From Chloroflexota bacterium (GTDB taxonomy: Bacteria; Chloroflexota; UBA11872), in assembly GCA_022824495.1 (NCBI GenBank), contig JAJDZU010000011.1:124001-188000 (forward strand): a stretch of 64,000 nt of DNA, written 5' to 3'. The translations under genes were made by a program, and so were the position numbers. Below, piece after piece: positions 1 to 64,000 of the stretch; within the stretch, counting starts at the first letter, position 1, and each line of letters opens with the position of its first letter. Below the pieces are notes generated by a model that saw only the letters and a list, made by a program, of their open reading frames with translations, did no database searches and was not told where the DNA came from.

Positions 1-537
1 CTCTATATAGCGGATTTCCTGGTCGATCGGTCCGCCGGCTACGCCCAGGTGCTCGATCAGACCCTCCGCCTTCAAGTCCAGCAGCACTTCCAAGGGGCCG
101 CCGGGAGCGGTAATAGCGTCAAACGTCGAGTGCTCCGGATCGTGAAGATGCAGCAGCTGCAGACGGTCGAGGCCTAGAAGATTGAGGCTCCGCTCAACCG
201 AGCGGCGCATCTGCGCCCCGCTGAATTCGCCGGTCGTCAGGTCGCGGTCAGCCTTGGTTCCGACCACGTAGCCGTCGGGGATTCCGCCGAGTTCTCGCAG
301 CACAATTCCGATGCGCCGTTCGCTCTCGCCGTCCCCGTACGACGCTGCGGTGTCGATGAAGTTAATGGAACTGCCAAGCGTTTCCCGAACAGCCGCCAAC
401 GCGTCGTCTTCAGCTACCGAATACGCGAAGGTCTCCGGCATATTGCCGAGCGCCGCCGTGCCGACGCATAGTGGTGTGACTCGCAGCCCGGTCGTGCCCA
501 GCGTGCGAAGTGAGAAATAGTCGCCGGGTTCGGACAC
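1..537 (-). CDS. Aldo/keto reductase family protein, C-terminus cut by window edge
   Basis: The first 179 residues of an NAD(P)H-dependent aldo/keto reductase are present. Visible are the N-terminal strand (LRTLGTTGLRVTPLCVGTAA), the segment NFIDTAASYGDGESE that carries the family's catalytic Asp and Tyr, VVGTKA (the conserved Lys strand) and LQLLHLHDPE (the His strand). The order and spacing fit the D-threo-aldose dehydrogenase-like branch rather than plant-type reductases. The GTG start is chosen because it shares one base with the stop of the upstream gene (TAGTG), which implies translational coupling. The remaining TIM-barrel strands and the cofactor-binding C-terminus lie outside the window, so the substrate cannot be judged. 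Confidence 0.9.
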   Translation of the reverse strand, partial: MSEPGDYFSLRTLGTTGLRVTPLCVGTAALGNMPETFAYSVAEDDALAAVRETLGSSINFIDTAASYGDGESERRIGIVLRELGGIPDGYVVGTKADRDLTTGEFSGAQMRRSVERSLNLLGLDRLQLLHLHDPEHSTFDAITAPGGPLEVLLDLKAEGLIEHLGVAGGPIDQEIRYIE

Positions 538-791
538 TATGGCGGACCTGGAATCGGCGAGCGCGAATCACTGGGAGCTTTGCCCGGTCCAGACCCCGGC
601 GTTGATCGCCGGCCCTCGATTACTTCCATCGCGATCAACACGGTCGTATAGGCCTCGCTAGCCACGTGGCCGTCATCGCTGGCAAACGAGGACGGCAGTC
701 GCGAGTAGTCGTCGGCGGCCATCTGATCGATTCGCCGCCGCAGCCAGCTTCGCAGACGTTCCCATGACTCGCCAGCGTCAGCGTTGGACAT
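537..791 (-). CDS. Small hypothetical protein, 84 aa
   Basis: A short reading frame lies between cca and the aldo/keto reductase. It overlaps the end of cca by 14 bases and its stop codon shares a base with the reductase GTG. The start MSNADAGESW gives a charged helical N-terminal half (ERLRSWLRRRIDQM) and a Pro/Gly-rich tail. There is no signal peptide or membrane segment, and I recognise no family. The overlaps on both sides are the main argument that it is translated. A longer version from a start at base 842 is possible but would overlap cca further. Confidence 0.5.
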   Translation of the reverse strand: MSNADAGESWERLRSWLRRRIDQMAADDYSRLPSSFASDDGHVASEAYTTVLIAMEVIEGRRSTPGSGPGKAPSDSRSPIPGPP

Positions 792-2175
792 GGTGTGTTT
801 CCGCCTCCATGGCGTCAGCCGCCTCTGTGTGACGCCGAACAAACGACTCCGCGAGGACCCGGGCGCCCTCCACGTCGTCCGGCTCGAGTTCGCCGTCCAG
901 CACTAAGTCCAGCAGATACTGCTTGATCGGCTTGATCCACACGCCCGGCGGGCGGTCGAACAGTTGCATCAGGTCGTTTCCATCCAGCGGCGAGTCAAGC
1001 GCCGCGACGTCACGCTCCGCCTGCAGGTGCTCGCAGCGTGCTTGCAGCTCAGCCACGCGGGCCAGTCCGGCCTCGATGCGCCGTGGGCGATAGCTTGTGA
1101 TATCGGCCCGCGACAGGTCGATCAAGGCGTCCAGATCCTCACCGGCCTCACGAATGAACCGGCGCACCGCCCCGTCGGTCCATCCAGATTCATAGGCGTT
1201 CGCGCGCATGTGCAGCCGGACGATGTGCGTCACTCGATCCGTCAGCCGTCCGTCGAACTTCAGCCGACGCATGATCCGACGCGCCATCCGCGCGCCGACT
1301 TCCTCGTGCCCGAAGAACCGGATGCGCCGGTTGCGGATGGACTTTGTCCGCGGCTTGCCGACGTCGTGCAGCAGCGCCGCCCAACGGGTCTCGGGCACTT
1401 CCGGCGTGTTGGCCAACACCCGCATGGTGTGGGCAAAGACATCCTTGTGCTGTCTGTGCTCTTCCTGCTCGGTCTGCTGCAGGGGGATCAGCTCGGGCAT
1501 CACCTGGCCAAGCACTCCGATCTCCAATAGCGCAACCAGAGCGCGGCCGGGCTCCCCTGAGAGCAGCGTCAAGTTGAGCTCAGTCCCAATCCGCTCGGCG
1601 CTGACATGGCGAAGCTCGCCCGCCGTGCGCCGCGCCGCGGCCAGCGTCCCAGCCTCGATGTCGAATCCCAATTGCGCCGCAAAGCGAACACAGCGCAGAA
1701 CACGCAACGGGTCTTCCGTGAATCGGTGGTCGGCAATGCCCACTGCCCGAATGCGGCGGGCAACCAGATCGACCAGCCCACCATGCGGATCGATAATGCG
1801 TCCGTTCAGCACATCCTGCGCCATAGCGTTGATGGTGAAGTCACGCCGGCTGAGATCAGCCTCGAGCGAATCGCCAAACTGGACGCTAGGTTTGCGCGAT
1901 CCGGGACGGTATGACTCCGAGCGAAAGGTGGTGATTTCCACCGGATTGCCTTCAAAGACGGCCCCGATAGTCCCGAATCGCTCGCCCACCGTATAGATGC
2001 TTGTGGCGCCCGCTCGGCGAGCCAGCACCTTCACTCGATCCGGATGCGCCCCAGTTGTGAAATCCAGGTCGCTTGACGGTCGCCCAATGATGCGATCGCG
2101 AACCGGCCCGCCGACAAGATAGAGGTCGAAGCCAGCCTGCTGAAATATGCGCGCGAGGCGCCCAGTGGGGTTCAT
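778..2175 (-). CDS. cca: CCA tRNA nucleotidyltransferase with HD domain
   Basis: A class II nucleotidyltransferase that adds or repairs the 3'-CCA of tRNAs, 465 aa. The N-terminal catalytic signature is clear: LVGGPVRDRIIGRPSSDLDF (residues 20-39) with the metal-binding DxD, then FGTIGAVF and RRDFTINAMAQD (about 110-121), the conserved motif that follows the palm. The middle holds the neck and body helices (EDPLRVLRCVRFAAQLGF), and an HD domain follows (WAALLHDVGKP), which in related enzymes adds phosphohydrolase activity. The tRNA gene in this window does not encode its CCA, so the activity is needed. A poly(A) polymerase role cannot be excluded from sequence alone. It sits 21 bases downstream of the VWA cluster. 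Confidence 0.93.
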   Translation of the reverse strand: MNPTGRLARIFQQAGFDLYLVGGPVRDRIIGRPSSDLDFTTGAHPDRVKVLARRAGATSIYTVGERFGTIGAVFEGNPVEITTFRSESYRPGSRKPSVQFGDSLEADLSRRDFTINAMAQDVLNGRIIDPHGGLVDLVARRIRAVGIADHRFTEDPLRVLRCVRFAAQLGFDIEAGTLAAARRTAGELRHVSAERIGTELNLTLLSGEPGRALVALLEIGVLGQVMPELIPLQQTEQEEHRQHKDVFAHTMRVLANTPEVPETRWAALLHDVGKPRTKSIRNRRIRFFGHEEVGARMARRIMRRLKFDGRLTDRVTHIVRLHMRANAYESGWTDGAVRRFIREAGEDLDALIDLSRADITSYRPRRIEAGLARVAELQARCEHLQAERDVAALDSPLDGNDLMQLFDRPPGVWIKPIKQYLLDLVLDGELEPDDVEGARVLAESFVRRHTEAADAMEAETHHVQR

Positions 2176-2196
2176 GGAGTCAAGCCGTCGCCAGAT

Positions 2197-4839
2197 TCAG
2201 GCGGTGCGCGAAGTCGGCCAATACCGGCGCCACATCTCGCCGGGCGCCGCACGCAGCGATCTTACACGCTGGCGAAAACGGTCCCGGATTTCTCCCGGCC
2301 GTCCAACGAGTCGCCGAACTCCGACATCCGCCACAAAGGCCAGCAGCGCAATGGTGAGCAACTGGGCCCAGCCAATTTGCGTGGCGCCGTTGCCACGTAA
2401 CGCCAGCGCTGCCAGGTCGCGGCTGGATTCAATGCTCACGCCGCCGGTAATCGCCGCGGCACGCCGCAACACGCGGTGGTCAGGCGTGATGTGGCCAACT
2501 TCGGCTCCGACCGGAACGACGAGACCTGAGTTGGCCGCGCGTTCCGTCCCGGTGTCGTCCACCTGGGTCACGCGGATCTCGTAGACCCCGGGTGCGAGCC
2601 CGTTAACGTTGCCCTGATAACGGCCGGGACCCACCTGCTCGACGATCATCGTCTGCGCGGTCCCATCCGGGCCAGCGAGCGAGACCCTGGTCTCAAGTCC
2701 ATTCAGAAACTGCCCGGCTGTGTCAACGGCATCGACCTCAATCACGGCAACGCCGTCGGCGTACGAGGCCTCGATCTGAGGACTGTCGCCGAGACCACCC
2801 GATAACGGACTGACCCACTGAATCGCCTGCCGCAGTAAGGTGGCAAAGCCGTCCCAACCCAGCCATTCCTCAGCCCAGTCCGAACCCGCGTCGGATGTCC
2901 AGGCCACAGCGCGACCGCGACCGTACTGCCACTGCGCCAGAATCGGATCGTTGTTGTCGGAACTCAACACGATTTCGGCCGTGGGCTTGGCGCGAGTTCG
3001 CACGTAGCCCCGCAAGTCGGGCAACTCCTGCCCCGCCAGCCCGCCTGTCAAGATTGGGCTGGGTGCGTCCATCCGAGGCTGAAACTCTCGTTCGACAACC
3101 GCGAACTCACCGGCTGTCAGCGTTTCCTGGGTCAAGACCCGAGGAATCGATCGCGGGTCCGGCACATAGTAATAGCGACCGTTGCCGATGCGGGCGATGC
3201 GCTCGAGGAGTTCCTGGTCGGACTGCGTGCCAATCGCGATCGACGAGACCGTGATGTCCCGCCGACGTAGCGAACGCGTCAGGCCGTCGAAGTCGCCGTA
3301 GTGGGCGCGCCCGTCGGTCAGCAGCACCACGTGTTTGACCGAGGCGCTGACCTGGTCCAAACGTGACCGTGCGAAGAACATGGCGCGCGCAAGATCGGTG
3401 GACGTCCCGATTTGAATCCCCCGAATGCGGTTGACGGCTGCCGTCACCTCCGCCGCGGATGCCAACTCGCGCGGCGGCACGACCCATTGCGAGTCGATGT
3501 CGAACGTCATCACGCCGAGAATGTCTCCCTCTTCCAGCAGGTCCACCGCGTCCACCGCCGCCTCAATCGCCATGTCGATCTTGGCGGCCCCTTCGCTCGC
3601 GCCCTCGGCCATGCTGGAGGACCGGTCGATGACTAGAACGAGCGCTAGGCGGGGTTCGGGCGTCTCCTCGGTGGGGTCCGACCACACCGGCAGTGCTTCG
3701 TCCATGGCGGTGCCCTGGTATCCGCCAGCGGCGAAGCTGTCCGGTCCGCCCAGAACCACCAGCCCGCGCCCCCCCGCCACGTGCGCGCGCAAGGCTTCGA
3801 GCGCGTTTGGCTCAATGGCTTCGGCGGGAACATTGGAGACCACGACGGCCTCGAATTGCCCGAGATCAACACTGCCGATCGCGCTGGGCGCTACCTCCCG
3901 AACCTCGAAGCCGGCGGCCCGCAGCGCTGCCCGGACTTGTGAAGTGTCGCCGATCGTGAGTACGCGACCTGGCTCAGCGACGCGAATGAACGCCTCGGCA
4001 ACGTTGTTGGCCAGCCGAGGATCAGCGTCTTCAAGAAGCTCAGCCCGCAGCCGGTGAAAGCCAGGCGCCAAGCTATCCAACTCAACACCATAGGTGCGTG
4101 TACCTGTCGCAACGACGACTGGACCGTCGCTGATCTGGCGCTCACCGTCCCAGAGGCGTAGTCGCGCCGTGGTCCGCCGCTGCGAGGCGATTCGAACGCG
4201 TGCCTGGACTGCCACGCCGCTGTGCACGATGTTCGGGACTTCAACTGCTTGAAGCACGAGGTCGGCGCCGCGAGTCGCCGCGGCGGGCACGACCGAAATC
4301 GGCACGCCACGGGCGGCGGCCGTCTGAACGGCGGACTCGAGCCCCAGTCCGGCGCCGGCGCCATCAGAAATCAGCACGAGCTGCCCACCTGCGTCCGGAT
4401 CGAGCAGGCCGAGCGCGGTCAGAATCCCTGCCTCATAGTTGCTGTCGTGCCCCGGCAGGTCTGAGCGCAGGGCCGGGGCCTCGTCCAGGCGCTGGGGCGC
4501 GGCCAGCACCGCCGTGCTTGCGCCAAATTGGACAGCCCCCACCGATGCGTCGGCCCCGAACGCCTGAACGAAGGAATCAATGATCGCGTGGGCATTTGCC
4601 CGCTCCGCCAAGAGCACGCTGTCGGACGTATCGACGACGAAGACGGTGGCGGGCCGGGTGTCGCGGCCGACTGCGAAGCCGGCCAGGGCAAGAACCAACG
4701 CGGTCAAGCCGATCAGGCGCAGAAGGGTCGAGATCCCAAGGCGGATCCGCGAGAGACGGGTGACGCTGAGCGATGTCAGCCAAATGGCCGCGGGCAACGC
4801 CGCCAGCAAAATGAGCAACCACGGCCGTTCCAGACCCAT
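2197..4839 (-). CDS. Membrane protein with two VWA-type domains and a GATase1-like domain
   Basis: An 880-aa protein, last gene of the MoxR/VWA cluster. Two membrane helices lie at the N-terminus (about 7-25 and 37-58). A first VWA-like domain follows with a MIDAS-type DTSDS (VFVVDTSDSVLL, about 67-78). Next is a class I glutamine-amidotransferase-like domain (FEAVVVSNVPAEAIEPNALE ... GRGLVVLGGPDSFAAGG, about 330-385). A second, better-formed VWA domain (LALVLVIDRSSSMAEG, about 398 onward) has an intact DxSxS. A beta-rich region and a last helix near residue 800 precede a basic tail. This matches large COG5426-type proteins in Bat-like operons that are thought to assemble metal-dependent complexes at the membrane. 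It follows its upstream neighbour by 3 bases. The exact substrate of such clusters is unknown. Confidence 0.85.
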   Translation of the reverse strand: MGLERPWLLILLAALPAAIWLTSLSVTRLSRIRLGISTLLRLIGLTALVLALAGFAVGRDTRPATVFVVDTSDSVLLAERANAHAIIDSFVQAFGADASVGAVQFGASTAVLAAPQRLDEAPALRSDLPGHDSNYEAGILTALGLLDPDAGGQLVLISDGAGAGLGLESAVQTAAARGVPISVVPAAATRGADLVLQAVEVPNIVHSGVAVQARVRIASQRRTTARLRLWDGERQISDGPVVVATGTRTYGVELDSLAPGFHRLRAELLEDADPRLANNVAEAFIRVAEPGRVLTIGDTSQVRAALRAAGFEVREVAPSAIGSVDLGQFEAVVVSNVPAEAIEPNALEALRAHVAGGRGLVVLGGPDSFAAGGYQGTAMDEALPVWSDPTEETPEPRLALVLVIDRSSSMAEGASEGAAKIDMAIEAAVDAVDLLEEGDILGVMTFDIDSQWVVPPRELASAAEVTAAVNRIRGIQIGTSTDLARAMFFARSRLDQVSASVKHVVLLTDGRAHYGDFDGLTRSLRRRDITVSSIAIGTQSDQELLERIARIGNGRYYYVPDPRSIPRVLTQETLTAGEFAVVEREFQPRMDAPSPILTGGLAGQELPDLRGYVRTRAKPTAEIVLSSDNNDPILAQWQYGRGRAVAWTSDAGSDWAEEWLGWDGFATLLRQAIQWVSPLSGGLGDSPQIEASYADGVAVIEVDAVDTAGQFLNGLETRVSLAGPDGTAQTMIVEQVGPGRYQGNVNGLAPGVYEIRVTQVDDTGTERAANSGLVVPVGAEVGHITPDHRVLRRAAAITGGVSIESSRDLAALALRGNGATQIGWAQLLTIALLAFVADVGVRRLVGRPGEIRDRFRQRVRSLRAAPGEMWRRYWPTSRTA

Positions 4840-4842
4840 CGG

Positions 4843-6681
4843 TCAGCGGACTCCACGAACCCGGTGAAAGACCCACCACTCGACCAGCACGAGTGCCAGG
4901 ACCAGACCGGCCACCCACGGCCACAGTTCAACCTGGTGTTGAATCCGCTGGGCCGAATCGACCGTAGCGCCCGGTCCGGCGGGGACGCCGGCTAGCCCTA
5001 TCCGTCCTGCAATCCCAGGTACATAGTCGATCGAAGTCTGCGCCACCAGTTCCTGGCCGACGAACTGACGAATCGTATAGGCGCCGGGGACCGTCACATC
5101 GAGGACGGCCGGCTTCGGCATGGTGAATTCGATCGTTTCATTGGCTGGGTTCGTCACTGCGACTCGATCGGACCGCGGGTGTTGGATGAGACGCACCGGT
5201 CGCCCTGGTTCCAGGTGCGCTCCGTCGGGGAGAGGGGCGAACGGATCGGCCCAACGGACGACGTTGGACCAGAACAGAGGGAACCAGGGTGCCTGGCTAA
5301 CTCCGGCGCCGGCCATGTCGAAACCGATCACGGCGGTGCGGCGGCCATCAACGACCCCGTGGGCAAGCAGGGCGCGCTCGCCCACGCTCAGGTCCACCTG
5401 TGCCCAGGCAGGCGGCGCGTAGGTCACGTCCGAACCAGACACCAGATCGCCGACGTCGATCGACTTCAGGAGCGGGCTGTTCGCCATGGCCAGCGGATGC
5501 GTATCGGCGCTGGTTGGCGCATCGAGACCGAGAGACGGAACGGCCGGTGGCTGGACGAAGACCGCCGAGGTGGACGGCAGCAACTCGGGTGCGAATCCCT
5601 GAAACACGTAGAAGTCCGCAGTACTGTTGTCCTGGTCGAACGAATCGACGGCTATGGCCTGCGCCGTCACGGCGGGCACGGCTTGCAACGCTCGTACGAT
5701 TGGCCAGGGGTCGTTGCCCACAACGACAACCGAAAGCCGCGACGGCTCGGCCAGCGAGGCAAATGCCAGGTTGTCGGCTGACAGGCCGTCGTCGGGCGCG
5801 CGAACTTCGGCCTGATAGCCCGCCGCGACGGGCAAGTCGTCGAAGACCAGAATCTGGCGCTCACCGGCGGTCAGGCTGATAGCCCGGCTCGTCGGCGAGC
5901 CACGGCCTGCGGTTACCAGGATCTCGGCTGCTGCTCCCGTCGTGCCGTCGTTTCGGGCGGCGACCATGCCCTGCACCGTGTCTGGCTTATCGAGGCGTCG
6001 CCGAACCTGAAAAGAATCTAGGGCAACATTCGGCGCCGGCTCCCCGACGACGACCGTGCGTACCCCGGCATACACGGGATTCGAAGCCTCGACTGGCGGC
6101 TGATCCGTAAAGAGCGCCACGATGCCGCCCGCGGCCGGGCTGGCCAGCGAGCGCGCCATATCCAGCGCAGTGTCGAGCCGCCCGTGCGAGGCTTCCGGCT
6201 CAATCCCGCTGAGGAATCGGATCACTTCGGCGCGATCGCTGGTCTGCGCGACAAGCGTTCGCGGAACCGCGCCGGCGGTAATCAGCGACGTGCGTCGGTC
6301 GTCATCGAGCGAGTTCAGAAATGCGGCGGCCTCTTCGCGGGCGCGCTCGATTCGCGATGTCCCATCTCCCTCGGCTATGGCCATCGACGCCGAGACGTCC
6401 ATCACCACCGCAACCGGAGGGCCGAGTTCAACCGTCGCCAGTCGCTCTGGCCGCGCCAGGGCCAGGGTAAATACGACGATAGTCAGCAGCTGGAGTAGCA
6501 GGAGGGCGTGGCGTCGCAGCCAGGCCAGCCAGGTGTCGTCGGCACGCGCCTGAATCGTGCGCCGCCAGACGAATAGTGAGGCCACGACGATGCGCTGGCG
6601 ACGCGGACGAAGAAGAAAGAACACCAGGACCACCAGGGTCAGTCCCGCCCACGCGAAGGCGAGCGGCGCCGCCCAGTTCAC
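4843..6681 (-). CDS. BatA-like VWA domain membrane protein
   Basis: 612 aa. The N-terminus carries the aerotolerance-regulator (BatA-type) membrane module: a helix at 7-24, the basic RPRRQRIVVASLFVWRR stretch, and a second helix at about 60-75 ending in ALARPERL. A VWA domain then begins with PVAVVMDVSASMAIAEGDG, which has an intact MIDAS DxSxS. The remainder is a long extracytoplasmic beta-rich region, and a last helix near the C-terminus (LWPWVAGLVLALVLVEWWVF) ends in basic residues. The stop is 3 bases before the double-VWA gene and the start overlaps the DUF58 gene by 4 bases (ATGA), so the three are almost certainly co-translated. Confidence 0.88.
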   Translation of the reverse strand: MNWAAPLAFAWAGLTLVVLVFFLLRPRRQRIVVASLFVWRRTIQARADDTWLAWLRRHALLLLQLLTIVVFTLALARPERLATVELGPPVAVVMDVSASMAIAEGDGTSRIERAREEAAAFLNSLDDDRRTSLITAGAVPRTLVAQTSDRAEVIRFLSGIEPEASHGRLDTALDMARSLASPAAGGIVALFTDQPPVEASNPVYAGVRTVVVGEPAPNVALDSFQVRRRLDKPDTVQGMVAARNDGTTGAAAEILVTAGRGSPTSRAISLTAGERQILVFDDLPVAAGYQAEVRAPDDGLSADNLAFASLAEPSRLSVVVVGNDPWPIVRALQAVPAVTAQAIAVDSFDQDNSTADFYVFQGFAPELLPSTSAVFVQPPAVPSLGLDAPTSADTHPLAMANSPLLKSIDVGDLVSGSDVTYAPPAWAQVDLSVGERALLAHGVVDGRRTAVIGFDMAGAGVSQAPWFPLFWSNVVRWADPFAPLPDGAHLEPGRPVRLIQHPRSDRVAVTNPANETIEFTMPKPAVLDVTVPGAYTIRQFVGQELVAQTSIDYVPGIAGRIGLAGVPAGPGATVDSAQRIQHQVELWPWVAGLVLALVLVEWWVFHRVRGVR

Positions 6682-7583
6682 GCCAGCGTTCCGTGCTCGC
6701 GCAGGCGCCGCAGCATGATGTCTTCCACGGTCCAGTTCGACCGGATCGGCACATATCGCACGTGCCGTCGGTGGCAGAACCGTTGTAGTTCGCTGGTCCA
6801 GTCGCCGACGGCCTGGCGGTAGGCGTTTAGGAGGTCTGCGTCGCCAAGCACCTCTACCGCGTCACCGCCCTCGGCGTCCACCAGCTCGACCTCGTCGGCA
6901 AACGCCGGGTTGACGAAGTCCTCGTCAAGAACGTGGATCACCGTTACTTCATGCCCACGCTGGGCCAGTGCCCCAATGGCCCGCGGAGCATCAGGGGCAA
7001 GCAGGTCGGAAGCGAGCACCGCAACTCCGTGCTGGAGGGCGCGGGCGTTGTAGGCGGCAACCGCGCGCGCAAGCGCGGTTTCGCCGGATGGCTGTTGGCG
7101 TTCCAGGAATTCGAATAGACGAGCGACGTAGGCTTCGCCCTGCCGCGGCGCGAATGTCTCGCCCAGGTCCACCCCCAGCGAGGCCCCTGCAACCACATCG
7201 CGGCTGGCAAGTGCCGTCCAGCCGAGCGCGGCCAGCACGGCCCGCGCGACCTCGAATTTCGTGGGCGCGCCCGATGCCATTGAGCCGCTGACGTCCAACA
7301 GCAGATGAACGACCAGGGTCTCCTCCGACTCCCGGACCTTAACGAACAGTTCGTCGGTGCGGGCGTAGATGTTCCAGTCAATCTGCCGGTAGTCGTCGCC
7401 CGGGCTGTATGACCGGTGGTCGGCGAATTCAATCGATGAGCCGGTCGCCCGGCTGCGCCTCCCGCCAGTGTGCAGATGACCGTGCGGTCGCTGCGATACG
7501 AGCGAGAGGTTGGCCAGCTTGGCGCGGAGCGCTGCGTCCGGCGCAAACGCCGGCAGAGCCGCACCGTTCGTGCGCTCAGTCAC
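6678..7583 (-). CDS. DUF58 domain-containing protein
   Basis: 301 aa, the standard partner of MoxR ATPases. The DUF58 signature is present (GSSIEFADHRSYSPGDDYRQ then IDWNIYARTDELFVK). It is followed by a VWA-like fold with HLLLDVSGSMASG, an intact DxSxS MIDAS motif. No membrane segment is seen, so it is probably cytosolic and may recruit client proteins to the ATPase. It overlaps moxR by 8 bases upstream and the BatA-like gene by 4 bases downstream. Confidence 0.93.
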   Translation of the reverse strand: MTERTNGAALPAFAPDAALRAKLANLSLVSQRPHGHLHTGGRRSRATGSSIEFADHRSYSPGDDYRQIDWNIYARTDELFVKVRESEETLVVHLLLDVSGSMASGAPTKFEVARAVLAALGWTALASRDVVAGASLGVDLGETFAPRQGEAYVARLFEFLERQQPSGETALARAVAAYNARALQHGVAVLASDLLAPDAPRAIGALAQRGHEVTVIHVLDEDFVNPAFADEVELVDAEGGDAVEVLGDADLLNAYRQAVGDWTSELQRFCHRRHVRYVPIRSNWTVEDIMLRRLREHGTLA

Positions 7584-8589
7584 CTGCCCGGCGGGTCGAC
7601 ATGAGGATGGCGTCCAGGATGTGCTCGGCCGCTACTGCGTCGGCCTCAGCCTCAAAGTTCAGCAGCAGCCTGTGGCGCATCGCCGGGCGGGCGGCGGCGC
7701 GAATATCGTCAAAGCCCACGTTGTAGCGCCCGTCCAGCATGGCGTAGACCTTGGCGGCGAGCACCATGGCCTGGGCGGCGCGCGGCGAGCAGCCATAGCG
7801 CACGTACTGGCGGGTCAACTGGTGGGCGGTCGGATCCTGGGGGTGCGTGGATTTGACGAGATCCACGACGTAACCCGCGACGTGCGGAGCGATGGCCACG
7901 CGACGGGCAAACTCGCCCATTGCCAACAGATCGTCACCCGTCGCCACCTGGATAACGCTCGGATGAGCCGCCCCCGTGGTGCGATCGAGTATTTCGCTGA
8001 GTTCTCCCGCTGTGGGGTAGTCCACGACCAACTTGAACATGAAGCGGTCGACCTGAGCCTCGGGCAGCGGGTAGGTGCCTTCCATCTCGATCGGGTTCTG
8101 CGTGGCCATCACGAAGAATGGCGGGTCTAGAACGTGTACCTCGCGCGCCACGCTGACCTGCCGTTCCTGCATCGCTTCCAGCAACGCCGCCTGGGTCTTC
8201 GGCGTGGCCCGGTTGATTTCGTCGGCCAGCACCAAATTGGCAAACACGGGGCCTGGCTCGAATCGAAACGTGCGCTGCCCATCGGTTCCGTCAACGACGA
8301 CATTCGTACCGGTGATGTCGGCCGGCATGAGGTCGGGCGTGAACTGGATGCGGCTGAAGCGCAGATCGATCGCTCGCCCGAGCGCACGCACGAGTTCGGT
8401 CTTGCCGAGGCCCGGGACGCCCTCGATCAACACGTTGCCGCCGGCGATGAGACACACAACGGTGTCTCGCACGATCTCGCGCTGGCCGACAATGAGCTTC
8501 CCCACCTCGTCGACGATGGCGGCGGCCTGGTCGCGAAAACCGTGGGCGAGTTGCTCCGTCGCCTCCGACCCGTTTACGGCAGTGCTCAT
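7576..8589 (-). CDS. MoxR family AAA+ ATPase
   Basis: 337 aa. The AAA+ core has Walker A GVPGLGKT (within LIEGVPGLGKTELVRALGRA), Walker B LVLADEINRATPKTQ, sensor-1 VMATQNPIEMEGTYPLPEAQ, and the C-terminal lid with SPRAAQAMVLAAKVYAMLDG. MoxR proteins act as chaperone-like ATPases that mature VWA-dependent enzymes or membrane complexes. Here the gene heads a conserved order: coiled-coil protein, moxR, DUF58, VWA, VWA. It overlaps the upstream gene by 4 bases and the DUF58 gene by 8. Nothing in the window identifies its client. Confidence 0.95.
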   Translation of the reverse strand: MSTAVNGSEATEQLAHGFRDQAAAIVDEVGKLIVGQREIVRDTVVCLIAGGNVLIEGVPGLGKTELVRALGRAIDLRFSRIQFTPDLMPADITGTNVVVDGTDGQRTFRFEPGPVFANLVLADEINRATPKTQAALLEAMQERQVSVAREVHVLDPPFFVMATQNPIEMEGTYPLPEAQVDRFMFKLVVDYPTAGELSEILDRTTGAAHPSVIQVATGDDLLAMGEFARRVAIAPHVAGYVVDLVKSTHPQDPTAHQLTRQYVRYGCSPRAAQAMVLAAKVYAMLDGRYNVGFDDIRAAARPAMRHRLLLNFEAEADAVAAEHILDAILMSTRRAGD

Positions 8590-10100
8590 GGCTCGCTGAA
8601 GTATCGATCCAACATTGGCAGCATATCGAGTGGGACATTGCGCGCGACGTCAGGCCGCCCGACAGCAAACCCTCGGTCGCCTGCCGAGGCCTCGTATCCA
8701 GACGGTCCGCCCGGTCCAAGTTCCAGGACCGGACGCTCCACCGTCTCGGCGCCCTCCTCAGTCGGCTTGATCTCCACGATCTCGAGTTGACCTTCAACAT
8801 TGAGTCGCTGCTCGGGCGCAAGGGTTTCCAGCGTGCCCTCCAGCGCGCGCCCGCTCGCTGCCGAGTCGCCGCCGCCTTGCGATCCGGCTGTGGCCTCGGC
8901 TCCTGCCTCGGCCTGGTCGTCGCCTGCGGCAGCACTCGCGGCGTCGCCGAGCGAGGTGCCTTCGTTGCCCGGCGTGTTAGCGCCGGCCAACGTCTCGGCG
9001 TCGGCGAGCTGTTGCGCAAGCTGGTCGAGCTGAGTCTGGAGTCCGCTGTCCGCCTCGACAGTGGTCCCGACAGCTTCAATCTCTTGCGCCAACTGCGCCA
9101 GCGCGCTACGGGCATCGGCCAGCTGCCCGCGCTCCAGCGCATCGGCGGCGGCGCGCATTTGACTCGCCAGACCTTCATCAAGGCCTTCAGCGCGTTGCGA
9201 CGCTTCGCGCAACCCTTCCGCCAACTCGTCCATTCGCGTGCTGTTCATGCCGGAAATCTGCTCGCCCAACGCACGCGCTTCGCCCGCCGCGGCCTGGAAG
9301 TCGCCACTGTCGAGGGCACGGCCAAGGCGACGCCCCTCGACCGTTCGCCGTAGTGCCTCACCGGCGGCCTCGGCGGCCAGTGCCGCGGGTGCGGCTTCCG
9401 GGTCGCGCTGGCGCTCAAGTTCGTCCATGGCGGCGCGAATCCGGTCAATCTGTGCCAGCACCGCCGGATCAGCCAGGGCCGGGGCTTCGCCCTCGGCGGC
9501 AGCCTCCAGGCTTTCCGCCAGCGCCGAGACCGGCGCTTGTCCGCCGAGGCGCGGCAGCACGTCGGCGGTCGCGGCAAGCGTGCCGATGGCCAGGGCCGCG
9601 ACGGCAACTGCCACGAGCGCCAGGTCGCCGCGGGGGAGCCTGTAGGGAAACGCAAGAGCCGCATTGACGCCGGCCAGAGCCCGGAGCGCGTCCCGGCGTT
9701 GTAGATCGCGCACCTGATCGTCGGCTCGCGAACCGGCGACAGCCGTGGACAACCGCTCGAACATCGCGAGCCGGCGGTCGTAGGCCAGGGCCGCTGTGAG
9801 CGGTGGTGGCGCCACCAGCGCCCGTGCCACCAACGCGACGACTGGGATCATCGCCACGCACAGCGACAGGGCGATTAGCAATCGAGGCAAGCCGAACCCG
9901 GCAGCGACGAGAACCACAAGGAGCGCCAAGCCAAAGGCGACGGCCAGAACGCGCGGTGCGGACTGGAGCGTCCGGTGGCGTTGCCAGCGCCGAGCCAGCG
10001 GGATCAGACGCTGCTCAAATGCATCGGAACCGTACGCCGTCGTGCGAAACGCCGGCCGCGAAACGCTGCGGGCTACCAGGAGCGAACGATCAACTCGCAT
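8586..10100 (-). CDS. Membrane-anchored coiled-coil protein of the MoxR cluster
   Basis: 504 aa of unrecognised family. Two adjacent membrane helices (about 51-70 and 73-94) and a third (about 160-178) are followed by a long Ala/Glu/Leu-rich helical region (about 190-370), with heptad-like segments such as LAEGLREASQRAEGLDEGLA. A low-complexity Gly/Ala/Ser linker (about 375-420) then leads to a conserved-looking C-terminal tail (DVARNVPLDMLPMLDRYFSE). It resembles large DUF4175-like helical proteins that start MoxR clusters in several phyla, but I cannot assign it firmly. It is the first gene of the cluster and overlaps moxR by 4 bases. A plausible role is a membrane scaffold or an ATPase-regulating partner. 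Confidence 0.8.
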   Translation of the reverse strand: MRVDRSLLVARSVSRPAFRTTAYGSDAFEQRLIPLARRWQRHRTLQSAPRVLAVAFGLALLVVLVAAGFGLPRLLIALSLCVAMIPVVALVARALVAPPPLTAALAYDRRLAMFERLSTAVAGSRADDQVRDLQRRDALRALAGVNAALAFPYRLPRGDLALVAVAVAALAIGTLAATADVLPRLGGQAPVSALAESLEAAAEGEAPALADPAVLAQIDRIRAAMDELERQRDPEAAPAALAAEAAGEALRRTVEGRRLGRALDSGDFQAAAGEARALGEQISGMNSTRMDELAEGLREASQRAEGLDEGLASQMRAAADALERGQLADARSALAQLAQEIEAVGTTVEADSGLQTQLDQLAQQLADAETLAGANTPGNEGTSLGDAASAAAGDDQAEAGAEATAGSQGGGDSAASGRALEGTLETLAPEQRLNVEGQLEIVEIKPTEEGAETVERPVLELGPGGPSGYEASAGDRGFAVGRPDVARNVPLDMLPMLDRYFSEP

Positions 10101-10178
10101 GGGAGTGTGCGCAGGGTCTAAGGGGCGCCACGAGGCTCCTGAGGATTACACCGGCCGCTGCCGGGCCGAGTCCACTGC

Positions 10179-11894
10179 TCAGGCATCGCGTTTCCAGGAT
10201 TGTGCGGCGCTCATGAGGTCTCGGGCTACTCGTCGACCGGCGGTCGTCGATGCTCCACTCATGGCGGCGATTTCCTCCACAGCCCGGTCCCCCTCAACGC
10301 TCAAGACATTGGTCCTCGTGTCTCCGTCCGCGTCCGACTTGGCCACGACAAAGTGTGAATCGCCGAACGCAGCAACGGGCGCCAGGTGGGTAATGCAAAG
10401 CACCTGGCGCCATGCGGCCAATGCCGACAGCTTCTGCCCGACGATGTCTCCAGCCCTTGGCCCTACGCCGACGTCAATCTCATCAAATACCAGCGTAGGC
10501 GTCTGGTCGACTTTCGCCAGCACCACCTTCAGTCCCAACAGGATCCGCGACCGCTCCCCCTCTGATGCGACCTCGGCCAGCGGCCGCAACGGCTGGCCCG
10601 GATTGACACTGAGCAGAAACGCAGCCTTATCGATCCCCGATTCATCGAACGCAACCGCTTCTGATCCATTCTCAACGGCCAGGCCGCGCGGATCGGCCTC
10701 TTGCGCCACTCGCACGTCAAACCTGGCCGCCGGCATATTCAGATCCGCCAGTTGGACGGCCACGGCGTCCGCGAGCACCGTTGCGGCATGCTGACGACGG
10801 TCAGACAGATCTGCGACCAGGGGAATCAGCCGGCGCCTGAGCCGCTCGGCGTGCTCTCGCAACTCCTGGCTTCGCGTGTCTCCATGGTCGAGCTCCAGGA
10901 GCCGAGCGCGGGCCGATTCGCCATAGGCGATCACGTCCTCCGGCGTATCGCCGTACTTACGGATCAGCGCCTCAATCTGGTCGAGGCGCTCATCAATCTG
11001 CTTGAGGCGTGCCGGATCGGCCTGCACGTCCTCCGCGTAGGCCTGCAACGCGAGCGCCAAGTCGTCAGCCAGTTCCTGCAGCTGCGCGGCCTGCTGAGCC
11101 AGCGGCGCGACCGCCGGATCGAGCGACGCCATCTCCTCGGCTGCTTCCCGCGTGGAGCCGAAGACATCGGGCACCGGGTCCAGCGTTTCTCCCTGCAGCC
11201 GGGCTGCCGCCTTCCCGGCCAGGTCTCGTAGCCGCTCGGCATTGGCCAGGACCTGACGATCCGTCCGCAGCCGTTCGTTTTCCCCGGCCGTTAGTCCGGC
11301 CGCGGAAATCTCCTCGACCTGAAAGGTCAACAGGTCGAGTTCACGCGCCGCTTCCCTGGCGCCGCGTTGAAGATCGTCGGCTTCCCGGCATGTGGCCCGC
11401 AATTCGCGCGTGAGGGTGGCCACGGCCTGACGCTGCGGCATCAGCCCGGCAAAACGATCCAGGTACTCGAGTTGCTGCGAGCCCCGAAAGAGCGACTGGT
11501 GCTCACCTGGCCCGTGCACGTCAACCAGCGTAGGACCCAGTTCCGCCAGCGCGCGCACGGGGACGGCCCGCCCATTTATTCGCGCGGTCGATCGGCCAGC
11601 GCCTCGAACTTCACGCGACAGGATCAGGGACTCATCAGCTTCTACACCGTAGGCGGCAAGCACCGCTTCAGACTGGGACGGGGTCGTGTCGAACACGGCT
11701 TCTACGTAGGCGCTTGGCGAACCCGATCGGACATCAGCCGGATCGGCGCGACGTCCCAAGACCAGCGCCAGCGCGTCGATCAGGATTGACTTTCCGGCGC
11801 CTGTCTCTCCGGTCAGGACGTTCAGCCCGGGTTCCAACGCGAGATCAACCGCGTCGATCAATGCGAAGTCGCGAACGCTGACGTGCCTGAGCAC
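10179..11894 (-). CDS. recN: DNA repair protein RecN
   Basis: 571 aa, an SMC-like ATPase that acts in double-strand-break repair. The N-terminal half has MLRHVSVRDFALIDAVDLAL and Walker A GETGAGKS (29-36). Two long coiled-coil arms surround a central region. The C-terminal half supplies the signature (VASEGERSRILLGLKVVLAK), Walker B (PTLVFDEIDVGVG) and the H-loop (QVLCITHLAPVAAFGD). Length is normal for RecN. The gene follows nadK with a 6-base gap, part of the tlyA-nadK-recN neighbourhood found in many bacteria. Confidence 0.96.
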   Translation of the reverse strand: MLRHVSVRDFALIDAVDLALEPGLNVLTGETGAGKSILIDALALVLGRRADPADVRSGSPSAYVEAVFDTTPSQSEAVLAAYGVEADESLILSREVRGAGRSTARINGRAVPVRALAELGPTLVDVHGPGEHQSLFRGSQQLEYLDRFAGLMPQRQAVATLTRELRATCREADDLQRGAREAARELDLLTFQVEEISAAGLTAGENERLRTDRQVLANAERLRDLAGKAAARLQGETLDPVPDVFGSTREAAEEMASLDPAVAPLAQQAAQLQELADDLALALQAYAEDVQADPARLKQIDERLDQIEALIRKYGDTPEDVIAYGESARARLLELDHGDTRSQELREHAERLRRRLIPLVADLSDRRQHAATVLADAVAVQLADLNMPAARFDVRVAQEADPRGLAVENGSEAVAFDESGIDKAAFLLSVNPGQPLRPLAEVASEGERSRILLGLKVVLAKVDQTPTLVFDEIDVGVGPRAGDIVGQKLSALAAWRQVLCITHLAPVAAFGDSHFVVAKSDADGDTRTNVLSVEGDRAVEEIAAMSGASTTAGRRVARDLMSAAQSWKRDA

Positions 11895-11900
11895 GCGCGC

Positions 11901-12764
11901 CTAGCCGGACCCGTGGACCGGGCGCGGCATCTCCCGCGGAACGCGCCAGCGCATCTTCTCGGCCAGCGTGGCGTAGAAGTAGTCGCTCTCGCGAAATCGC
12001 GCGAATCGAGCCAGGTGTTCGGATGCTCGGCACACCACTCGGTCACCTGAGGTCAGCAATTGATCGGTCTGGCCGTCGACGGAAAGCGTCGCCTCGTGCG
12101 TGGTGTGCGTGGTCAGTTCGACTCGCTCGTCATGCCCCACCACGATCGAATTGGCCGGCGTGAGGAATGGGACCAGCGGCGTCATCACCAGGTCGCGCAC
12201 TTCCGGGTGCAGCACCGGCCCCCCGGCTGCCTGGACGTACCCGGTCGTGCCCGTGGGAGTGGCCACGATCACGCCGTCCGACGTATAGGTCGTGAGCACC
12301 ACGCCGTTGATGCGGACCTCGACCTCGACGACCCGCGCCATGCGCCCGCGGCCAACCACGACATCGCCCGCGGCCAGGCCGGATCCGACGACGTTGTCCG
12401 CGCTGTGGTGCGTCCAGTCGATCAGGACTCGTTCTTCGATCCAATAGGCACCGTCCAGCACGTCGTTCAGACGCGCGTCGAACTCATCCGGCGTGAATTC
12501 TGTCAGGAACCCGAGGCGTCCATAGTTGACGCCCACGCAGACAGCCGCGAACGGGGCGGCTGCGCGAGCCGCGCGCAGCAGTGTTCCGTCGCCCCCAAAG
12601 GTGACCACTAGATTCGCGCCCGCCAAGTCATCCGGGCGATCGGTGATCTCCCACGACGATACGCACCACGCGTCGATACCTCGGGACTCAAGATGCTGCT
12701 GGGTACGCTGCGCGTGGGATACGGATGCGGCAATGCGCGGCTGAAACAGCAGGGCAACCCGCAT
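11901..12764 (-). CDS. nadK: NAD kinase
   Basis: 287 aa. It phosphorylates NAD+ to NADP+ in the cytosol. The hallmark VVTFGGDGTLLRAAR (GGDGT at 57-61) is present, followed by VGVNYGRLGFLTEF and the NAD-site segment VIVATPTGTTGYVQAAGGP. The family's C-terminal beta region is present (SIVVGHDERVELTTHTTHE). The start codon shares one base with the tlyA stop (TGATG), indicating coupled translation. A short Pro/Arg tail ends the protein. Confidence 0.96.
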   Translation of the reverse strand: MRVALLFQPRIAASVSHAQRTQQHLESRGIDAWCVSSWEITDRPDDLAGANLVVTFGGDGTLLRAARAAAPFAAVCVGVNYGRLGFLTEFTPDEFDARLNDVLDGAYWIEERVLIDWTHHSADNVVGSGLAAGDVVVGRGRMARVVEVEVRINGVVLTTYTSDGVIVATPTGTTGYVQAAGGPVLHPEVRDLVMTPLVPFLTPANSIVVGHDERVELTTHTTHEATLSVDGQTDQLLTSGDRVVCRASEHLARFARFRESDYFYATLAEKMRWRVPREMPRPVHGSG

Positions 12765-13564
12765 CAGCCACTCGCTACATCGCCGTCGCCTTCATCATAG
12801 TCGCTATGCGGAGCCGGCCACGGCGGCCGCAGCAACATAAAGGTCTCTTGGTTGCCATCACCTCCTGTCAGCGCGCTGGCCGTGGACCCGACCACACAGA
12901 TGTCATGACGGACTGCCCAGTCCAGGAAGTCGAGCAGCACTGCGTTTCGCACCCGCGCGTCCTTTATCACGCCGTCACGCGGAACCTGCATTCCTCGTAG
13001 CTCGAACTGCGGCTTGAGCAGCACCAGGGCCCACCGTGCGTGCGGTGCCGCGGTCAGCACGGCGGGCAACACGTCCAGCAGCCGAACGAAGGAGACGTCG
13101 ACCACGACGAGCTCTGGCGGCGGGGTCAGCAGGGGCAACTGGCGAGCGTCAGTGCGCTCGCGCACACGCACCCGCGGGTCGGCTCGCAGGTCCGGCGCAA
13201 GTTGAGCGCGCCCGACATCCACCGCCGTGACGTGCCGCGCGCCTGCTCGCAGAAGACAGTCGGTAAACCCACCGGTCGACGCCCCAATGTCCAGGGCAGC
13301 GGCTCCGTCCACGCCAAGCCCAAAGTGTTCAAGAGCCGCCGCCAGCTTTCGTCCGCCGCGGCTCACGTACTCGGTGGTGCGACCGCGCAACTCGATCTGT
13401 GCGTCACCTTCAGCGCGCCGCCCCGGACGCGTCTCAACCCGTCCGGCAACGACCACCAGGCCGTCCTTGACCATTTGGCGGGCTGCACTGCGGCTGCGCG
13501 CCAAGCCGCGGCGCACTAGTAGGTGGTCGAGACGAGCGCGGCGACCAGAGGTCCGATCGCCCAC
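12764..13564 (-). CDS. tlyA: TlyA family rRNA 2'-O-methyltransferase
   Basis: 266 aa. An N-terminal S4 RNA-binding domain (RLDHLLVRRGLARSRSAARQ) precedes an RrmJ/FtsJ-like methyltransferase fold: RGGRKLAAALEHFGL, the SAM-binding LDIGASTGGFTDCLLRAGA, VVDVSFVRL and LLKPQFE. TlyA enzymes 2'-O-methylate 16S and 23S rRNA, and some double as hemolysin-like proteins. The GTG start lies one base after the hisB stop and the stop overlaps the nadK start. The family call is firm. Which rRNA positions are modified cannot be told from sequence. Confidence 0.93.
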   Translation of the reverse strand: MGDRTSGRRARLDHLLVRRGLARSRSAARQMVKDGLVVVAGRVETRPGRRAEGDAQIELRGRTTEYVSRGGRKLAAALEHFGLGVDGAAALDIGASTGGFTDCLLRAGARHVTAVDVGRAQLAPDLRADPRVRVRERTDARQLPLLTPPPELVVVDVSFVRLLDVLPAVLTAAPHARWALVLLKPQFELRGMQVPRDGVIKDARVRNAVLLDFLDWAVRHDICVVGSTASALTGGDGNQETFMLLRPPWPAPHSDYDEGDGDVASG

Positions 13565-13565
13565 G

Positions 13566-14165
13566 TCAGTCGGTTAGCGTGCCCTTTGTGCTGGGCACGG
13601 CGCCGGCCCGGCGCGGATCCAGCGACGTCGCTTGGTCCAGGGCCCGCGCGAGGGCCTTGAAGATGGCCTCGGCCTTGTGGTGATCGTCGTCGCCGGCCAG
13701 CACGCGGACGTGAATCGCCGCTCCCATGTGCCGGGCCAGAGACCCGATGATGTGCGGCAGCAGGCTGGTCTCCAGGCCGCCAATCCTGTCCTGCTTGAAG
13801 TCGCCGTGGAAGGCCGAGAAGTCGCGCCCGGCCAGGTCCACCGCCACGTGCGCCAGCGCCTCGTCCATTGGCACGGTGGCGTCGCCCATGCGTTGAATCC
13901 CTTGCCGGTCGCCTAGGGCGTCGTTGAATGCGCGGCCCAGCACGATCGCCACGTCTTCGGCGGTGTGGTGCGCGTCAATGTGGAGGTCGCCCGTGGCATT
14001 GACCTCGATGTTGAAGAGGCCGTGCCGGGCAAGCTGGGCCAGCATGTGATCCAGGAACCCAATGCCGGTCCCACCGGAAAAGTCGCCGCCACCGTCAATC
14101 GCGACCGTCGCGTCCACCTGTGTTTCGGACGTGGTCCGCGCAACGCTCGCGCGCCGGTTAGCCAT
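13566..14165 (-). CDS. hisB: Imidazoleglycerol-phosphate dehydratase
   Basis: 199 aa, a stand-alone HisB for histidine biosynthesis (imidazole glycerol phosphate to imidazole acetol phosphate). The duplicated metal-binding motifs are intact: GIGFLDHMLAQLARHG with DAHHTAEDVAIVLG, and FHGDFKQDRIGGLE ... GDDDHHKAEAIFKALAR. There is no fused histidinol-phosphatase domain. It lies 36 bases after hisD in the same direction. No other his genes are present, so the pathway is split across the genome. Confidence 0.97.
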   Translation of the reverse strand: MANRRASVARTTSETQVDATVAIDGGGDFSGGTGIGFLDHMLAQLARHGLFNIEVNATGDLHIDAHHTAEDVAIVLGRAFNDALGDRQGIQRMGDATVPMDEALAHVAVDLAGRDFSAFHGDFKQDRIGGLETSLLPHIIGSLARHMGAAIHVRVLAGDDDHHKAEAIFKALARALDQATSLDPRRAGAVPSTKGTLTD

Positions 14166-14201
14166 GGAATCCTCGCCTCCAAAGGGACTGAGGCATTGTA
14201 G

Positions 14202-15551
14202 TCAGGACGAAACCCGGCGTTCGGCGGCCCGTGCGTGGCCTTCCAATCCCTCGGCCCGGGCCAGCCGCGCCGCCGCCGGGGCCAGTTCCGCCGCTCGGTC
14301 CGCCGACAGTCGCACGACCGAGACTGTCTTCAGGAACGAGCGTACGCCAACCGGCGAAGCAAAGCGGGCCGTTGCGCCGGTGGGCATGATGTGGCTGGGT
14401 CCCGCCACGTAGTCACCCAGCACCTCCGGCGACGCGCTGCCCAGGAACACGCCACCCGCATGCCGCACCAGCGGCAGCAACGCGTCGGGATCGTCCACGA
14501 GCAGGCACAGGTGCTCCGGTGCGTACTCGTTTGATAGTTCAATGGCCTGTGGCAGGTCGTCCACCACGCCCACCCCGCCGCGCTGCTCAAAGCTGTCCCA
14601 CGCCACCTCCGCGCGCGGCAGGGTCTCCAACTGCGCCGTAACCTCCCGCGCCACCTCGGCCGCGAAACCTGGATCGGTCGTCAGGGCGATCGGGCTGGCC
14701 GGCCCCCCATGCTCCGCCTGGGCAATCAAGTCGGCCGCCACCTCGGCCGCGTCCGCCGCGGCGTCGGCAATCACCAGCGTCTCGGTCGGGCCGGGCAGTA
14801 AGTCCACGCCAACCACGCCATAGAGCGCGCGCGTCGCCAGCATCACCCAGGCATTGCCAGGCGCCACGATCACATCGCAGCGGGGCACGCTCGGCGTTCC
14901 CAGCGCCAGCGCCGCAACGGCCTGGGCGCCGCCCAATCCAAACACGCGGTCTACGCCGGCCACAGCAGCCGCCGCAGCCATTGCCGGCGCAATGCCCTCA
15001 GACTTGATCGGTGTTGTTACTACGATCTCTCCAACACCCGCGGCTCGGGCGGGCACCGCAGACATCAACAGGCTGGAAATCAGTGGTGCCGCCTGCCCCG
15101 GGACATGCAGACCGGCTCGATCCACCGGAACCCACTTCTGGCCAATGCCCAGTTCGGACAAATCGAAGCCAGTGGGCATCTCACGCTCGTGATATGCGCG
15201 TATTCGCTCCGCCGCGAGCTCAATATCCGCTCGTAACTCCGGTTCGACCCGGCGGCTGGCGTCGGCCAGTTCCGCCGGCCCGATCTCGAACGTCGGCCCA
15301 ACGTGGTCGCCTAGCGCTCGCGCAATGCGACGCACGGCCGCGTCGCCTTCGTCTCGAACTTCACGAATCACACGTTCGACAAACCCGACCGGTGTCAACA
15401 TCTCGCCAAAGACGCGCGAAGCCGCCCGCACCGCGGACTCGTCGATCGCCACCAGATCCGGCGAACGCGCCAGGAGCGTGCGGCGCACTTCGCCGGCGCC
15501 GTGCACGATCCGCACGGGAGGGGCGCCAGACTGGTCGGACGAGGCGGACAT
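14202..15551 (-). CDS. hisD: Histidinol dehydrogenase
   Basis: 449 aa. It oxidises L-histidinol to L-histidine in two NAD+-dependent, zinc-assisted steps. The active-site segment NEYAPEHLCLLV supplies the catalytic Glu-His pair. Zinc ligands are visible as the Gln and His of IAQAEHGG, the Asp of EVLGDYVAGP and the His of GLEGHARA near the C-terminus. The NAD region GLHVPGQAAPLISSLLMSAV is slightly variant (the usual Tyr-Pro-Ser is Leu-Ile-Ser). It is upstream of hisB and downstream of dtd, all on the same strand. Confidence 0.96.
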   Translation of the reverse strand: MSASSDQSGAPPVRIVHGAGEVRRTLLARSPDLVAIDESAVRAASRVFGEMLTPVGFVERVIREVRDEGDAAVRRIARALGDHVGPTFEIGPAELADASRRVEPELRADIELAAERIRAYHEREMPTGFDLSELGIGQKWVPVDRAGLHVPGQAAPLISSLLMSAVPARAAGVGEIVVTTPIKSEGIAPAMAAAAAVAGVDRVFGLGGAQAVAALALGTPSVPRCDVIVAPGNAWVMLATRALYGVVGVDLLPGPTETLVIADAAADAAEVAADLIAQAEHGGPASPIALTTDPGFAAEVAREVTAQLETLPRAEVAWDSFEQRGGVGVVDDLPQAIELSNEYAPEHLCLLVDDPDALLPLVRHAGGVFLGSASPEVLGDYVAGPSHIMPTGATARFASPVGVRSFLKTVSVVRLSADRAAELAPAAARLARAEGLEGHARAAERRVSS

Positions 15552-15559
15552 CTGCGCAC

Positions 15560-16027
15560 CTACGCCTTGCGTCTCGGGATACGTCGGTCGTGACTGTCGA
15601 TGACGATCGTCACCGGTCCGTCGTTTACCAGCTCGACCTCCATCTGGGCCTGGAACTGCCCCGTGCGCACCGGCACGCCTCGGGAAGTCAATGCCGATTC
15701 CAGGTCATCGATGAGCCTTGCGGCCTGCTCCGGCGCCTCTGCGCCGATGAAGCTCGGTCGCCGGCCTTTGCGCGTATCCGCGATCAACGTGAACTGCGAC
15801 ACCAGCAAGATCTCGCCGACGGTGTCCAGCACCGACAGATTCATCCGGCCCGCATCGTCGGCCAGAATCCGCAGATTCGCCAGCTTGTCGGCCACGTAGT
15901 TCACGTCCGCCTCTTCGTCGCCCTTCGCGACGCCCGCCAGCACCACGAGTCCAGGTCCGATTGCCGCGTGTTCGCGACCATCGATACGAACCGAGGCCCG
16001 CGTCACACGCTGGACGACCGCTCGCAT
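15560..16027 (-). CDS. dtd: D-aminoacyl-tRNA deacylase
   Basis: 155 aa, the usual Dtd length. The enzyme removes D-amino acids, and glycine mischarged on tRNA-Ala, from tRNAs. The start MRAVVQRVTRASV, the active-site SQFTL (EILLVSQFTLIADTRKGRRP) and the C-terminal cross-subunit motif NDGPVTIVID are all present. The gene precedes hisD by 8 bases. Confidence 0.96.
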   Translation of the reverse strand: MRAVVQRVTRASVRIDGREHAAIGPGLVVLAGVAKGDEEADVNYVADKLANLRILADDAGRMNLSVLDTVGEILLVSQFTLIADTRKGRRPSFIGAEAPEQAARLIDDLESALTSRGVPVRTGQFQAQMEVELVNDGPVTIVIDSHDRRIPRRKA

Positions 16028-16060
16028 GTCCGCGTCTCGGGATTGCGACCGGCGGACCGG

Positions 16061-16414
16061 CTAGCTGGATTTACCGCTGGGGCGCGAGGCTTTTTCGGAT
16101 CCACCCGCTGAAGCACCCGCCTTGGCGGCGCCGTCCGACGAGCTCCCATTGCTCTTGGCCCCGTCGGACTTCACAGGCTTTGAATCCGACGTCTCGGGCG
16201 GCTTTCCGTCGTTCTTGAATTTCTTTCGCTCAGACGCGGATCGACTGTCGGTGGCATACCAGCCACTGCCCTTGAAAATGATTCCGGCCGGGTGAAATAC
16301 CTTCTTGAGCCTTCCACTGCATGCTTCGCAGGTCGACAACGGATCGTCGCTAAAACTCTGGAATACCTCGATCCGATTGCCGCAGTCCGAGCACTCGTAT
16401 TCGTAGGTCGGCAC
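16061..16414 (-). CDS. FmdB family zinc-ribbon protein
   Basis: A small protein of 117 aa. It starts at a GTG, giving VPTYEYECSDCGNRIEVFQ, the usual FmdB N-terminus, with a purine-rich stretch upstream. Two CxxC knuckles (ECSDCG and TCEACSGRLKK) form the zinc ribbon. The segment GIIFKGSGWYATD is typical of the family, and a charged Ser/Lys/Gly-rich tail follows. The function is unknown; these proteins are called putative regulatory proteins. It is the first gene of the long minus-strand run. An upstream ATG at base 16450 in frame is a less likely start. Confidence 0.88.
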   Translation of the reverse strand: MPTYEYECSDCGNRIEVFQSFSDDPLSTCEACSGRLKKVFHPAGIIFKGSGWYATDSRSASERKKFKNDGKPPETSDSKPVKSDGAKSNGSSSDGAAKAGASAGGSEKASRPSGKSS

Positions 16415-16618
16415 GACTCGACTTCTCCCGACGAAAAGGGGTCGGTGCAAACTGAATCAACCGGCACCGAAGTTGAGTATACGAAGGTGGACGCCGCGAA
16501 CCGGTGAGAAGCGCGGCCGCCTGGAAGCGTAAGCCTGAGCCTGACGCTCCGCCGACGGCCTTCGGGCTGGTGCTAGCATGAACCATTACTTGTGACTCAT
16601 GGGTCTGACCGGAGCGCC

Positions 16619-16966
16619 ATGCGATGCCAAGAGTGCGATCACCAAAACACCGAAGGCGCTTGGCTTTGCATTAACTGCGGGGCCAAGCTTCCCCGTCCGG
16701 AAACTCAGGACGCGTCGGCAGAATCATCCGACGCCCCGGCAGAATCCGCGGCCGAAAGCGACGAACCGAGCCGCTTCGCACCGCAGATCAGCGAGAACCT
16801 GCGCCGCCTGCGCGACCGAACCGAACGCGAGCGCGCGCGTCAGCGACCGGCCAGGCAGACTTCGCCTGGCTCCGGCGGTAGCTTCCTTGGCATTCCAATC
16901 ATGGTCTGGGGCCTGGTCGCCTTTGTCTTTGTCGCGTTCGTTTACGCGATGTCAGCGCTGCAGTAG
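16619..16966 (+). CDS. Zinc-ribbon membrane-anchored protein
   Basis: 115 aa. The start MRCQECDHQN is preceded by GGAG eight bases upstream. A single zinc ribbon (CQECDHQNTEGAWLCINCGA) is followed by an acidic Ser/Ala linker, a charged helix (ENLRRLRDRTERERARQR) and a C-terminal membrane helix (IMVWGLVAFVFVAFVYAM). This architecture of cytosolic zinc knuckle and tail anchor is common in small proteins of unknown role. It is divergent from the FmdB gene. A start 27 bases earlier is possible. Confidence 0.7.
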   Translation: MRCQECDHQNTEGAWLCINCGAKLPRPETQDASAESSDAPAESAAESDEPSRFAPQISENLRRLRDRTERERARQRPARQTSPGSGGSFLGIPIMVWGLVAFVFVAFVYAMSALQ

Positions 16967-16978
16967 TCGCGCGGCCAG

Positions 16979-16996
16979 CCGGGCGGCTCCGCCCGG
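16979..16996. terminator. GC-rich hairpin after the zinc-ribbon gene
   Basis: Inverted repeat CCGGGCGG-ct-CCGCCCGG starts 12 bases after the stop codon. There is no U-run, so it is a weak terminator candidate or a 3'-end stabilising hairpin. Confidence 0.35.
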
Positions 16997-17125
16997 ACTC
17001 GCCCTAGGTTCAAGCAAGGCTGCCGGTTACCGCAATACGCTGTCTTGTGACAGAACGCGATCGCCAAGCACCTACTCTTGCCGGCGGCTGCACGTAGAAG
17101 ATCCAGAGCTACTGCGCAGGATCCC

Positions 17126-18223
17126 GTGACGTCCGCGAACACCGTGTCCCAACGGCTCCAGGAACAAGCCAACCGCCAGGGCCCTCTGCCATTCAGTGTG
17201 TTCATGGAACATGCGCTCTACGACCCGTCGGGTGGCTTCTACGCACGCGCCGACGCGCCCTACAAGGACTACTTCACCAGCGTCAGCGTCCATCCGACGC
17301 TGTTCGGCCAGTTACTCGCCGCTCACCTGGACGATGTCTGGCAATGCCTAGGACGACCCGCTCCATTTCGCATCGTTGAACTTGGCGCGGCCGACGGTGG
17401 CCTTGCCCGCCAGATTCGCAGTGCGGCTTGCAGTTTTTCGTGGGGCAGATCGCTCCAATACGTGGGCGTCGAACGAGCCCTTGCTTCCAGCACGACGGAT
17501 GCGCTTGACGCTTGTTTTGCCTCGATCGCGGAAGTTCCGGCCGGCAACGCCACGGCCATCATTTCGAACGAGTTCTTCGACGCCCTGCCTGTACGCCTGG
17601 CCCGCAGGACAGCCGACGGCTGGGTTGAGGAGCGCGTGGCTCGCGAAGGCGACGAATGGGCGTTTGTGGACCGGCCCGCGCCCGATGAGATTAAGTCCTA
17701 TGCCATGCAGTACGCGTCAGCCACGCCGGTCGGTGGCCGCATCGAGGTCCGGCAGAGTGTCGAGACGATCTTCCGGCACGCCGCCGGCCTTGCACCAAGC
17801 GTCGTGATGACCAGCATCGACTATGGCGGCATCTGCGCCGCGGTGCATTCGGAGCGCCTGGCTGGTGGGACCCTGTTGGCCTACCGCCGGCACCGAGCCT
17901 CGGGCGATGTCCTCGCCAACCCAGGACATGCCGACCTGACGGCCCACGTAAACTTCACGCAGTTGATCGACGCGGGCCGGTCCCAGGGACTCGGCTGCTA
18001 CCGAATGGGCCAACAGGCAGATTTCCTGGCCGCGCTGGGCGCTGGCGATTACCTCGTACGATTCCAGGAGCGACCTGACGCCACCCTGGCAGCTTACCGA
18101 TCCGAACGCGAAGCCGTATTTCAGCTCGTCTCGCCTACCGACCTCGGCCGCTTCCAGGTGCTGATTCAGGGCAAGGGAGTTGACTTGAGCCCGATCCGCG
18201 GCCTGGATGCGCTCACTGACTGA
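17126..18223 (+). CDS. MidA/NDUFAF7-like SAM-dependent methyltransferase
   Basis: 365 aa from a GTG start that follows AGGA. The COG1565 family signature is seen: PFSVFMEHALYDPSGGFYAR, SVSVHPTLFGQLLAAHL, the SAM-binding loop IVELGAADGGLARQIRSAA, and AIISNEFFDALPVRL. The mitochondrial relative methylates an arginine of a complex I subunit. In bacteria the substrate is unproven. It is followed 33 bases later by the aspartase/fumarase gene. An ATG at base 17078 would add 16 residues without family similarity. Confidence 0.82.
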   Translation: MTSANTVSQRLQEQANRQGPLPFSVFMEHALYDPSGGFYARADAPYKDYFTSVSVHPTLFGQLLAAHLDDVWQCLGRPAPFRIVELGAADGGLARQIRSAACSFSWGRSLQYVGVERALASSTTDALDACFASIAEVPAGNATAIISNEFFDALPVRLARRTADGWVEERVAREGDEWAFVDRPAPDEIKSYAMQYASATPVGGRIEVRQSVETIFRHAAGLAPSVVMTSIDYGGICAAVHSERLAGGTLLAYRRHRASGDVLANPGHADLTAHVNFTQLIDAGRSQGLGCYRMGQQADFLAALGAGDYLVRFQERPDATLAAYRSEREAVFQLVSPTDLGRFQVLIQGKGVDLSPIRGLDALTD

Positions 18224-18256
18224 TCTCTTCACACGGACGCAAAGGAGCAGGAATCA

Positions 18257-19669
18257 ATGCAAACGCGAACCGAGAACGACCCACTGGGCGAGCTGCAAGT
18301 CCCTGAATCGGCGCTCTACGGCGTGCAGACGCAGCGCGCGGTCGAGAACTTTCCGATCAGCGGACTTCCGCCGCACCACGCCTTTGTCTGGGCCACCGTC
18401 CTCATCAAAAAGGCCGCCGCCGTGGCGCACAAGCAGACTGGCCGCCTGGACGGCGACCTGGCTGACGCCATCGTGCGCGCCGCCGACGAGGCGCTGGACG
18501 GCCAGCATGCCGACCAATTCGTAGTCGATGTCTTCCAGGCCGGCGCCGGCACGTCGCACAACATGAATGCCAACGAGCTACTGGCTAATCGCGCCAATGA
18601 GCTGCTCGGTCGGCCGCGCGGCAGCTACGACCCCATTCACCCCAACGACCACGTCAACATGGCGCAGTCCACCAACGACGTGATCCCCACGGCGATTGCC
18701 CTGGCCGCGCTAAAGCTGCTGCCGGACCTCTACGACTCGCTCGACAGCTTGGCCGAGAGCCTGCAGGCCAAGGCCACGGCCTGGGATGGCATCGTCAAGT
18801 CGGGCCGTACCCACCTGCAGGACGCCACGCCGGTTCGCCTGGGTCAGGAGTTCGGCGCCTACGCGGAGGCCATACGCCGCCACACCGAGGCCATTCGCGA
18901 AGCTGCCGACGCCAGCCTTGAACTCAGCCTCGGCGGCACCGCCGTCGGCAGCGGGCTGAACGCCGAGCCTGCTTACCAGTCGCAGGTTATCGATGTCATC
19001 GCCGACCTGACCGGATTCAAAGTCCGGCAAGCCGCCGACTACTTCTACTCGATGCAGAGCATGGGCCGATTTGCCCAACTTTCCGGCGCCCTTCGCACCC
19101 TGGCGCTCGATTTTAACCGAATCGCCAATGACTTCCGCCTGCTCGGTTCAGGCCCGCGTACCGGCATCTCCGAGTTGCGCATGCCGCCCGTGCAGCCGGG
19201 ATCCTCAATCATGCCCGGCAAGATCAACCCGGTCATGGCCGAGTGCCTGAACATGATCTGCTTCCAGGTCCAGGGCAACGACCTGGCCATCGCCTCGGCA
19301 GTCACCGCCGGGCAACTGGAACTCAACGTGATGATGCCCCTCATCGCCCACAACCTGTGCCAGTCGATCGAAATCCTGGCCACCGGATCGCTGGCCTTCG
19401 CTCGCAAGGGCGTGGACGGCCTGGAAACCGACGATGAGATGCTGCGCTACTGGCTGGAGCGCAACACCATGCTGGCCACCGCGCTGGCTCCCAAGATCGG
19501 CTATGCCGCTGCCGCAGAAATCGCCAAGCAGGCGGTAGCTACCGGGGAGACCATACCGGTCGTGGCGGCCCGCTTGACCGACCTGTCCGCACAAGAACTC
19601 GCAGACGCCCTGGACCCGGCCCCAATGACTGAGCCTGGCGTGCGCGCTGGCGGTGGCGGCGGCGGTTAG
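18257..19669 (+). CDS. aspA: Aspartate ammonia-lyase (aspartase/fumarase superfamily)
   Basis: 470 aa. The superfamily signature GSSIMPGKINPVMAE carries the catalytic Ser loop. Substrate-binding motifs are GRTHLQDATPVRLGQE, NMAQSTNDVIPTAI and LGGTAVGSGLN. Aspartase-like features are LYGVQTQRAVENFPISG and FQAGAGTSHNMNANELLANR; class II fumarases usually read FQTGSGTQ there. The PGK rather than PAK loop is fumarase-like, so a fumarate hydratase remains the main alternative. A strong Shine-Dalgarno AGGAG lies 8 bases before the ATG. The C-terminus ends in a run of six glycines, which looks like a slippery GGC repeat. No aspartate transporter or TCA gene is adjacent. Confidence 0.78.
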   Translation: MQTRTENDPLGELQVPESALYGVQTQRAVENFPISGLPPHHAFVWATVLIKKAAAVAHKQTGRLDGDLADAIVRAADEALDGQHADQFVVDVFQAGAGTSHNMNANELLANRANELLGRPRGSYDPIHPNDHVNMAQSTNDVIPTAIALAALKLLPDLYDSLDSLAESLQAKATAWDGIVKSGRTHLQDATPVRLGQEFGAYAEAIRRHTEAIREAADASLELSLGGTAVGSGLNAEPAYQSQVIDVIADLTGFKVRQAADYFYSMQSMGRFAQLSGALRTLALDFNRIANDFRLLGSGPRTGISELRMPPVQPGSSIMPGKINPVMAECLNMICFQVQGNDLAIASAVTAGQLELNVMMPLIAHNLCQSIEILATGSLAFARKGVDGLETDDEMLRYWLERNTMLATALAPKIGYAAAAEIAKQAVATGETIPVVAARLTDLSAQELADALDPAPMTEPGVRAGGGGGG

Positions 19670-19712
19670 CCCCGCCCAGTCACTTGAACAGTGTGAAATC
19701 GATGCACGGCCA

Positions 19713-20750
19713 GTGAGCGCGGATTCCCCCGCCGTGTCGGTTTGCTCGCTGACACGTGTGTTCGAGCCACCCGTGCGTAGGGGCCTGCGCGGACTGCTAC
19801 CGCGCTTCGGGACTGAGCCGGCCAAACCTAAGCGCATTGTGGCCGTCAACGACCTGAACCTGGACATTGCCGCCGGCCATTGCTTCGGCCTGCTGGGACC
19901 GAACGGCGCGGGCAAGACCACTACCGTCAAGATGCTCGCCACGTTGCTGGAACCAACCTCCGGGAACGCATCCGTGGCCGGCTTCGACGTGACCCGCTCG
20001 CCCCGACAGGTCCGCCGCAACATTGGCGTCCTCTTCGCTGGCGAACGCGGTATGTACTGGCGGCTGTCCGGCCGCGAAAACCTCGAGCTCTTCGGCACGT
20101 TGGCATACATGACGAGGCAGCGTATTAGCGACCGCATTGAGACGGTCGCCGAGCGCTTTGGTTTGCAGGATCGAATGGATGACCTGGTTGAGACCTACAG
20201 CACCGGCATGAAACAGCGCCTTAACCTGGCGCGCACTACGCTGCACGAACCGCCGGTGCTATTGCTCGACGAGCCCACCGCCGCGCTTGATCCCGTCGCG
20301 GCGCGCGAGGCGCGCCACCTCATCCGTCAGATCGCAGAATCGGGAACCGCGATCCTGCTTACCACCCACAACCTCTACGAAGCCGAACAGATTTGCGACC
20401 GCGTCGGGATCATCCAGAGCGGTACGCTGGTTGCCGAAGGCCAGCCGGCGGACCTCATCCGGCAGGCCGGCGAAGTGCCGCGACTTGACCTCCTCCTGCG
20501 CGGTGACCTGTCTACAGCCAAGGCCACGATCGGATCCGACGGCCTCTGGTGGGGTGATGTGAGCCGGGACGGCGAGTTCGCAGTCGCTGTGCGCGCGCCG
20601 GATGGCTGGCGTGGCAGCGAAGCCCTCACCAGCGCGCTTGTCAGCCAGGGCATTGTGGTCGAGCAAGCCAGCCTTCGGGAACCCGACCTCGAGGACGCCT
20701 ACATCGCCATCACCGGCTCTCGCATCGAGCGCCCCTTCATTGAACGTTAG
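19713..20750 (+). CDS. ABC-2 type transporter ATP-binding protein
   Basis: 345 aa from a GTG start; in-frame GTG at base 19653 is possible but would lie inside the previous gene. Walker A GLLGPNGAGKTTTVKML, signature YSTGMKQRLNLAR, Walker B VLLLDEPTAALDP and H-loop LTTHN are intact, with the DRI-type segment GVLFAGERGMYWRLSGRENL. A C-terminal regulatory region of about 100 residues follows. The next two genes are the matching permeases and overlap end to end, so this is a complete exporter for a drug, lipid or polysaccharide. The cargo is not identifiable. Confidence 0.92.
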   Translation: MSADSPAVSVCSLTRVFEPPVRRGLRGLLPRFGTEPAKPKRIVAVNDLNLDIAAGHCFGLLGPNGAGKTTTVKMLATLLEPTSGNASVAGFDVTRSPRQVRRNIGVLFAGERGMYWRLSGRENLELFGTLAYMTRQRISDRIETVAERFGLQDRMDDLVETYSTGMKQRLNLARTTLHEPPVLLLDEPTAALDPVAAREARHLIRQIAESGTAILLTTHNLYEAEQICDRVGIIQSGTLVAEGQPADLIRQAGEVPRLDLLLRGDLSTAKATIGSDGLWWGDVSRDGEFAVAVRAPDGWRGSEALTSALVSQGIVVEQASLREPDLEDAYIAITGSRIERPFIER

Positions 20751-21585
20751 CGTCCCGCAACTCCGCAGCGAGTTTTGGGCCCTGGTTGCGCTCGCACGCA
20801 AGGGCTGGAAGGTCGACCGTCGCCAGCCGTACTTTCTGACATCGGGCCTACTCGGAACGATGCAGTGGGTGCTGCCCATCGTTCTGGCCACGATTGCCTT
20901 GGCAGGACCAAATGACGAGGGACTCCGACGCTTTACCGACCTCGCTGGAACAGACGCGTACATCGCCTACTCAGTGATCGGGGCAATCGCTTTTCTCTAT
21001 GCGGGCTGGTTGCTTTCGGCGCTCTCGTTCGATCTGCGCCTAAACCGGAACCTCGGCACACTGCCAACCATTTGGACTTCGGCCGTATCGCGGGTGGTCT
21101 TGACCTGCGGCGGCGCACTGGGTCACGCGCTGGCACCGGCCGTCATGGCCGTTGCGGCGTTCAGTGCTGCCTGGGCACTCTTCAGGTTCTCTCTAGAACC
21201 AAATGTCGGACCGGCCCTGGCTGTCCTGGTGTGCGGCGCGCTTGCGATGGTCGGGCTCGCACTCCCACTGGCAGCCGTCACTCTTCGCTACCGCGAGGCT
21301 CACTACCTCGTGTCCTTGTTCCTGATGGCAACGGGAATTCTTGCGGGGATCGCATACCCCGTAGATGTGCTTCCGGATTGGGCACAGTGGGTTTCCAGGC
21401 TCCTGTCGCCCACCTGGCTGCTCCATGGTCTGCGTGAGGCTCTCGTCTTTGGTGATGTCGCAGAGGCTATGCGTTCTTGCGGCGTGCTGCTCGTGATGGC
21501 CTTGGTCTACGGAGCGGCTGGAATCGTGCTGCTGAAGATGATGGATGCGGCGGCCCGATCGAAGGGCGAGGTTGAGTGGATGTAG
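20740..21585 (+). CDS. ABC-2 type transporter permease 1
   Basis: 281 aa. The TTG start overlaps the ATPase stop by 11 bases, and no ATG or GTG start gives a sensible N-terminus. Six hydrophobic segments are visible (for example QWVLPIVLATIALAG, YSVIGAIAFLYAGWLLSA, LAVLVCGALAMVGLALPLAA). The pre-TM6 region FLMATGILAGIAYPVDVLP is typical of ABC-2 membrane domains. Its stop overlaps the next permease by 10 bases. Confidence 0.85.
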   Translation: MNVSVPQLRSEFWALVALARKGWKVDRRQPYFLTSGLLGTMQWVLPIVLATIALAGPNDEGLRRFTDLAGTDAYIAYSVIGAIAFLYAGWLLSALSFDLRLNRNLGTLPTIWTSAVSRVVLTCGGALGHALAPAVMAVAAFSAAWALFRFSLEPNVGPALAVLVCGALAMVGLALPLAAVTLRYREAHYLVSLFLMATGILAGIAYPVDVLPDWAQWVSRLLSPTWLLHGLREALVFGDVAEAMRSCGVLLVMALVYGAAGIVLLKMMDAAARSKGEVEWM

Positions 21586-22415
21586 GTGTTTCTCGAAGTA
21601 CTGAGTTGGCGTGGGCAGCGCGGGCAATCCTCGCCAATGCGCGTGTGCAGTGGCTTGAGACCGCTCGTTTCAAGGCTCTCTGGGTTTACCAGGCTGGCTG
21701 GGCGTTTCTTTTCTTCGTTCCGCTCGCACTTAGCGGCATGGCCTTTGGAGATGCTGGATTCGAGGCCAGTGGGGGCGGCCAGAGTTTCTTGGCCTACGCT
21801 GTTGCTGGCTTCGCCGCTCTTAATGTCGCCGCCGACGCACTCTGGTGCGGTGTCCAATTCCTGGAGAAATCCAACCAGGTTGGGACTCTCGCGCATCTTT
21901 GGGTTTCCGAGGCGCCGCGCTGGACGGCGCTGACCGGCGCCACGATTGTCAATGTGGGCTTTTCGGCTCTTCGCGGCCTCCTAATCCTGCTAGTTGCCAG
22001 CCTGCTGTTTGGCGGCGAAACGTTTGCCATCACGCTGGCTGCGATCGTGGCGCTGCTTTTTGCCTTGGTCGCATTCTGGGGGATCGGCTTGGCCCTCGCC
22101 GGCATCGGCCTGGTGGCCCGTCGCGCTCGGTTGCCCGAAGTCCTGAGCGCGCTCGCCATGGTCATGGCCGGCGCTACCTACCCAATCGCCATCCTGCCCT
22201 GGAGCGTGCGATGGATTACCTATGTCAACCCTTACACCTACATCGTCGACCTGCTTCGCTCCACGACCATCGGAACACCGTCGCTCTTCCCCATCGAGAT
22301 TGAATTGATGGTTGTCGGCGCCATCGCCATCGCCAGCGTTGCCGGTGGAGGCTGGGCCTACGCCAGGTGTGAGCGCATCGCCATCCGACGAGGTCTGGTC
22401 GGCCTACACGCATAG
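21576..22415 (+). CDS. ABC-2 type transporter permease 2
   Basis: 279 aa from a GTG. It has six predicted membrane helices with the same layout as permease 1, including SALAMVMAGATYPIAILP before the last pair and the membrane-proximal NPYTYIVDLLRSTTIG. Two different permeases with one ATPase suggest a heterodimeric membrane domain. A long hairpin follows the stop, consistent with the end of the operon. Confidence 0.85.
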   Translation: MDVGVSRSTELAWAARAILANARVQWLETARFKALWVYQAGWAFLFFVPLALSGMAFGDAGFEASGGGQSFLAYAVAGFAALNVAADALWCGVQFLEKSNQVGTLAHLWVSEAPRWTALTGATIVNVGFSALRGLLILLVASLLFGGETFAITLAAIVALLFALVAFWGIGLALAGIGLVARRARLPEVLSALAMVMAGATYPIAILPWSVRWITYVNPYTYIVDLLRSTTIGTPSLFPIEIELMVVGAIAIASVAGGGWAYARCERIAIRRGLVGLHA

Positions 22416-22482
22416 ATCCGCGACTGCGCGGGTGATCGCCCTTGCTCGACTCCACACAAGCCGTCTGACTTCGTAGGATGTA

Positions 22483-22512
22483 GCCCTGCCAGCCGCGCGC
22501 GGCTGCCAGGGC
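22483..22512. terminator. Long hairpin between ABC operon and polysaccharide cluster
   Basis: A 30-base inverted repeat: GCCCTG-c-CAGCCGCG pairs with CGCGGCTG-c-CAGGGC, 14 base pairs broken by one C/C mismatch, with essentially no loop beyond CGCG. No U-tract follows. It sits 67 bases after the permease stop and 26 bases before the methyltransferase start, so it may terminate or attenuate transcription. Confidence 0.45.
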
Positions 22513-22538
22513 GGGGCACCAGAAGACGCTGCGGCCAA

Positions 22539-23306
22539 TTGGACGCCCTGGAGGCCGCATTGCAAACGCGCGCACGGCAAATCGCTTTCTTTGCGTCGCT
22601 GGACGCCGAAGAAGAGATTGAGCGGCCCCGCCACTACCCGCGGCCCGTGCGGTTTCTCCTTGAAGAAAAACTGCGTCGCGCGCTGGGTCTACTCGGGCGG
22701 GTCACGTCAACCGACGCTCTCTGCCTCTGTGGCGGATCGGGCATGGACGCCGAGTGGCTTGCCAACCGTGGAATCCGCCCGACGATCCTTGACCTATCGC
22801 CTGAAGCGCTGACGAGAGCACGCCTCCGCGCCCGTCGGCACGGCTTTGAAGTCACACTCGTTCGAGGGGACGCTGCCCGACTTCCATTCAGCGACCAGTG
22901 CTTCGGCATGGCGCTCGTTCATGATGGTTTGCATCACCTCAATGCCCCGTACCGAGCTCTGGATGAGATGGCGCGTGTCGCTCGCCACGAGTTGATAGTG
23001 ATGGAACCGGCGCGCGCGGCCATGACCCGGCTGGCTGTGGCTCTTGGCCTTGCCGCTGAAATCGAGCCCGCCGGCAACGTGGTCCGGCGACTCGACGCCG
23101 CCGAGGCTCGCGCGCGTGTCCAGTCAGGGGGCTGGCGCCATGTGCGGTCGGCTCGCGACCTCGTGTACTACCAGCGTTGGACGTTCCCCGTTTACCAGCG
23201 CCTTGAACCCAATCCAGCCTTCCCCGTCTTCGTCCTCGCGTACCGCCTTGTCAATGTTGCTATCGGCCGCTGGGGCAACTCGCTGAAAGTCGTGGCACGG
23301 CGCTAG
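22539..23306 (+). CDS. Class I SAM-dependent methyltransferase
   Basis: 255 aa from a TTG start with no clear Shine-Dalgarno, so the start is uncertain. Motif I is LCLCGGSGMDAEWLANRG, motif II TILDLSPEALTRAR, then LVRGDAARLPFSDQCFGMAL and the post-I segment VHDGLHHLNAPYRALDEMAR, as in UbiE/Methyltransf_11 proteins. It leads the polysaccharide cluster and lies 11 bases before the GT4 gene. A sugar or lipid-carrier methylation is a guess from context. Confidence 0.85.
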   Translation: MDALEAALQTRARQIAFFASLDAEEEIERPRHYPRPVRFLLEEKLRRALGLLGRVTSTDALCLCGGSGMDAEWLANRGIRPTILDLSPEALTRARLRARRHGFEVTLVRGDAARLPFSDQCFGMALVHDGLHHLNAPYRALDEMARVARHELIVMEPARAAMTRLAVALGLAAEIEPAGNVVRRLDAAEARARVQSGGWRHVRSARDLVYYQRWTFPVYQRLEPNPAFPVFVLAYRLVNVAIGRWGNSLKVVARR

Positions 23307-23317
23307 GCCGGACAGCT

Positions 23318-24559
23318 ATGCACGTTGTCGTAATCGGCATCAACTATCCACCCGAGGTTGCCGGTATCGCGCCTCAGACCGCCGCGCTTTGCAGTCACCT
23401 GGCCGCCCGCGGCGACGACGTGTACATGGTGACCGCCAAACCCCACTACCCGACCTGGCGCGTGTTTCCCGACCACCGCCGATCCGGCTTCAATCTCGAG
23501 GTGCTTGACGGCGTGCGCGTCGTCCGCGTGCCTTCGTGCATACCGGCGAAACCCGGCTCTCTGATCCGTCGCGTGATCTACGACGGGTCGTTTGCCCTGA
23601 TCGCCGGCCTCACGGCCCTGCTGCTACCGCGCGCTGACGCCTATCTCTACGTCGGAGCACAGCCCGCTGTCGCCGCGTCCACGGCACTCGTTGCCCGGAT
23701 TCGACGTCGCCCCTGGGTCGCCAAAGTCGCCGACCTTGCCGTGAACGCCGGTGCCGCCGTGGGTGTCATCCGTCACCCAGTCCTGGTCCGCCTCCTGCGA
23801 ACCATCGAGTACGCGGTCTACCGGCGCGCCAACGCTGTTCTCGTGCTCACGGAGGGTTTTGCGGAAGAGCTGATCCGGCACGGCATGAACGGTCGAAAAC
23901 TCCATGTCGTGCGCGACTCCGAGGATATGGACAGCTTCCGGCCCACCACGACACGCGCCGAAACCCGGCGGCGTCACGGTCTGGATCCGGAACGGCCACT
24001 CATCACCCACATCGGCAGCATTGGCCGAAAGCAGGGTTTGCAGGTCGCTACTCAAGCGGCCAATGAAGATCAGACGGGCTCCTGCTGGCTTCTCGTGGGC
24101 GATGGACCCGAGCGACCAGCCATCGAGCGCTCGGCGCCGGCAGACCGCATGTGCGTTCTGCCCTTCCTCTCGCGACCGGACCTGGCCGACCTGCTGGCCG
24201 CGTCAGACGTGGCGCTGCTGACCCAGCGTCGCCGCGTGATCGAGTCGGTTATCCCTTCCAAGCTGATGACGTACATGGCCGCGGGTCTTCCGATCGTCGC
24301 GTCGGTACACACAGACAGCGAGGCCGCACGCTTGATTCGCAGAGCCGAATGCGGTCTCGTCGTCGAACCCGAAGCGCCCGCATTGCTTCGAGACGCTATA
24401 GCCGAATTGCTGGCCGATCCGGATCGTCGTCGCCGGCTTGGCGCCGCGGGGCACGCGTTCGCCGAGAGGGAATTCAACCGTTCCCGAGTCGTAGCCGCGC
24501 AAGCGTCGATCCTCGAGTCGCTCGCCAGCGTGCCTGAACGACAGACGTGCGGTCCGTGA
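23318..24559 (+). CDS. Glycosyltransferase family 4 (WcaI-like)
   Basis: 413 aa. The GT-B fold is recognisable from the N-terminal MHVVVIGINYPPEVAGIAPQ and CSHLAARGDDVYMVTAKPHY, which match colanic-acid WcaI-like GT4 enzymes. The C-terminal nucleotide-sugar region follows: HIGSIGRKQGLQV, LLVGDGPERPAIE, VIPSKLMTYMAAGLPIVASV and GLVVEPEAPALLRDAI. It is a retaining glycosyltransferase that acts on a lipid-linked acceptor at the cytoplasmic face. It overlaps the SDR gene by 4 bases. Confidence 0.9.
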   Translation: MHVVVIGINYPPEVAGIAPQTAALCSHLAARGDDVYMVTAKPHYPTWRVFPDHRRSGFNLEVLDGVRVVRVPSCIPAKPGSLIRRVIYDGSFALIAGLTALLLPRADAYLYVGAQPAVAASTALVARIRRRPWVAKVADLAVNAGAAVGVIRHPVLVRLLRTIEYAVYRRANAVLVLTEGFAEELIRHGMNGRKLHVVRDSEDMDSFRPTTTRAETRRRHGLDPERPLITHIGSIGRKQGLQVATQAANEDQTGSCWLLVGDGPERPAIERSAPADRMCVLPFLSRPDLADLLAASDVALLTQRRRVIESVIPSKLMTYMAAGLPIVASVHTDSEAARLIRRAECGLVVEPEAPALLRDAIAELLADPDRRRRLGAAGHAFAEREFNRSRVVAAQASILESLASVPERQTCGP

Positions 24560-25608
24560 ACGACCAAGACGTCAGTTCCGAGGAGGTAGCCCGTGCATTT
24601 GGTGGTCGCCCTGTACTGGTCACCGGCGGCGCCTCCTTCATTGGCTCGCATCTGGTTGACGCCCTTGTCTCGGTCGGTGCCCGGATTCGAGTGGTTGATG
24701 ACCTCAGCAGCGGCAAGCTCGCGAACATCCGCCGGCATATTCATTCAGGCTCAATTGAGTTCGCACGGGCCGATCTCCTGGACCCCACCGTCGCCGCGGA
24801 GTCCGTTGCCGGCATTCACACCGTCTTTCATCTGGCCGCCAATCACGGCGGGCGCGGCTACGTTGATCAGCATCAGGCTGACTGCGCAACGAATCTCCTG
24901 CTGGATGGCGCCGTGTTTAGGTCCTGCCGCCTCGCTGGCGTCGAGAAGGTCGTCTATGCCTCGTCCGGCTGCGTCTACCCGAACCATCGGCAGACCGATC
25001 CAACGGAATGGCTGTTTCTCACCGAGGACCAGGTCGGTCCGCCCTACGACGCCGACAACATGTATGGCTGGGCCAAGCTCATGGGCGAACTCACGCTCCG
25101 GGCTTTCCATCAGGACTACGGCCTCAAGTCGGTGAGCTGCCGCTACTTCACCGTCTATGGCCCGCGCGGCCACGAAAACCACGCAGTGATGGCCATGATT
25201 GCCCGTGCGTTCATCAGGCAGAACCCATTCGAGGTCTGGGGATCGGGCTTCCAGGTCCGGAATTGGACCTTTGTCAGTGACATCGTCGACGGAACCCTGC
25301 GAGCCGCCGCCCGCATCGACAATGCCCGTGCCGTCAACCTGGGCACCCGCGAGCGCATCCGCGTCATCGACGCCGTACGTCAAGTGTTGGACCTGACGGG
25401 ACATCAGCCTGAGATTCGCCTGCGCGAGGACATGCCCGTCGGGCCTATGAATCGAGTCGCGGACTCCTCGCTGGCCGAACGCCTGCTGAACTGGATGCCC
25501 CGCGTCCGATTTGAAGACGGACTGCGCATGACCATCGATTGGTACGTCGCCGCCCACCGTCGGAACGACGTGGCTGCCCGCCTCGCGCACCGTCTCACGG
25601 AGCGCTGA
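24556..25608 (+). CDS. NAD-dependent nucleotide-sugar epimerase/dehydratase (extended SDR)
   Basis: 350 aa, starting at the GTG that overlaps the GT4 stop as GTGA. The Rossmann motif PVLVTGGASFIGSHLVDAL and the catalytic YxxxK (MYGWAKLMGE) are intact, with SSGCVYP supplying the conserved Ser. The SCRYFTVYGPRGHENHAVMA segment is typical of UDP-glucose 4-epimerase and GDP-mannose epimerase-like enzymes. The product sugar cannot be fixed from sequence. An in-frame GTG 9 bases earlier is an alternative start. Confidence 0.9.
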   Translation: MNDQDVSSEEVARAFGGRPVLVTGGASFIGSHLVDALVSVGARIRVVDDLSSGKLANIRRHIHSGSIEFARADLLDPTVAAESVAGIHTVFHLAANHGGRGYVDQHQADCATNLLLDGAVFRSCRLAGVEKVVYASSGCVYPNHRQTDPTEWLFLTEDQVGPPYDADNMYGWAKLMGELTLRAFHQDYGLKSVSCRYFTVYGPRGHENHAVMAMIARAFIRQNPFEVWGSGFQVRNWTFVSDIVDGTLRAAARIDNARAVNLGTRERIRVIDAVRQVLDLTGHQPEIRLREDMPVGPMNRVADSSLAERLLNWMPRVRFEDGLRMTIDWYVAAHRRNDVAARLAHRLTER

Positions 25609-25631
25609 CGACAACGGAGTCGGAGGACCGT

Positions 25632-26924
25632 GTGGGCCTTGGAAGTTCTCAGAAGGCTCGGCTGGCGACGTACGTTGACACGGCGGGACCGCTGATCCTC
25701 CTTTGCGCTGCGCCGGCGATCTGGTTTGCCGGACTCCGCGGGGGCTTCGCCCTCCTGCTCTTGCCGATGACCCTGGTCGCGCGGCGCCTATTGCGCTTGC
25801 CCGTTGGACTGCGGGGTAGCGATGGACTGGTCATCGCCTGCGCGCTTTGGATATGGGTAACTGCTCTTGCCGTTAGGGACTGGGGCACCGCGGCCTCCAA
25901 GCTGTTTGGAGCGCTTCTGGGGCTGTCCTTGGTCTATGTCCTTGGCGCGGATCCCATCTCGGCAACCAGGCTTCGTCTCCAATGGCTGGGCCTCGCCGTT
26001 GGTATGACCGCGCTAGTCGTACTCGCCGCGCTGTTTCTGGCGGAGTGGCCGCAGCGCAAGCTCCTGCCGCTGGACAGCATCTACGCCGTGCTCCCCGCGG
26101 GACCTCGCGTGGTGGATCACGGCGGTCGTGTTGGCGGGATCGGGCCAAATCAGATTGGCGGCATTCTGGCGATTCTCGCGCCACTAGGACTGGCGCTGTC
26201 CTTGGACGAAACCGGATACAGCAGGAACGTCCGGAGGCTCGCGGTCGTAGCTTTAGCGTTGGCCATATTCGTTCTCCTGCTCACCCAGTCACGCAGCGCC
26301 TATGTGGGTGCGCTGCTGGGCCTGACTCTTGTGGGTTGGTGGCGAGTCAGCCGTTCAGCGTGGCTTCGGCAGCAGCCAAAGCGTCGAACCTTGCTGCACG
26401 CGGTGCTCGGCCTGAGCCTCGCGCTCTTGCTGGCCGCCGTTGCGAGCACCTGGCTGTCGCCGCTCGACTCCACCACCGACACGCTGACCGGTCGTCTCCG
26501 GATTTGGACGGCCAGCGTTCTGCTGATTGGCGAACATCTCTACACCGGCGTCGGGCCCGGGCAGTTTCCGCTAATCCTCAAAAACGTCTTTCCCGAAGTC
26601 GGCGCCTCGGTCGCCCCACACATTCCTCACGCTCACAACTTCGTGCTGCAGGCGCTGTTGGAACTTGGCCTTCCCGGGAGTTTCCTTCTGGGTCTTTTGA
26701 TCACGCTCGCCGTACGTGGCCTGATCGTCGCGGCACGAGATTCCAGGGACAGTTCACTCCAATTGCTTGCCGTCGGTTTGGCAGGTTCGCTGCTGGCTTT
26801 CTTGGTGTACGGCTTGACGGATGCGATCGCCCCCGGGGCCCGCGGCGGCCTTCCGTTCTGGCTGGTGCTCGGACTTGCGCTGGCCAGTGGGCGCCTGGCT
26901 CGGCAAGTCCGGGTGGCGGCGTGA
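25632..26924 (+). CDS. O-antigen ligase/polymerase-like membrane protein (Wzy/WaaL type)
   Basis: 430 aa from a GTG preceded by a clean GGAGG five bases upstream. About eleven membrane helices are visible, with the large periplasmic-type loop carrying GRLRIWTASVLLIGEHLYTG followed by VGPGQFPLILKN and HIPHAHNFVLQALLELGLPG, the conserved Wzy_C/O-antigen ligase region with its His and Arg residues. It would polymerise lipid-linked repeat units or ligate them to an acceptor outside the membrane. If the host is monoderm, the product would be a wall-attached or released polysaccharide rather than LPS. It overlaps the GT2 gene by 4 bases. Confidence 0.85.
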   Translation: MGLGSSQKARLATYVDTAGPLILLCAAPAIWFAGLRGGFALLLLPMTLVARRLLRLPVGLRGSDGLVIACALWIWVTALAVRDWGTAASKLFGALLGLSLVYVLGADPISATRLRLQWLGLAVGMTALVVLAALFLAEWPQRKLLPLDSIYAVLPAGPRVVDHGGRVGGIGPNQIGGILAILAPLGLALSLDETGYSRNVRRLAVVALALAIFVLLLTQSRSAYVGALLGLTLVGWWRVSRSAWLRQQPKRRTLLHAVLGLSLALLLAAVASTWLSPLDSTTDTLTGRLRIWTASVLLIGEHLYTGVGPGQFPLILKNVFPEVGASVAPHIPHAHNFVLQALLELGLPGSFLLGLLITLAVRGLIVAARDSRDSSLQLLAVGLAGSLLAFLVYGLTDAIAPGARGGLPFWLVLGLALASGRLARQVRVAA

Positions 26925-28081
26925 GGCCCCGACATCTGCTTGGGCTGGGTGGGTTGATCGTCTTTCCGCTGGTCACCTACGCCGGGTATCCCGCGCTGGT
27001 TTGGGCCGCAGCCAGGCTGTGGCCGCGCAGCTTCATCGCCGACCGCGAGCACCGCCCATACGTCACGTTTGTTATCGCCGCTCACAACGAGGCGTCCCTG
27101 ATCGAGGCGAAAGTCCGCAATACCCTTGAACTGGACTACCCGTCCGGCCGCCTCGAGTGCATCGTCGTGTGCGATGGCTGCGACGACGAAACAGCCGCGT
27201 CGGCGCTCACCGCGGGTGATTCCCGGCTCCAGGTCATCGAGATTCCGCGCCAACGCGGCAAACTTGCAGCCATCCGAGCTGCGATTCCGCACGCGCGGGG
27301 CGAAATTATCGCGTTCACCGACGCGAACGCCGTGCTCAAACGTGACGCGCTTCGCCACTTGGTCGCCCCGTTTGCCGATCCCACCGTGGCAGTTGTGTCC
27401 GGCGCCAAGCAAGTCAGCAATTGGCCGGAAGCGATCTACTGGCGGTATGAACGGTGGATTCGAACCCTCGAAAGCGCCAGCGGCTCCATCGCCGGCGCCG
27501 ACGGGGCTCTGTACGCGGCCCGCGCAGCCGCCGTGGACGCCTCGGCCCGGCCCGGAGGCGCGGACGATCTGCTTATTTCGCTGCGGGGAGTGCAGGCCGG
27601 CGGACGCATCGTGTTCGCTCCAAGCGCCCGAACGACAGAAGCTGCGTTGCCGAGTGCGACAGACACGTTCGCGGCTCGAATCCGAACAGTTTCCGGCGCG
27701 CTCTTCGCATTGGAGAGCTTGCCCGATCTGTTCCACCCCTCGCGCGGGGACCTATGGTGGAAGCTGGTCGGCCACAAGCTGCTGCGCATCGTCGCTCCTC
27801 CGGTTATGGCAGCCGGAGCCGTCGCGCTGACCGCGCCAATGTCTCGGCAACCGCGCCGGGCTTGGGGTGGGGCGCTGAGTCTCGCCTTGGCGCTGGTTGC
27901 GGCCCAAGCTGGGAGCCGACTGGGACCCGTTTGGGACCTGGTGCGCTACGCCGTGCTGGCCAACCTGTCCGCCGTGGTTGCTCTGGTGCGCTACATCGCC
28001 CGCCGGCCGATCGACGCCTGGTCCCCGGCGCGCGGTAGCGATACCGGCGACAAGTGCATCGCTCAGCAGTCTCGAAACTGA
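26921..28081 (+). CDS. Membrane-bound glycosyltransferase family 2
   Basis: 386 aa; the GTG start overlaps the ligase-like gene stop as GTGA. A membrane helix near the N-terminus (LLGLGGLIVFPLVTYAGYPA) precedes a GT2 domain: VTFVIAAHNEASLIEAKVRN, CIVVCDGCDDET, the DxD-equivalent IIAFTDANAVLK, and ASGSIAGADGALYAAR. C-terminal hydrophobic segments (RIVAPPVMAAGAVALTAP, GALSLALALVAAQAG) resemble processive synthases, but no QxxRW motif was found, so a single-addition enzyme is more likely. Its last 19 bases overlap the sulfatase gene tail to tail. Confidence 0.87.
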   Translation: MRPRHLLGLGGLIVFPLVTYAGYPALVWAAARLWPRSFIADREHRPYVTFVIAAHNEASLIEAKVRNTLELDYPSGRLECIVVCDGCDDETAASALTAGDSRLQVIEIPRQRGKLAAIRAAIPHARGEIIAFTDANAVLKRDALRHLVAPFADPTVAVVSGAKQVSNWPEAIYWRYERWIRTLESASGSIAGADGALYAARAAAVDASARPGGADDLLISLRGVQAGGRIVFAPSARTTEAALPSATDTFAARIRTVSGALFALESLPDLFHPSRGDLWWKLVGHKLLRIVAPPVMAAGAVALTAPMSRQPRRAWGGALSLALALVAAQAGSRLGPVWDLVRYAVLANLSAVVALVRYIARRPIDAWSPARGSDTGDKCIAQQSRN

Positions 28082-29529
28082 TTAGGGGCCGGGGTGCCGC
28101 CGGCGATGGGGCCGCGCCTGGTTATGACATCCAGGCCGCCGGCATCGTCAATTCGTCGAGCCTGATCGGCCTTGGCGGCCTGGTCCACGGCCTCGGGATC
28201 CACGATGGCGCGCAGGTGCTGCTCGAAATGTTCAAGTCGCGGTGCTGATTGCGGGTCGGCAGCGAGGTCGCGGGTTTCGGTGGGGTCGGTTGCCAGGTCG
28301 AAGAGTTGGGGCGGGTCGCCGACGTGGTGCACATACTTATGGGTCGTATCGCGCAGCATGTACATGGCTTCGCGGCAGCCGGAGGCGTGGTACTCACCGA
28401 AGATCGTGCGTTCGGGCAGCGGGTTGCCCTGAGCGGCGGGCCACAGCGACGCGCCTGGTAGATCGGCGTCCGCCTCGGCCAGCGCCGCGCCCAAGCCTTC
28501 GACGATGGTAGGGAACAGATCGACCAAAGAGACGGGCTGAGGAACGACCCGGCCTGGGGCAATGTCGGGTCCCGACATCAAGAACGGCACGGCCGAGGCG
28601 CCTTCGTACATGAGGTTCTTCCCCCACATGCCGTGGTCGCCCAGCATCTCGCCGTGGTCGCTGGTGTAGATGACTCGGGTCGAGTCATCCAGACCGCACT
28701 CGTTCAGCGCCGCGAGAACTGCTCCGATCTGGCGATCCAGGTAGGTGCACATGGCCAGGTAGGTGGCGATGGTGCGGCGGACCAACGCCTCGTCGAGTTC
28801 CTCTTCGGGCGACTGGATGCGCTGTTCGCGGATGTAGTTGATATGCGGGTGGTGCGGCCAATTGGGCGACCGAAAGTTGACGGGGAGTTCCAGGTCCTCG
28901 AGCGGATAGCGGGCGACGTCCTCCGCCGAGGCGACGAAGGGTGAGTGGGGCAGCGTGTAGGAGACCCAGAGGCACCAGCGGGTGTCGTGCCGAGGAGCCT
29001 CGTTGGCGAGCCAGTCGATGGCCTGGCGGGTGGTGGCGGCGTCGTAGCGCATGTACTCGGACTCGCCGACGCGCGGATTGGCGGCGGTGTTGAGGTAGTT
29101 GCGCTGGCGGGGGACATCCGGTCGAAGCGAGCCGTAGAGGTCGCCAACGCCCTCCTTGACGTGCATGGGGATGCGCTGGTCGGGGAAGCCAGTGTCGTCG
29201 TCGGGCCGGCGGAAGTGCAACTTGCCGATGGTGGTGACCGCGTGGCCGTGCTCGGTCAGGCGGTGGCCCCAGCTGGGGCGCTGGCCGGTGTAGGGCGCGG
29301 CGTTGTCCCAAACGCCGAGCTCGTGGGCGTAGCGGCCGGTGGCCAGGCTGGCGCGCGAGGGTACGCAGATGGGGAAGTTGCAGTAGGCGGTGTCGAACCG
29401 GACGCCGCGCCCAGCCAGGGCGTCCAGGTTCGGCGTATGCGCCAGCGGATGGCCGTAGCAGCCGGCCGCGCTGCGCCGGTGCTGGTCGGACGTTATGAGC
29501 AGGAGGTTCAACGGATCAATGTTCGGCAT
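28063..29529 (-). CDS. Sulfatase (formylglycine type, choline-sulfatase-like)
   Basis: 488 aa. The N-terminus reads LLLITSDQHRRSAAGCYGHP with the first metal-binding Asp. Cys55 lies in NFPICVPSRASLATGRY, the C-x-P-S-R motif whose Cys becomes formylglycine. Downstream are YTSDHGEMLGDHGMWGKN (metal-binding Asp-His) and the C-terminal subdomain with HHVGDPPQLFDLATDPTETR. There is no signal peptide, so it is probably cytosolic and acts on imported sulfate esters. No formylglycine-generating enzyme is in the window. The reading frame continues upstream of this ATG but without family similarity. Confidence 0.92.
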   Translation of the reverse strand: MPNIDPLNLLLITSDQHRRSAAGCYGHPLAHTPNLDALAGRGVRFDTAYCNFPICVPSRASLATGRYAHELGVWDNAAPYTGQRPSWGHRLTEHGHAVTTIGKLHFRRPDDDTGFPDQRIPMHVKEGVGDLYGSLRPDVPRQRNYLNTAANPRVGESEYMRYDAATTRQAIDWLANEAPRHDTRWCLWVSYTLPHSPFVASAEDVARYPLEDLELPVNFRSPNWPHHPHINYIREQRIQSPEEELDEALVRRTIATYLAMCTYLDRQIGAVLAALNECGLDDSTRVIYTSDHGEMLGDHGMWGKNLMYEGASAVPFLMSGPDIAPGRVVPQPVSLVDLFPTIVEGLGAALAEADADLPGASLWPAAQGNPLPERTIFGEYHASGCREAMYMLRDTTHKYVHHVGDPPQLFDLATDPTETRDLAADPQSAPRLEHFEQHLRAIVDPEAVDQAAKADQARRIDDAGGLDVITRRGPIAGGTPAPNQFRDC

Positions 29530-29575
29530 GCGGATGTCCAGGTCGCGTTCGGCCCCACGCGTGGCGCGGCCAATG

Positions 29576-29980
29576 TTAGTCCCGTCTGATTCGTCGAGCG
29601 GCCAGGAGGAGTAGGAGGCGCCAGGCGAGGAGCATGGCGGCAACGAGGCCGATGGAGACGACGGTAAAGGTCCAGGAGAAGGTGCGGTCGGTGAGCCAGA
29701 CGCGCAGCATGACGGCCACGATGCCGCAGCCGAGCCAGATGAAGGGGACGCGCCAGACGGCGAGGCGCAGGCGGGTGAGAGTGGAGGCGCGAAAGGCGCC
29801 GAGCCACGGCGAGGCGAGCAGCCATACGCCGGCGAAGGGCAGGCCGGTGCGCCAGAACGCCTCGATCTCGACGCTGCCGTGCTCAATGGGCGTGAGAGCA
29901 ATGAACAGGACGAAGACCAGCGCGTCGCCGATCACGGCGAGCGCGATGAGCAAGTGATTGCGGTCAGTCGAGCGTTGCAT
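29576..29980 (-). CDS. DUF3054-like membrane protein
   Basis: 134 aa with four hydrophobic segments: HLLIALAVIGDALVFVLFIA, LPFAGVWLLASPWLGAF, VPFIWLGCGIVAVMLRVWL and WTFTVVSIGLVAAMLLAWR. The GDALVF opening and overall layout match DUF3054 proteins, whose role is unknown. The ATG is preceded by AGGA; an upstream TTG would add 26 residues that look like non-coding sequence. It lies 46 bases before the sulfatase gene on the same strand. Confidence 0.75.
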   Translation of the reverse strand: MQRSTDRNHLLIALAVIGDALVFVLFIALTPIEHGSVEIEAFWRTGLPFAGVWLLASPWLGAFRASTLTRLRLAVWRVPFIWLGCGIVAVMLRVWLTDRTFSWTFTVVSIGLVAAMLLAWRLLLLLAARRIRRD

Positions 29981-30094
29981 TGGCGTACGTCCTGCTTCGG
30001 CCTTGTCCGCCACGTGGGCGGCTTGCCCGGCCCCGTCTGTCTCAACATAGTCCGACAAGGCGATACGCGGGACGGCCCAACTGCCGGCCGCCGG

Positions 30095-30175
30095 TACCGG
30101 GGATGGGATTCGAACCCATACGACCGAAGTCCCGGGATTTTAAGTCCCGTGCGTCTACCGTTCCGCCACCCCGGC
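30095..30175 (-). tRNA. tRNA-Leu (UAA)
   Basis: The full cloverleaf folds by eye. The acceptor stem is GCCGGGG/CCCCGGT, the D stem GCG/CGC, and the anticodon arm CGGGA-CTTAAAA-TCCCG with anticodon TAA. The long type II variable arm is GAC-TTCG-GTC and the T arm ATGGG-TTCGAAT-CCCAT. The discriminator is A, as expected for leucine. The 3' end continues as CCG, so CCA is not encoded and must be added by the CCA enzyme. The length of 81 bases is slightly short for tRNA-Leu because the variable arm is compact. Confidence 0.95.
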
Positions 30176-30180
30176 GCGAG

Positions 30181-30204
30181 ACGCGCGGCGTCAGCGCCGC
30201 GCGT
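30181..30204. repeat. Perfect 10-bp hairpin next to tRNA-Leu
   Basis: ACGCGCGGCG-tcag-CGCCGCGCGT forms a perfect stem with a four-base loop, five bases outside the 5' end of the tRNA. It could terminate incoming transcription or affect 5' processing. No U-run is present. Confidence 0.4.
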
Positions 30205-30241
30205 GGCTAGAGTCACTGAGGTTCACCCGGGCTGCGAGCAA

Positions 30242-30310
30242 GGAAGACCCTCACCCCAATCCTCTTCCACGGGGAGAGGGAGAAGACCGCGGGGGTTTCG
30301 AATGGGGTGA
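30242..30310. repeat. REP-like interspersed palindromic element, copy 1
   Basis: The block GGAAGACCCTCACCCC with an inner hairpin CCTCTtCC-acg-GGGAGAGG recurs almost unchanged at 33628-33668. This copy also has an outer inverted repeat, CTCACCCCA at 30250-30258 paired with TGGGGTGAG at 30302-30310. It lies in the non-coding stretch between tRNA-Leu and the NYN gene. Elements of this type are widespread in GC-rich genomes and are usually transposed by RayT-like enzymes or of unknown origin. Confidence 0.65.
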
Positions 30311-30372
30311 GCGCAGATCCGAGCGACCTCTGCCGCTCATGCTAGCGGGAGAATCGGCGGCTGGTGGCGCGG

Positions 30373-31002
30373 CTACCAGGCGACCGGCTTGGTGATCACG
30401 CCATGGACGTCGGTGAGGGTGCGAGGCAGCTGGCTCTTGCGGAGGTGGCTCTTCCAGAGCCGACGCACGTAGGTCGCCGATTCAACCAGGTCGTTGTGGG
30501 TGCTGGTTTGGGAGTCGGGATTGACGACCACGACGCGAAGTCCAAGGTCGCGGCTGACGTAGCGGATCGGGGCGGCGAGGTCGGAGTCGTTGGAAACGAC
30601 GACGGCCTGCTGGTAATCGCCGGTGAAGCCGTCGACGAGGAGGCGGGTTGCGAGGTTGACGTCGGAGCCCTTCTCTTCGGTGTCGCGGATGCGGACGTAG
30701 GCGGGGTCGCCCGGTTTCGGGCTGGCCAGCGGGCGGTACTTGATGCGTTCCCGGAACTCGCCGTAGTGGATTTCGAGACCGGGCAGCGTGCCCAAGGCGC
30801 GCAGATACGATGCTTGTCGCTCAGTCTGCGTCGGATCGTTCGGGCGTGATCGCACGAGGGCGGTGAAGTAGCAGATTCGCTGGATTTGATCGTCTGGAAA
30901 GAGCGTCTGCGCGAGTTTGCGCAGGTCCAGCCACTTGAACGTCGTGTGCTTGACAGCGCGGTTGTAGAGATTGAAGCCGTCAACGTAGAGGTTGGTCAGC
31001 AC
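30373..31002 (-). CDS. NYN domain ribonuclease-like protein
   Basis: 209 aa. The PIN-like NYN fold is recognisable by its acidic residues: Asp8 in NLYVDGFNLYNRA, Asp114 in EEKGSDVNLATRLLVDGF, and Asp139/Asp141 in AVVVSNDSDLAAPIRYV. These four positions bind Mg2+ in related RNases, and all are intact. A C-terminal basic segment (RRLWKSHLRKSQLPR) could bind RNA. The GTG start follows a GAGGGG Shine-Dalgarno embedded in a GGGGCCCC palindrome. Directly upstream are two tandem promoter-RNA-terminator units, the nearer ending 32 bases before the start codon. The natural substrate is unknown; NYN proteins process or degrade RNA, and some act in defence or toxin roles. Confidence 0.85.
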   Translation of the reverse strand: MLTNLYVDGFNLYNRAVKHTTFKWLDLRKLAQTLFPDDQIQRICYFTALVRSRPNDPTQTERQASYLRALGTLPGLEIHYGEFRERIKYRPLASPKPGDPAYVRIRDTEEKGSDVNLATRLLVDGFTGDYQQAVVVSNDSDLAAPIRYVSRDLGLRVVVVNPDSQTSTHNDLVESATYVRRLWKSHLRKSQLPRTLTDVHGVITKPVAW

Positions 31003-31022
31003 GGGGGCCCCTCAATCAGCCA

Positions 31023-31032
31023 GAGACCGCCC
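31023..31032 (-). other. Third copy of the terminator 3' arm ahead of the NYN gene
   Basis: GGGCGGTCTC, the 3' half of the unit-A terminator stem, is repeated here between that terminator and the NYN start. It could pair with the same 5' arm and form an alternative, non-terminating structure. Confidence 0.45.
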
Positions 31033-31034
31033 GG

Positions 31035-31097
31035 AAAAGACAGAGACCGCCCGGTGGGGCGGCCTCGACCCTGCCACCGAAGCAACAGGGGGGGTAT
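31035..31097 (-). ncRNA. Predicted 63-nt small RNA, unit A
   Basis: The predicted transcript begins at the A of ATACCCCCCC, seven bases after the -10 box. Hairpin 1 is CCCTGTTGC-TTCG-GTGGCAGGG (nine pairs with G-U wobbles, UUCG tetraloop). Hairpin 2 is GAGGCCGCCC-CACC-GGGCGGTCTC (ten pairs) followed by TGTCTTTT, a textbook intrinsic terminator. There is no plausible open reading frame. The single-stranded 5' C-run could pair with G-rich Shine-Dalgarno sequences. The alternative reading is a leader with attenuator for the NYN gene, whose start codon is 32 bases downstream. Confidence 0.7.
31043..31066 (-). terminator. Intrinsic terminator of RNA unit A
   Basis: The ten-pair stem GAGGCCGCCC/GGGCGGTCTC with loop CACC is followed on the minus strand by TGTCTTTT. 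Confidence 0.8.
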
Positions 31098-31103
31098 GGA
31101 GCA

Positions 31104-31132
31104 TTTATACGCGATGGCCGGCTGGCTGTCAA
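31104..31132 (-). promoter_or_regulatory. Sigma70-type promoter of RNA unit A
   Basis: -35 TTGACA (31132-31127) and -10 TATAAA (31109-31104) on the minus strand are separated by exactly 17 bases. This is an unusually perfect match for so GC-rich a genome. Confidence 0.75.
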
Positions 31133-31159
31133 GAACCGGAACGAACCAAGGATGCCCGG

Positions 31160-31222
31160 AAAAAACAGAGACCGCCCGGTGGGGCGGCCTCGACCCTGCC
31201 ACCTAAACGACAGGGGGGGTAT
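31160..31222 (-). ncRNA. Predicted 63-nt small RNA, unit B
   Basis: The second copy of the predicted RNA has exactly the same length as unit A. It starts ATACCCCCCCTGTCG. Hairpin 1 is CCCTGTCG-TTTAGG-TGGCAGGG; a T to C change relative to unit A turns a G-U pair into G-C, which supports the helix. The terminator stem is identical to unit A and is followed by TGTTTTTT, a stronger U-tract. The loop and nearby bases differ while the C7 run and the terminator are unchanged. No coding potential is seen. Confidence 0.7.
31168..31191 (-). terminator. Intrinsic terminator of RNA unit B
   Basis: The same ten-pair stem as unit A, followed by TG and six T residues on the minus strand. Confidence 0.85.
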
Positions 31223-31228
31223 GAGCCT

Positions 31229-31257
31229 TTTGTACATGATGGTCAGCGGGCCGTCAA
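31229..31257 (-). promoter_or_regulatory. Sigma70-type promoter of RNA unit B
   Basis: -35 TTGACG (31257-31252) and -10 TACAAA (31234-31229), 17-base spacing, sit at the same distance from the ATACCCCCCC start as in unit A. Confidence 0.65.
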
Positions 31258-31409
31258 GGATCCGGGTCGAGACTGAGGCGGGTCTGTAGGCCCCGCTGAG
31301 TACGCGGTAAGGAACCTGAGGGGCGACCTCAAACCGAAGTGGCGGGAGGACTCCAAGCAGCGGGTGCGCGCCGGGCGCGCGACGACCCGGCGGCACCGTC
31401 GATGACGCC

Positions 31410-32141
31410 CTAGGTGGAGGTACCTTCCTCGGCGAGGCCACTCTGGCCCCTGTACATCCCGACACCCAGGGTCAGGAGGCAGATGGAACCGAGGAACAAG
31501 AAGACGTTGTTGACCAGGAGGAGTCCATTAGGATCTTCCACGCCTGCAAACATGATTATGATGAAAATTAAAAGTCCGCCAAGTCCAAACAGGGCAAGTC
31601 CGTAGGAGGCGATCTTATTTGCATTGAGGTCCTGAAAGCGGCTAATCAGACCGGCACCGAGGAAGAACGAGGCAAACGGGAAGAGCGTAAGGAATACCAC
31701 GAGAACCGCGGACATACTTGTATGAACCATAAGGGCGCTTTGCTGCAAGGACGCCTGTAGCTCGGAACCGGCCGGCGCAGCGGCGGCTTGCTGCGCGAGG
31801 TAGACGACGTAGTGCCGCATCCCCAAGCCGACGACAATGCTGCACCATTCAACGATCGAGACGAAAACTCCGAACCTAAGGAAGGTACCGCTCAGCCCTC
31901 CTTGACTGGTGGCAAGCGGGAAGAGAGCCAAGACACCGAAGCTCGTGAGCAACATCCCGAGAATATTCAGGATGGTCATCAGATGCGAGAGGGTGGGTGC
32001 ATCGCCCATTGCACCAACGGCGGCCCAAAAATCGGTTTGGTCCACGGGATTGATGAGGGCGATTCCGGGGTGGAGCAACGAGGAGACGATCGTGAGAATC
32101 ACACCGACGATCAAGGAAATCCCTGCGTACCGGGTTGCCAT
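31410..32141 (-). CDS. Hypothetical multi-pass membrane protein
   Basis: 243 aa with about six membrane helices: YAGISLIVGVILTIVSSLLH, LMTILNILGMLLTSFGVLAL, FLRFGVFVSIVEWCSIVVGL, MSAVLVVFLTLFPFASFFLG, YGLALFGLGGLLIFIIIMFA and NNVFLFLGSICLLTLGVGMY. The layout recalls DUF4386-type proteins, but I do not recognise the family. It is transcribed toward the small RNA units, 153 bases away, and has no close co-directional partner. Its Phe/Ile-rich composition contrasts with the Ala/Arg-rich neighbours. Confidence 0.8.
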   Translation of the reverse strand: MATRYAGISLIVGVILTIVSSLLHPGIALINPVDQTDFWAAVGAMGDAPTLSHLMTILNILGMLLTSFGVLALFPLATSQGGLSGTFLRFGVFVSIVEWCSIVVGLGMRHYVVYLAQQAAAAPAGSELQASLQQSALMVHTSMSAVLVVFLTLFPFASFFLGAGLISRFQDLNANKIASYGLALFGLGGLLIFIIIMFAGVEDPNGLLLVNNVFLFLGSICLLTLGVGMYRGQSGLAEEGTST

Positions 32142-32397
32142 TCTTCATCCGCCCTTCAGTATCAGCCCAGCGTCTCTAACGCCCACTTGACGCCTGTTGG
32201 CGAGCGTAGCACCCGCGCCAAAGGGCAACAACCGCCGGCAACGCACCCACCTCATCTGTTTCTTGGGCAACTAATAGTCCAGTTATGGAGGGTGGGCAAA
32301 TTGACCGAACTTCACAGCGGTCCGAGCCCTGTCGTCTTGCAGGCTCCATCAGGCGTAGACTCCTGGTGCGGGGCGCTAACGCGGGGTGGTGGCGACG

Positions 32398-33537
32398 ATG
32401 GCGGAACCTAGAATCGCAGTGGTGGGATGCGGGGGCATGGGGCACAACCACACGCGGGCGGCGGTGCAGGAGTTAGGCGCGCGCGTGGTGGGGGGCTGCG
32501 ATATCAGCCCGGAGGCTCGCGAACGATACCGGCAGGCCTGGGGGACGGACGACGTCTACGAAGCCTGGGACGAGTTGTATGAGAAGACGCGGCCGGACGT
32601 GGTGTTTGTGACGACGCACGGGTCGTTTCACGCGCCGGCCACGATCGCGGCGGCGGAGGCCGGCTGCAACGTGTTCTGCGAGAAGCCGATGGCGCTGTCG
32701 CTGGCCGAGTGCGACGCGATGGTCGAGGCCTGCGACCGCAACGGGGTGAAGCTGGCGATCAATCACATCAAGCGGGCCAGCGGCTACAACGGTCTGGTGC
32801 GGCACCTGATCGCGTCGGGCGATATTGGCGAGGTGTTCGCGATCCAGGCCTATAACAAGGGGGCGCGTCCGTCGGCCACCGAGATGACGGAGATGGGCAC
32901 GCATATCGCGGACTGGTCGCGGGTGTTCGCGCCGGACGTGCAATGGGCGCACGGGCACGTGACGGTGGGCGGGCGCGAGGCCACGGCTGCGGACATCAGG
33001 CCCAGCACCGAGATTCACGGAAGGCACGTGGACAGCGGCACGGTGATGGGTGAGCGAATGTTCGCCACCTACGGTGCGGCGGGCGGCATCAACATCAGCA
33101 TCAATTTCTGGATGGAGGCGGACAACGACGACCGCTCGTACGGGCTGGATATCTTCGGCACGAGGGGACGCTATGCGCTGCGGCAAAGCGTGGACACGCG
33201 GCTGTTCCGGCACTACGGCTCGCACATGTCGCCGGTGTACAACCACCAGTGGGAACCGGTGCCGATGCCCTCGGAAGACGCGCCGACCGGTTACCCGCTA
33301 ACCAAGGCGGAGTCGCGCGACCGGCTGCAGGGGATCATGTTCCGTGACTTGTGGGAGGCGATCCAGGAGGACCGCGAGCCCGAGTCCAGCGGTCGTGAAG
33401 GCCGGGCGGCGATGGAGATGATGCACGCGGCCTGGGAGTCGCACCGGCGACGGGCCAGGGTTGATCTGCCGATGACCGTGCGAGAGAACCCGCTGGACGT
33501 GTGGGCGGCTGAAGAAGGAGTGAGTGGAGAGAAGTGA
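32398..33537 (+). CDS. Gfo/Idh/MocA family oxidoreductase
   Basis: 379 aa from the ATG; a GTG 12 bases earlier is possible. The Rossmann motif IAVVGCGGMGHNHTRAAVQE, the NAD-site EKP motif (GCNVFCEKPMALSLAEC) and the catalytic-region MGTHIADWSRVF are present. In this fold the Lys of EKP and the Asp-His region handle hydride transfer on a sugar or cyclitol hydroxyl. It leads a run of probable sugar-modifying genes on the plus strand. Confidence 0.88.
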   Translation: MAEPRIAVVGCGGMGHNHTRAAVQELGARVVGGCDISPEARERYRQAWGTDDVYEAWDELYEKTRPDVVFVTTHGSFHAPATIAAAEAGCNVFCEKPMALSLAECDAMVEACDRNGVKLAINHIKRASGYNGLVRHLIASGDIGEVFAIQAYNKGARPSATEMTEMGTHIADWSRVFAPDVQWAHGHVTVGGREATAADIRPSTEIHGRHVDSGTVMGERMFATYGAAGGINISINFWMEADNDDRSYGLDIFGTRGRYALRQSVDTRLFRHYGSHMSPVYNHQWEPVPMPSEDAPTGYPLTKAESRDRLQGIMFRDLWEAIQEDREPESSGREGRAAMEMMHAAWESHRRRARVDLPMTVRENPLDVWAAEEGVSGEK

Positions 33538-33627
33538 GGAGTGAGAGAAGACGGGGAGGAAGAGGCGGGTCAGGGATCCGGCGAGCGCGTCAAGGCGGCG
33601 ATGGAGGTGGTGCGGGGCGGCTCGACC

Positions 33628-33668
33628 GGAAGACCCTCACCCCGACCCTCTCCCACGGGGAGAGGGAG
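33628..33668. repeat. REP-like interspersed palindromic element, copy 2
   Basis: 41 bases matching copy 1 at 30242-30282 with few differences; the inner hairpin is CCTCTCCC-ac-GGGGAGAGG. The outer arm of copy 1 is missing. It lies in the 217-base gap between the Gfo/Idh and amidohydrolase genes, where no gene is supported. Confidence 0.65.
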
Positions 33669-33754
33669 CAAGAAGGGCGCGCCCATGGATTTCGCGGCGA
33701 CCAGGGCGAATGCACAGCCGAACGTAGTCGGTACCAAGATCAGGCCTCGGTCCA

Positions 33755-34537
33755 ATGACACGGGCGGTTGACCTGGACTTTCGGCCGGAGGCGCCGGCGT
33801 TTGATGCGAACGCGGCGCTGGGGCGGCGGCATGACCGGCGGGTGTCGGTGGACGACGCGGCCGGGTTGCTGGCGGAGATGGATCGGGCGGGCGTTGAGCG
33901 GGCGCTGGTGTACGCGCCGCACGCGGCGGCGTTCGACTCGGCGGAGGGCAACGCGGGGCTGCTGGAGGCGATCGGGGACGAGTCGCGGCTGGTGCCGCAG
34001 TTCGTTTGCAATCCGACCTTCGACGACCTGGAGGCGACCGCGGCGCAGATCGAGGCGGCGGGCGTGCGGGCGGTGCGGATGGTGCCGACGCTGCACCACT
34101 ACCCGTTCAGGTCGTGGGTGGTGGAGGAGTGGCTGGAGTGGCTCTCGGCGCGCGGGATCCCGCTGTGGCTGCCGGCCAGCTACGAGGCGAACTGGCACGA
34201 CGGCGGCGACCTGGACCCGCACGCGGTTCACGAGACGGTGCGCCAGTTTCCCGACCTGACCGTGGTGCTGTGCGAGGTGCACTATGTGCAGGCCTCCTGG
34301 GCGCCGCCGCTGTTGCGGAGCCTGCCGAACCTGTCGATCGAGGTTTCGAGGTACGTGATCGTGGACGGGATTGCGCGGCTGCTGGAGATCGTGGGGCCGG
34401 AGCGGGTGCTGTACGGGTCGCGCTTTCCGGAGCAGGCCATCGCGCCACAGCTGTATCACCTGCACCGGTTGGGGCTGAACGCGGCCGACCTGCGGGCGGT
34501 CTGCGGCGGCAACCTTGAACGATTGCTGAGGATGTAA
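33755..34537 (+). CDS. Amidohydrolase-like TIM-barrel protein lacking most metal ligands
   Basis: 260 aa, related to Amidohydro_2 proteins and to the next gene. Where active members have His-x-His after the first strand, this has Asp-Ala-Asn (EAPAFDANAALGRRH). The expected His of strand 5 reads LPASYEANWH, and the final strand reads LYGSRFPEQ instead of YGSD. The central His is kept (CEVHYVQ). The protein is therefore probably metal-free or metal-poor, perhaps a structural or regulatory partner of the intact paralogue four bases downstream. Sub-families with such degenerate sites are known, so an unusual catalytic mechanism cannot be excluded. Confidence 0.8.
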   Translation: MTRAVDLDFRPEAPAFDANAALGRRHDRRVSVDDAAGLLAEMDRAGVERALVYAPHAAAFDSAEGNAGLLEAIGDESRLVPQFVCNPTFDDLEATAAQIEAAGVRAVRMVPTLHHYPFRSWVVEEWLEWLSARGIPLWLPASYEANWHDGGDLDPHAVHETVRQFPDLTVVLCEVHYVQASWAPPLLRSLPNLSIEVSRYVIVDGIARLLEIVGPERVLYGSRFPEQAIAPQLYHLHRLGLNAADLRAVCGGNLERLLRM

Positions 34538-34541
34538 CGCG

Positions 34542-35318
34542 ATGGATAGCCCGGTCATCGACTTTCACTGCCACGCCGGAAGCTGGGGACGTTACGGGGT
34601 GGACGCCGACTGCGACCTGTACCTGAAAGTGATGGATGCGGCGGGCGTGGACAGGTCCTGTATTAACTGCATCTGGTTCGGTGACGCAAGGCGTGGAAAC
34701 GACCTGGTGATGGAGTACGTGTCGCGGGCGCCGGACCGGTTCATTGGCGTGGCGTTTGCGACGCCGCACTATCCCGAGGAGGCGGTGCGGGAACTGGAAC
34801 GGGCGGTGCACGGGCTGGGAATGGCCTACGTGAAGATCTATCCGGACTACTTCGGGCTTCCGAACGATGACCCGGCGTACTTCCCGATTTACGAGTGGAT
34901 TGACGAGCAGGAGATGGCGGTGATGTGTCACGCGACCTATCCGTTCGATCCGCCGGGGACGACGATCGAGGGGCGGTTCACGGCGCTGAGCGAGCGGTTT
35001 CCCAACGTGCGCTGGGTGATGGCGCATACGGCGGGGACGCTGGACGCGGACGCCGCGGAGACCGCTCGAACACTGCCGAACGTCTACATGGAGACGTGCA
35101 GTTCGCGCACGACGCTCGGGGCCACCGAGTTCAACGTGGAACGGGCGGGCGAGGACAAGGTGCTGTACGGCTCGGACATGGCGCTGATGGACGCGCGGCA
35201 CCAGATTGCAAAGGTCGTGACGGCGGACATTCCACGGCGGGCCAAGGAGAAGATCCTGGGGTTGAACGCGATCCGTCTGCTGCGGCTGGATGATCCGGCA
35301 AAAGGGGGAGCGATATGA
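34542..35318 (+). CDS. Amidohydrolase 2 family protein
   Basis: 258 aa. His9 and His11 in VIDFHCHAGSWG form the HxH site. VMCHATYPFD and WVMAHTAGTLDADAAE add the later histidines, and VLYGSDMALMDARHQ gives the last Asp. This is a complete Amidohydro_2 metal site, as in decarboxylases and lactone hydrolases of aromatic or sugar-acid pathways. Its stop overlaps the DegT aminotransferase start by 4 bases. The likely substrate is a lactone or carboxylated ring from the same cluster. Confidence 0.88.
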   Translation: MDSPVIDFHCHAGSWGRYGVDADCDLYLKVMDAAGVDRSCINCIWFGDARRGNDLVMEYVSRAPDRFIGVAFATPHYPEEAVRELERAVHGLGMAYVKIYPDYFGLPNDDPAYFPIYEWIDEQEMAVMCHATYPFDPPGTTIEGRFTALSERFPNVRWVMAHTAGTLDADAAETARTLPNVYMETCSSRTTLGATEFNVERAGEDKVLYGSDMALMDARHQIAKVVTADIPRRAKEKILGLNAIRLLRLDDPAKGGAI

Positions 35319-36565
35319 ACGAGCGGGCGGCGGCGCAGACGGGTGACGCGGCGGAGATGCTGGACCTGGGGGCGACCCACGACTTCGGGGATGACGACAT
35401 AGCGGCGGTGGCGGAGGTGCTGCGGTCGGGACACGTGGGGCTGGGGCCGAAGGTGGTGGAGTTCGAAGAGGCGTTCGCGGCGCGGCACGGGGCCAGGCAC
35501 GCGGTCACTGCCAGTTCGGGCACGGCGGCCATGCACGTGTGCATCGGGGCCCTGAACCCGGAGCCGGGCAGCGAGATCATCGTGTCGCCGTGGACGGCGG
35601 GCGGGTCGATCATCGGGGCGATCCTGCACAACTGCGTGCCGGTGTTCGCCGACGTGGACGATACCTACACGCTGGATCCGGCGGACGTGGAAGCCAAGAT
35701 CACGCCGCGCACACGGGCCATCATGGCCGTGCACCTGTTCGGCAACCCGTGCGACATGGACGCGCTGCAGGCGATTGCCGACCGGCATGGACTGGCGCTG
35801 ATCGAGGACTCCTGCCAGGCGCACTTCGCCGAGTCGCAAGGGCGGATCGTGGGAACGGTCGGCGACATCGGCGGGTTCAGCTTTGGCGGCAAGCATCTGT
35901 CGGCGGGGACCGGCGGCGTGGTGCTGACGAACGACGAGGCGCTGTGGGAACGCGCCATCCTGTTCCGCGACGGTGCGCTCCCTCGCGACAACGGCCCGCT
36001 GCACGGAATGCCCTACGCCAACTACTTCCTGGCGCCCAACTACAAGATGGGCGACCTGATGGCGGCGGTGCTGCGCACGCAGTTGGAGAAGGTGGACGGG
36101 TATATCGAGCGAAAGATCGCGACGGCCGAGGCGATCATCGACGGGCTGTCTGACATGGACGAGATCACGCCGCAGCGGGTGCGGCCCGGCGACCGGCATA
36201 CGTACTGGGTGCTGGGCTTCACGCTGGATACGGACACGCTGGGGTGTTCGGCCTGGGACTTCGCCGAGGAGGTCGGCCGGGCCGGGGTGCCGCTGGGCGG
36301 GCCGTACGTCGGGTCGGGCCGCGAGGGACCGCTGTATCGCAACCCGTTCCTGGCAGGGCCTCACGGCTATGGGAAGAGCCGATTCCCGTTCGATTTCGAA
36401 CGCGAGACGCCGATGGACTACACGCAGGTGGTGTGCCCGCGCGGCGAGGACATCATGGGCCGCGGCGTGGCCTTGCAGATGACGCCGAACATCAGCGAGG
36501 CCGCGGTGGCGACCATCGTGTCGACGATCCGAGAGACGGCGGCGGGGTACCTGGCGCGGCGTTAG
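35315..36565 (+). CDS. DegT/DnrJ/EryC1/StrS family PLP aminotransferase
   Basis: 416 aa. PLP is held by Lys193 in FSFGGKHLSAGTGGVVL, with Asp165 in LIEDSCQAHFAE pairing with the ring nitrogen, and SSGTAAMHVCIGAL as the phosphate-site strand. Such enzymes transaminate keto-sugars or scyllo-inosose-like ketones. Together with the flanking Gfo/Idh dehydrogenases, an oxidise-then-aminate sequence on a sugar or cyclitol is plausible. An ATGA overlap couples it to the amidohydrolase, and a GGGGGAG Shine-Dalgarno precedes it. Confidence 0.9.
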   Translation: MNERAAAQTGDAAEMLDLGATHDFGDDDIAAVAEVLRSGHVGLGPKVVEFEEAFAARHGARHAVTASSGTAAMHVCIGALNPEPGSEIIVSPWTAGGSIIGAILHNCVPVFADVDDTYTLDPADVEAKITPRTRAIMAVHLFGNPCDMDALQAIADRHGLALIEDSCQAHFAESQGRIVGTVGDIGGFSFGGKHLSAGTGGVVLTNDEALWERAILFRDGALPRDNGPLHGMPYANYFLAPNYKMGDLMAAVLRTQLEKVDGYIERKIATAEAIIDGLSDMDEITPQRVRPGDRHTYWVLGFTLDTDTLGCSAWDFAEEVGRAGVPLGGPYVGSGREGPLYRNPFLAGPHGYGKSRFPFDFERETPMDYTQVVCPRGEDIMGRGVALQMTPNISEAAVATIVSTIRETAAGYLARR

Positions 36566-36617
36566 GTTGGTCGTGTAGGCATATCCGGCCTGTGCAGGCG
36601 GCCTGGAGGGGAGCGGC

Positions 36618-37076
36618 GTGCGGACGTTTGTGCATGAGTCGAGCGTGTGGCTGCCGCGGCCGCTGGATGAGGTGTTCGAGTTTTTCTCGGACGCCTCGAA
36701 CCTGGAAGTCATCACGCCGCCGTGGCTGAAGTTCAGCGTGGTGGCGCCGACACCGATCGAGATGCGGCCGGGGACGTTGATTGATTACCGGCTGCGGTTT
36801 CGGGGGTTTCCGCTGCGGTGGCGGAGCGAGATCACGGCGTGGGAACCGCCGTTGCGGTTCGCGGACGTGCAGGTGAAGGGGCCGTACCGGCAGTGGGTCC
36901 ACGAGCACTCGTTTGCGGAGCAGGACGGCGGGACGCTGGCGGGGGACCGGGTGGAATACGCTGTGTGGGGCGGCGCGCTGGCCAACTGGCTGGTGGTGCG
37001 CCGGGACGTGGAACGCATCTTTGACTACCGCAGGCAGACGCTGACGGCGATGTTCGCCAATGGAGGAAACTCATGA
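36618..37076 (+). CDS. SRPBCC (START/Bet v1-like) family protein
   Basis: 152 aa from a GTG preceded by GGAGGGGAG. The ligand-binding SRPBCC fold is suggested by FVHESSVWLPRPLDEVFEFF, SDASNLEVITPPWLKFSVV and a C-terminal helix. A cytosolic small-molecule-binding or cyclase-like role is typical. Its stop is overlapped by a nine-codon mini-ORF that precedes the next Gfo/Idh gene. Confidence 0.85.
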   Translation: MRTFVHESSVWLPRPLDEVFEFFSDASNLEVITPPWLKFSVVAPTPIEMRPGTLIDYRLRFRGFPLRWRSEITAWEPPLRFADVQVKGPYRQWVHEHSFAEQDGGTLAGDRVEYAVWGGALANWLVVRRDVERIFDYRRQTLTAMFANGGNS

Positions 37077-37102
37077 GCCTGGCAACGCAAGGGAGACGCT
37101 GA
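37073..37102 (+). other. Nine-codon mini-ORF with strong ribosome binding site
   Basis: ATG preceded by GGAGG at 6-base spacing, overlapping the SRPBCC stop (ATGA). It encodes MSLATQGRR and stops 3 bases before the GTG of the Gfo/Idh gene. It could serve translational coupling. Confidence 0.45.
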
Positions 37103-37105
37103 GCA

Positions 37106-38119
37106 GTGCGGCTGGCAATCATCGGCGCGCAGCACGGGCACGTACTGGGGATCACGCGGCAGCTCATCGCCGAGGACGGCATGGAGCTGGTGGCGGTGGC
37201 GGAGGCGGAAGCACCAGTGCGGGAGGAGACGGCGGCGGCCTTTGGGGTGCCGGGTATCGAGGACTACCGGGAGTTGCTGGACGGCTCGATAGACGCGGCG
37301 GCGCTGGCGCCGATCAACAACGAGAAGGGCGATGTGGCGGTGGCCTGCCTGGAGGCGGGCGTGAGCGTGCTGCTGGACAAGCCGGCCGTGACGACGCTGG
37401 ACGACCTGGACCGGCTGGAGGCGGCGGCGCAGGGCGAGGCGGCGCTGAGTTGTGCGCTGACGCTGCGGTTCAGCGGCCCGTACCTGGCGGCCAAGCGGGC
37501 CATCGAGGCCGGCGAGATCGGGCAGGTGGTGTCGTCGATGGCGCAGCGGCCGCACAAGTGCGGGCCGGCGGGGCGGCCGGACTGGTTCTTCGACCGGGAG
37601 CTGAACGGCGGGGCGTTGCTGGATCTGTGCATTCACGACGTGGACGCGGTGCGCTGGCTGCACGGCTGCGAGCCGACGGGTGTGGCGGCGCAGCACGGGG
37701 CGACGCGGTTTGCGGAGTATCCGACGTTCGCCGATCACGCCGAGGTGTGGCTGCGGCTCGAGGACGGCGGATCGGCATTCCTGCGGGCCTCGTGGCTGAC
37801 GCCGGACTGCGCGCCGTATCACGGGGACTGCCGGATGTTGATCGAGGGAACGGACGGGTCGATCGAAATCCGGACCACGGCCGAGGATTCCTGCACCATC
37901 GACAAGGGCGGCAGGCAGCGGACGTTGACGGACTTCGAGGGCCCCTCGCTGGATACCCCCACGGCTGACGCGCCGAACGCGCTGGCGCGGGACTTCGTCG
38001 CGGCCGCGCGGGGTGAGACGGACCTCGCGATTACGGCTGACGACGTGATTGCGTCGCACCGATGGACTCTGCTGGCGCGGGACGCGGCGGATAGCGGGAC
38101 GCTGGTTACGGGACAGTAG
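37106..38119 (+). CDS. Gfo/Idh/MocA family oxidoreductase
   Basis: 337 aa from GTG. The N-terminal Rossmann segment is variant (LAIIGAQHGHVLGITRQL, with GAQHGH in place of GxGxxG-like GCGGMGH). The EKP-type motif appears as VSVLLDKPAVTTLDDL, and the catalytic region as GGALLDLCIHDVDAVRWL with His and Asp retained. The overall length is normal. Its own Shine-Dalgarno is poor, and translation may depend on the mini-ORF upstream. The substrate is unknown; context suggests a sugar or lactone. Confidence 0.86.
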   Translation: MRLAIIGAQHGHVLGITRQLIAEDGMELVAVAEAEAPVREETAAAFGVPGIEDYRELLDGSIDAAALAPINNEKGDVAVACLEAGVSVLLDKPAVTTLDDLDRLEAAAQGEAALSCALTLRFSGPYLAAKRAIEAGEIGQVVSSMAQRPHKCGPAGRPDWFFDRELNGGALLDLCIHDVDAVRWLHGCEPTGVAAQHGATRFAEYPTFADHAEVWLRLEDGGSAFLRASWLTPDCAPYHGDCRMLIEGTDGSIEIRTTAEDSCTIDKGGRQRTLTDFEGPSLDTPTADAPNALARDFVAAARGETDLAITADDVIASHRWTLLARDAADSGTLVTGQ

Positions 38120-38178
38120 GTCCGGCGGCTATGGTTCGATCAGTCTGACGCGGCTGGTAGATCACAAGGGAGCGTGCG

Positions 38179-39084
38179 ATGGCCTGGGAGTTTGAGCAGT
38201 TGGACGGTCCGTACGGGAATGTCACCGAGGGCCCAGCCTGGGACGGGGAGGCGCTGCTGTTCACGAGCATCCAGCAGAGCCGGATCATGCGCTACGACCC
38301 CAACTCGGGCGAGTCGACGGTGTACCGCGAGGGCACCAACTATTGCAACGGGCTCATGTTCGACCCCAGCGGCGTACTGTACGGCTGCGAGGGCGGCGCG
38401 CGGCGGGTGGTTCGGTACAACGATGATGGGACGGCGACTTCGCTGACGGACGGGTTTGACGGCCAGCGGCTGAACATTCCGAACGACCTGGCGATCGATA
38501 ACGTGGGGCGGATCTGGTTCACCGACCCGTATTACGAAGGGGCGGCGGGCCCGTGGACGGAAGATCGCGGGAACAAGGATTTGGACCACGATTCGGTGTA
38601 CCGGCTGGATCCGCAGGATGACGGGTCGTGGGCGATCAGCCGGGTGACATTCGATACGACGCGTCCGAACGGGTTGCTGTTTTCGTTGGATCACTCGGTG
38701 CTGTTCGTGGCGCAGAGCGGGCGGCGTGAGGACGAGCACCGGCAGTTGCGGTCGTACCCGGTCAATGACGACGGCTCGCTGGGCGAGATGACGGTGCTGC
38801 ACGACTTTGGCGCGCACCGCGGCATTGACGGAATGGTCCTGGACACCAACGGGTATATCGTGGCGACGGCGGGCTGGGATCAGGGCGGGCCCGGGTCGTC
38901 GATCTACGTGTTCGCGCCGGACGGCGAGGTGATCGAGCGGCACGACGTGCCGGTGGCGAATCCGACCAACTGCACGTTTGGCGGGGACGACCTGTCCACC
39001 CTGTACGTGACCAGCATCGGCGGGTACTTACTGCGGGTGGAGACGGAGCGGCAGGGGCGGTTGCACTATCCGCCGGTGGGGTAG
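38179..39084 (+). CDS. SMP-30/gluconolactonase family protein
   Basis: 301 aa, a six-bladed beta-propeller. Metal ligands are the Glu of GNVTEGPAW, the Asn of GQRLNIPNDLAIDN and the Asp of GIDGMVLDTNG. The family hydrolyses sugar lactones with Ca2+ or Zn2+. The start ATG follows GGGAG. There is no signal peptide, so it is likely cytosolic and acts downstream of the Gfo/Idh dehydrogenases, opening a lactone formed by sugar oxidation. Confidence 0.9.
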   Translation: MAWEFEQLDGPYGNVTEGPAWDGEALLFTSIQQSRIMRYDPNSGESTVYREGTNYCNGLMFDPSGVLYGCEGGARRVVRYNDDGTATSLTDGFDGQRLNIPNDLAIDNVGRIWFTDPYYEGAAGPWTEDRGNKDLDHDSVYRLDPQDDGSWAISRVTFDTTRPNGLLFSLDHSVLFVAQSGRREDEHRQLRSYPVNDDGSLGEMTVLHDFGAHRGIDGMVLDTNGYIVATAGWDQGGPGSSIYVFAPDGEVIERHDVPVANPTNCTFGGDDLSTLYVTSIGGYLLRVETERQGRLHYPPVG

Positions 39085-39117
39085 GGGCCGATCGTCGGCG
39101 ATGGCCGAAGTGCCGGG

Positions 39118-39726
39118 GTGATTTCGCGGCGCGTTGTGCTGGCGGCTGTGGCAGGCGCGCTTGCCCTTGCCGCGTGCGAGCAGGGGAACCCGCCGACGAC
39201 CGCGCCGCTTCCGACAGCCACGCCAGCTTCGACGCCCACGCCTGAGCCGACGCCGACGGCGGCGCCGATAGCTACCGCGGAGGCGACGCCAGGTCCGGCG
39301 TTGCCACCGCTGCCGGGCACCGGGACGGACGGACAGCCGATACAGACACAGGCGTATGCGCTGGCGGACTATGCGGCGGAGGTCGCCAGCGATGGGGGCC
39401 GAACGCGGCGCGGGCAGGGTTCGGAGAGTTCGATCGTGTCGCTGCCGGGGGACGAAAGCTTTTACGTGACGTTTAGCGTCACGCTGAATTTCGGCATCGT
39501 TCAGGTTGTGTGGAGTTCGGTTGGCGATGACTCCGGGGCCACTACGCCGGCAGCCGGCCAGCGGGCGCCCGGTGGGTCCGAGTCAGTCGCCAGCGGCACC
39601 GCGCAAATCGCCATGGACGAAGGCGCGGTGTCGATCGGTCCAGTCAAAACGGCGATTGCGCTGCAGATCCTGTCCAGCGACGGCGGGACGCGGTGGGCCT
39701 TGCGGTTTGCCCGCATCGAACGTTGA
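39118..39726 (+). CDS. Putative lipoprotein
   Basis: 202 aa. A signal peptide (SRRVVLAAVAGALALAAC) ends in the lipobox LAAC with Cys20, so it should be lipidated and anchored outside the membrane. A Pro/Thr/Ala linker of about 40 residues follows, then a globular domain with beta character (ESFYVTFSVTLNFGIVQVVW). No family is recognised. The Pro/Thr linker resembles the one in the LysM protein of this window. Confidence 0.8.
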   Translation: MISRRVVLAAVAGALALAACEQGNPPTTAPLPTATPASTPTPEPTPTAAPIATAEATPGPALPPLPGTGTDGQPIQTQAYALADYAAEVASDGGRTRRGQGSESSIVSLPGDESFYVTFSVTLNFGIVQVVWSSVGDDSGATTPAAGQRAPGGSESVASGTAQIAMDEGAVSIGPVKTAIALQILSSDGGTRWALRFARIER

Positions 39727-39802
39727 GCCTTAGCTCGTAGGAATGACGTCAGCTTCCAATCCGGGCGCCTTCAGATTTGCTGCGATAGGCCAAGTGGGCA
39801 GG

Positions 39803-41062
39803 TCACGTCTGGACGCCTGGTTTGCGGCCGCTCCGGGGATGCGCGCTTTGGTGCGGCGTCCGGCGTCGCGGGCGTAGTTTTCCGACCAGTGCGCCCGCGA
39901 GTTTGAAGGGGACAGGCTCGAAGCGGCGCTTCAGGGGCGCCTGCTTCACGCGGATGGTTGGGAGATCGGTCATCCGCTGGAGGTTTCGCGCGGCGGCGCG
40001 ACCGACGTAGGCGGTGAGGCGAACGGGGTCAACAGCCGTGGGGACGAAGCGTCCGAGCCTCTGTCGTCGCAGAAGGCTGTGTCCACCGACCAGCCAGCGC
40101 TTGAGCCAGAGCATCCAGAGCGTGATTGACATGCCGACGAGCGTGAGGGCCCAGACGATGTGGTAGCCCCACTGGTACTCGGTGCCGGGCATGTTCTGGA
40201 AGTTCATGCCAAAGATGCCGGCGATCAGTCCCAGTGGCATGAAAATGGTGGCGATGATCGACAGCACCTTCATGATTTCGTTTTGTCGATTGGAGATGGC
40301 GGAGAGATAGGTGGCGAGGGCGGTGTCGGCGCGCTCGCGGATCCCATCGTTGGTGGACTGGACGCGAACGAGGTCTTCGAATAGATCGCGAAAGTAGAGG
40401 TCGGCGCCATCGCCGATGAGCTCAAACTCTCGCCGGCCAAGGCGGCTGAGCACGTCGCGCTGCGGGATCAGGGCTCGATTCAGCGCCAGGCTGGAGCGCT
40501 TAAGGGCCAGCAGAGTGGCCAGGGCCGACTCGTCGGGACTGACCAGGATCTGTTCCTCTATTTCATCGGCGCGCTCGCTCATGCGCTCGAGCGTGGGGAG
40601 AATCGCCTGGATGAGGGCGTCGAAGTGGGCGTGAACGAAGAAGGCGGCGCCCTTCATCAAGGGGCGGCCGTCAATCTCGACCAGGCTTTGAATCGCCTCG
40701 ACGCTGGGCATTGCCGTGCCGTGGATGGTAACGACGTAGTTGCGGCCGATAAACATGCTCAAACTGGCCATCTGGAGTACTTGACTATCGAGCGTATAGT
40801 CGATGCTGCGAGCATTGACGAAAACGTAGCTTCCAAAGTCCTCGACACGCGCCGCCGTGTTCTGTGCGTCCAAGCTGATGTCGACGACCAGGGGATGAAA
40901 GTCGAAGACCTCGAGCAGTAGCGACTGAACGGTTTCGTCGGGATTGTCAATGTCAATCCAGAGGACGCCAGTGCTTGACTTAATGCACGAGGTAATATCA
41001 TCGATATCAAGTTCGCTCCGGAGTTCGTTCTTGAAATCAAGATAGTAGGACGTGAATGGCAT
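39803..41062 (-). CDS. corA: CorA family magnesium/divalent cation transporter
   Basis: 419 aa. The soluble alpha/beta and long-helix domain is followed by two membrane helices (266-284 and 302-320), with the selectivity motif GMN at 285-287 in IFGMNFQNMPGTEYQWGY. This is a pentameric Mg2+ channel. The C-terminus carries about 99 basic residues after the second helix, far more than the usual short tail. It is convergent with the lipoprotein gene. Confidence 0.93.
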   Translation of the reverse strand: MPFTSYYLDFKNELRSELDIDDITSCIKSSTGVLWIDIDNPDETVQSLLLEVFDFHPLVVDISLDAQNTAARVEDFGSYVFVNARSIDYTLDSQVLQMASLSMFIGRNYVVTIHGTAMPSVEAIQSLVEIDGRPLMKGAAFFVHAHFDALIQAILPTLERMSERADEIEEQILVSPDESALATLLALKRSSLALNRALIPQRDVLSRLGRREFELIGDGADLYFRDLFEDLVRVQSTNDGIRERADTALATYLSAISNRQNEIMKVLSIIATIFMPLGLIAGIFGMNFQNMPGTEYQWGYHIVWALTLVGMSITLWMLWLKRWLVGGHSLLRRQRLGRFVPTAVDPVRLTAYVGRAAARNLQRMTDLPTIRVKQAPLKRRFEPVPFKLAGALVGKLRPRRRTPHQSAHPRSGRKPGVQT

Positions 41063-41276
41063 ATTAGAGCGTCAAAAGATTCGGCAAAACACAGGGATTG
41101 TTAGTTGAATCCGATGCATGCTCAAGAGTGTGCCCGCCAAGCTGTGGGGCCAGGATGACATTGATTTATGACGCTACCATACCCGAGACGATGCGCGGTG
41201 TGCGTAGCTTCTTCAGCTGCCTAGCGCTGACCGTGGCGGCGGCGAGCCCAGGCGTCGCATGCGGCCGTTCGTGCGG

Positions 41277-43352
41277 CTACTCGTCGTGGGCGGTCTCGAG
41301 CATGGCATCCAGCGCCGAGTTCCTGACGCGGGTTCTTGCGTCCTCCGACAGCTCGCTCGACGCCTCCACGGCAACCTCGGCGGCATAGGTGACGGCATCC
41401 TGCTCTGAGAGGCCCAGTTGGGGGGCGGCGGCGCGCGTCGCTTCGATGGCGTCGGTGGTGACGGCATCCATCGACAGGCCGGCGTCGCTACCGCTGCGGA
41501 TGGCCCCTTGAATCGCACCGCGCAGAATCGTGCGGGGATCGTCGACGGCCTCGGCCGTCGCGTCCAGGAGGCCAGCCATCGACTCCTGGACCAGGCGCCG
41601 GGCGTTGAGTCCGGACTCCGCGGCTACCTGGACGGCGCCTTGCACGGCTCCAAACGCCAGCGCGGCGCCTTGCTGCCGAAGGTTGTCGCTTTCTTGAGCG
41701 GCGCGAGCAACAGTCTGGTTCACCCGCGACTGCACTTGCCTTGCTGTCGCCCCACTTCGTGCGGCGGTTGTGGCGACGGATTGGATCGACGCGGCCAACT
41801 GGTAGGCCGTGACGCCCGCGGCTACGTCCAGCCCCGCGACGGCCGGCACGTAGCGCCGTCGCCCGAGTGGCAGGCTGCCGACCAGGTTCATCCCGGGGAC
41901 GGAGTTCAAGACGCGCAGGTTTTCGCGGGTCTGTGCGGACAGTTCGCTCATGACGGCCTCGCGGTTCGACTCGCCGTCTTCCCGGACACGTCCCAGCACG
42001 CTGAGGGTGACCAAGCCGAAGAGGAAGGCCAGGGCGAACAGGAAGTCGTAGCCGGTCAGGAAGACCGCAGGGAACTCAACGGTTCGGGCGGGATCGACCC
42101 ACTCGATGGAGATTTCGAAGCGGCGGACGCTGAAGAAGTCGACGAAGATGCCGCCGAGGATCGGGCCGATACCCGCGCCGAGGCTGGCGGCAAGCGATGC
42201 GCCCGTGAGATATGAGGTGGATTGCGCCTGGGGCGCCATCTTCATTCGAATCGTGGTGGAGGCGAGGTTGATGCCCGCGCTGGCGATGCCGATCAGGAAG
42301 TGAAGCACGACGAGCAATGGCACGGTGAGCGTGTGCTGCTCGGGCGTAGTTGTGAAAGTCCACCCGAGGATTACGAGGAGATAGAGCGACGAACTGATAG
42401 AAAGAACGACCTTGCTGCCAAATCGATCGACGTAGCCGCCCCAAACGTTGACGAAGAGCACACTGGTGGCTTGGCTGAGCACAGCGAGTCCGACGACGGC
42501 CGACAGTGGCATCTCGAGCTTGGTGAGCATGTACACGGAGAAAAAAGGGACGGCCAGTTGCGAGGCGAGGCTCCAAACCATGAGAAAGCTCATGAGCTGC
42601 CGATAGTTGGCGTCCCGTAGCGGCGCCGCGAGCATCTGCAAGATGGTCGGCCGCTGTCCTTCCGGCGCCACCATGCGCGGCTCGGGCATGCGGGCCATGA
42701 ATCCAACGGCCCCGAACCCGAGCAGAATGCTTCCGAACAACATGGCGTAGGAGTAGCCGTAGATCTGCTCCGGCTCGGGCACGCGGCCGGCCCACCAATC
42801 GATGTAGAAGGCGCCAACCAGCCCGGCCACGGCGGCGGCGATCGTGGCGATGCGCATGCGCTGCGAGAAGAAACTGCCCATGACGTCCTGCGGGACGATG
42901 TCACGGATCCAGCCGATCCAACTGGGATTGAGAAACGCCTGCGCGACGCCGCGAAGCGCCACGAATACGAGCAACAGGGTCACGGCGCCGGCATTTGGTA
43001 CTTCAAGGACGAAGGGGATCAGAGCAACCGGAATCCAAGCCGCGTACGCGATGAAGTAACTCATGACCGCGAATGGCTTGCGCATGCGCAGTCGTTCGAT
43101 GAGAACCACGGCGACCAGTTGAACCGGCTGCAGAATCGGGGGCAGGGCCGTGATGATGCCGATGTGGACGTTCGAGGCGCCCAGCAACAGGGCAAAGGCG
43201 GCCAAGAGCCCGCCGGATACCAGGCCGTCCGCGCCCGACGCGGCGATGGCCTGGAATTTCATGGCGTGCAGGCCCGCCCGCCGCTGTTCGTCTGTCAGCG
43301 CGTCCCGCGGAGTGAATACCGCTGCCAGCGCGCCTGCTACGCGAGTTGTCAA
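41277..43352 (-). CDS. MFS transporter with large C-terminal extension
   Basis: 691 aa. About 12 membrane helices occupy residues 35-455, with the MFS loop signature VNVWGGYVDRFGSK between helices. Beyond the last helix lies an extra region of about 235 residues. It is Ala-rich and helical (for example AALAFGAVQGAVQVAAESGL and REAVMSELSAQTRENLRVLN) and has no recognised domain. It may be a cytosolic scaffold or sensor. The TTG start is weak, so the true start may lie slightly downstream. A 214-base gap separates it from corA, and I see nothing else there. Confidence 0.82.
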   Translation of the reverse strand: MTTRVAGALAAVFTPRDALTDEQRRAGLHAMKFQAIAASGADGLVSGGLLAAFALLLGASNVHIGIITALPPILQPVQLVAVVLIERLRMRKPFAVMSYFIAYAAWIPVALIPFVLEVPNAGAVTLLLVFVALRGVAQAFLNPSWIGWIRDIVPQDVMGSFFSQRMRIATIAAAVAGLVGAFYIDWWAGRVPEPEQIYGYSYAMLFGSILLGFGAVGFMARMPEPRMVAPEGQRPTILQMLAAPLRDANYRQLMSFLMVWSLASQLAVPFFSVYMLTKLEMPLSAVVGLAVLSQATSVLFVNVWGGYVDRFGSKVVLSISSSLYLLVILGWTFTTTPEQHTLTVPLLVVLHFLIGIASAGINLASTTIRMKMAPQAQSTSYLTGASLAASLGAGIGPILGGIFVDFFSVRRFEISIEWVDPARTVEFPAVFLTGYDFLFALAFLFGLVTLSVLGRVREDGESNREAVMSELSAQTRENLRVLNSVPGMNLVGSLPLGRRRYVPAVAGLDVAAGVTAYQLAASIQSVATTAARSGATARQVQSRVNQTVARAAQESDNLRQQGAALAFGAVQGAVQVAAESGLNARRLVQESMAGLLDATAEAVDDPRTILRGAIQGAIRSGSDAGLSMDAVTTDAIEATRAAAPQLGLSEQDAVTYAAEVAVEASSELSEDARTRVRNSALDAMLETAHDE

Positions 43353-43524
43353 CTCATAGAACCGGCAAAGGTGCCTTGCTTCACCCTATCACCCGCCTGT
43401 CTCGCGCCGACGCCGGATCCGGCGCGTCTGCCGGGCGGTGATGCTGCTTGACGGCGACAATCTGAAGCGCCGGCGATTTATGCGAACACCAGATCTGCAT
43501 CCGGCTTCTCGAACGGTTTCGGCT

Positions 43525-44502
43525 TCACGGCGCCAGGAACATCCACGCCATGTAGCTCACGAACACGACGAGCAGCAGGACGCCATCGCGCCGCTGCACC
43601 CTGTCCTTGTTCCTGGTACACAAGGCGAGCAGGAGAAGCGTGAGGCCGGTCGCGATCAGGAGGGCAATCTGGCTGCGCGGGGAAACGTCGATCGGTGAAA
43701 TTGCAGCCGCGGTGCCCAGGACGACGAGCACATTGAATATGTTGGATCCGACGACGTTGCCGACGGCGAGATCCGTCTCGCCCTTTCGAACGGCGAGGAG
43801 GGCCGTTGTCAGTTCCGGCATCGTGGTGCCAATAGCGACGATGGTCAGGCCGACGGCAGCCGGCGTCATTCCCAGGGCGGTCGCCATCGTGACGGCACTG
43901 TCCACCAGCAAGTTGCCGCCCACGGCAAGGCCGGCAAACCCGACGATGGCCGTACCAATAGGAATGGCCAGCGATCGCACCCGCATCTGCCAGCCGAATT
44001 CGGCGGCGGCCTGGACGACCTGGTCGTCCTTGCGGCGACGCATCGCGCGCACGGTGTAGTACAGGAAAACGCCGAAGAGCAGCAGGAGCAGGAAGCCGTC
44101 GCCGCGCGTGAGGCGGTCGGGGCCGCTCCCAAACAACGCATCGAAGGAAAGCACCACGGTCGCGAGCATTGCGAGCCCGGCCATGGGAATCTCGCGGGTC
44201 ACGACGATCGAGTTGACCGTGAGCGGCATGATCAATGCGGTTGCGCCGATGATGAACGCGATGTTGACGATGTTGGCGCCAACTACGTTGCCGAACGAGA
44301 CGCCCTCGGCCCCCCTCAGCGCTCCGGTCACCGCGACAATGAGCTCAGGCGCGCTGGTGCCGAACGCCACCACGGTGAGCCCGACCACCACGGTCGGCAC
44401 GCCGGCGCTGCGCGCCAGGGCTCCCGCGCCGCGCACCAAAGCCTCCCCGCCCCCGATCAGGAGCAGCAAGCCCAATAGGAACACAAGCACGTTCAGAAGC
44501 AT
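43525..44502 (-). CDS. Calcium/sodium antiporter (CaCA family, YrbG-like)
   Basis: 325 aa with ten or eleven membrane helices and the two diagnostic alpha repeats. Repeat 1 has VVAFGTSAPELIVAVTGAL and GNVVGANIVNIAFIIGAT. Repeat 2 has VAIGTTMPELTTALLAVRKG and GNVVGSNIFNVLVVLGTA. The acidic Glu in each repeat is kept, so cation exchange should work. A short inverted repeat lies 56 bases upstream of the start. Confidence 0.94.
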   Translation of the reverse strand: MLLNVLVFLLGLLLLIGGGEALVRGAGALARSAGVPTVVVGLTVVAFGTSAPELIVAVTGALRGAEGVSFGNVVGANIVNIAFIIGATALIMPLTVNSIVVTREIPMAGLAMLATVVLSFDALFGSGPDRLTRGDGFLLLLLFGVFLYYTVRAMRRRKDDQVVQAAAEFGWQMRVRSLAIPIGTAIVGFAGLAVGGNLLVDSAVTMATALGMTPAAVGLTIVAIGTTMPELTTALLAVRKGETDLAVGNVVGSNIFNVLVVLGTAAAISPIDVSPRSQIALLIATGLTLLLLALCTRNKDRVQRRDGVLLLVVFVSYMAWMFLAP

Positions 44503-44557
44503 GTCGGGGGTCGATCAACGATGGGTAGGGCGAATTGCAACCATTCTGTCAGACCAT

Positions 44558-44583
44558 CCAACAGCCCGTTAATCGGCTGTTGG
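44558..44583. repeat. Perfect 9-bp inverted repeat upstream of the antiporter
   Basis: CCAACAGCC-cgttaatc-GGCTGTTGG lies 56 bases before the antiporter start and 67 bases after the creatininase stop. It is either an operator or a terminator without a U-run. Confidence 0.5.
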
Positions 44584-44650
44584 GCACTTCTCGCCGAGGC
44601 TTTCGGGAGTCGGCTAAATCAGCGCGACCGGCCAGGCCCAGGCGCCGGTC

Positions 44651-45472
44651 TCAGGACTTTCGGGTAACGTGTACCTGGCCGTGGGGAGGGCCATTCCAGC
44701 GGGGGGAGTCGCGGAGGTGGTCGAGGATTTCGGCGAGTTCGTCGATGGAGGATTCGATGAGGCTTTCGCCGACTTCGCGGGTGCCCTTGCGGGCGTCGCC
44801 GAGGGCGCCGGAGGGGGTATGGGCGTTGATGGCGTTGGGCCACTCGAGTTCGAGCTCGGTGAGCGGCTCAATCATGGCCTTGAAGGCTCTGTCGAGGGTG
44901 CCGAGGGCCAGGGTTTCCTCGCGGATGAGGTCGGGGGCCAGGTAGTAGCTGTGGGAGCTTTCCATCTCGCAGGCGTGGCCGCCGGGGATCTCGCCGGCGA
45001 CGGCCTTGAGCTTGGAATCGTCGCCCAGGGTGTAGTGGCCGACGCAGCCGAGGAAGTCGATGTCCAGGCGGAAGCCGATGTCCTGGACGGCGACGGACAT
45101 GAGCGCCTGGTTGCCGCCGTGGCCGTTGACGATCAGGAAGCGGCGGAAGCCGTGGTGGCGCATGGAGACGATGATGTCTTCCAGCAGGTCCAGGAAGGTC
45201 TCCGGACGCAGGGTCATGGTGCCGGGGAAGTTCATGTGGTGGTCGGAGATACCCCAGGGGATGGCGGGTAGGGCCAGCAGGCGCGGGGCCAGGCGTTCGG
45301 CGGCGCGTTCGCAGTAGGCGTTGGCGATGACATGGTCCTGGCCCAGGCCCAGGTTGGGGCCGTGCTGTTCGGTGGAGCCGATGGGGATGAGCACGAGTTC
45401 GACCGTCTCGGCAGCCTTCGCCACCTCGGGCCAGGACATCTTGTGCAGGGCGTAGGTGGCCGGTTCGCTCAT
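44651..45472 (-). CDS. Creatininase family amidohydrolase 1
   Basis: 273 aa. The metal-site residues of creatininase-fold enzymes are present: Glu and His in LIPIGSTEQHGPNLGLGQDH with the following Asp, the His of FLIVNGHGGNQALM, and the later Glu of GGHACEMESSHSYY. The family includes creatininase, FAPy deformylase and 3-dehydro-scyllo-inosose hydrolase, so the substrate cannot be named, though the cyclitol-like cluster nearby favours the last. It overlaps the upstream paralogue by 4 bases. Confidence 0.88.
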   Translation of the reverse strand: MSEPATYALHKMSWPEVAKAAETVELVLIPIGSTEQHGPNLGLGQDHVIANAYCERAAERLAPRLLALPAIPWGISDHHMNFPGTMTLRPETFLDLLEDIIVSMRHHGFRRFLIVNGHGGNQALMSVAVQDIGFRLDIDFLGCVGHYTLGDDSKLKAVAGEIPGGHACEMESSHSYYLAPDLIREETLALGTLDRAFKAMIEPLTELELEWPNAINAHTPSGALGDARKGTREVGESLIESSIDELAEILDHLRDSPRWNGPPHGQVHVTRKS

Positions 45473-46368
45473 CGGGTGTGCAGGGCGTGGCGCCAGCCGG
45501 GAATGCGGCCGCGGGCGAGCAGGTCGTCGGGTGAGTCGAGCAGGGTGGTGATGAGCTTGTCGGCGCGTTCCTCGATCACTTTGATCATGCGCCAGCCGTC
45601 CTCGGCGGTGGCCAGGGTGGCGTCGCCGACGGCGCCGTTGGCGGAGAAGTCGGAGAAGTCGTGGTTGCGGCGGATGGAACGCCGCCAGAAACGCTGACGC
45701 AGCCGGCTGCCGCGCGGACTGAGGTCGCCGGGAGCCAGGTCGTCGTACTTGACGCGGTCGGGGCGCAGGGCCATCAGTTCGGCGGTTTCCAGTTCGCAGG
45801 CGTGGCCGGAGGTGGGGGACTTGACGATTTCGTCCTCCAGGTCGTCGTCCTCCAGGTCGTAGAGCGAAATGGCGGCCAGGAAGTCCAGGGGCAGGCGGGT
45901 GGGCAGGGTCTGCATGGACAGGTTCATGATCGAGGTGTTGCCGCTGTGCCAGTTGGTGAGCAGGAAGCGCGTGAAGCCGTGGTGCAGCAGCGAGGCCAGC
46001 TGGTCTTCCAGGACGTGCAGGAAGGTCTGGGGACGGAGGGTGATGGAGCCGGGGAAGCCCATGTGATAGGTCGACATGCCGTAGGGCATGGTGGGGGCCA
46101 CGAGCAGGCGGGGGTGGAAGCGCTCGGCCAGGCGCAGGGAGAGGTCTTCGCAGATCACGAGGTCGGTGTCGAGCGAGGTGTTGGGTCCGTGCTGCTCAAT
46201 GGAGCCGATGGGGAGCAGGACCAGTTCCACGCCGTCGCGGGCGCGCTCGACCTCGGGCCAGGTCATGTGGGTGAGGCGGAGCGGGGACGGCAGGTCGGCC
46301 AAGGGGGGCGTTTCCGGGGCTGGGTCGGCGATATGATAAGCGGCGACGGCTGGGCGAGCACTATCCAT
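45469..46368 (-). CDS. Creatininase family amidohydrolase 2
   Basis: 299 aa, a diverged paralogue of the next gene. LLPIGSIEQHGPNTSLDTDL keeps the Glu, His and Asp ligands. The central motif reads TNWHSGNTSIMNL, keeping the His but with Trp for Gly in NGHGG. The last acidic motif is SGHACELETAELM. The ATG start lies in CCATGG and overlaps the divergent coaX start. An in-frame TTG at 46302 would match the paralogue N-terminus better and is a real alternative. Heteromeric assembly with paralogue 1 is possible given the coupling. Confidence 0.83.
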   Translation of the reverse strand: MDSARPAVAAYHIADPAPETPPLADLPSPLRLTHMTWPEVERARDGVELVLLPIGSIEQHGPNTSLDTDLVICEDLSLRLAERFHPRLLVAPTMPYGMSTYHMGFPGSITLRPQTFLHVLEDQLASLLHHGFTRFLLTNWHSGNTSIMNLSMQTLPTRLPLDFLAAISLYDLEDDDLEDEIVKSPTSGHACELETAELMALRPDRVKYDDLAPGDLSPRGSRLRQRFWRRSIRRNHDFSDFSANGAVGDATLATAEDGWRMIKVIEERADKLITTLLDSPDDLLARGRIPGWRHALHTR

Positions 46369-47131
46369 GGTTCTGGTCGTCGACGTCGGAAATACCGACA
46401 CGAAATTCGGCGTCTTCGAGGGCGAGGATTTAGGCGCGCGCTGGGCGGTGCATAGCGATCTCAACCGCAGCGCCGCCGAGCACGAGGCGATGCTGCGCGC
46501 CATGCTGGCGCACCAGGGAGTGACCGGGATCGAGGCGGCCGTCATCGGGTCGGTGGTGCCGGCGTTGACCGAGCGGATTGCCGCGGCGGTGCGGTCCGCG
46601 GCAGGGTGCGAGCCGTTGATTGCGCGGTCGCAGGACGTGCGGGTGATCGACCTGGCGGTGGACCGGCCGGCGCAGGTCGGCATCGACCGGGTGGCGAACG
46701 CGCTGGCGGCGCGCGAGTTCTACCAGGCGCCGGCGATCGTGGTGGACCTGGGCAGCGTGACCACGTTCGACATCGTCAACGCCGCGGGCAGCCTGGCGGG
46801 GGTGATCATTACGCTGGGGATGCAGAACACGGCGCGGGCGCTGACCGCGGCCGGCGCGCAATTGCCCTCGATCGACCTGTCGCGGCCGGCGCGGCTGGTG
46901 GGAACGGAGACCACCGGGTCCATGCAGTCCGGGGTGTACTGGGGATACGTGCGGATGGTGCGGGGGCTGATCGAGCAGTTGCAGTCCGAACTGGGCGCGG
47001 ACTACCGCGCCATCGCCACGGGCGGGCAGGCGCCGGTGGTGGCGGAGGACGTGGGGCTGTTCGAGATCGTGGACCTGGACCTGACGCTGCGCGGGCTGTG
47101 GCTGATCCAGCAGGCGGAGGCGGCGGCGTGA
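46367..47131 (+). CDS. coaX: Type III pantothenate kinase
   Basis: 254 aa. It opens with the ASKHA phosphate motif MVLVVDVGNTDTKFGVFEGE, which fixes the ATG. VGIDRVANALAAREFY is the conserved dimer/substrate motif. Two motifs are off consensus: AIVVDLGSVTTFDIV (usually GTATTFD) and GVIITLGMQNTARAL (usually IxPG). It catalyses the first step of CoA synthesis and overlaps coaBC by 4 bases, which supports the assignment. Confidence 0.88.
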   Translation: MVLVVDVGNTDTKFGVFEGEDLGARWAVHSDLNRSAAEHEAMLRAMLAHQGVTGIEAAVIGSVVPALTERIAAAVRSAAGCEPLIARSQDVRVIDLAVDRPAQVGIDRVANALAAREFYQAPAIVVDLGSVTTFDIVNAAGSLAGVIITLGMQNTARALTAAGAQLPSIDLSRPARLVGTETTGSMQSGVYWGYVRMVRGLIEQLQSELGADYRAIATGGQAPVVAEDVGLFEIVDLDLTLRGLWLIQQAEAAA

Positions 47132-48324
47132 GTGTGCTGGAGGGCGCGCGGGTGGTGCTGTACGTCACCGGCGGCATCGCGGCGTACAAGGCGTCGGACC
47201 TGGCCAGCAAACTGACGCAGGCGGGCGCGGAGGTGGATGCCGTCTTGTCGCGTGCGGCCGAGGACTTTGTGGGTCCGCTGACGTTTCAGGCCTTGACGCA
47301 GCGGGCGGTGTATTCGGCGGACAGCGCGATGACGGCCGACAACGAAATCGCGCACGTGCGGCTGGCGAACGACGCGGACGTGTTGCTGGTTGCCCCGGCC
47401 ACGGCCAACGCGATTGCGCGGCTGGCGCATGGGCAGGCGGACGATTTGGGGTCGGCCATCGCGTTGTCGACGCAGGCACCGATCGTGGTCGCGCCGGCAA
47501 TGGAACCGGGCATGTATGCGAACCCGGCCACGCAGGACAACCTGGCGACGCTGCGGAAGCGCGGCGTGCGCGTGATGGAGCCGGAGAGCGGCCGGATGGC
47601 CTCGGGCGCGAAAGGCAAGGGGCGGCTTCCGGAAATGTCCGTGCTGCTGGACGTTGTGCGAGCGACGCTGGGGCGGAACGGGCCGCTGAAAGATCGAGTG
47701 CTGGTGGTCTCGGCCGGGGGCACACGGGAGTACATGGATCCGGTGCGGTTTATCGGCAACCCGGCCAGCGGTCGCCAGGGGGTGGAATTGGCGCGCGCGG
47801 CCATCGAGCGCGGGGCGAAAACGCGGCTGGTGTTGGGATCGGCGACGGTGGATCCGCCAGCGGGCGCCGAGACGACGCGTGTCGAATCCGCCGAGGAGAT
47901 GTTGGAGGCGCTGCGGACGGCCGTGGATGGGTGCGACGCGCTGATCATGAACGCGGCGGTGGGGGACTACCGGCCGGCGGCGACCTCCGACGTGAAGCTG
48001 AAGCGCGGCGGGGAGCCGGCTGGTATCGACCTGATCGAAAACCCGGACCTGCTGAAATCGCTGGCAGGCGACTTCCTGCGCGTCGGATTCGCGGCGGAGA
48101 CCAACGACCACCTGGAGAACGCCCGAAGCAAGCTGCTGGCGAAAGAGTTGGATGCGCTAGTCGTCAATGACGTGGCCGGGTCGGACACCGGATTTGCCGC
48201 CGAGACCAACGCCGCGACGATCCTGCGGCCCGACCATCCCGACCTGGAGATTCCTTTGACCAGCAAGGCAGGGGTGGCGTCAGCGGTGCTCGACGTGGTG
48301 GTCGAAATGATTGGCGGGCGCTGA
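47128..48324 (+). CDS. coaBC: Bifunctional phosphopantothenoylcysteine decarboxylase/synthetase
   Basis: 398 aa from GTG. The CoaC half carries the FMN-site motif VVLYVTGGIAAYKASDLASK and a variant of the PxMNxxM motif (VAPAMEPGMYANPATQDN). Its reductase loop is MASGAKGKGRLPE, where E. coli has ACG, so the catalytic Cys is replaced by Ser as in several other phyla. The CoaB half follows with VLVVSAGGTREYMDPVRFIG, NAAVGDYRPA and DALVVNDVAG. It is coupled to coaX by GTGA. Confidence 0.94.
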   Translation: MSVLEGARVVLYVTGGIAAYKASDLASKLTQAGAEVDAVLSRAAEDFVGPLTFQALTQRAVYSADSAMTADNEIAHVRLANDADVLLVAPATANAIARLAHGQADDLGSAIALSTQAPIVVAPAMEPGMYANPATQDNLATLRKRGVRVMEPESGRMASGAKGKGRLPEMSVLLDVVRATLGRNGPLKDRVLVVSAGGTREYMDPVRFIGNPASGRQGVELARAAIERGAKTRLVLGSATVDPPAGAETTRVESAEEMLEALRTAVDGCDALIMNAAVGDYRPAATSDVKLKRGGEPAGIDLIENPDLLKSLAGDFLRVGFAAETNDHLENARSKLLAKELDALVVNDVAGSDTGFAAETNAATILRPDHPDLEIPLTSKAGVASAVLDVVVEMIGGR

Positions 48325-48332
48325 CGGCTGCC

Positions 48333-49409
48333 TTGGGGACACGGCTGAAGGGATGGCCGTCGGACCGAACGGCGGGGTCCATGGCTTTTCACGCGCTGCA
48401 GGCGGCGATGGCGGCGATGGGGATCGAGCGGTCACTGGACTCGCTGGTGACGCGCTCGGGCGAGGCGTTCTGGGTGCCGTGGAGCGAGACGGCCGATGTG
48501 GAGACGATGCGGTACGCGCGAATGATGTCCACGCTGTTTCGTGCCGCCGACCTGACTCGGGTCGGGCTGGAGATCGGGGGCGAGGACGAACCTGAAAGCG
48601 CCGTTGTCGCACTGCGGAAGCACACGGACGCCGGGCGGCTGGTCATCGCGCCTGTCTTCAGCGGCGGGCGGTTTGGAGTGATCGAGTCGGTGGATTCCAG
48701 TGGCGTGGCCCGGGCCGTGGGCCCGGACCAACTGGAACCTGGCGACGTTGACCTGAGCCGCGGCTGGAGCGGCGCGTTACCGGCTTATCCACCGATCAAG
48801 TGCCTCCATGGCGCCGTGCGGCGTGGCCGACAGGTGAAACCGGCTCGGATCCCGGTGCCGGACCTGGCGGGAATCCTGTTCGTGCCTCTCGGAGACGACA
48901 TTGAAATCTACGGCGTTCGGTTTGGGATCGAGGCCGTGCGCCTGGCTACCGAGGTTGTTCGAGGCGGGGCGGCGCTGCGCGACGTGGCGACGCTGGAACG
49001 GCTGCTGCTGACATTCGAGCAGGCGGAGTTTGGATTCGGGTGCGCCGAGCGCTGGCTGGGGTCGACGGAGGCCGACCACCTGTGGGAGGCCCCCGACCTG
49101 GCGCGCCTGGCGCGAAGCATGCGCGCGGCGTGCGGCGAACTGGCGGAGCGGCTGTGGGATTCCAGCGGGACGGCTTCGGCCGGGGCGCTGGGACGGGCCG
49201 TGACGGGGCGCAAGTCGGTGGTGTTCGAGTTGCCGCCAGACCTGGATCGCGAGCCGCCGGGGCAGGTTGTGGAGCTGCCGCGGGGCCGGGCCGTGATCGT
49301 GGATACGCGCAGCCGCCGCGCGGCGCTCGGCCGGCTGGCGGACGTGGTGGAGCGTGCGGCCCTGGCGTTTGCGAAAGCGGTGGACAGTGTTGGGGCGCTC
49401 TCCAGGTAG
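48333..49409 (+). CDS. Hypothetical protein, weakly BtrH-like
   Basis: 358 aa from TTG; an ATG at 48381 (MAFHALQAAM) is an alternative. The N-terminal half (AFHALQAAMAAMGIERSLDS ... SGEAFWVPWSE ... FGVIESVDSSGVARAVGPDQ) recalls BtrH/C39-like DUF4872 proteins, but no catalytic Cys is in the expected place. The C-terminal half is helical. There is no signal peptide or membrane helix. It begins 8 bases after coaBC and is probably co-transcribed. Confidence 0.7.
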   Translation: MGTRLKGWPSDRTAGSMAFHALQAAMAAMGIERSLDSLVTRSGEAFWVPWSETADVETMRYARMMSTLFRAADLTRVGLEIGGEDEPESAVVALRKHTDAGRLVIAPVFSGGRFGVIESVDSSGVARAVGPDQLEPGDVDLSRGWSGALPAYPPIKCLHGAVRRGRQVKPARIPVPDLAGILFVPLGDDIEIYGVRFGIEAVRLATEVVRGGAALRDVATLERLLLTFEQAEFGFGCAERWLGSTEADHLWEAPDLARLARSMRAACGELAERLWDSSGTASAGALGRAVTGRKSVVFELPPDLDREPPGQVVELPRGRAVIVDTRSRRAALGRLADVVERAALAFAKAVDSVGALSR

Positions 49410-49561
49410 CGCCGCGGCGGGCTGGGCGAAACGAGGCCGGTGGTAGCCTCGCCCATGCCTGATGCAGGCCGCTGGGCGAACAAACTTCAGGGCGGGACAG
49501 TCCCCTGTCGCGGGTCGTTCGCGACCACGCGATTTGGTCAACGTTCGAGAGTCCGATTCTC

Positions 49562-49762
49562 GTGAGTAGTCAGAAGCCGGTCATCGAGCCGATCCCGACC
49601 AGTCCGGAGTCGCTGCGGCGCGAGGAGTCGCCACGAGCGCCCGCGCCATCCGCCCCCGGCGGCAGCGGCATGTGGCTCCTGGTGGCCATCGTCATCGGCA
49701 TCGCCGTCGGCGCGGCGATCGGCGCGGGGGCCGGTCTCTATGTGTTCGGCTGGGTGGGCTAG
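49562..49762 (+). CDS. Small single-pass membrane protein
   Basis: 66 aa from GTG. A Pro/Ser-rich cytosolic segment of about 35 residues is followed by a Gly/Ala-rich membrane helix (WLLVAIVIGIAVGAAIGAGA) and a short end. The start codon overlaps a small hairpin (CGAGA-gtccgat-TCTCG, 49546-49562) and a UUCG-capped stem lies at 49513-49526, so translation may be structure-controlled. The last four bases overlap the convergent Gfo/Idh gene. No family is recognised. Confidence 0.6.
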   Translation: MSSQKPVIEPIPTSPESLRREESPRAPAPSAPGGSGMWLLVAIVIGIAVGAAIGAGAGLYVFGWVG

Positions 49763-50631
49763 AGCGCGGGCATCTCGCTCAGCGGCACACAGCGGGCGCC
49801 CGAGGTCGCCGAACGGTCGGCCGCCGCCACCACGCGAATCACGTCCACCATTTCCGCGTTGCTGATCGGCGGCTCACCGGACTCGATCATTGCCAGGAAC
49901 TGCCTGATGACCTCCAGGTACATGCGGGGAAAGCCGTCGATGGTGTCGCTCAAGTGCATGTCGGCGTGCGTCCAGCCCGTTTCGCCGAGGGCGACGCAAA
50001 GCATGCCCATCCAGGCCTCGCGCGCCTGGTTGGCGATGCCCACCTGGCCGTCGGGCCAGCGGATCGTCACGACGTCGCTCAGCTCGCTGCGGAGGGATGT
50101 CACATCTATCGCGCCGACGCCGAATACCGCGTGCATCACGTCCACGGCGTGGACGCCGTAGAGCTGCCAGTTCTGGGGCAGAGTGAACATGATCGAGCGC
50201 GTGCGGCCGAGGTCGGGCAAGCGGTCGAGCAACTGGCGTACGGCGCGGTCGTAGCGCACGGCTGACGCGGAGAGCAGCGGCACGCCGGCTGCGGCGGCGG
50301 CGCGGACCAGCGTGACGGCCTCTTGCGGGTCGTCGCAGAGCGGCTTGTCCACGAACAGGGGCAGCCCTCGATCGACGGCCTGCATGGCGGGCGCGAAGTG
50401 GTCGGGACCCCAGCGGTTGAGCACCAGCACGGCATCCACGTCCCGCATGGCGTCCTCGGGTGCGTCGACGACCTGGTCAATGCCGGTTTCCAGCGCCTTG
50501 GCGCGGGCCTGCTCGGGGTCGGCGCCCCAGAGCCTGGTGACGCGCAGGCCGGGGCCGGCCAGGCCGCGGTTGATGATGCCGGCGAAGTTCTCGGTGTGGG
50601 TGCTATCGGCGCCGATAATCGCGAGGTTCAT
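49759..50631 (-). CDS. Gfo/Idh/MocA family oxidoreductase
   Basis: 290 aa, shorter than most members. The NAD-binding start is MNLAIIGADSTHTENFAGII, and the EKP-type motif reads LPLFVDKPLCDDPQEA. The substrate-domain region WQLYGVHAVDVMHAVFG keeps His and Asp. The GADSTH motif resembles the variant loop of the Gfo/Idh at 37106, so the two may be one sub-family. It is isolated on the minus strand between two plus-strand operons. Confidence 0.85.
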   Translation of the reverse strand: MNLAIIGADSTHTENFAGIINRGLAGPGLRVTRLWGADPEQARAKALETGIDQVVDAPEDAMRDVDAVLVLNRWGPDHFAPAMQAVDRGLPLFVDKPLCDDPQEAVTLVRAAAAAGVPLLSASAVRYDRAVRQLLDRLPDLGRTRSIMFTLPQNWQLYGVHAVDVMHAVFGVGAIDVTSLRSELSDVVTIRWPDGQVGIANQAREAWMGMLCVALGETGWTHADMHLSDTIDGFPRMYLEVIRQFLAMIESGEPPISNAEMVDVIRVVAAADRSATSGARCVPLSEMPAL

Positions 50632-50705
50632 GCAGCCGCTCCCAGCGCGGGCGAATCCACCGCAGCCTATCGCGCCGCGGGCGGGCGACTGGTTAGGCTG
50701 GCGTC

Positions 50706-52415
50706 GTGGCTGACACCGGCGGCGACTCCAGGCGCAGTCTCACGGGGGCGGTGTGGGACATCGCGCCGCGCGCCCCCGCCGCGCTGTTTGCCGAAGTGGA
50801 TGAGCTGCCGCCGCTGGCGGTCCAGGTTCTGCATAACCGCGGGCACGACACGGCCGACAAGCTCCAGGAATTCCTGCAGGGTCCGCTGCCGCCGCACGAC
50901 CCGTACCTGCTGGACGAGATGGACCAGGCGGTGGCGCGGATCGCGCAGGCGATGCAGAAGCGGGAGCGCCTGTGCATTTACGGCGATTACGACGTGGACG
51001 GGGTCAGCGCGACCGCGATGCTGCTGGAGACGGCCGAGGCGCTGGGGCTGGACGCGTTTCCCTACATCCCGGAGCGATTGACCGAGGGTTACGGGCTGAA
51101 TGCCGGCGCGATCGACGCCGTGGCGAAGGAACGCGCGAAGCTGATCATCACCGCCGACTGCGGGGCGGCGGCGCACGAGGAAATCGACCGCGCGGCCGCG
51201 GCCGGCCTGGACGTGATCGTGACCGATCACCATCCCACCGACACCCGTCCGGCAAAGGCCGCGGCGCTGCTCAACCCCAATGCTCCAGGTTCGGGCTATC
51301 CGTTTGGCGGACTGTCTGGGGTGGGCGTGGCCTACAAGCTGGTGCAGGCGCTGGCCGACGAGTTTCCCGAGGAACTGCCCGACCCCGAGCGTTTCCTTGA
51401 CCTTGTGGCCCTGGGCACCGTGGCGGACGTGGCGCCCATTCGAGACGAAAACCGGGCCTACGTGATGGAGGGCCTGGAGTGGATGCGGGCCTCACCGCGA
51501 CCGGGTGTCAGGGCGCTGGCCGAGGCGTCGCGCCGCCAGCCGGAGTCGATCAGGTCGGACGACATCGCGTTTGCGCTGGCGCCGCGGCTCAACGCCGCGG
51601 GGCGGCTGGCCAGCGCGCAGCTTGCGCTGGAGCTGTTGCAGGCCAGGCACCCGGTGCGGGCCGCGGAGATCGCGGATGAACTGAACGAGCTCAACGCCGA
51701 GCGGCGCCGTCTGACCCAGGACGTGGTGGACGCGGCGCGCGACATGGTGGATGGCAGCCCGGTGGTCTTCGCGGCCGATCCGGGATTCGCGCCGGGGGTG
51801 GTCGGGCTGGCCGCGTCGCGGCTGTGCGAGGAATACGGCGCGCCGGCGTTCATTGGCGCCGAGATCGACGGGCTGGTGCAGGGCTCGGCGCGCGCGCCGG
51901 ACGGATTCAACCTGCGCGACCTTCTGGGGCGCCAGCGCGACTGGCTGGAGAACTGGGGCGGGCACGCCGGGGCTGCGGGTTTTTCGGTGCTGCCGCAGAA
52001 CGTCGACGCGCTGCGGCGCGGGCTGGCGCAAGCCCTCGCCAGCCTCGACTTGCCCGAATTCACGGGGCCGAGTCTGCGCGCGGACGGCCGCGTGTACCCG
52101 CGCACGATCTCCTGGGAGACCTGCCAAGCGCTTGAGCTGCTGGGCCCCTGGGGGCAGGAACATGAAGAGCCGCGCCTGGTCGTAGAGAATGTACGTATCC
52201 AAAACACCCGGCTGGTAGGCGAGGATCACCTCGTGTTGCGATTCGAGGAACTGGCGCGCAATGTGGAAGCCATCTGGTTTCGCCAGGGGGAGCAGCAGGG
52301 CGCATTGGGCCCCGGGCGCTGCGTGGACGTTGCGTTCAGGTTGGGACTACGGAACTTCCGCGGGGAAACCCGATTGCAGATGCTCGTCGACGACATCCGG
52401 CTGCGGCCGGTCTAG
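50706..52415 (+). CDS. recJ: Single-stranded-DNA-specific exonuclease RecJ
   Basis: 569 aa from GTG. The DHH phosphoesterase motifs are present: CIYGDYDVDGVSATAMLLE, LIITADCGAAAHEEI, DVIVTDHHPTD and the DxVALGTVADVAP-type segment. DHHA1 follows with LIQUID-type features such as WGGHAGAAGFSV. A C-terminal OB-like domain (DHLVLRFEELARNVEAIWFR) completes the enzyme. It is a 5'-3' exonuclease on single-stranded DNA for recombination and mismatch repair. It leads a six-gene plus-strand run. Confidence 0.95.
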   Translation: MADTGGDSRRSLTGAVWDIAPRAPAALFAEVDELPPLAVQVLHNRGHDTADKLQEFLQGPLPPHDPYLLDEMDQAVARIAQAMQKRERLCIYGDYDVDGVSATAMLLETAEALGLDAFPYIPERLTEGYGLNAGAIDAVAKERAKLIITADCGAAAHEEIDRAAAAGLDVIVTDHHPTDTRPAKAAALLNPNAPGSGYPFGGLSGVGVAYKLVQALADEFPEELPDPERFLDLVALGTVADVAPIRDENRAYVMEGLEWMRASPRPGVRALAEASRRQPESIRSDDIAFALAPRLNAAGRLASAQLALELLQARHPVRAAEIADELNELNAERRRLTQDVVDAARDMVDGSPVVFAADPGFAPGVVGLAASRLCEEYGAPAFIGAEIDGLVQGSARAPDGFNLRDLLGRQRDWLENWGGHAGAAGFSVLPQNVDALRRGLAQALASLDLPEFTGPSLRADGRVYPRTISWETCQALELLGPWGQEHEEPRLVVENVRIQNTRLVGEDHLVLRFEELARNVEAIWFRQGEQQGALGPGRCVDVAFRLGLRNFRGETRLQMLVDDIRLRPV

Positions 52416-52435
52416 CGGCGGATAGGGGAGGAGCG

Positions 52436-54874
52436 GTGCCCTCATCGGTCACGGCCACGCTGGCGCCCATGGTCGGCGCGGGCCGGGCGGAGACCACGCT
52501 GGAGGATCTGCTCGACGCGGTTCGGTCCTACACGCCGCCCGACGACGTGCCCGCCGCCGAGCGGCTGATTCGCAAGGCCACCGCGCTGGCCGAACGCGCC
52601 CATGGCGGGCAGCAGCGCCTGACCGGCGAGCCGTTCGTACAGCATCCGATGAACGTGGCGTTAATGCTCACGAACCTGCACCTGGACCCCGACACTGTCG
52701 CGGCCGCGCTGCTGCACGACTGCGTGGAAGACACGAACGTGGACATCGGGACGATTCGAGCCAGGTTCGGATCCAGCGTGGCCGAGCTAGTCGATGGCGT
52801 GACCAAGCTGGACGACATCACGGTCGTGAGCATGGACGACCGCCAGGCCCAGAACCTGCGCAAGGTCTTTTTGGCCATGGCGCGGGACATTCGCGTGGTG
52901 CTAATCAAGCTGGCCGACCGCCTGCACAATTTGCAGACGGCGCACGTCTATCGACCCGACAAGCGCGAGCGCTATGCCAGCGACACGCTGGAGATCTTTG
53001 CGCCGCTGGCCGGAAGGCTCGGTATCGAGGAGTGGCGCTGGCGACTGGAGGATCACGCCTTCAAGCTGCTCCAGCCCGAGCGCTACCGCGAGATCGCCAG
53101 TTGGCTGCTGGCCGAACGGGCGGCCCGCGAGGACGTGGTGCAGGCGGTGACCGGCGCGCTGCGCGAGGCGCTGGATGCCGGCGGCACGGACGCGCTGATC
53201 CAAAGCCGGATCAAGCATGTCTACAGCATTGAGCAAAAGACGCAGCGCAAGAACGTCCCGCTGGAGGAGGTCTACGACATCCTGGCCGTGCGGGTGATCG
53301 TGGACGACGTGCATGACTGCTACTCCGCGCTGGGCGTGGTGCACGGCGCGTGGCGGCATATTCCGGCCGAGTTCGACGACTACATCTCGGCGCCCAAGGA
53401 GAACGGCTACCGCTCCCTGCACACGGCCGTGCTGGGGCCGGACGCGCGACCAATCGAAATCCAGATTCGAACCCAGGAAATGCACGCAGCGGCCGAGTAC
53501 GGCGTGGCCGCGCACTGGCGCTACAAGGCCGATGATTCCAACGGCGAGGACGACTTCTCGGAGAAGCTGGCCTGGGTTCGGCAAATCCTGACCTGGCAGG
53601 CCGACGAGGAGACGGCCGGGTCGTTCGTGGACGCTGTCAAGACCGACTTCTTCAGCGACACGGTGTTTGTATTCACGCCGCGCGGCGAGATCAAGGACTT
53701 CCCGGCCGGCAGCACGCCGCTGGACTTCGCCTACCGCATCCACACCGACATCGGGCACACCTGCATCGGCGCCAAGGTGAACGGCCGGCTGGTGCCGTTG
53801 GAGTACCAGTTGCAGAACGGCGACGTGCTGGAAATCCTGACCAGCAGCAACAGCCAGGGTCCCAGCCGAAACTGGGTATCGCTGGTCCACACGGCGCACG
53901 CGCGGGACAAGATCCGGCAGTGGTTCAAGCGGCGTCAGCGCGCCGAGAACATCGAGTCAGGCAAGGAACTGCTGGAACGGGAACTGCGGCGCCTGGGCCA
54001 GGGCCGGATTTCGCAGTTGCCGGGCGATGGACTGGAGCCAGTAGCCGCCGACCTGGGCTATCGCGACGTGGACAGCCTGCTGGCCGGCGTGGGCTATGGC
54101 GCGACCACGGTTCCGCAAGTCATCAACCGGCTGAAGCTGACCGAAGAGGTCGAAGAGGCGGACGACGAGCCGCTGCCGGTGGACGAACAGGACTTGCGCG
54201 ATGTGCAGCCGCTGGTTCGTGTCCTGGGTGTCGGCAATCTGCTCACGCGCGTGGCGTCCTGCTGCAATCCGCTGCCCGGCGACGACATCGTGGGGTTCAT
54301 TACCCGTGGCCACGGGATCAGCGTGCATAGATTGAAGTGCGCCAACGTCCAGAACGTCCGCGAGCCCGAGCGGTTGGTGGAGGTGGAGTGGGGCGGGCAG
54401 GTGGTTGGCGCCGACCTGGATTTGCCGATTCGGCTGGGCGCGTGCTGCACGCCGAGGCCGGGGATGAAGATCAACGGCATCGCCGACGACAAGAGCATTG
54501 AAGTGCACCGATCTCGATGCCGAGCGGCGAATCGGATGCCAGGTGCGCGCGTTCGGGTCTGGTGGATCGACGAGACGAGCCAACTCCTGCCCGTGCAGAT
54601 CCTGGTTCAGGCCGACGATCGCGAAGGCCTGGCCCATGACGTGACCGGGGTGATTCGCGACGAGGGCTTGAACATCACGTCGGCGAACGTGCATACCAAC
54701 CGGCAGCGCCAGGCCACGATGCGAATAACGGTCGGCATGGGCAGCGTGGCCCAGATGGCGCGGCTGATGCGGCGCCTCGAGACGATTCCCAGCGTCTACT
54801 CGGTCTCGCGCGACACCATAGGCGCGCGCCGCAGCCGGACCCGTGAGGCGGCGGCGCGGCGAAACGGCCAATGA
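52436..54874 (+). CDS. rel: Bifunctional (p)ppGpp synthetase/hydrolase (Rel) with two zinc-finger motifs
   Basis: 812 aa from GTG with GGGGAGGAG upstream. The HD hydrolase domain has His70, ALLHDCVEDTNV (His94-Asp95, Glu98-Asp99) and IKLADRLHNLQT. The synthetase domain has IKHVYSIEQKTQRKNVPLEE, AEFDDYISAPKENGYRSLHT and IEIQIRTQEMHAAAEYGVAA. TGS domain (409-470) and C-terminal ACT (about 716-795) are present. Both catalytic sites look intact, so it should make and degrade (p)ppGpp. Unusually, the CC...H...C zinc-finger motif occurs twice: Cys609-Cys610/His631/Cys635 and Cys670-Cys671/His691/Cys695. It overlaps the PlsY-like gene by 4 bases. Confidence 0.95.
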   Translation: MPSSVTATLAPMVGAGRAETTLEDLLDAVRSYTPPDDVPAAERLIRKATALAERAHGGQQRLTGEPFVQHPMNVALMLTNLHLDPDTVAAALLHDCVEDTNVDIGTIRARFGSSVAELVDGVTKLDDITVVSMDDRQAQNLRKVFLAMARDIRVVLIKLADRLHNLQTAHVYRPDKRERYASDTLEIFAPLAGRLGIEEWRWRLEDHAFKLLQPERYREIASWLLAERAAREDVVQAVTGALREALDAGGTDALIQSRIKHVYSIEQKTQRKNVPLEEVYDILAVRVIVDDVHDCYSALGVVHGAWRHIPAEFDDYISAPKENGYRSLHTAVLGPDARPIEIQIRTQEMHAAAEYGVAAHWRYKADDSNGEDDFSEKLAWVRQILTWQADEETAGSFVDAVKTDFFSDTVFVFTPRGEIKDFPAGSTPLDFAYRIHTDIGHTCIGAKVNGRLVPLEYQLQNGDVLEILTSSNSQGPSRNWVSLVHTAHARDKIRQWFKRRQRAENIESGKELLERELRRLGQGRISQLPGDGLEPVAADLGYRDVDSLLAGVGYGATTVPQVINRLKLTEEVEEADDEPLPVDEQDLRDVQPLVRVLGVGNLLTRVASCCNPLPGDDIVGFITRGHGISVHRLKCANVQNVREPERLVEVEWGGQVVGADLDLPIRLGACCTPRPGMKINGIADDKSIEVHRSRCRAANRMPGARVRVWWIDETSQLLPVQILVQADDREGLAHDVTGVIRDEGLNITSANVHTNRQRQATMRITVGMGSVAQMARLMRRLETIPSVYSVSRDTIGARRSRTREAAARRNGQ

Positions 54875-55488
54875 GTACCCTGCTGGTCCTGTTGCTTGCC
54901 TATTCCATCGGGTCGGTGCCGTTCGCATACCTGGCGGCCCGGTTGGCCGGACATGATCTGCTGGCGGAGGGATCGGGGGGCGTGAGCGGGTCCGCGGCCA
55001 TTGAGCGGATCGGCAAGGTGCGCGGGGCGATCGCCGGGCTGGCAGACGCACTGAAGCCGGTGCTGGCGATCTTCATCGCACAGCGTCTGGCTACGTACGA
55101 AGTGTCGGCGGTGGCGGGTGTGGTGGCGGTGGCTGGACATGTGTGGCCGTTCACGCTGCGCTTTCGCGGCGGCCGGGGTATCGGGCCGGCCGGGGCCGCG
55201 CTCGCCGCACTGGGGTCGTGGCACATGGCGCTGGCATTCGCCGGCATGGTGCTGGGCAAGGCCATCATCAAGGACTCGGCCCCGGGGGCGCTGATCGGCT
55301 TCTTTGCCACGGCCATCGTGCTCAGCCTGACAGGCGCGGCCCTGACCCTGAGCCTGGCGGGCTGGACGCTACTGGGGCTGCTGATCACCGCCCGCCTGGT
55401 CGGATACCGCAAGGCGAACGCGCCGGACGACGTATCCACGGCCACGCTGCTCTGGCGGAGGTTCCTGCTTGACCGCGACCGGCCGTGA
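54871..55488 (+). CDS. PlsY-like glycerol-3-phosphate acyltransferase family membrane protein
   Basis: 205 aa with five or six membrane helices. The opening LAYSIGSVPFAYLAARLAGH and the motif VAGHVWPFTLRFRGGRGI match PlsY motifs (GHxxPxFLxFKGGKG). The first catalytic motif, normally GSGNIGATN, reads GSGGVSGSAAIERIGKVRG, so the key Asn and Thr are missing. It may be an altered-specificity member or a non-classical acyltransferase. ATGA overlap with rel and a 20-base overlap with degV place it in the operon. Confidence 0.78.
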   Translation: MSTLLVLLLAYSIGSVPFAYLAARLAGHDLLAEGSGGVSGSAAIERIGKVRGAIAGLADALKPVLAIFIAQRLATYEVSAVAGVVAVAGHVWPFTLRFRGGRGIGPAGAALAALGSWHMALAFAGMVLGKAIIKDSAPGALIGFFATAIVLSLTGAALTLSLAGWTLLGLLITARLVGYRKANAPDDVSTATLLWRRFLLDRDRP

Positions 55489-56347
55489 CGATGCGCGGCG
55501 CGTCCGGCTGATTACCGACTCCAGCGCCTGTCTTCCACCGCACGAAATCGAGAGGCACGATATTTCTATCGTGCCCACGGTGCTGGTGTGGAATGGCGAG
55601 GAGCTTCGGGACGGGGTTGACATAACGAACGAGGCGTTCTGGAAACGCCTGGCAACCGACCCCAACTTGCCGACGACCAGTGCCACGTCGCCCAGGGCGT
55701 ACGCCGCCGAGTTTGCGAGGGCGCGCGATGCCGGGCTGGACGTTCTGTGCGCCACGATTCCGCGTCGAATCTCGGCGATGACCGAGGTGGCGGAGATGGC
55801 GGCGCGCGACTTCACCGGTCCTCCGTACGTGCGGGTGATTCCAACCGGCGCCGCGACCATGGCGCACGGGTTTCCGGTGCTGCTGGGCGCCCGCGCAGCC
55901 ACTGCCGGGGCTAATCTGGCCGCGGTGGAACAGACGGTGCGGCAGGCGGCGGGTGAGAGCGGGATCGTCGCGTTGCTGGGATCGCTGGAATACCTGGCGC
56001 GCGGGGGGCGGGTGCCCTGGGTGGTGGCGCGGGTGGCCGACGCGTTGCCTTCGACCCCGATCTTTGGGATGCGGCATGGACGCATCCGTTTTCGGGCAGC
56101 ATTCGGCTCGCGGGCGCGGGCGCGACGCGCATTGGTGAGGCACGTCCAGCGCGCGGCCAGGGGTTCGAGCTATCTCGGGGTCGCGGTGCATCACGCGGCG
56201 GCGGAGGATGAGGCGCACCAGCTGGCTGAGCAGATTCGGCGGGAGCTGGCGCCGGACGATCTGTACGTCACGGGCTTTACGCCGGTCATGGGCGCGCACG
56301 TCGGGCCCGACCTCGTTGGCCTGGCCTATTGCGCGCGTTCGGACTGA
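55469..56347 (+). CDS. DegV family fatty-acid-binding protein
   Basis: 292 aa. The TTG start is supported by GGAGG eight bases upstream. The N-terminus RLITDSSACLPPHEIERHDI and the ITNEAFWKRLATDPNLPTTS segment are typical DegV; GSLEYLARGGRVP near residue 170 is the conserved C-terminal-domain loop. DegV proteins bind fatty acids and, in Gram-positives, act as FakB partners of fatty acid kinase. The linkage to a PlsY-like gene fits a lipid role. No FakA is seen here. Confidence 0.88.
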   Translation: MTATGRDDARRVRLITDSSACLPPHEIERHDISIVPTVLVWNGEELRDGVDITNEAFWKRLATDPNLPTTSATSPRAYAAEFARARDAGLDVLCATIPRRISAMTEVAEMAARDFTGPPYVRVIPTGAATMAHGFPVLLGARAATAGANLAAVEQTVRQAAGESGIVALLGSLEYLARGGRVPWVVARVADALPSTPIFGMRHGRIRFRAAFGSRARARRALVRHVQRAARGSSYLGVAVHHAAAEDEAHQLAEQIRRELAPDDLYVTGFTPVMGAHVGPDLVGLAYCARSD

Positions 56348-56396
56348 CGCGCTGCCTACACTGGATGCAACGTTGACCGGGACGGAGATTTCGCCT

Positions 56397-57725
56397 GTGC
56401 GGAATGAGGCGATGCGCGCCACGATCATGGCGATCGGGCGGGCGGCTATTGCCGCCGTGGATCCCGCAACGGCGGTTCATGAAACCGTATCGCTGCACAG
56501 CGACGGCCTTCGGTTTGGGCACATTCAGGTGCCGAATGCCGAAGCCCGGCGAGTCGTCGTGCTCGGCGCCGGAAAGGCCAGCCCGCGCATGGCCGCGGCC
56601 CTGGTGGACATCCTCGGCGATCGCGTTTCCGGCGGTCTGGTCATTACCAAGGACGGCTACGCCACGGGGGCCGGGCAGGTCGAGATCGTTGAGGCTGGCC
56701 ATCCCGTGCCCGACGCGCGTGGGCAGGCGGCGACTCGGCGCCTGCTGGAAATGGCCGACGACGCGGACGAAGGCGACCTGCTGCTCTGTGTGATCTCCGG
56801 GGGCGGATCGGCGCTCACGCCGTGCCCGCCGGACGAAGTCCCACTTTCCGAGCTTCAGAACGTGACGGACCAGTTGCTGCGCTCGGGCGCCACGATCAAC
56901 CAGATGAACGCGATTCGGAAGCACCTGTCCGTGTTCCACGGCGGCCTACTGACGGCGGCTGCGGCCCCGGCGCGAGTTGTCGGTCTTCTCGTCAGCGATG
57001 TGGTGGGCAACCCGATGGACGTGATTGCGTCGGGCCCTACGTCGCCTGATCCGACGACGTACGCCGATGCACTGGCGGCGTTGGATGCGTTCGACCTGCG
57101 CGCCACGGCACCTGCCTCCATCCGTGATCGCCTCGAACTGGGTACTCGTGGTGGGCTACCCGAAACGCCGAAACCTGACGATTCGCTGTTCGAGCGAGTG
57201 ACGAATCTCGTCATCGCAGACAACGCTCGTGCGGGCCTGGCCGCCGTCGCGGCGGCGGAGGCGGCAGGTCTTCATGCGCAGTTCCTGACATCCCGCGTAC
57301 AAGGCGAAGCGCGGGAAATCGCCAAGCTGGTGGCCGGCGCCGCCGTTGACATCGCCCGGAGCGGACGACCTGTGCCGCGGCCCGGGTGCGCCATATTTGG
57401 AGGCGAGACCACGGTGACCGTGCGCGGCCAGGGGCGTGGCGGCCGCAGCCAGGAACTCGCCGTGGCTGCCGCCCAGGAGCTGGCGGGCGAGCCGAATACG
57501 GCCGTCTTTGCGCTGGCCACGGACGGGACCGACGGGCCCACCGACGCCTGCGGCGGGTTGATCGACTGGACGACGATCGAGCGGGCGCGCGCGGCCGGCG
57601 GCGATTGCGCCGACGCCCTGGATGACAACGACTCCTACAGCTATCTGCAGTGCTGCGGCGACCTGGTGCGCCTGGGGCCGACCGGCACCAACGTGAACGA
57701 TTTGTACATGGCGTTCGGATGGTGA
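56397..57725 (+). CDS. Glycerate 2-kinase-like protein (DUF4147/MOFRL)
   Basis: 442 aa from GTG with GGAG upstream. The DUF4147 domain is visible in IMAIGRAAIAAVDPATAVHE, VVVLGAGKASPRMAAALV, LLCVISGGGSALTPCPP and NAIRKHLSVFHGGLL. The MOFRL domain follows in GCAIFGGETTVTVRGQGRGG, FALATDGTDGPTDACGGLI and GPTGTNVNDLYMAF. These enzymes phosphorylate D-glycerate to 2-phosphoglycerate. The start is chosen by spacing to AIMAIG; ATG at 56412 is possible. It overlaps the LysM gene by 7 bases. Confidence 0.9.
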   Translation: MRNEAMRATIMAIGRAAIAAVDPATAVHETVSLHSDGLRFGHIQVPNAEARRVVVLGAGKASPRMAAALVDILGDRVSGGLVITKDGYATGAGQVEIVEAGHPVPDARGQAATRRLLEMADDADEGDLLLCVISGGGSALTPCPPDEVPLSELQNVTDQLLRSGATINQMNAIRKHLSVFHGGLLTAAAAPARVVGLLVSDVVGNPMDVIASGPTSPDPTTYADALAALDAFDLRATAPASIRDRLELGTRGGLPETPKPDDSLFERVTNLVIADNARAGLAAVAAAEAAGLHAQFLTSRVQGEAREIAKLVAGAAVDIARSGRPVPRPGCAIFGGETTVTVRGQGRGGRSQELAVAAAQELAGEPNTAVFALATDGTDGPTDACGGLIDWTTIERARAAGGDCADALDDNDSYSYLQCCGDLVRLGPTGTNVNDLYMAFGW

Positions 57726-58402
57726 GCGACGGCGAGGCGGGCCCGGCCGTTGAGCCGGAACTGCGCTGGGTTAAGGTCACGGGGCCGGACGCGCTGCGGC
57801 CGCTGGACCGGCATTGGGTCCGTTACGTGCGTCTGGCCCTGCTGCTGGCCGCCGTCCTGATCGCCTGGCGGATCCTGGCGTGGCAGGAGGACGGGTACCG
57901 GGCCGCAGCGTCGGAAGCGGGTAGCGCACGATTCCCGACGCCGATCGTGCTTGGGCATGGTTTCACGCCAACGGCTACCCCGGAGGCCGCTCATAGCGGG
58001 GTTGAGATTGTGAAGCTGTCGCCCACGCCCAGCGCGACCCCGTCGCCGATTCCCACGCCAACCCCCACGCCGGCCCCGACGCCGGCGACGCATGTCGTGC
58101 GGCCCGGCGAGACGCTGACACGAATCTCTCAGCTCTACGACGTACCCGTCAGCGTGATCGTGGAACTCAACGACATCCCGGATCCCAACAATGTGGAGGT
58201 GGGCCTGCGGCTGCGGCTGCCCGAGGGCACGCAGGTGCTGGAGCAGGAGGATGCTCCTGGTCCGTACACGGTCCAGGCGGGCGACACCCTCAGCGCCATT
58301 GCCGTACGCTTTGGCGTGACCATTGACGATCTGATGGCCGCGAACCAGATCGTCAACCCGGACAACATCTTCGAGGGCCAGGAGTTGCGAATTCCAGGCT
58401 GA
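57719..58402 (+). CDS. Membrane-anchored protein with two LysM domains
   Basis: 227 aa. One membrane helix (YVRLALLLAAVLIAWRIL, about 37-54) is followed by a Pro/Thr linker of about 25 residues. Two LysM modules come after it: HVVRPGETLTRISQLYDVPV with its partner half, and YTVQAGDTLSAIAVRFGVTI ending in FEGQELRIPG. LysM binds peptidoglycan N-acetylglucosamine, so the protein should span from membrane to wall and hold something there. There is no enzymatic domain. A GTG at 57722 is an alternative start, giving GTGA overlap. Confidence 0.87.
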   Translation: MVSDGEAGPAVEPELRWVKVTGPDALRPLDRHWVRYVRLALLLAAVLIAWRILAWQEDGYRAAASEAGSARFPTPIVLGHGFTPTATPEAAHSGVEIVKLSPTPSATPSPIPTPTPTPAPTPATHVVRPGETLTRISQLYDVPVSVIVELNDIPDPNNVEVGLRLRLPEGTQVLEQEDAPGPYTVQAGDTLSAIAVRFGVTIDDLMAANQIVNPDNIFEGQELRIPG

Positions 58403-58457
58403 GCCGGAGAAGCGCCTTTCAGTTGTTGCGGGCTTGCGTCACTGCGTACACTGCGGA

Positions 58458-58494
58458 GAGCCCCGATGGTCGCGCACTGCCCCATCGTGGGCTC
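58458..58494. other. Intergenic RNA hairpin upstream of the propeller gene
   Basis: GAGCCC-c-GATGG pairs with CCATC-gt-GGGCTC, 11 base pairs with a small internal bulge and 12-base loop. It lies between the LysM stop and the propeller start, and could be a terminator without U-run or a leader structure. Confidence 0.4.
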
Positions 58495-58591
58495 TATGCT
58501 GTGGGCGCCCATTCGAGAGAGAGAGTTGAGACGCCGGGGCGCCGGCGGCGCTTTCCCTTTCGTCGATCTGCGAGTCCGGAGGCTCTAACGC

Positions 58592-60595
58592 ATGGTTGAA
58601 GTCGAAACCGCCGACCCGGCCGTCAATCGCTGGCAGCGTGTCGGCGGCCAAGAGGGCGGCACGGTGACATCAATCGCGATGGCCTCGCATTCCGAGGGCC
58701 GTCGCATTCTCATTGGCACCATGTCCGGTGTTTTTCTGTCCGACGACGACGGTCAGAGCTGGCGGATTTCCAATGCCCAGCTCACCAGTCCATATATCCA
58801 GGCTGTTGCGGTGTCGCCGGACTACAGCCGCGACAGCAATGCCTTTGCCGGCGCCGTGCAGGGAGGAGTCTTCAAGTCGTTCGACGGCGGTGAATCCTGG
58901 AATCGCCTGTCCTTCTGGGGCGCCATCCCCAATGTTGTTGCACTCGCTCTATCGCCGTCGTACGCCACCGACCGCATCGCCTTGCTGGGAACGGACGGCG
59001 ATGGCGTCTATCGCACGACCAACGGCGGCCGCAGTTGGAATCCGTCCAATGTGGGGCTCTCGGGGCTTTCTATCCAGACCCTGGCGGTCTCCTCCGGTTT
59101 TCGCAACGACCAGATGGTCTTCGCCGGCGTGGTCAACGGCGGCGTGTGCCGATCGAGCGACGGCGGACGTACCTGGGAACAGATGGGCGGCGACGACTTT
59201 GGTACGGCCACGGTTCAGACGCTGGCGCTGGCGCCGGACTTCTCCGTCAACCGGACAATTGTTGCCGGCACGGAAGAGCGCGGCCTGTGGGTTTCAAGCG
59301 ACGGCGGCCGGAGCTGGGCACAGGTTGCAGAGGTCGGCGACGAGGCGGTCAATGCCGTGTGCATCTCTCCGTCGTTCGCGGAGGACCAGACGATCGTTGC
59401 CGGCACCGGCGCGCAGGGCGTGGTCGTAAGCACTGACGGCGGCGAAACCTGGGAAACACGGGCACTGGAGGATAGCTATGGGTCGATTCTGACTCTCGCG
59501 CTCCTACCAACCGACGACGCCACGCAACTCTGGGCCGGCACGTTCCTCACGGGGCTGCTCTGTTCCAGAGATCTGGGCGTCACCTGGGAACCGCGCAACA
59601 CAGGCATCACCAGTCAGAACTGGGTCACGCTCGCCATATCCCCTGACTTCGGGACGGACCGGACGATGTTCGCGGGCGGTTCCGGCAGCGGTGTCCACGT
59701 TTCGACCGACGGCGGCGAGACCTGGGAAGCGCGCGGCGAAGACATGGCTGAGTTGGATATCGCCGGTATCGCCGCCTCACCCGAATATTCCGACGATGGC
59801 ATCATTCTGGTGGCCACGCAGGCCGGGCTCTTCCGCAGCGCCGACCACGGACAGACGTGGGACGAAGCGGTTGACGGCTTTGATCTTGACGACGTGCGAG
59901 CGGTGGCGTTTTCTTCCGACTTCGGGAGCGATCGCACTGCGTTTGCCGGCGGCGCGCTGGGCTTGACGTATCGCAGTACCGATGCGGGCGAGAGCTGGGA
60001 GCGGCTGTCGCACGACTTCGACGGCGAGACGGTCGTGGCGCTGGCCACCGGACCCAATTTCCAGGTGGACCGCGCGGTCTTTGCGGGGACCGTTGGGCAG
60101 GGCGCCGCGGCGGTGCACGTCAGCTACGACGGCGGTGAATCGTTCGATCGATTCGTGGAACACGAGACCAATACACCGTGGGTGTCCTTGGCGATTCCCT
60201 CGACCTATACCGACAAAGAGCGCTCATGGCTGTTCGCCACGGCCAGCCAGGTGTTCCGTCCCGCAGCGCGATTTGAAGATGTCTGGTCGGGAACGTACCC
60301 GGGTGATGCCGAGACGGCCGTGCTCTGGATCGATGCCACGCCGACGTTCGCCGACGACACCACGGTGTACGCGGCGACCAGCCGAGGCGTCTTCAAGTCG
60401 GCAAACGGCGGCGCCGGCTGGTCAGAGTTCAACCCCAACCTGCGAAACCGCGCGGTCCTGCGCGTGGCGGCCTCGCCCAACTATGCCGACGACCACACGG
60501 TCTTTGCGATGGCGTTGGGTGGCGAAATCTGGCGGCTGGTAGACGATCCGGCGACGATTCGCGGCGAGGCGATTCGGCCTACCGACATCATCTAG
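58592..60595 (+). CDS. Asp-box (BNR/VPS10-like) beta-propeller protein
   Basis: 667 aa made almost wholly of blades, each ending in an Asp-box of the form S-x-D-x-G-x-T/S-W. Twelve can be counted: SDDDGQSW, SFDGGESW, TTNGGRSW, SSDGGRTW, SSDGGRSW, STDGGETW, SRDLGVTW, STDGGETW, SADHGQTW, STDAGESW, SYDGGESF and SANGGAGW. No signal peptide, lipobox or membrane helix is visible, although most relatives are exported. There is no sialidase Arg triad apparent. It is probably a structural or binding protein; an upstream start with a signal was not found. Confidence 0.87.
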   Translation: MVEVETADPAVNRWQRVGGQEGGTVTSIAMASHSEGRRILIGTMSGVFLSDDDGQSWRISNAQLTSPYIQAVAVSPDYSRDSNAFAGAVQGGVFKSFDGGESWNRLSFWGAIPNVVALALSPSYATDRIALLGTDGDGVYRTTNGGRSWNPSNVGLSGLSIQTLAVSSGFRNDQMVFAGVVNGGVCRSSDGGRTWEQMGGDDFGTATVQTLALAPDFSVNRTIVAGTEERGLWVSSDGGRSWAQVAEVGDEAVNAVCISPSFAEDQTIVAGTGAQGVVVSTDGGETWETRALEDSYGSILTLALLPTDDATQLWAGTFLTGLLCSRDLGVTWEPRNTGITSQNWVTLAISPDFGTDRTMFAGGSGSGVHVSTDGGETWEARGEDMAELDIAGIAASPEYSDDGIILVATQAGLFRSADHGQTWDEAVDGFDLDDVRAVAFSSDFGSDRTAFAGGALGLTYRSTDAGESWERLSHDFDGETVVALATGPNFQVDRAVFAGTVGQGAAAVHVSYDGGESFDRFVEHETNTPWVSLAIPSTYTDKERSWLFATASQVFRPAARFEDVWSGTYPGDAETAVLWIDATPTFADDTTVYAATSRGVFKSANGGAGWSEFNPNLRNRAVLRVAASPNYADDHTVFAMALGGEIWRLVDDPATIRGEAIRPTDII

Positions 60596-60652
60596 CGGCC
60601 ATCGATTCCTCGCCGCGTGTGCGCATGCTTGCGCGCGAGCAAACGGCGTCGG

Positions 60653-60766
60653 CTAGGGAACGACGGAATACAACCAGGTTCCCAGCACCAGCGAAGCCGT
60701 GGCCAGCGTGAGAACGACGACCAGGGTGCGGACGGTGACTCGGGCTCGGCTTGGGCGTCGCAGCAT
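60653..60766 (-). CDS. Possible 37-aa single-pass membrane peptide
   Basis: An ATG-to-TAG frame encodes a basic N-terminus (MLRRPSRARVTVRT) and a clean 20-residue hydrophobic segment (LVVVLTLATASLVLGTWLYS). The charge pattern fits an N-in membrane peptide. No Shine-Dalgarno is evident, and there is no neighbour on this strand, so it may be chance. Confidence 0.35.
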   Translation of the reverse strand: MLRRPSRARVTVRTLVVVLTLATASLVLGTWLYSVVP

Positions 60767-60915
60767 AGGGCGATTAGAAGATGGGCGCGGACCCGGCGGT
60801 CCGTCGCCCGGACAGCGTAGAGCGGTGGGCGGTCTTGACGCAAGACACCGGGCAACTTTGTGGACTCTCGCGCTGGACCGGCCGGGGCCCTTTGCTAGAC
60901 TCCCTGCGGCAAGTA

Positions 60916-60931
60916 CGTGAACGTTTTCACA
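60916..60931. promoter_or_regulatory. Rex-like operator upstream of the atp operon
   Basis: The site CGTGAACgttTTCACA matches the Rex consensus TGTGAACnnnTTCACA at 12 of 13 defined positions. It ends 24 bases before the AtpI-like start, where a repressor would block transcription or initiation. Rex senses the NADH/NAD+ ratio and controls respiratory genes in Gram-positive bacteria. No rex gene is in the window, so the regulator is inferred. Confidence 0.55.
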
Positions 60932-60955
60932 AAGTCGTGAAGGCTGCGTGTCCCT

Positions 60956-61165
60956 GTGGGTGCGCTTCGGTCTGCGGCGCTTGCCCTTGAGTTCGGATTC
61001 ATCGTGGGCACGTTCATGGTTGCCGGCATCCTGGGAGGGCGCTGGATCGATGACCGGTTGGGCACCGCGCCCTTCGTGTTACTTGGAGGAATACTCCTTG
61101 GCTTGGCGTCCAGCGTCTACGTGATGTACCTGATCTTCAGCTGGCAGCGCGGGGGGAATCGCTAG
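60956..61165 (+). CDS. atpI: AtpI/AtpZ-like ATP synthase accessory protein
   Basis: 69 aa from GTG. Two membrane helices (ALEFGFIVGTFMVAGILGGR and FVLLGGILLGLASSVYVMYL) are separated by WIDDRLGTAP, typical of PF09527-type proteins. These act in F0 c-ring assembly or Mg2+ transport. The gene is 2 bases before atpB. Confidence 0.82.
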   Translation: MGALRSAALALEFGFIVGTFMVAGILGGRWIDDRLGTAPFVLLGGILLGLASSVYVMYLIFSWQRGGNR

Positions 61166-61167
61166 GC

Positions 61168-61986
61168 ATGGCGGCGCCGGGCCAGGATCTCGCCCCCCAC
61201 GTCAGCGCGGCGGCGGAGCCGCTGGCCGGTCCATGGGAGACCCCCCTGGGGCCGTTCACGGTGACCAACTCCATGTTCACCATGTGGCTCACGATGGGCG
61301 GCATCCTGGCGCTGGCTTGGTTTGCAACTCGCCACATTCGGCGCGATCCCGAAGCCGCCCTGGTACCGCAGGGTCTCCAGAATGTTGCGGAGTCGGTCAC
61401 CGAGTTCCTGATGGAGCTCGTGGAGTCCACCGTCGGCCGGCGCTACGCCGGACGTGTTTTCGCCTACGGCGCGACGTTCTTCGTCTTCATCACGATCTCC
61501 AACTGGTCCAGCCTGCTGCCCGGCATCGGGACAATCTGGACGCCCTCCGAGGTCTATCACGACGGGCACCTGGAAACCATCGCCGCGCCGCTGTTCCGTC
61601 CGGCCACCGCCGACATCAACATGACCATTGCGCTGGCGCTGACGGCCTTCGTTGTCATTCACGCGTCCGGCATCGCGTCGCACGGCCCGCTGGGCCACAT
61701 CAAGGAAATGACCCAGGTCGCCTTCCTGGCGCCGGTCTTTATCATCATTGAACTCTTCGTCATCATTTCGCTGTCCTTCCGACTCTTTGGCAACCTGTTC
61801 GCGGGCGAGGTGCTGCTCAATGGACCCATCCTGGGCGCCTTCGCTCTCGGGCATCTGCCATTGATCGGGGCGGTGTTCCTGGTGTTGGAGATTCTTTTTG
61901 GTCTCGTTCAAGCCGTGATCTTCTTCATGCTCAGCATGGTGTTCACGGGCCAGTCGGTTGGGCCGGATACGGCCGAAGCGCACTAG
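61168..61986 (+). CDS. atpB: ATP synthase F0 subunit a
   Basis: 272 aa. Five or six membrane helices include the essential Arg segment ISLSFRLFGNLFAGEVLL and the C-terminal helix LEILFGLVQAVIFFMLSMVF. The protein forms the proton half-channels next to the c-ring. Order atpI-B-E-F-H-A is standard. Confidence 0.97.
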   Translation: MAAPGQDLAPHVSAAAEPLAGPWETPLGPFTVTNSMFTMWLTMGGILALAWFATRHIRRDPEAALVPQGLQNVAESVTEFLMELVESTVGRRYAGRVFAYGATFFVFITISNWSSLLPGIGTIWTPSEVYHDGHLETIAAPLFRPATADINMTIALALTAFVVIHASGIASHGPLGHIKEMTQVAFLAPVFIIIELFVIISLSFRLFGNLFAGEVLLNGPILGAFALGHLPLIGAVFLVLEILFGLVQAVIFFMLSMVFTGQSVGPDTAEAH

Positions 61987-62241
<255 letters not shown>

Positions 62242-62275
62242 GCCCGACGCGTAAGACGGCTACGGAGATGTGGCT

Positions 62276-62782
62276 ATGAGTGAGCCTGCGCCGCTTGGCA
62301 TCAGCTTCCCGAACATCCTGTTTCAGGTTGCCAACTTCCTGATCTTTCTGTGGGTGCTGCATCGTCTGCTCTTCAAGCCGCTGGTCGCCATGCTGGAACG
62401 CCGGCGCCAGCGGATTGCCGAGAGCCTGGACGAGGCCGAGAACCTGCGGAAGCAGGTAGAGACGGAACGCGCCGAGTTTCAAGCGGAGTTGTCCAACGCG
62501 CGCGCCGAGGCCCAGCGCATCCGCGACGAGGCCAGCCGCGCCGCGGAAACCCTGCGTGCGCGTGAACTGGAGCAAGCCCGCGCCGAGGCGGAACGCATGC
62601 GCACCGAGGCGGCCGCCGAGGTTGACCGTAACCGCGCCCGCGTCGCCGCCGAGCTTCGTGCCCAAACGGCCGATCTGGTCGTCGGCGCCACCGCGCGTGT
62701 TTTGGACCGCTCCATTGACGATCCTGAACACCGTCGGCTGGTCCAGGAAGCGATTGCGGAAGTCTCCGGAGGCTCAAGCTAG
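62276..62782 (+). CDS. atpF: ATP synthase F0 subunit b
   Basis: 168 aa. An N-terminal membrane helix (NILFQVANFLIFLWVLHRLL) is followed by a long charged coiled coil rich in Ala, Glu and Arg (ERRRQRIAESLDEAENLRKQ and on), which forms the peripheral stalk. ATG is chosen over the in-frame GTG two codons earlier because of GGAG spacing. Confidence 0.95.
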   Translation: MSEPAPLGISFPNILFQVANFLIFLWVLHRLLFKPLVAMLERRRQRIAESLDEAENLRKQVETERAEFQAELSNARAEAQRIRDEASRAAETLRARELEQARAEAERMRTEAAAEVDRNRARVAAELRAQTADLVVGATARVLDRSIDDPEHRRLVQEAIAEVSGGSS

Positions 62783-62784
62783 CC

Positions 62785-63318
62785 ATGCGCGGCAGCCGCC
62801 GCCGTCGCGCCGCGCGCTACCTGGAGGCCGTGGTCGCCGACGCCCGCGCCGGACAAGCCTGGAACGCCTGGGAGGCGGACCTGGAAGTCCTTGGCGCGGT
62901 TGCGGACGACGATCAGGCGCGACGTTTTCTCCAGAGCACCTCCATCGGGTTGGACGAGCGACTCGAGGCCGTGCAGCGCGCGGCAGGTGAGTCAATCTCC
63001 GCCCGCGGGCTTGGCCTGCTGCGCCTGCTCGCCGAGCAGCGCGAGGTCGACCTTACGCAGGAGATTGCGCGCCGGTTTCGCGATGCCGCTGATGAGGCGC
63101 AGAGCGTCGATCGCGTGCATGTCACAACCGCCGCGGCCCTGGGAGAGACCGAGTTGCGCGACTTGCGCGACAGCCTGGCGGCGCCGGGCCGAACCCTTCG
63201 TCTCACCACCGATATCGATCCCGCCCTGCTGGGCGGATTTGTCGTCCGACGCGGCGACGACGTACTTGACCTGAGCGTCCACGCCAGGCTGCAAGCCCTG
63301 GCGTCCACCTTGCGCTAG
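62785..63318 (+). CDS. atpH: ATP synthase F1 subunit delta
   Basis: 177 aa. The delta/OSCP domain is recognisable: RRAARYLEAVVADARAGQAW near the N-terminus and the C-terminal strand LTTDIDPALLGGFVVRRGDD then VLDLSVHARLQAL. It links the b stalk to alpha3beta3. The start is 2 bases after atpF. Confidence 0.93.
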   Translation: MRGSRRRRAARYLEAVVADARAGQAWNAWEADLEVLGAVADDDQARRFLQSTSIGLDERLEAVQRAAGESISARGLGLLRLLAEQREVDLTQEIARRFRDAADEAQSVDRVHVTTAAALGETELRDLRDSLAAPGRTLRLTTDIDPALLGGFVVRRGDDVLDLSVHARLQALASTLR

Positions 63319-63330
63319 CGGGAGCCCCGA

Positions 63331-64000
63331 ATGGCAATCAGCCCACAAGAGATCGCAGACGCGCTTCGGCAGCAGATCGAAGGCTTTCAGGCCCAGGCCG
63401 AGCAAGCCAACGTCGGCCACGTCCTCGAAGTCAGCGACGGTGTGGCGCGGCTATCCGGCCTTTCGCAGGCCATGGCTGGCGAGCTGCTGGCCTTCCCGCA
63501 CGACGTCACCGGCATGGCCCTGAACCTGGAAGAAGACACGATCGGTGCCGTAATCCTGGGTGACTACCTGCGCATCGAGGAAGGCGACGAAGCTCGGACC
63601 ACTGGCCGCGTTGCCCAGGTTCCGGTTGGTCCGGAACTGCTCGGGCGCGTGGTCAACGCCATTGGGGAGCCGGTCGACGGCAAGGGTCCGATCAACGCCG
63701 CGCGTTCCGACGTCATTGAAAAAGTCGCGCCGGGCGTCGCCCAGCGTCAGAACGTGGACACGCCCGTCCAGACCGGCCTGAAGGCCATCGACTCGATGAC
63801 GCCCATCGGCCGCGGTCAGCGCGAACTGATCATCGGCGACCGCCAGATCGGCAAGACCGCCATCGCGCTTGACACCATCATCAACCAGCGCGGCGGCGAC
63901 CTGATCTGCATCTACTGCGCCATCGGCCAGAAGGAAAGCGCCGTTGCCCAGGTCGTGGCCACCCTGCAGGAAGCCGGCGCGATGGAGCACACCATCGTGG
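63331..64000 (+). CDS. atpA: ATP synthase F1 subunit alpha, C-terminus cut by window edge
   Basis: The first 223 codons are present. [20 protein letters not shown] leads to the beta-barrel with [20 protein letters not shown]. Then [15 protein letters not shown] and the nucleotide-binding Walker [18 protein letters not shown] appear, the latter with Ile for the usual Thr (GDRQTGKT). [18 protein letters not shown] is intact. The rest of the catalytic domain lies outside. Confidence 0.97.

Follow-up and report, generated by a model that had tools for sequence, protein, structure and literature searches.

Twin self-terminating small RNAs beside a HEC-09-like NYN nuclease gene: a candidate RNA-neutralised module from Chloroflexota

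As read from its sequence, the locus described here appears to be a two-component module, consisting of one or two self-terminating small RNAs with promoter-like sequences and a nuclease of the NYN fold. The reading we favour, with a probability of roughly 0.6, is that the nuclease is neutralised by the RNA, the pair acting like a type III toxin-antitoxin system with an unrelated toxin fold. The window, by which we mean the whole stretch of 64,000 nucleotides analysed from a Chloroflexota contig, carries two such RNA units ahead of a single nuclease gene (Table 1).

A preliminary description of this DNA had proposed tandem modules of promoter, small RNA and terminator, and this layout was borne out: a 105-nt direct repeat on the minus strand (31029-31133 and 31154-31258; 86% identity) recurs with a spacing of 125, and both units predict an RNA of 63 nt, measured from the predicted start to the U-tract and beginning with the same 5' sequence, ATACCCCCCC. 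The promoters are sigma-70-like (TTGACG-17-TACAAA at 31257-31229; TTGACA-17-TATAAA at 31132-31104); neither was reported by a strict consensus scan, because that scan requires T as the final base of the second hexamer. For the two-hairpin folds, z is -4.1 and -4.7, and none of 200 shuffles was equally stable. Both terminators, of 10 pairs each, were recovered among 3 terminator-like sites, against 1.9 +/- 1.4 expected from shuffles, so that the terminator count by itself does not exceed chance. The change from U-G to C-G in hairpin 1 between the copies, read at first as a sign of selection, is present, but two copies prove little in that respect. Between the end of the proximal RNA and the GTG start of the nuclease gene there are 32 nt. 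The spare copy of the terminator 3' arm that lies between them also occurs in relatives L015-L018 and could provide alternative pairing. On the other side of the nuclease gene, about 200 bp downstream, is a tRNA gene (30095-30175, minus strand; Rfam RF00005, 60 bits).

Table 1. Features of the locus in window coordinates; both window RNAs are among the training sequences of the covariance models
Feature	Position	Strand	Basis
Distal -35 box, TTGACG	31252-31257	minus	Read from sequence; promoter scoring of 87 RNAs
Distal -10 box, TACAAA, 17-nt spacer	31229-31234	minus	Read from sequence
Distal small RNA, 63 nt, two hairpins	31160-31222	minus	Fold; covariance models R1 (70.3 bits) and R2 (68.3 bits)
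Distal RNA, hairpin 1	31194-31215	minus	Fold
Distal RNA, terminator hairpin	31168-31191	minus	Fold
Distal RNA, tail	31160-31167	minus	Fold
Proximal -35 box, TTGACA	31127-31132	minus	Read from sequence; promoter scoring of 87 RNAs
Proximal -10 box, TATAAA, 17-nt spacer	31104-31109	minus	Read from sequence
Proximal small RNA, 63 nt, two hairpins	31035-31097	minus	Fold; covariance models R1 (73.2 bits) and R2 (71.2 bits)
Proximal RNA, hairpin 1	31069-31090	minus	Fold
Proximal RNA, terminator hairpin	31043-31066	minus	Fold
Proximal RNA, tail	31035-31042	minus	Fold
Extra 17-nt copy of terminator 3' arm, between proximal RNA and NYN gene	31018-31034	minus	Direct repeat D2
NYN-domain nuclease, HEC-09-like, 209 aa, GTG start	30373-31002	minus	Pfam NYN, PADLOC HEC-09, fold model

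The protein was assigned from profiles and a confidently predicted structure. It matches Pfam NYN (PF01936; E 6e-8, 33.7 bits against a gathering cut-off of 24.2) and, over residues 5-209, the whole length of the PADLOC profile HEC-09 (PDLC04163; 130.5 bits, E 1.4e-38), and its fold model (pLDDT 95.3) matches the NYN structures VPA0982 (2qip) and the NYN domain of MARF1; no NCBIfam family was matched. D8, D114, D139 and D141, which we take to be the catalytic acidic residues of the NYN domain, are invariant among 36 NYN sequences, in agreement with the intact Mg2+ site that had been claimed. HEC-09 is a candidate defence family of PADLOC, and HEC is expanded as Hma-embedded candidate in PMC12988326; PMC12447246, the one paper that came up naming HEC-09, ties it to phage susceptibility, not resistance. 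At the window locus the gene is not embedded among defence genes, of the Hma or any other kind: none of the 9 neighbouring proteins matches PADLOC at E 1e-4, and an ordinary defence island was rejected there on this count.

Comparison among loci indicates that the RNA is a conserved structured family. In alignment A5, comprising 87 RNAs from 80 loci picked as non-redundant and fitted to the covariance model, 93.8% of cells pair and 15 of the 17 base pairs are changed on both sides; the covariation score is 0.533, as against 0.236 +/- 0.009 for shuffled alignments and at most 0.150 when slid, and cells changed on both sides number 212 against 49, a level reached by no shuffle. Less weight attaches to the count of doubly changed pairs, which was also attained in 44 of 500 shuffles. 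Similar behaviour is noted for A1, a MAFFT alignment that was not fitted to a model and whose structure was written from the alignment itself: 11 of 17 pairs are changed on both sides, with covariation of 0.423 versus 0.254. A1 holds 24 hand-picked units of the 28 located (L035, L046, L059 and L063 were omitted as divergent), and it is from these that covariance model R1 was built. Thus, the covariation check set by the preliminary description came out in favour of the selected RNA structure it had claimed.

Two further properties of the 87 RNAs speak to whether the hairpins act as RNA at all. G-U pairs are frequent in the folded strand (at one pair, UG is found in 38 of the 87), and therefore the minus strand of the window is the folded one. 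Moreover, 46 of the 87 RNAs have upstream a promoter-like sequence with a score of 9 of 12 or better, versus 3.6% of shuffles, with the other 41 falling short of that score. Inverted repeats adjoining a gene of mobile elements, and duplicated in tandem, might suggest a DNA-level element, with REP-like or recombination-site-like hairpins mobilised together with NYN; however, the common G-U pairs would be impossible for the opposite strand and promoter-like sequence is enriched upstream, and we find this explanation scarcely credible.

The arrangement had been taken to be without a described counterpart, and this accords with Rfam 15, which on the window gives only the tRNA above its gathering threshold and nothing on the twin units, and which on 20 relatives gives 3 matches, none on the small RNA beside NYN. 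Known Rfam RNAs were rejected as candidates, the sub-threshold resemblances to the L25 leader, TTC28-AS1 and SorY lying far under the cut-offs. At locus L155 (2420-2501, plus strand), in a genome from the same phylum as the window, Rfam finds Ms_AS-4, an actinobacterial sRNA family (66.9 bits, gathering 50).

A less fortunate suggestion was that the run of seven C's near the 5' end targets ribosome-binding sites. Three of the seven lie inside stem 1, which corrects the earlier account, and among the 87 RNAs the unpaired C-run adjoining stem 1 varies between 0 and 5 nt. Across 39 RNA-gene pairs, the RNA 5' end pairs with the start region of its own NYN gene at -4.86 kcal/mol and with those of non-cognate genes at -4.59 kcal/mol, with a standard deviation of about 2.5; since pairing with the own start is hardly better than with others, anti-Shine-Dalgarno action was rejected. 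Nor was the complementarity to a toxin mRNA start that would mark a type I toxin-antitoxin or anti-Shine-Dalgarno arrangement found for the RNA 5' end. The broader notion of a general trans-acting sRNA, C-rich and anti-Shine-Dalgarno, that is simply carried along with NYN or undergoes processing by NYN, draws on the C-rich 5' end, on the weak resemblance of the window RNA to SorY (13 bits, far below the gathering score of 111) and on the conservation of some RNA copies lacking a nuclease. However, the variable unpaired C-run and the lack of a clear preference for the cognate start region weigh against it, and it would leave the linkage to NYN in several phyla unexplained; we judge it improbable.

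That linkage begins in the window genome itself. A third, diverged unit on another contig (80% identity over 61 nt in a DNA search) immediately precedes another NYN gene, whose protein is 63% identical to that of the window. NYN was found by protein search in 32 of 61 genomes (the own genome and 60 relatives); it is multi-copy and patchily distributed, occurring also on plasmids and prophages, and upstream of many of the relatives' genes the same layout is seen with different stems. The close relatives L010-L013 are Chloroflexi bins; L010-L012, whose NYN matches that of L015, L017 and L018, were for that reason not used when searching with the models.

Within the class, represented by 41 genomes, covariance model R2 gives 99 RNAs at E <= 0.01 and profile A3 gives 54 full-length NYN genes, 21 of the 75 NYN matches having been treated as fragments or other at 200 bits or less. 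An RNA lies upstream on the same strand at 50 of the 54, a count that is partly circular since R1 was trained on RNAs upstream of NYN; the nearest gap between RNA and NYN match has a median of 21 nt (range 3-180), and at 13 of the 50 there are at least two RNA copies. Four genes are exceptions. In G004 (L055/L116) and G017 (L067/L119), the RNA and NYN have been split by an inserted element with inverted ends, as judged by eye; the G017 insert carries a transposase, presumably IS1595-like, and its NYN gene carries a stop codon. For G008 the RNA is present by eye (L063) and was missed by the model. Only for G005:C68 (L266), with an open NYN frame, was no RNA found by eye or by R2.

Outside the class, a draw of 400 genomes from the phylum, from which one R1 training sequence (G045) came, yielded 31 NYN matches above 100 bits once split matches belonging to the same gene had been merged by hand. 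R1 places an RNA next to 20 of the 31, or 19 of 30 without the training locus; 18 of these 20 are upstream on the same strand and 2 are convergent. Together with the class count, this favours the preliminary description on its own check of whether NYN orthologues keep upstream copies. Local searching adds an RNA at G110 and G106 (R1), at G392 (R2, 26.8 bits) and, as a weak and divergent case, at G048 (R1, 21.3 bits). Inspection by eye, which is weaker evidence than a model match, adds divergent RNAs at G269, G142, G366 and G067, each with promoter-like sequence and two hairpins; the last 3 genes (G266, G099, G257) are either incomplete or lie at the edge of a contig. Short NYN fragments such as G218:C17 and G078:C59 were excluded; G078:C59 has an adjacent RNA. 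Approached from the RNA side, 17 of the 30 out-of-class RNAs of at least 37 bits adjoin an NYN match above 100 bits. Among all 49 out-of-class RNAs, 29 do not adjoin a full NYN gene, and 16 of these, below 37 bits, were set aside; of the other 13, 4 have an NYN fragment adjacent (L144, L145, L149, L153) and 9 have no trace of NYN in the fetched stretch. Of the 28 distant NYN matches, which score 45-81 bits and include one from the class (G018:C14), none has an RNA in the R1 list at E 1e-3, where six (L187-L192) were searched locally and RNAs of other types could escape.

The same association extends to mobile elements. Relatives of NYN, many of them distant, were found in 434 plasmid records, 3 phage records and 63 viral contigs. 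The 33 viral loci counted are full-length matches of at least 36% identity, none of which was in the R1 training set, and R1 (E <= 0.01) finds an adjacent RNA at 25 of them. As for the 8 that it misses, L220 and L221 are without upstream sequence, L218 is recovered by R2, and L209, L214, L215, L219 and L224 have an RNA by eye, with R2 scores of 15 bits for L215 and 21 bits for L224. Among the first 8 plasmid and phage regions, L262 and L264 match R1, L260 matches R2, and hairpin units were recognised by eye in L258, L259, L261 and L263 (for L261, R2 gives a weak 17.9 bits), while L265 is cut off at the record start. Among 9 more distant plasmid regions, L272 and L273 match R2 (36.3 and 27.9 bits), L275, L277 and L280 do so weakly (15-17 bits), L278 and L279 have an RNA by eye only, and L274 and L276 have no clear RNA by R2 or by eye. 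Taken as a whole, these comparisons indicate that the RNA adjoins the HEC-09-like NYN clade in several phyla, in any orientation.

Some of the plasmid loci have features of their own. The Shinella plasmid relative in L280 (986-1963) is annotated with an Xre/MbcA/ParS toxin-binding domain, an antitoxin type, and its upstream RNA scores 15.1 bits. On a Salmonella plasmid, L278 (798-894) has two copies of a core resembling GCGATTAAGTT plus a terminator, possibly as a pseudoknot. By eye, a core similar to GCGATTAAGTT is also present in L277 and L279, in what is apparently a second RNA type beside distant NYN.

Orientation largely decides the case of a cis-acting leader or attenuator, in which the hairpins would terminate transcription before NYN, read-through would set its level, and NYN might even cleave its own leader. 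Most class copies are indeed on the same strand, with the RNA ending a short distance before the NYN match. However, the models find convergent RNA and NYN at L155, L156, L145, L262, L264, L203, L204, L206 and L273 and divergent pairs at L197 and, weakly, L041, and divergent pairs are seen by eye at L163, L166, L167, L159, L263, L227 and L230. The L145 case is an NYN fragment at a contig start, and some convergent loci of viral or phage origin are almost identical to one another (L203, L204 and L264 score alike). In convergent or divergent placement a leader or attenuator cannot act, and the RNA is therefore a stand-alone gene. Rejected on these grounds, the leader is further disfavoured by tandem units that are each complete with a terminator at the end, and by RNAs conserved without NYN; we hold it to be very improbable. 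The suggestion in the preliminary description of an RNA-processing or autoregulatory system fares accordingly: cis autoregulation as a leader is unlikely, and RNA processing is a possible reading, but we prefer another.

RNAs without the nuclease are common. In the class, 23 of the 79 RNAs of at least 45 bits have no full NYN gene adjacent; counting all scores, 36 RNAs lie away from a full NYN gene, 13 of them below 45 bits, many maybe by chance. An NYN stump follows the orphan RNA at G014:C15, G016:C47 and G000:C7 according to the profile, and at L124 by eye, and the orphans L116 and L119 are the two insertion-split loci. L115 is without NYN, and L009 has NYN ahead of the same kind of downstream gene. 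A MerR-DUF433-like gene lies downstream of the orphans L136 (by Pfam, read as L074) and L120 (by sequence likeness), about 115 nt after the RNA in L136 and 190 nt in L120. In L136 (G000:C16; genes at 3512-4252 and 4230-4790) the second gene has a DUF5615-like match slightly below the cut-off, the two genes presumably forming a toxin-antitoxin-like pair, and related genomes carry NYN at the site.

At matched orphan sites across species, RNA identity is 84-98% and exceeds that of both flanks in 15 of 20 comparisons, one flank being conserved as much as the RNA or more in the other 5. The clearest group is L125, L127 and L128 (RNA 90-95%, flanks 53-64%); the group of L118, L121 and L126 says little, because the downstream flank beats the RNA in 2 of its 3 comparisons. 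A toxin-antitoxin pair would be expected to lose its nuclease before its RNA, and the orphans are consistent with this. RNA without NYN could, however, reflect target size alone (63 nt against 627 nt), and since NYN is a tenfold larger target the asymmetry was rejected as proof of a toxin-antitoxin system. Conserved orphan RNAs could also mean an NYN-independent function, a view to which the 9 of 30 out-of-class RNAs of at least 37 bits without NYN in the fetched stretch lend themselves.

The main rival to neutralisation is that the RNA serves as cofactor or sensor of an anti-phage ribonucleoprotein, activating or positioning the nuclease or reporting infection rather than simply inhibiting it. 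HEC-09 being a candidate defence family, and the linkage of RNA and NYN holding across phyla, this deserves a hearing, but none of 9 neighbours of the window locus matches PADLOC, many sites have the RNA without NYN, and the RNAs align over their full length with no variable guide segment seen. We consider it unlikely.

Among known systems, neutralisation would place the module closest to type III toxin-antitoxin systems such as ToxIN, CptIN and TenpIN, with which it shares an endoribonuclease-like gene and an adjoining small structured RNA; in most cases the RNA comes first and an intrinsic terminator separates the two. Their layout, as given in PMC5086642 and PMC8860590, is a single promoter, tandem RNA repeats, a terminator and the toxin gene. 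The plasmid relative from Klebsiella quasipneumoniae (L259) is type III-like in just this respect, with four 33-nt hairpin repeats (70-100% alike), then a terminator, then NYN. The window system, in contrast, is not type III as defined, because its toxin fold differs, being NYN/PIN-like and not the MazF/Kid-like fold of ToxN, and because a single promoter serving an array of repeats is replaced by two units, in both of which a promoter-like sequence and a terminator frame the RNA. Under nested-structure models the window RNA folds as a hairpin plus terminator, where type III antitoxins are repeat-encoded pseudoknots, and NYN-linked RNAs may lie downstream or divergent. The DUF3800-associated RNA motifs, too, are structured RNAs that adjoin the gene of a predicted nuclease carried by mobile elements, with another protein family and other RNA structures. 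A CRISPR-associated NYN of Bacteroides fragilis has RNase activity and a proposed role in crRNA trimming in type III CRISPR (PMC11346440), and is likewise a bacterial NYN protein for which small RNAs have been proposed as substrates in defence; here, by contrast, the small RNA is dedicated and fixed, and no CRISPR link was seen in the window region. PADLOC, whose HEC-09 profile the window protein matches whole, models the protein, and the available text of PMC12988326 makes no mention of an RNA partner. In the open-licence literature we recognised no account of an RNA beside NYN/HEC-09 and nothing joining type III toxin-antitoxin systems with NYN; most subscription papers and bioRxiv lie outside that search, so novelty is unproven.

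If neutralisation is indeed the mode of action, the small RNA, as antitoxin, would bind the NYN protein, as toxin, and block it. Several promoters and RNA copies would increase the antitoxin dose, and the terminator just ahead of the NYN start codon would hold nuclease expression low. On a stop in host transcription, as in phage infection or plasmid loss, the short RNA would run out and the nuclease would be released. In this chain we infer transcription, toxicity, direct RNA binding, inhibition and release on transcription stop. A wider proposal, to which we give slightly less than even odds, is that NYN/HEC-09 proteins may form a large unrecognised class of RNA-neutralised ribonuclease toxins across several phyla, plasmids and prophages, with at least 2 RNA architectures (one hairpin or a set of tandem repeats, each followed by a terminator) and no fixed gene order, the orphan chromosomal RNAs serving as anti-addiction antidotes against incoming NYN elements.

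For the family, the lesson is that HEC-09, a candidate defence gene, has probably lacked its RNA partner until now; the protein is therefore not to be judged alone, and its function becomes directly testable. If the RNA is an antitoxin, RNA-controlled toxins would extend beyond the MazF-like fold, and one small model would find the system in many genomes.
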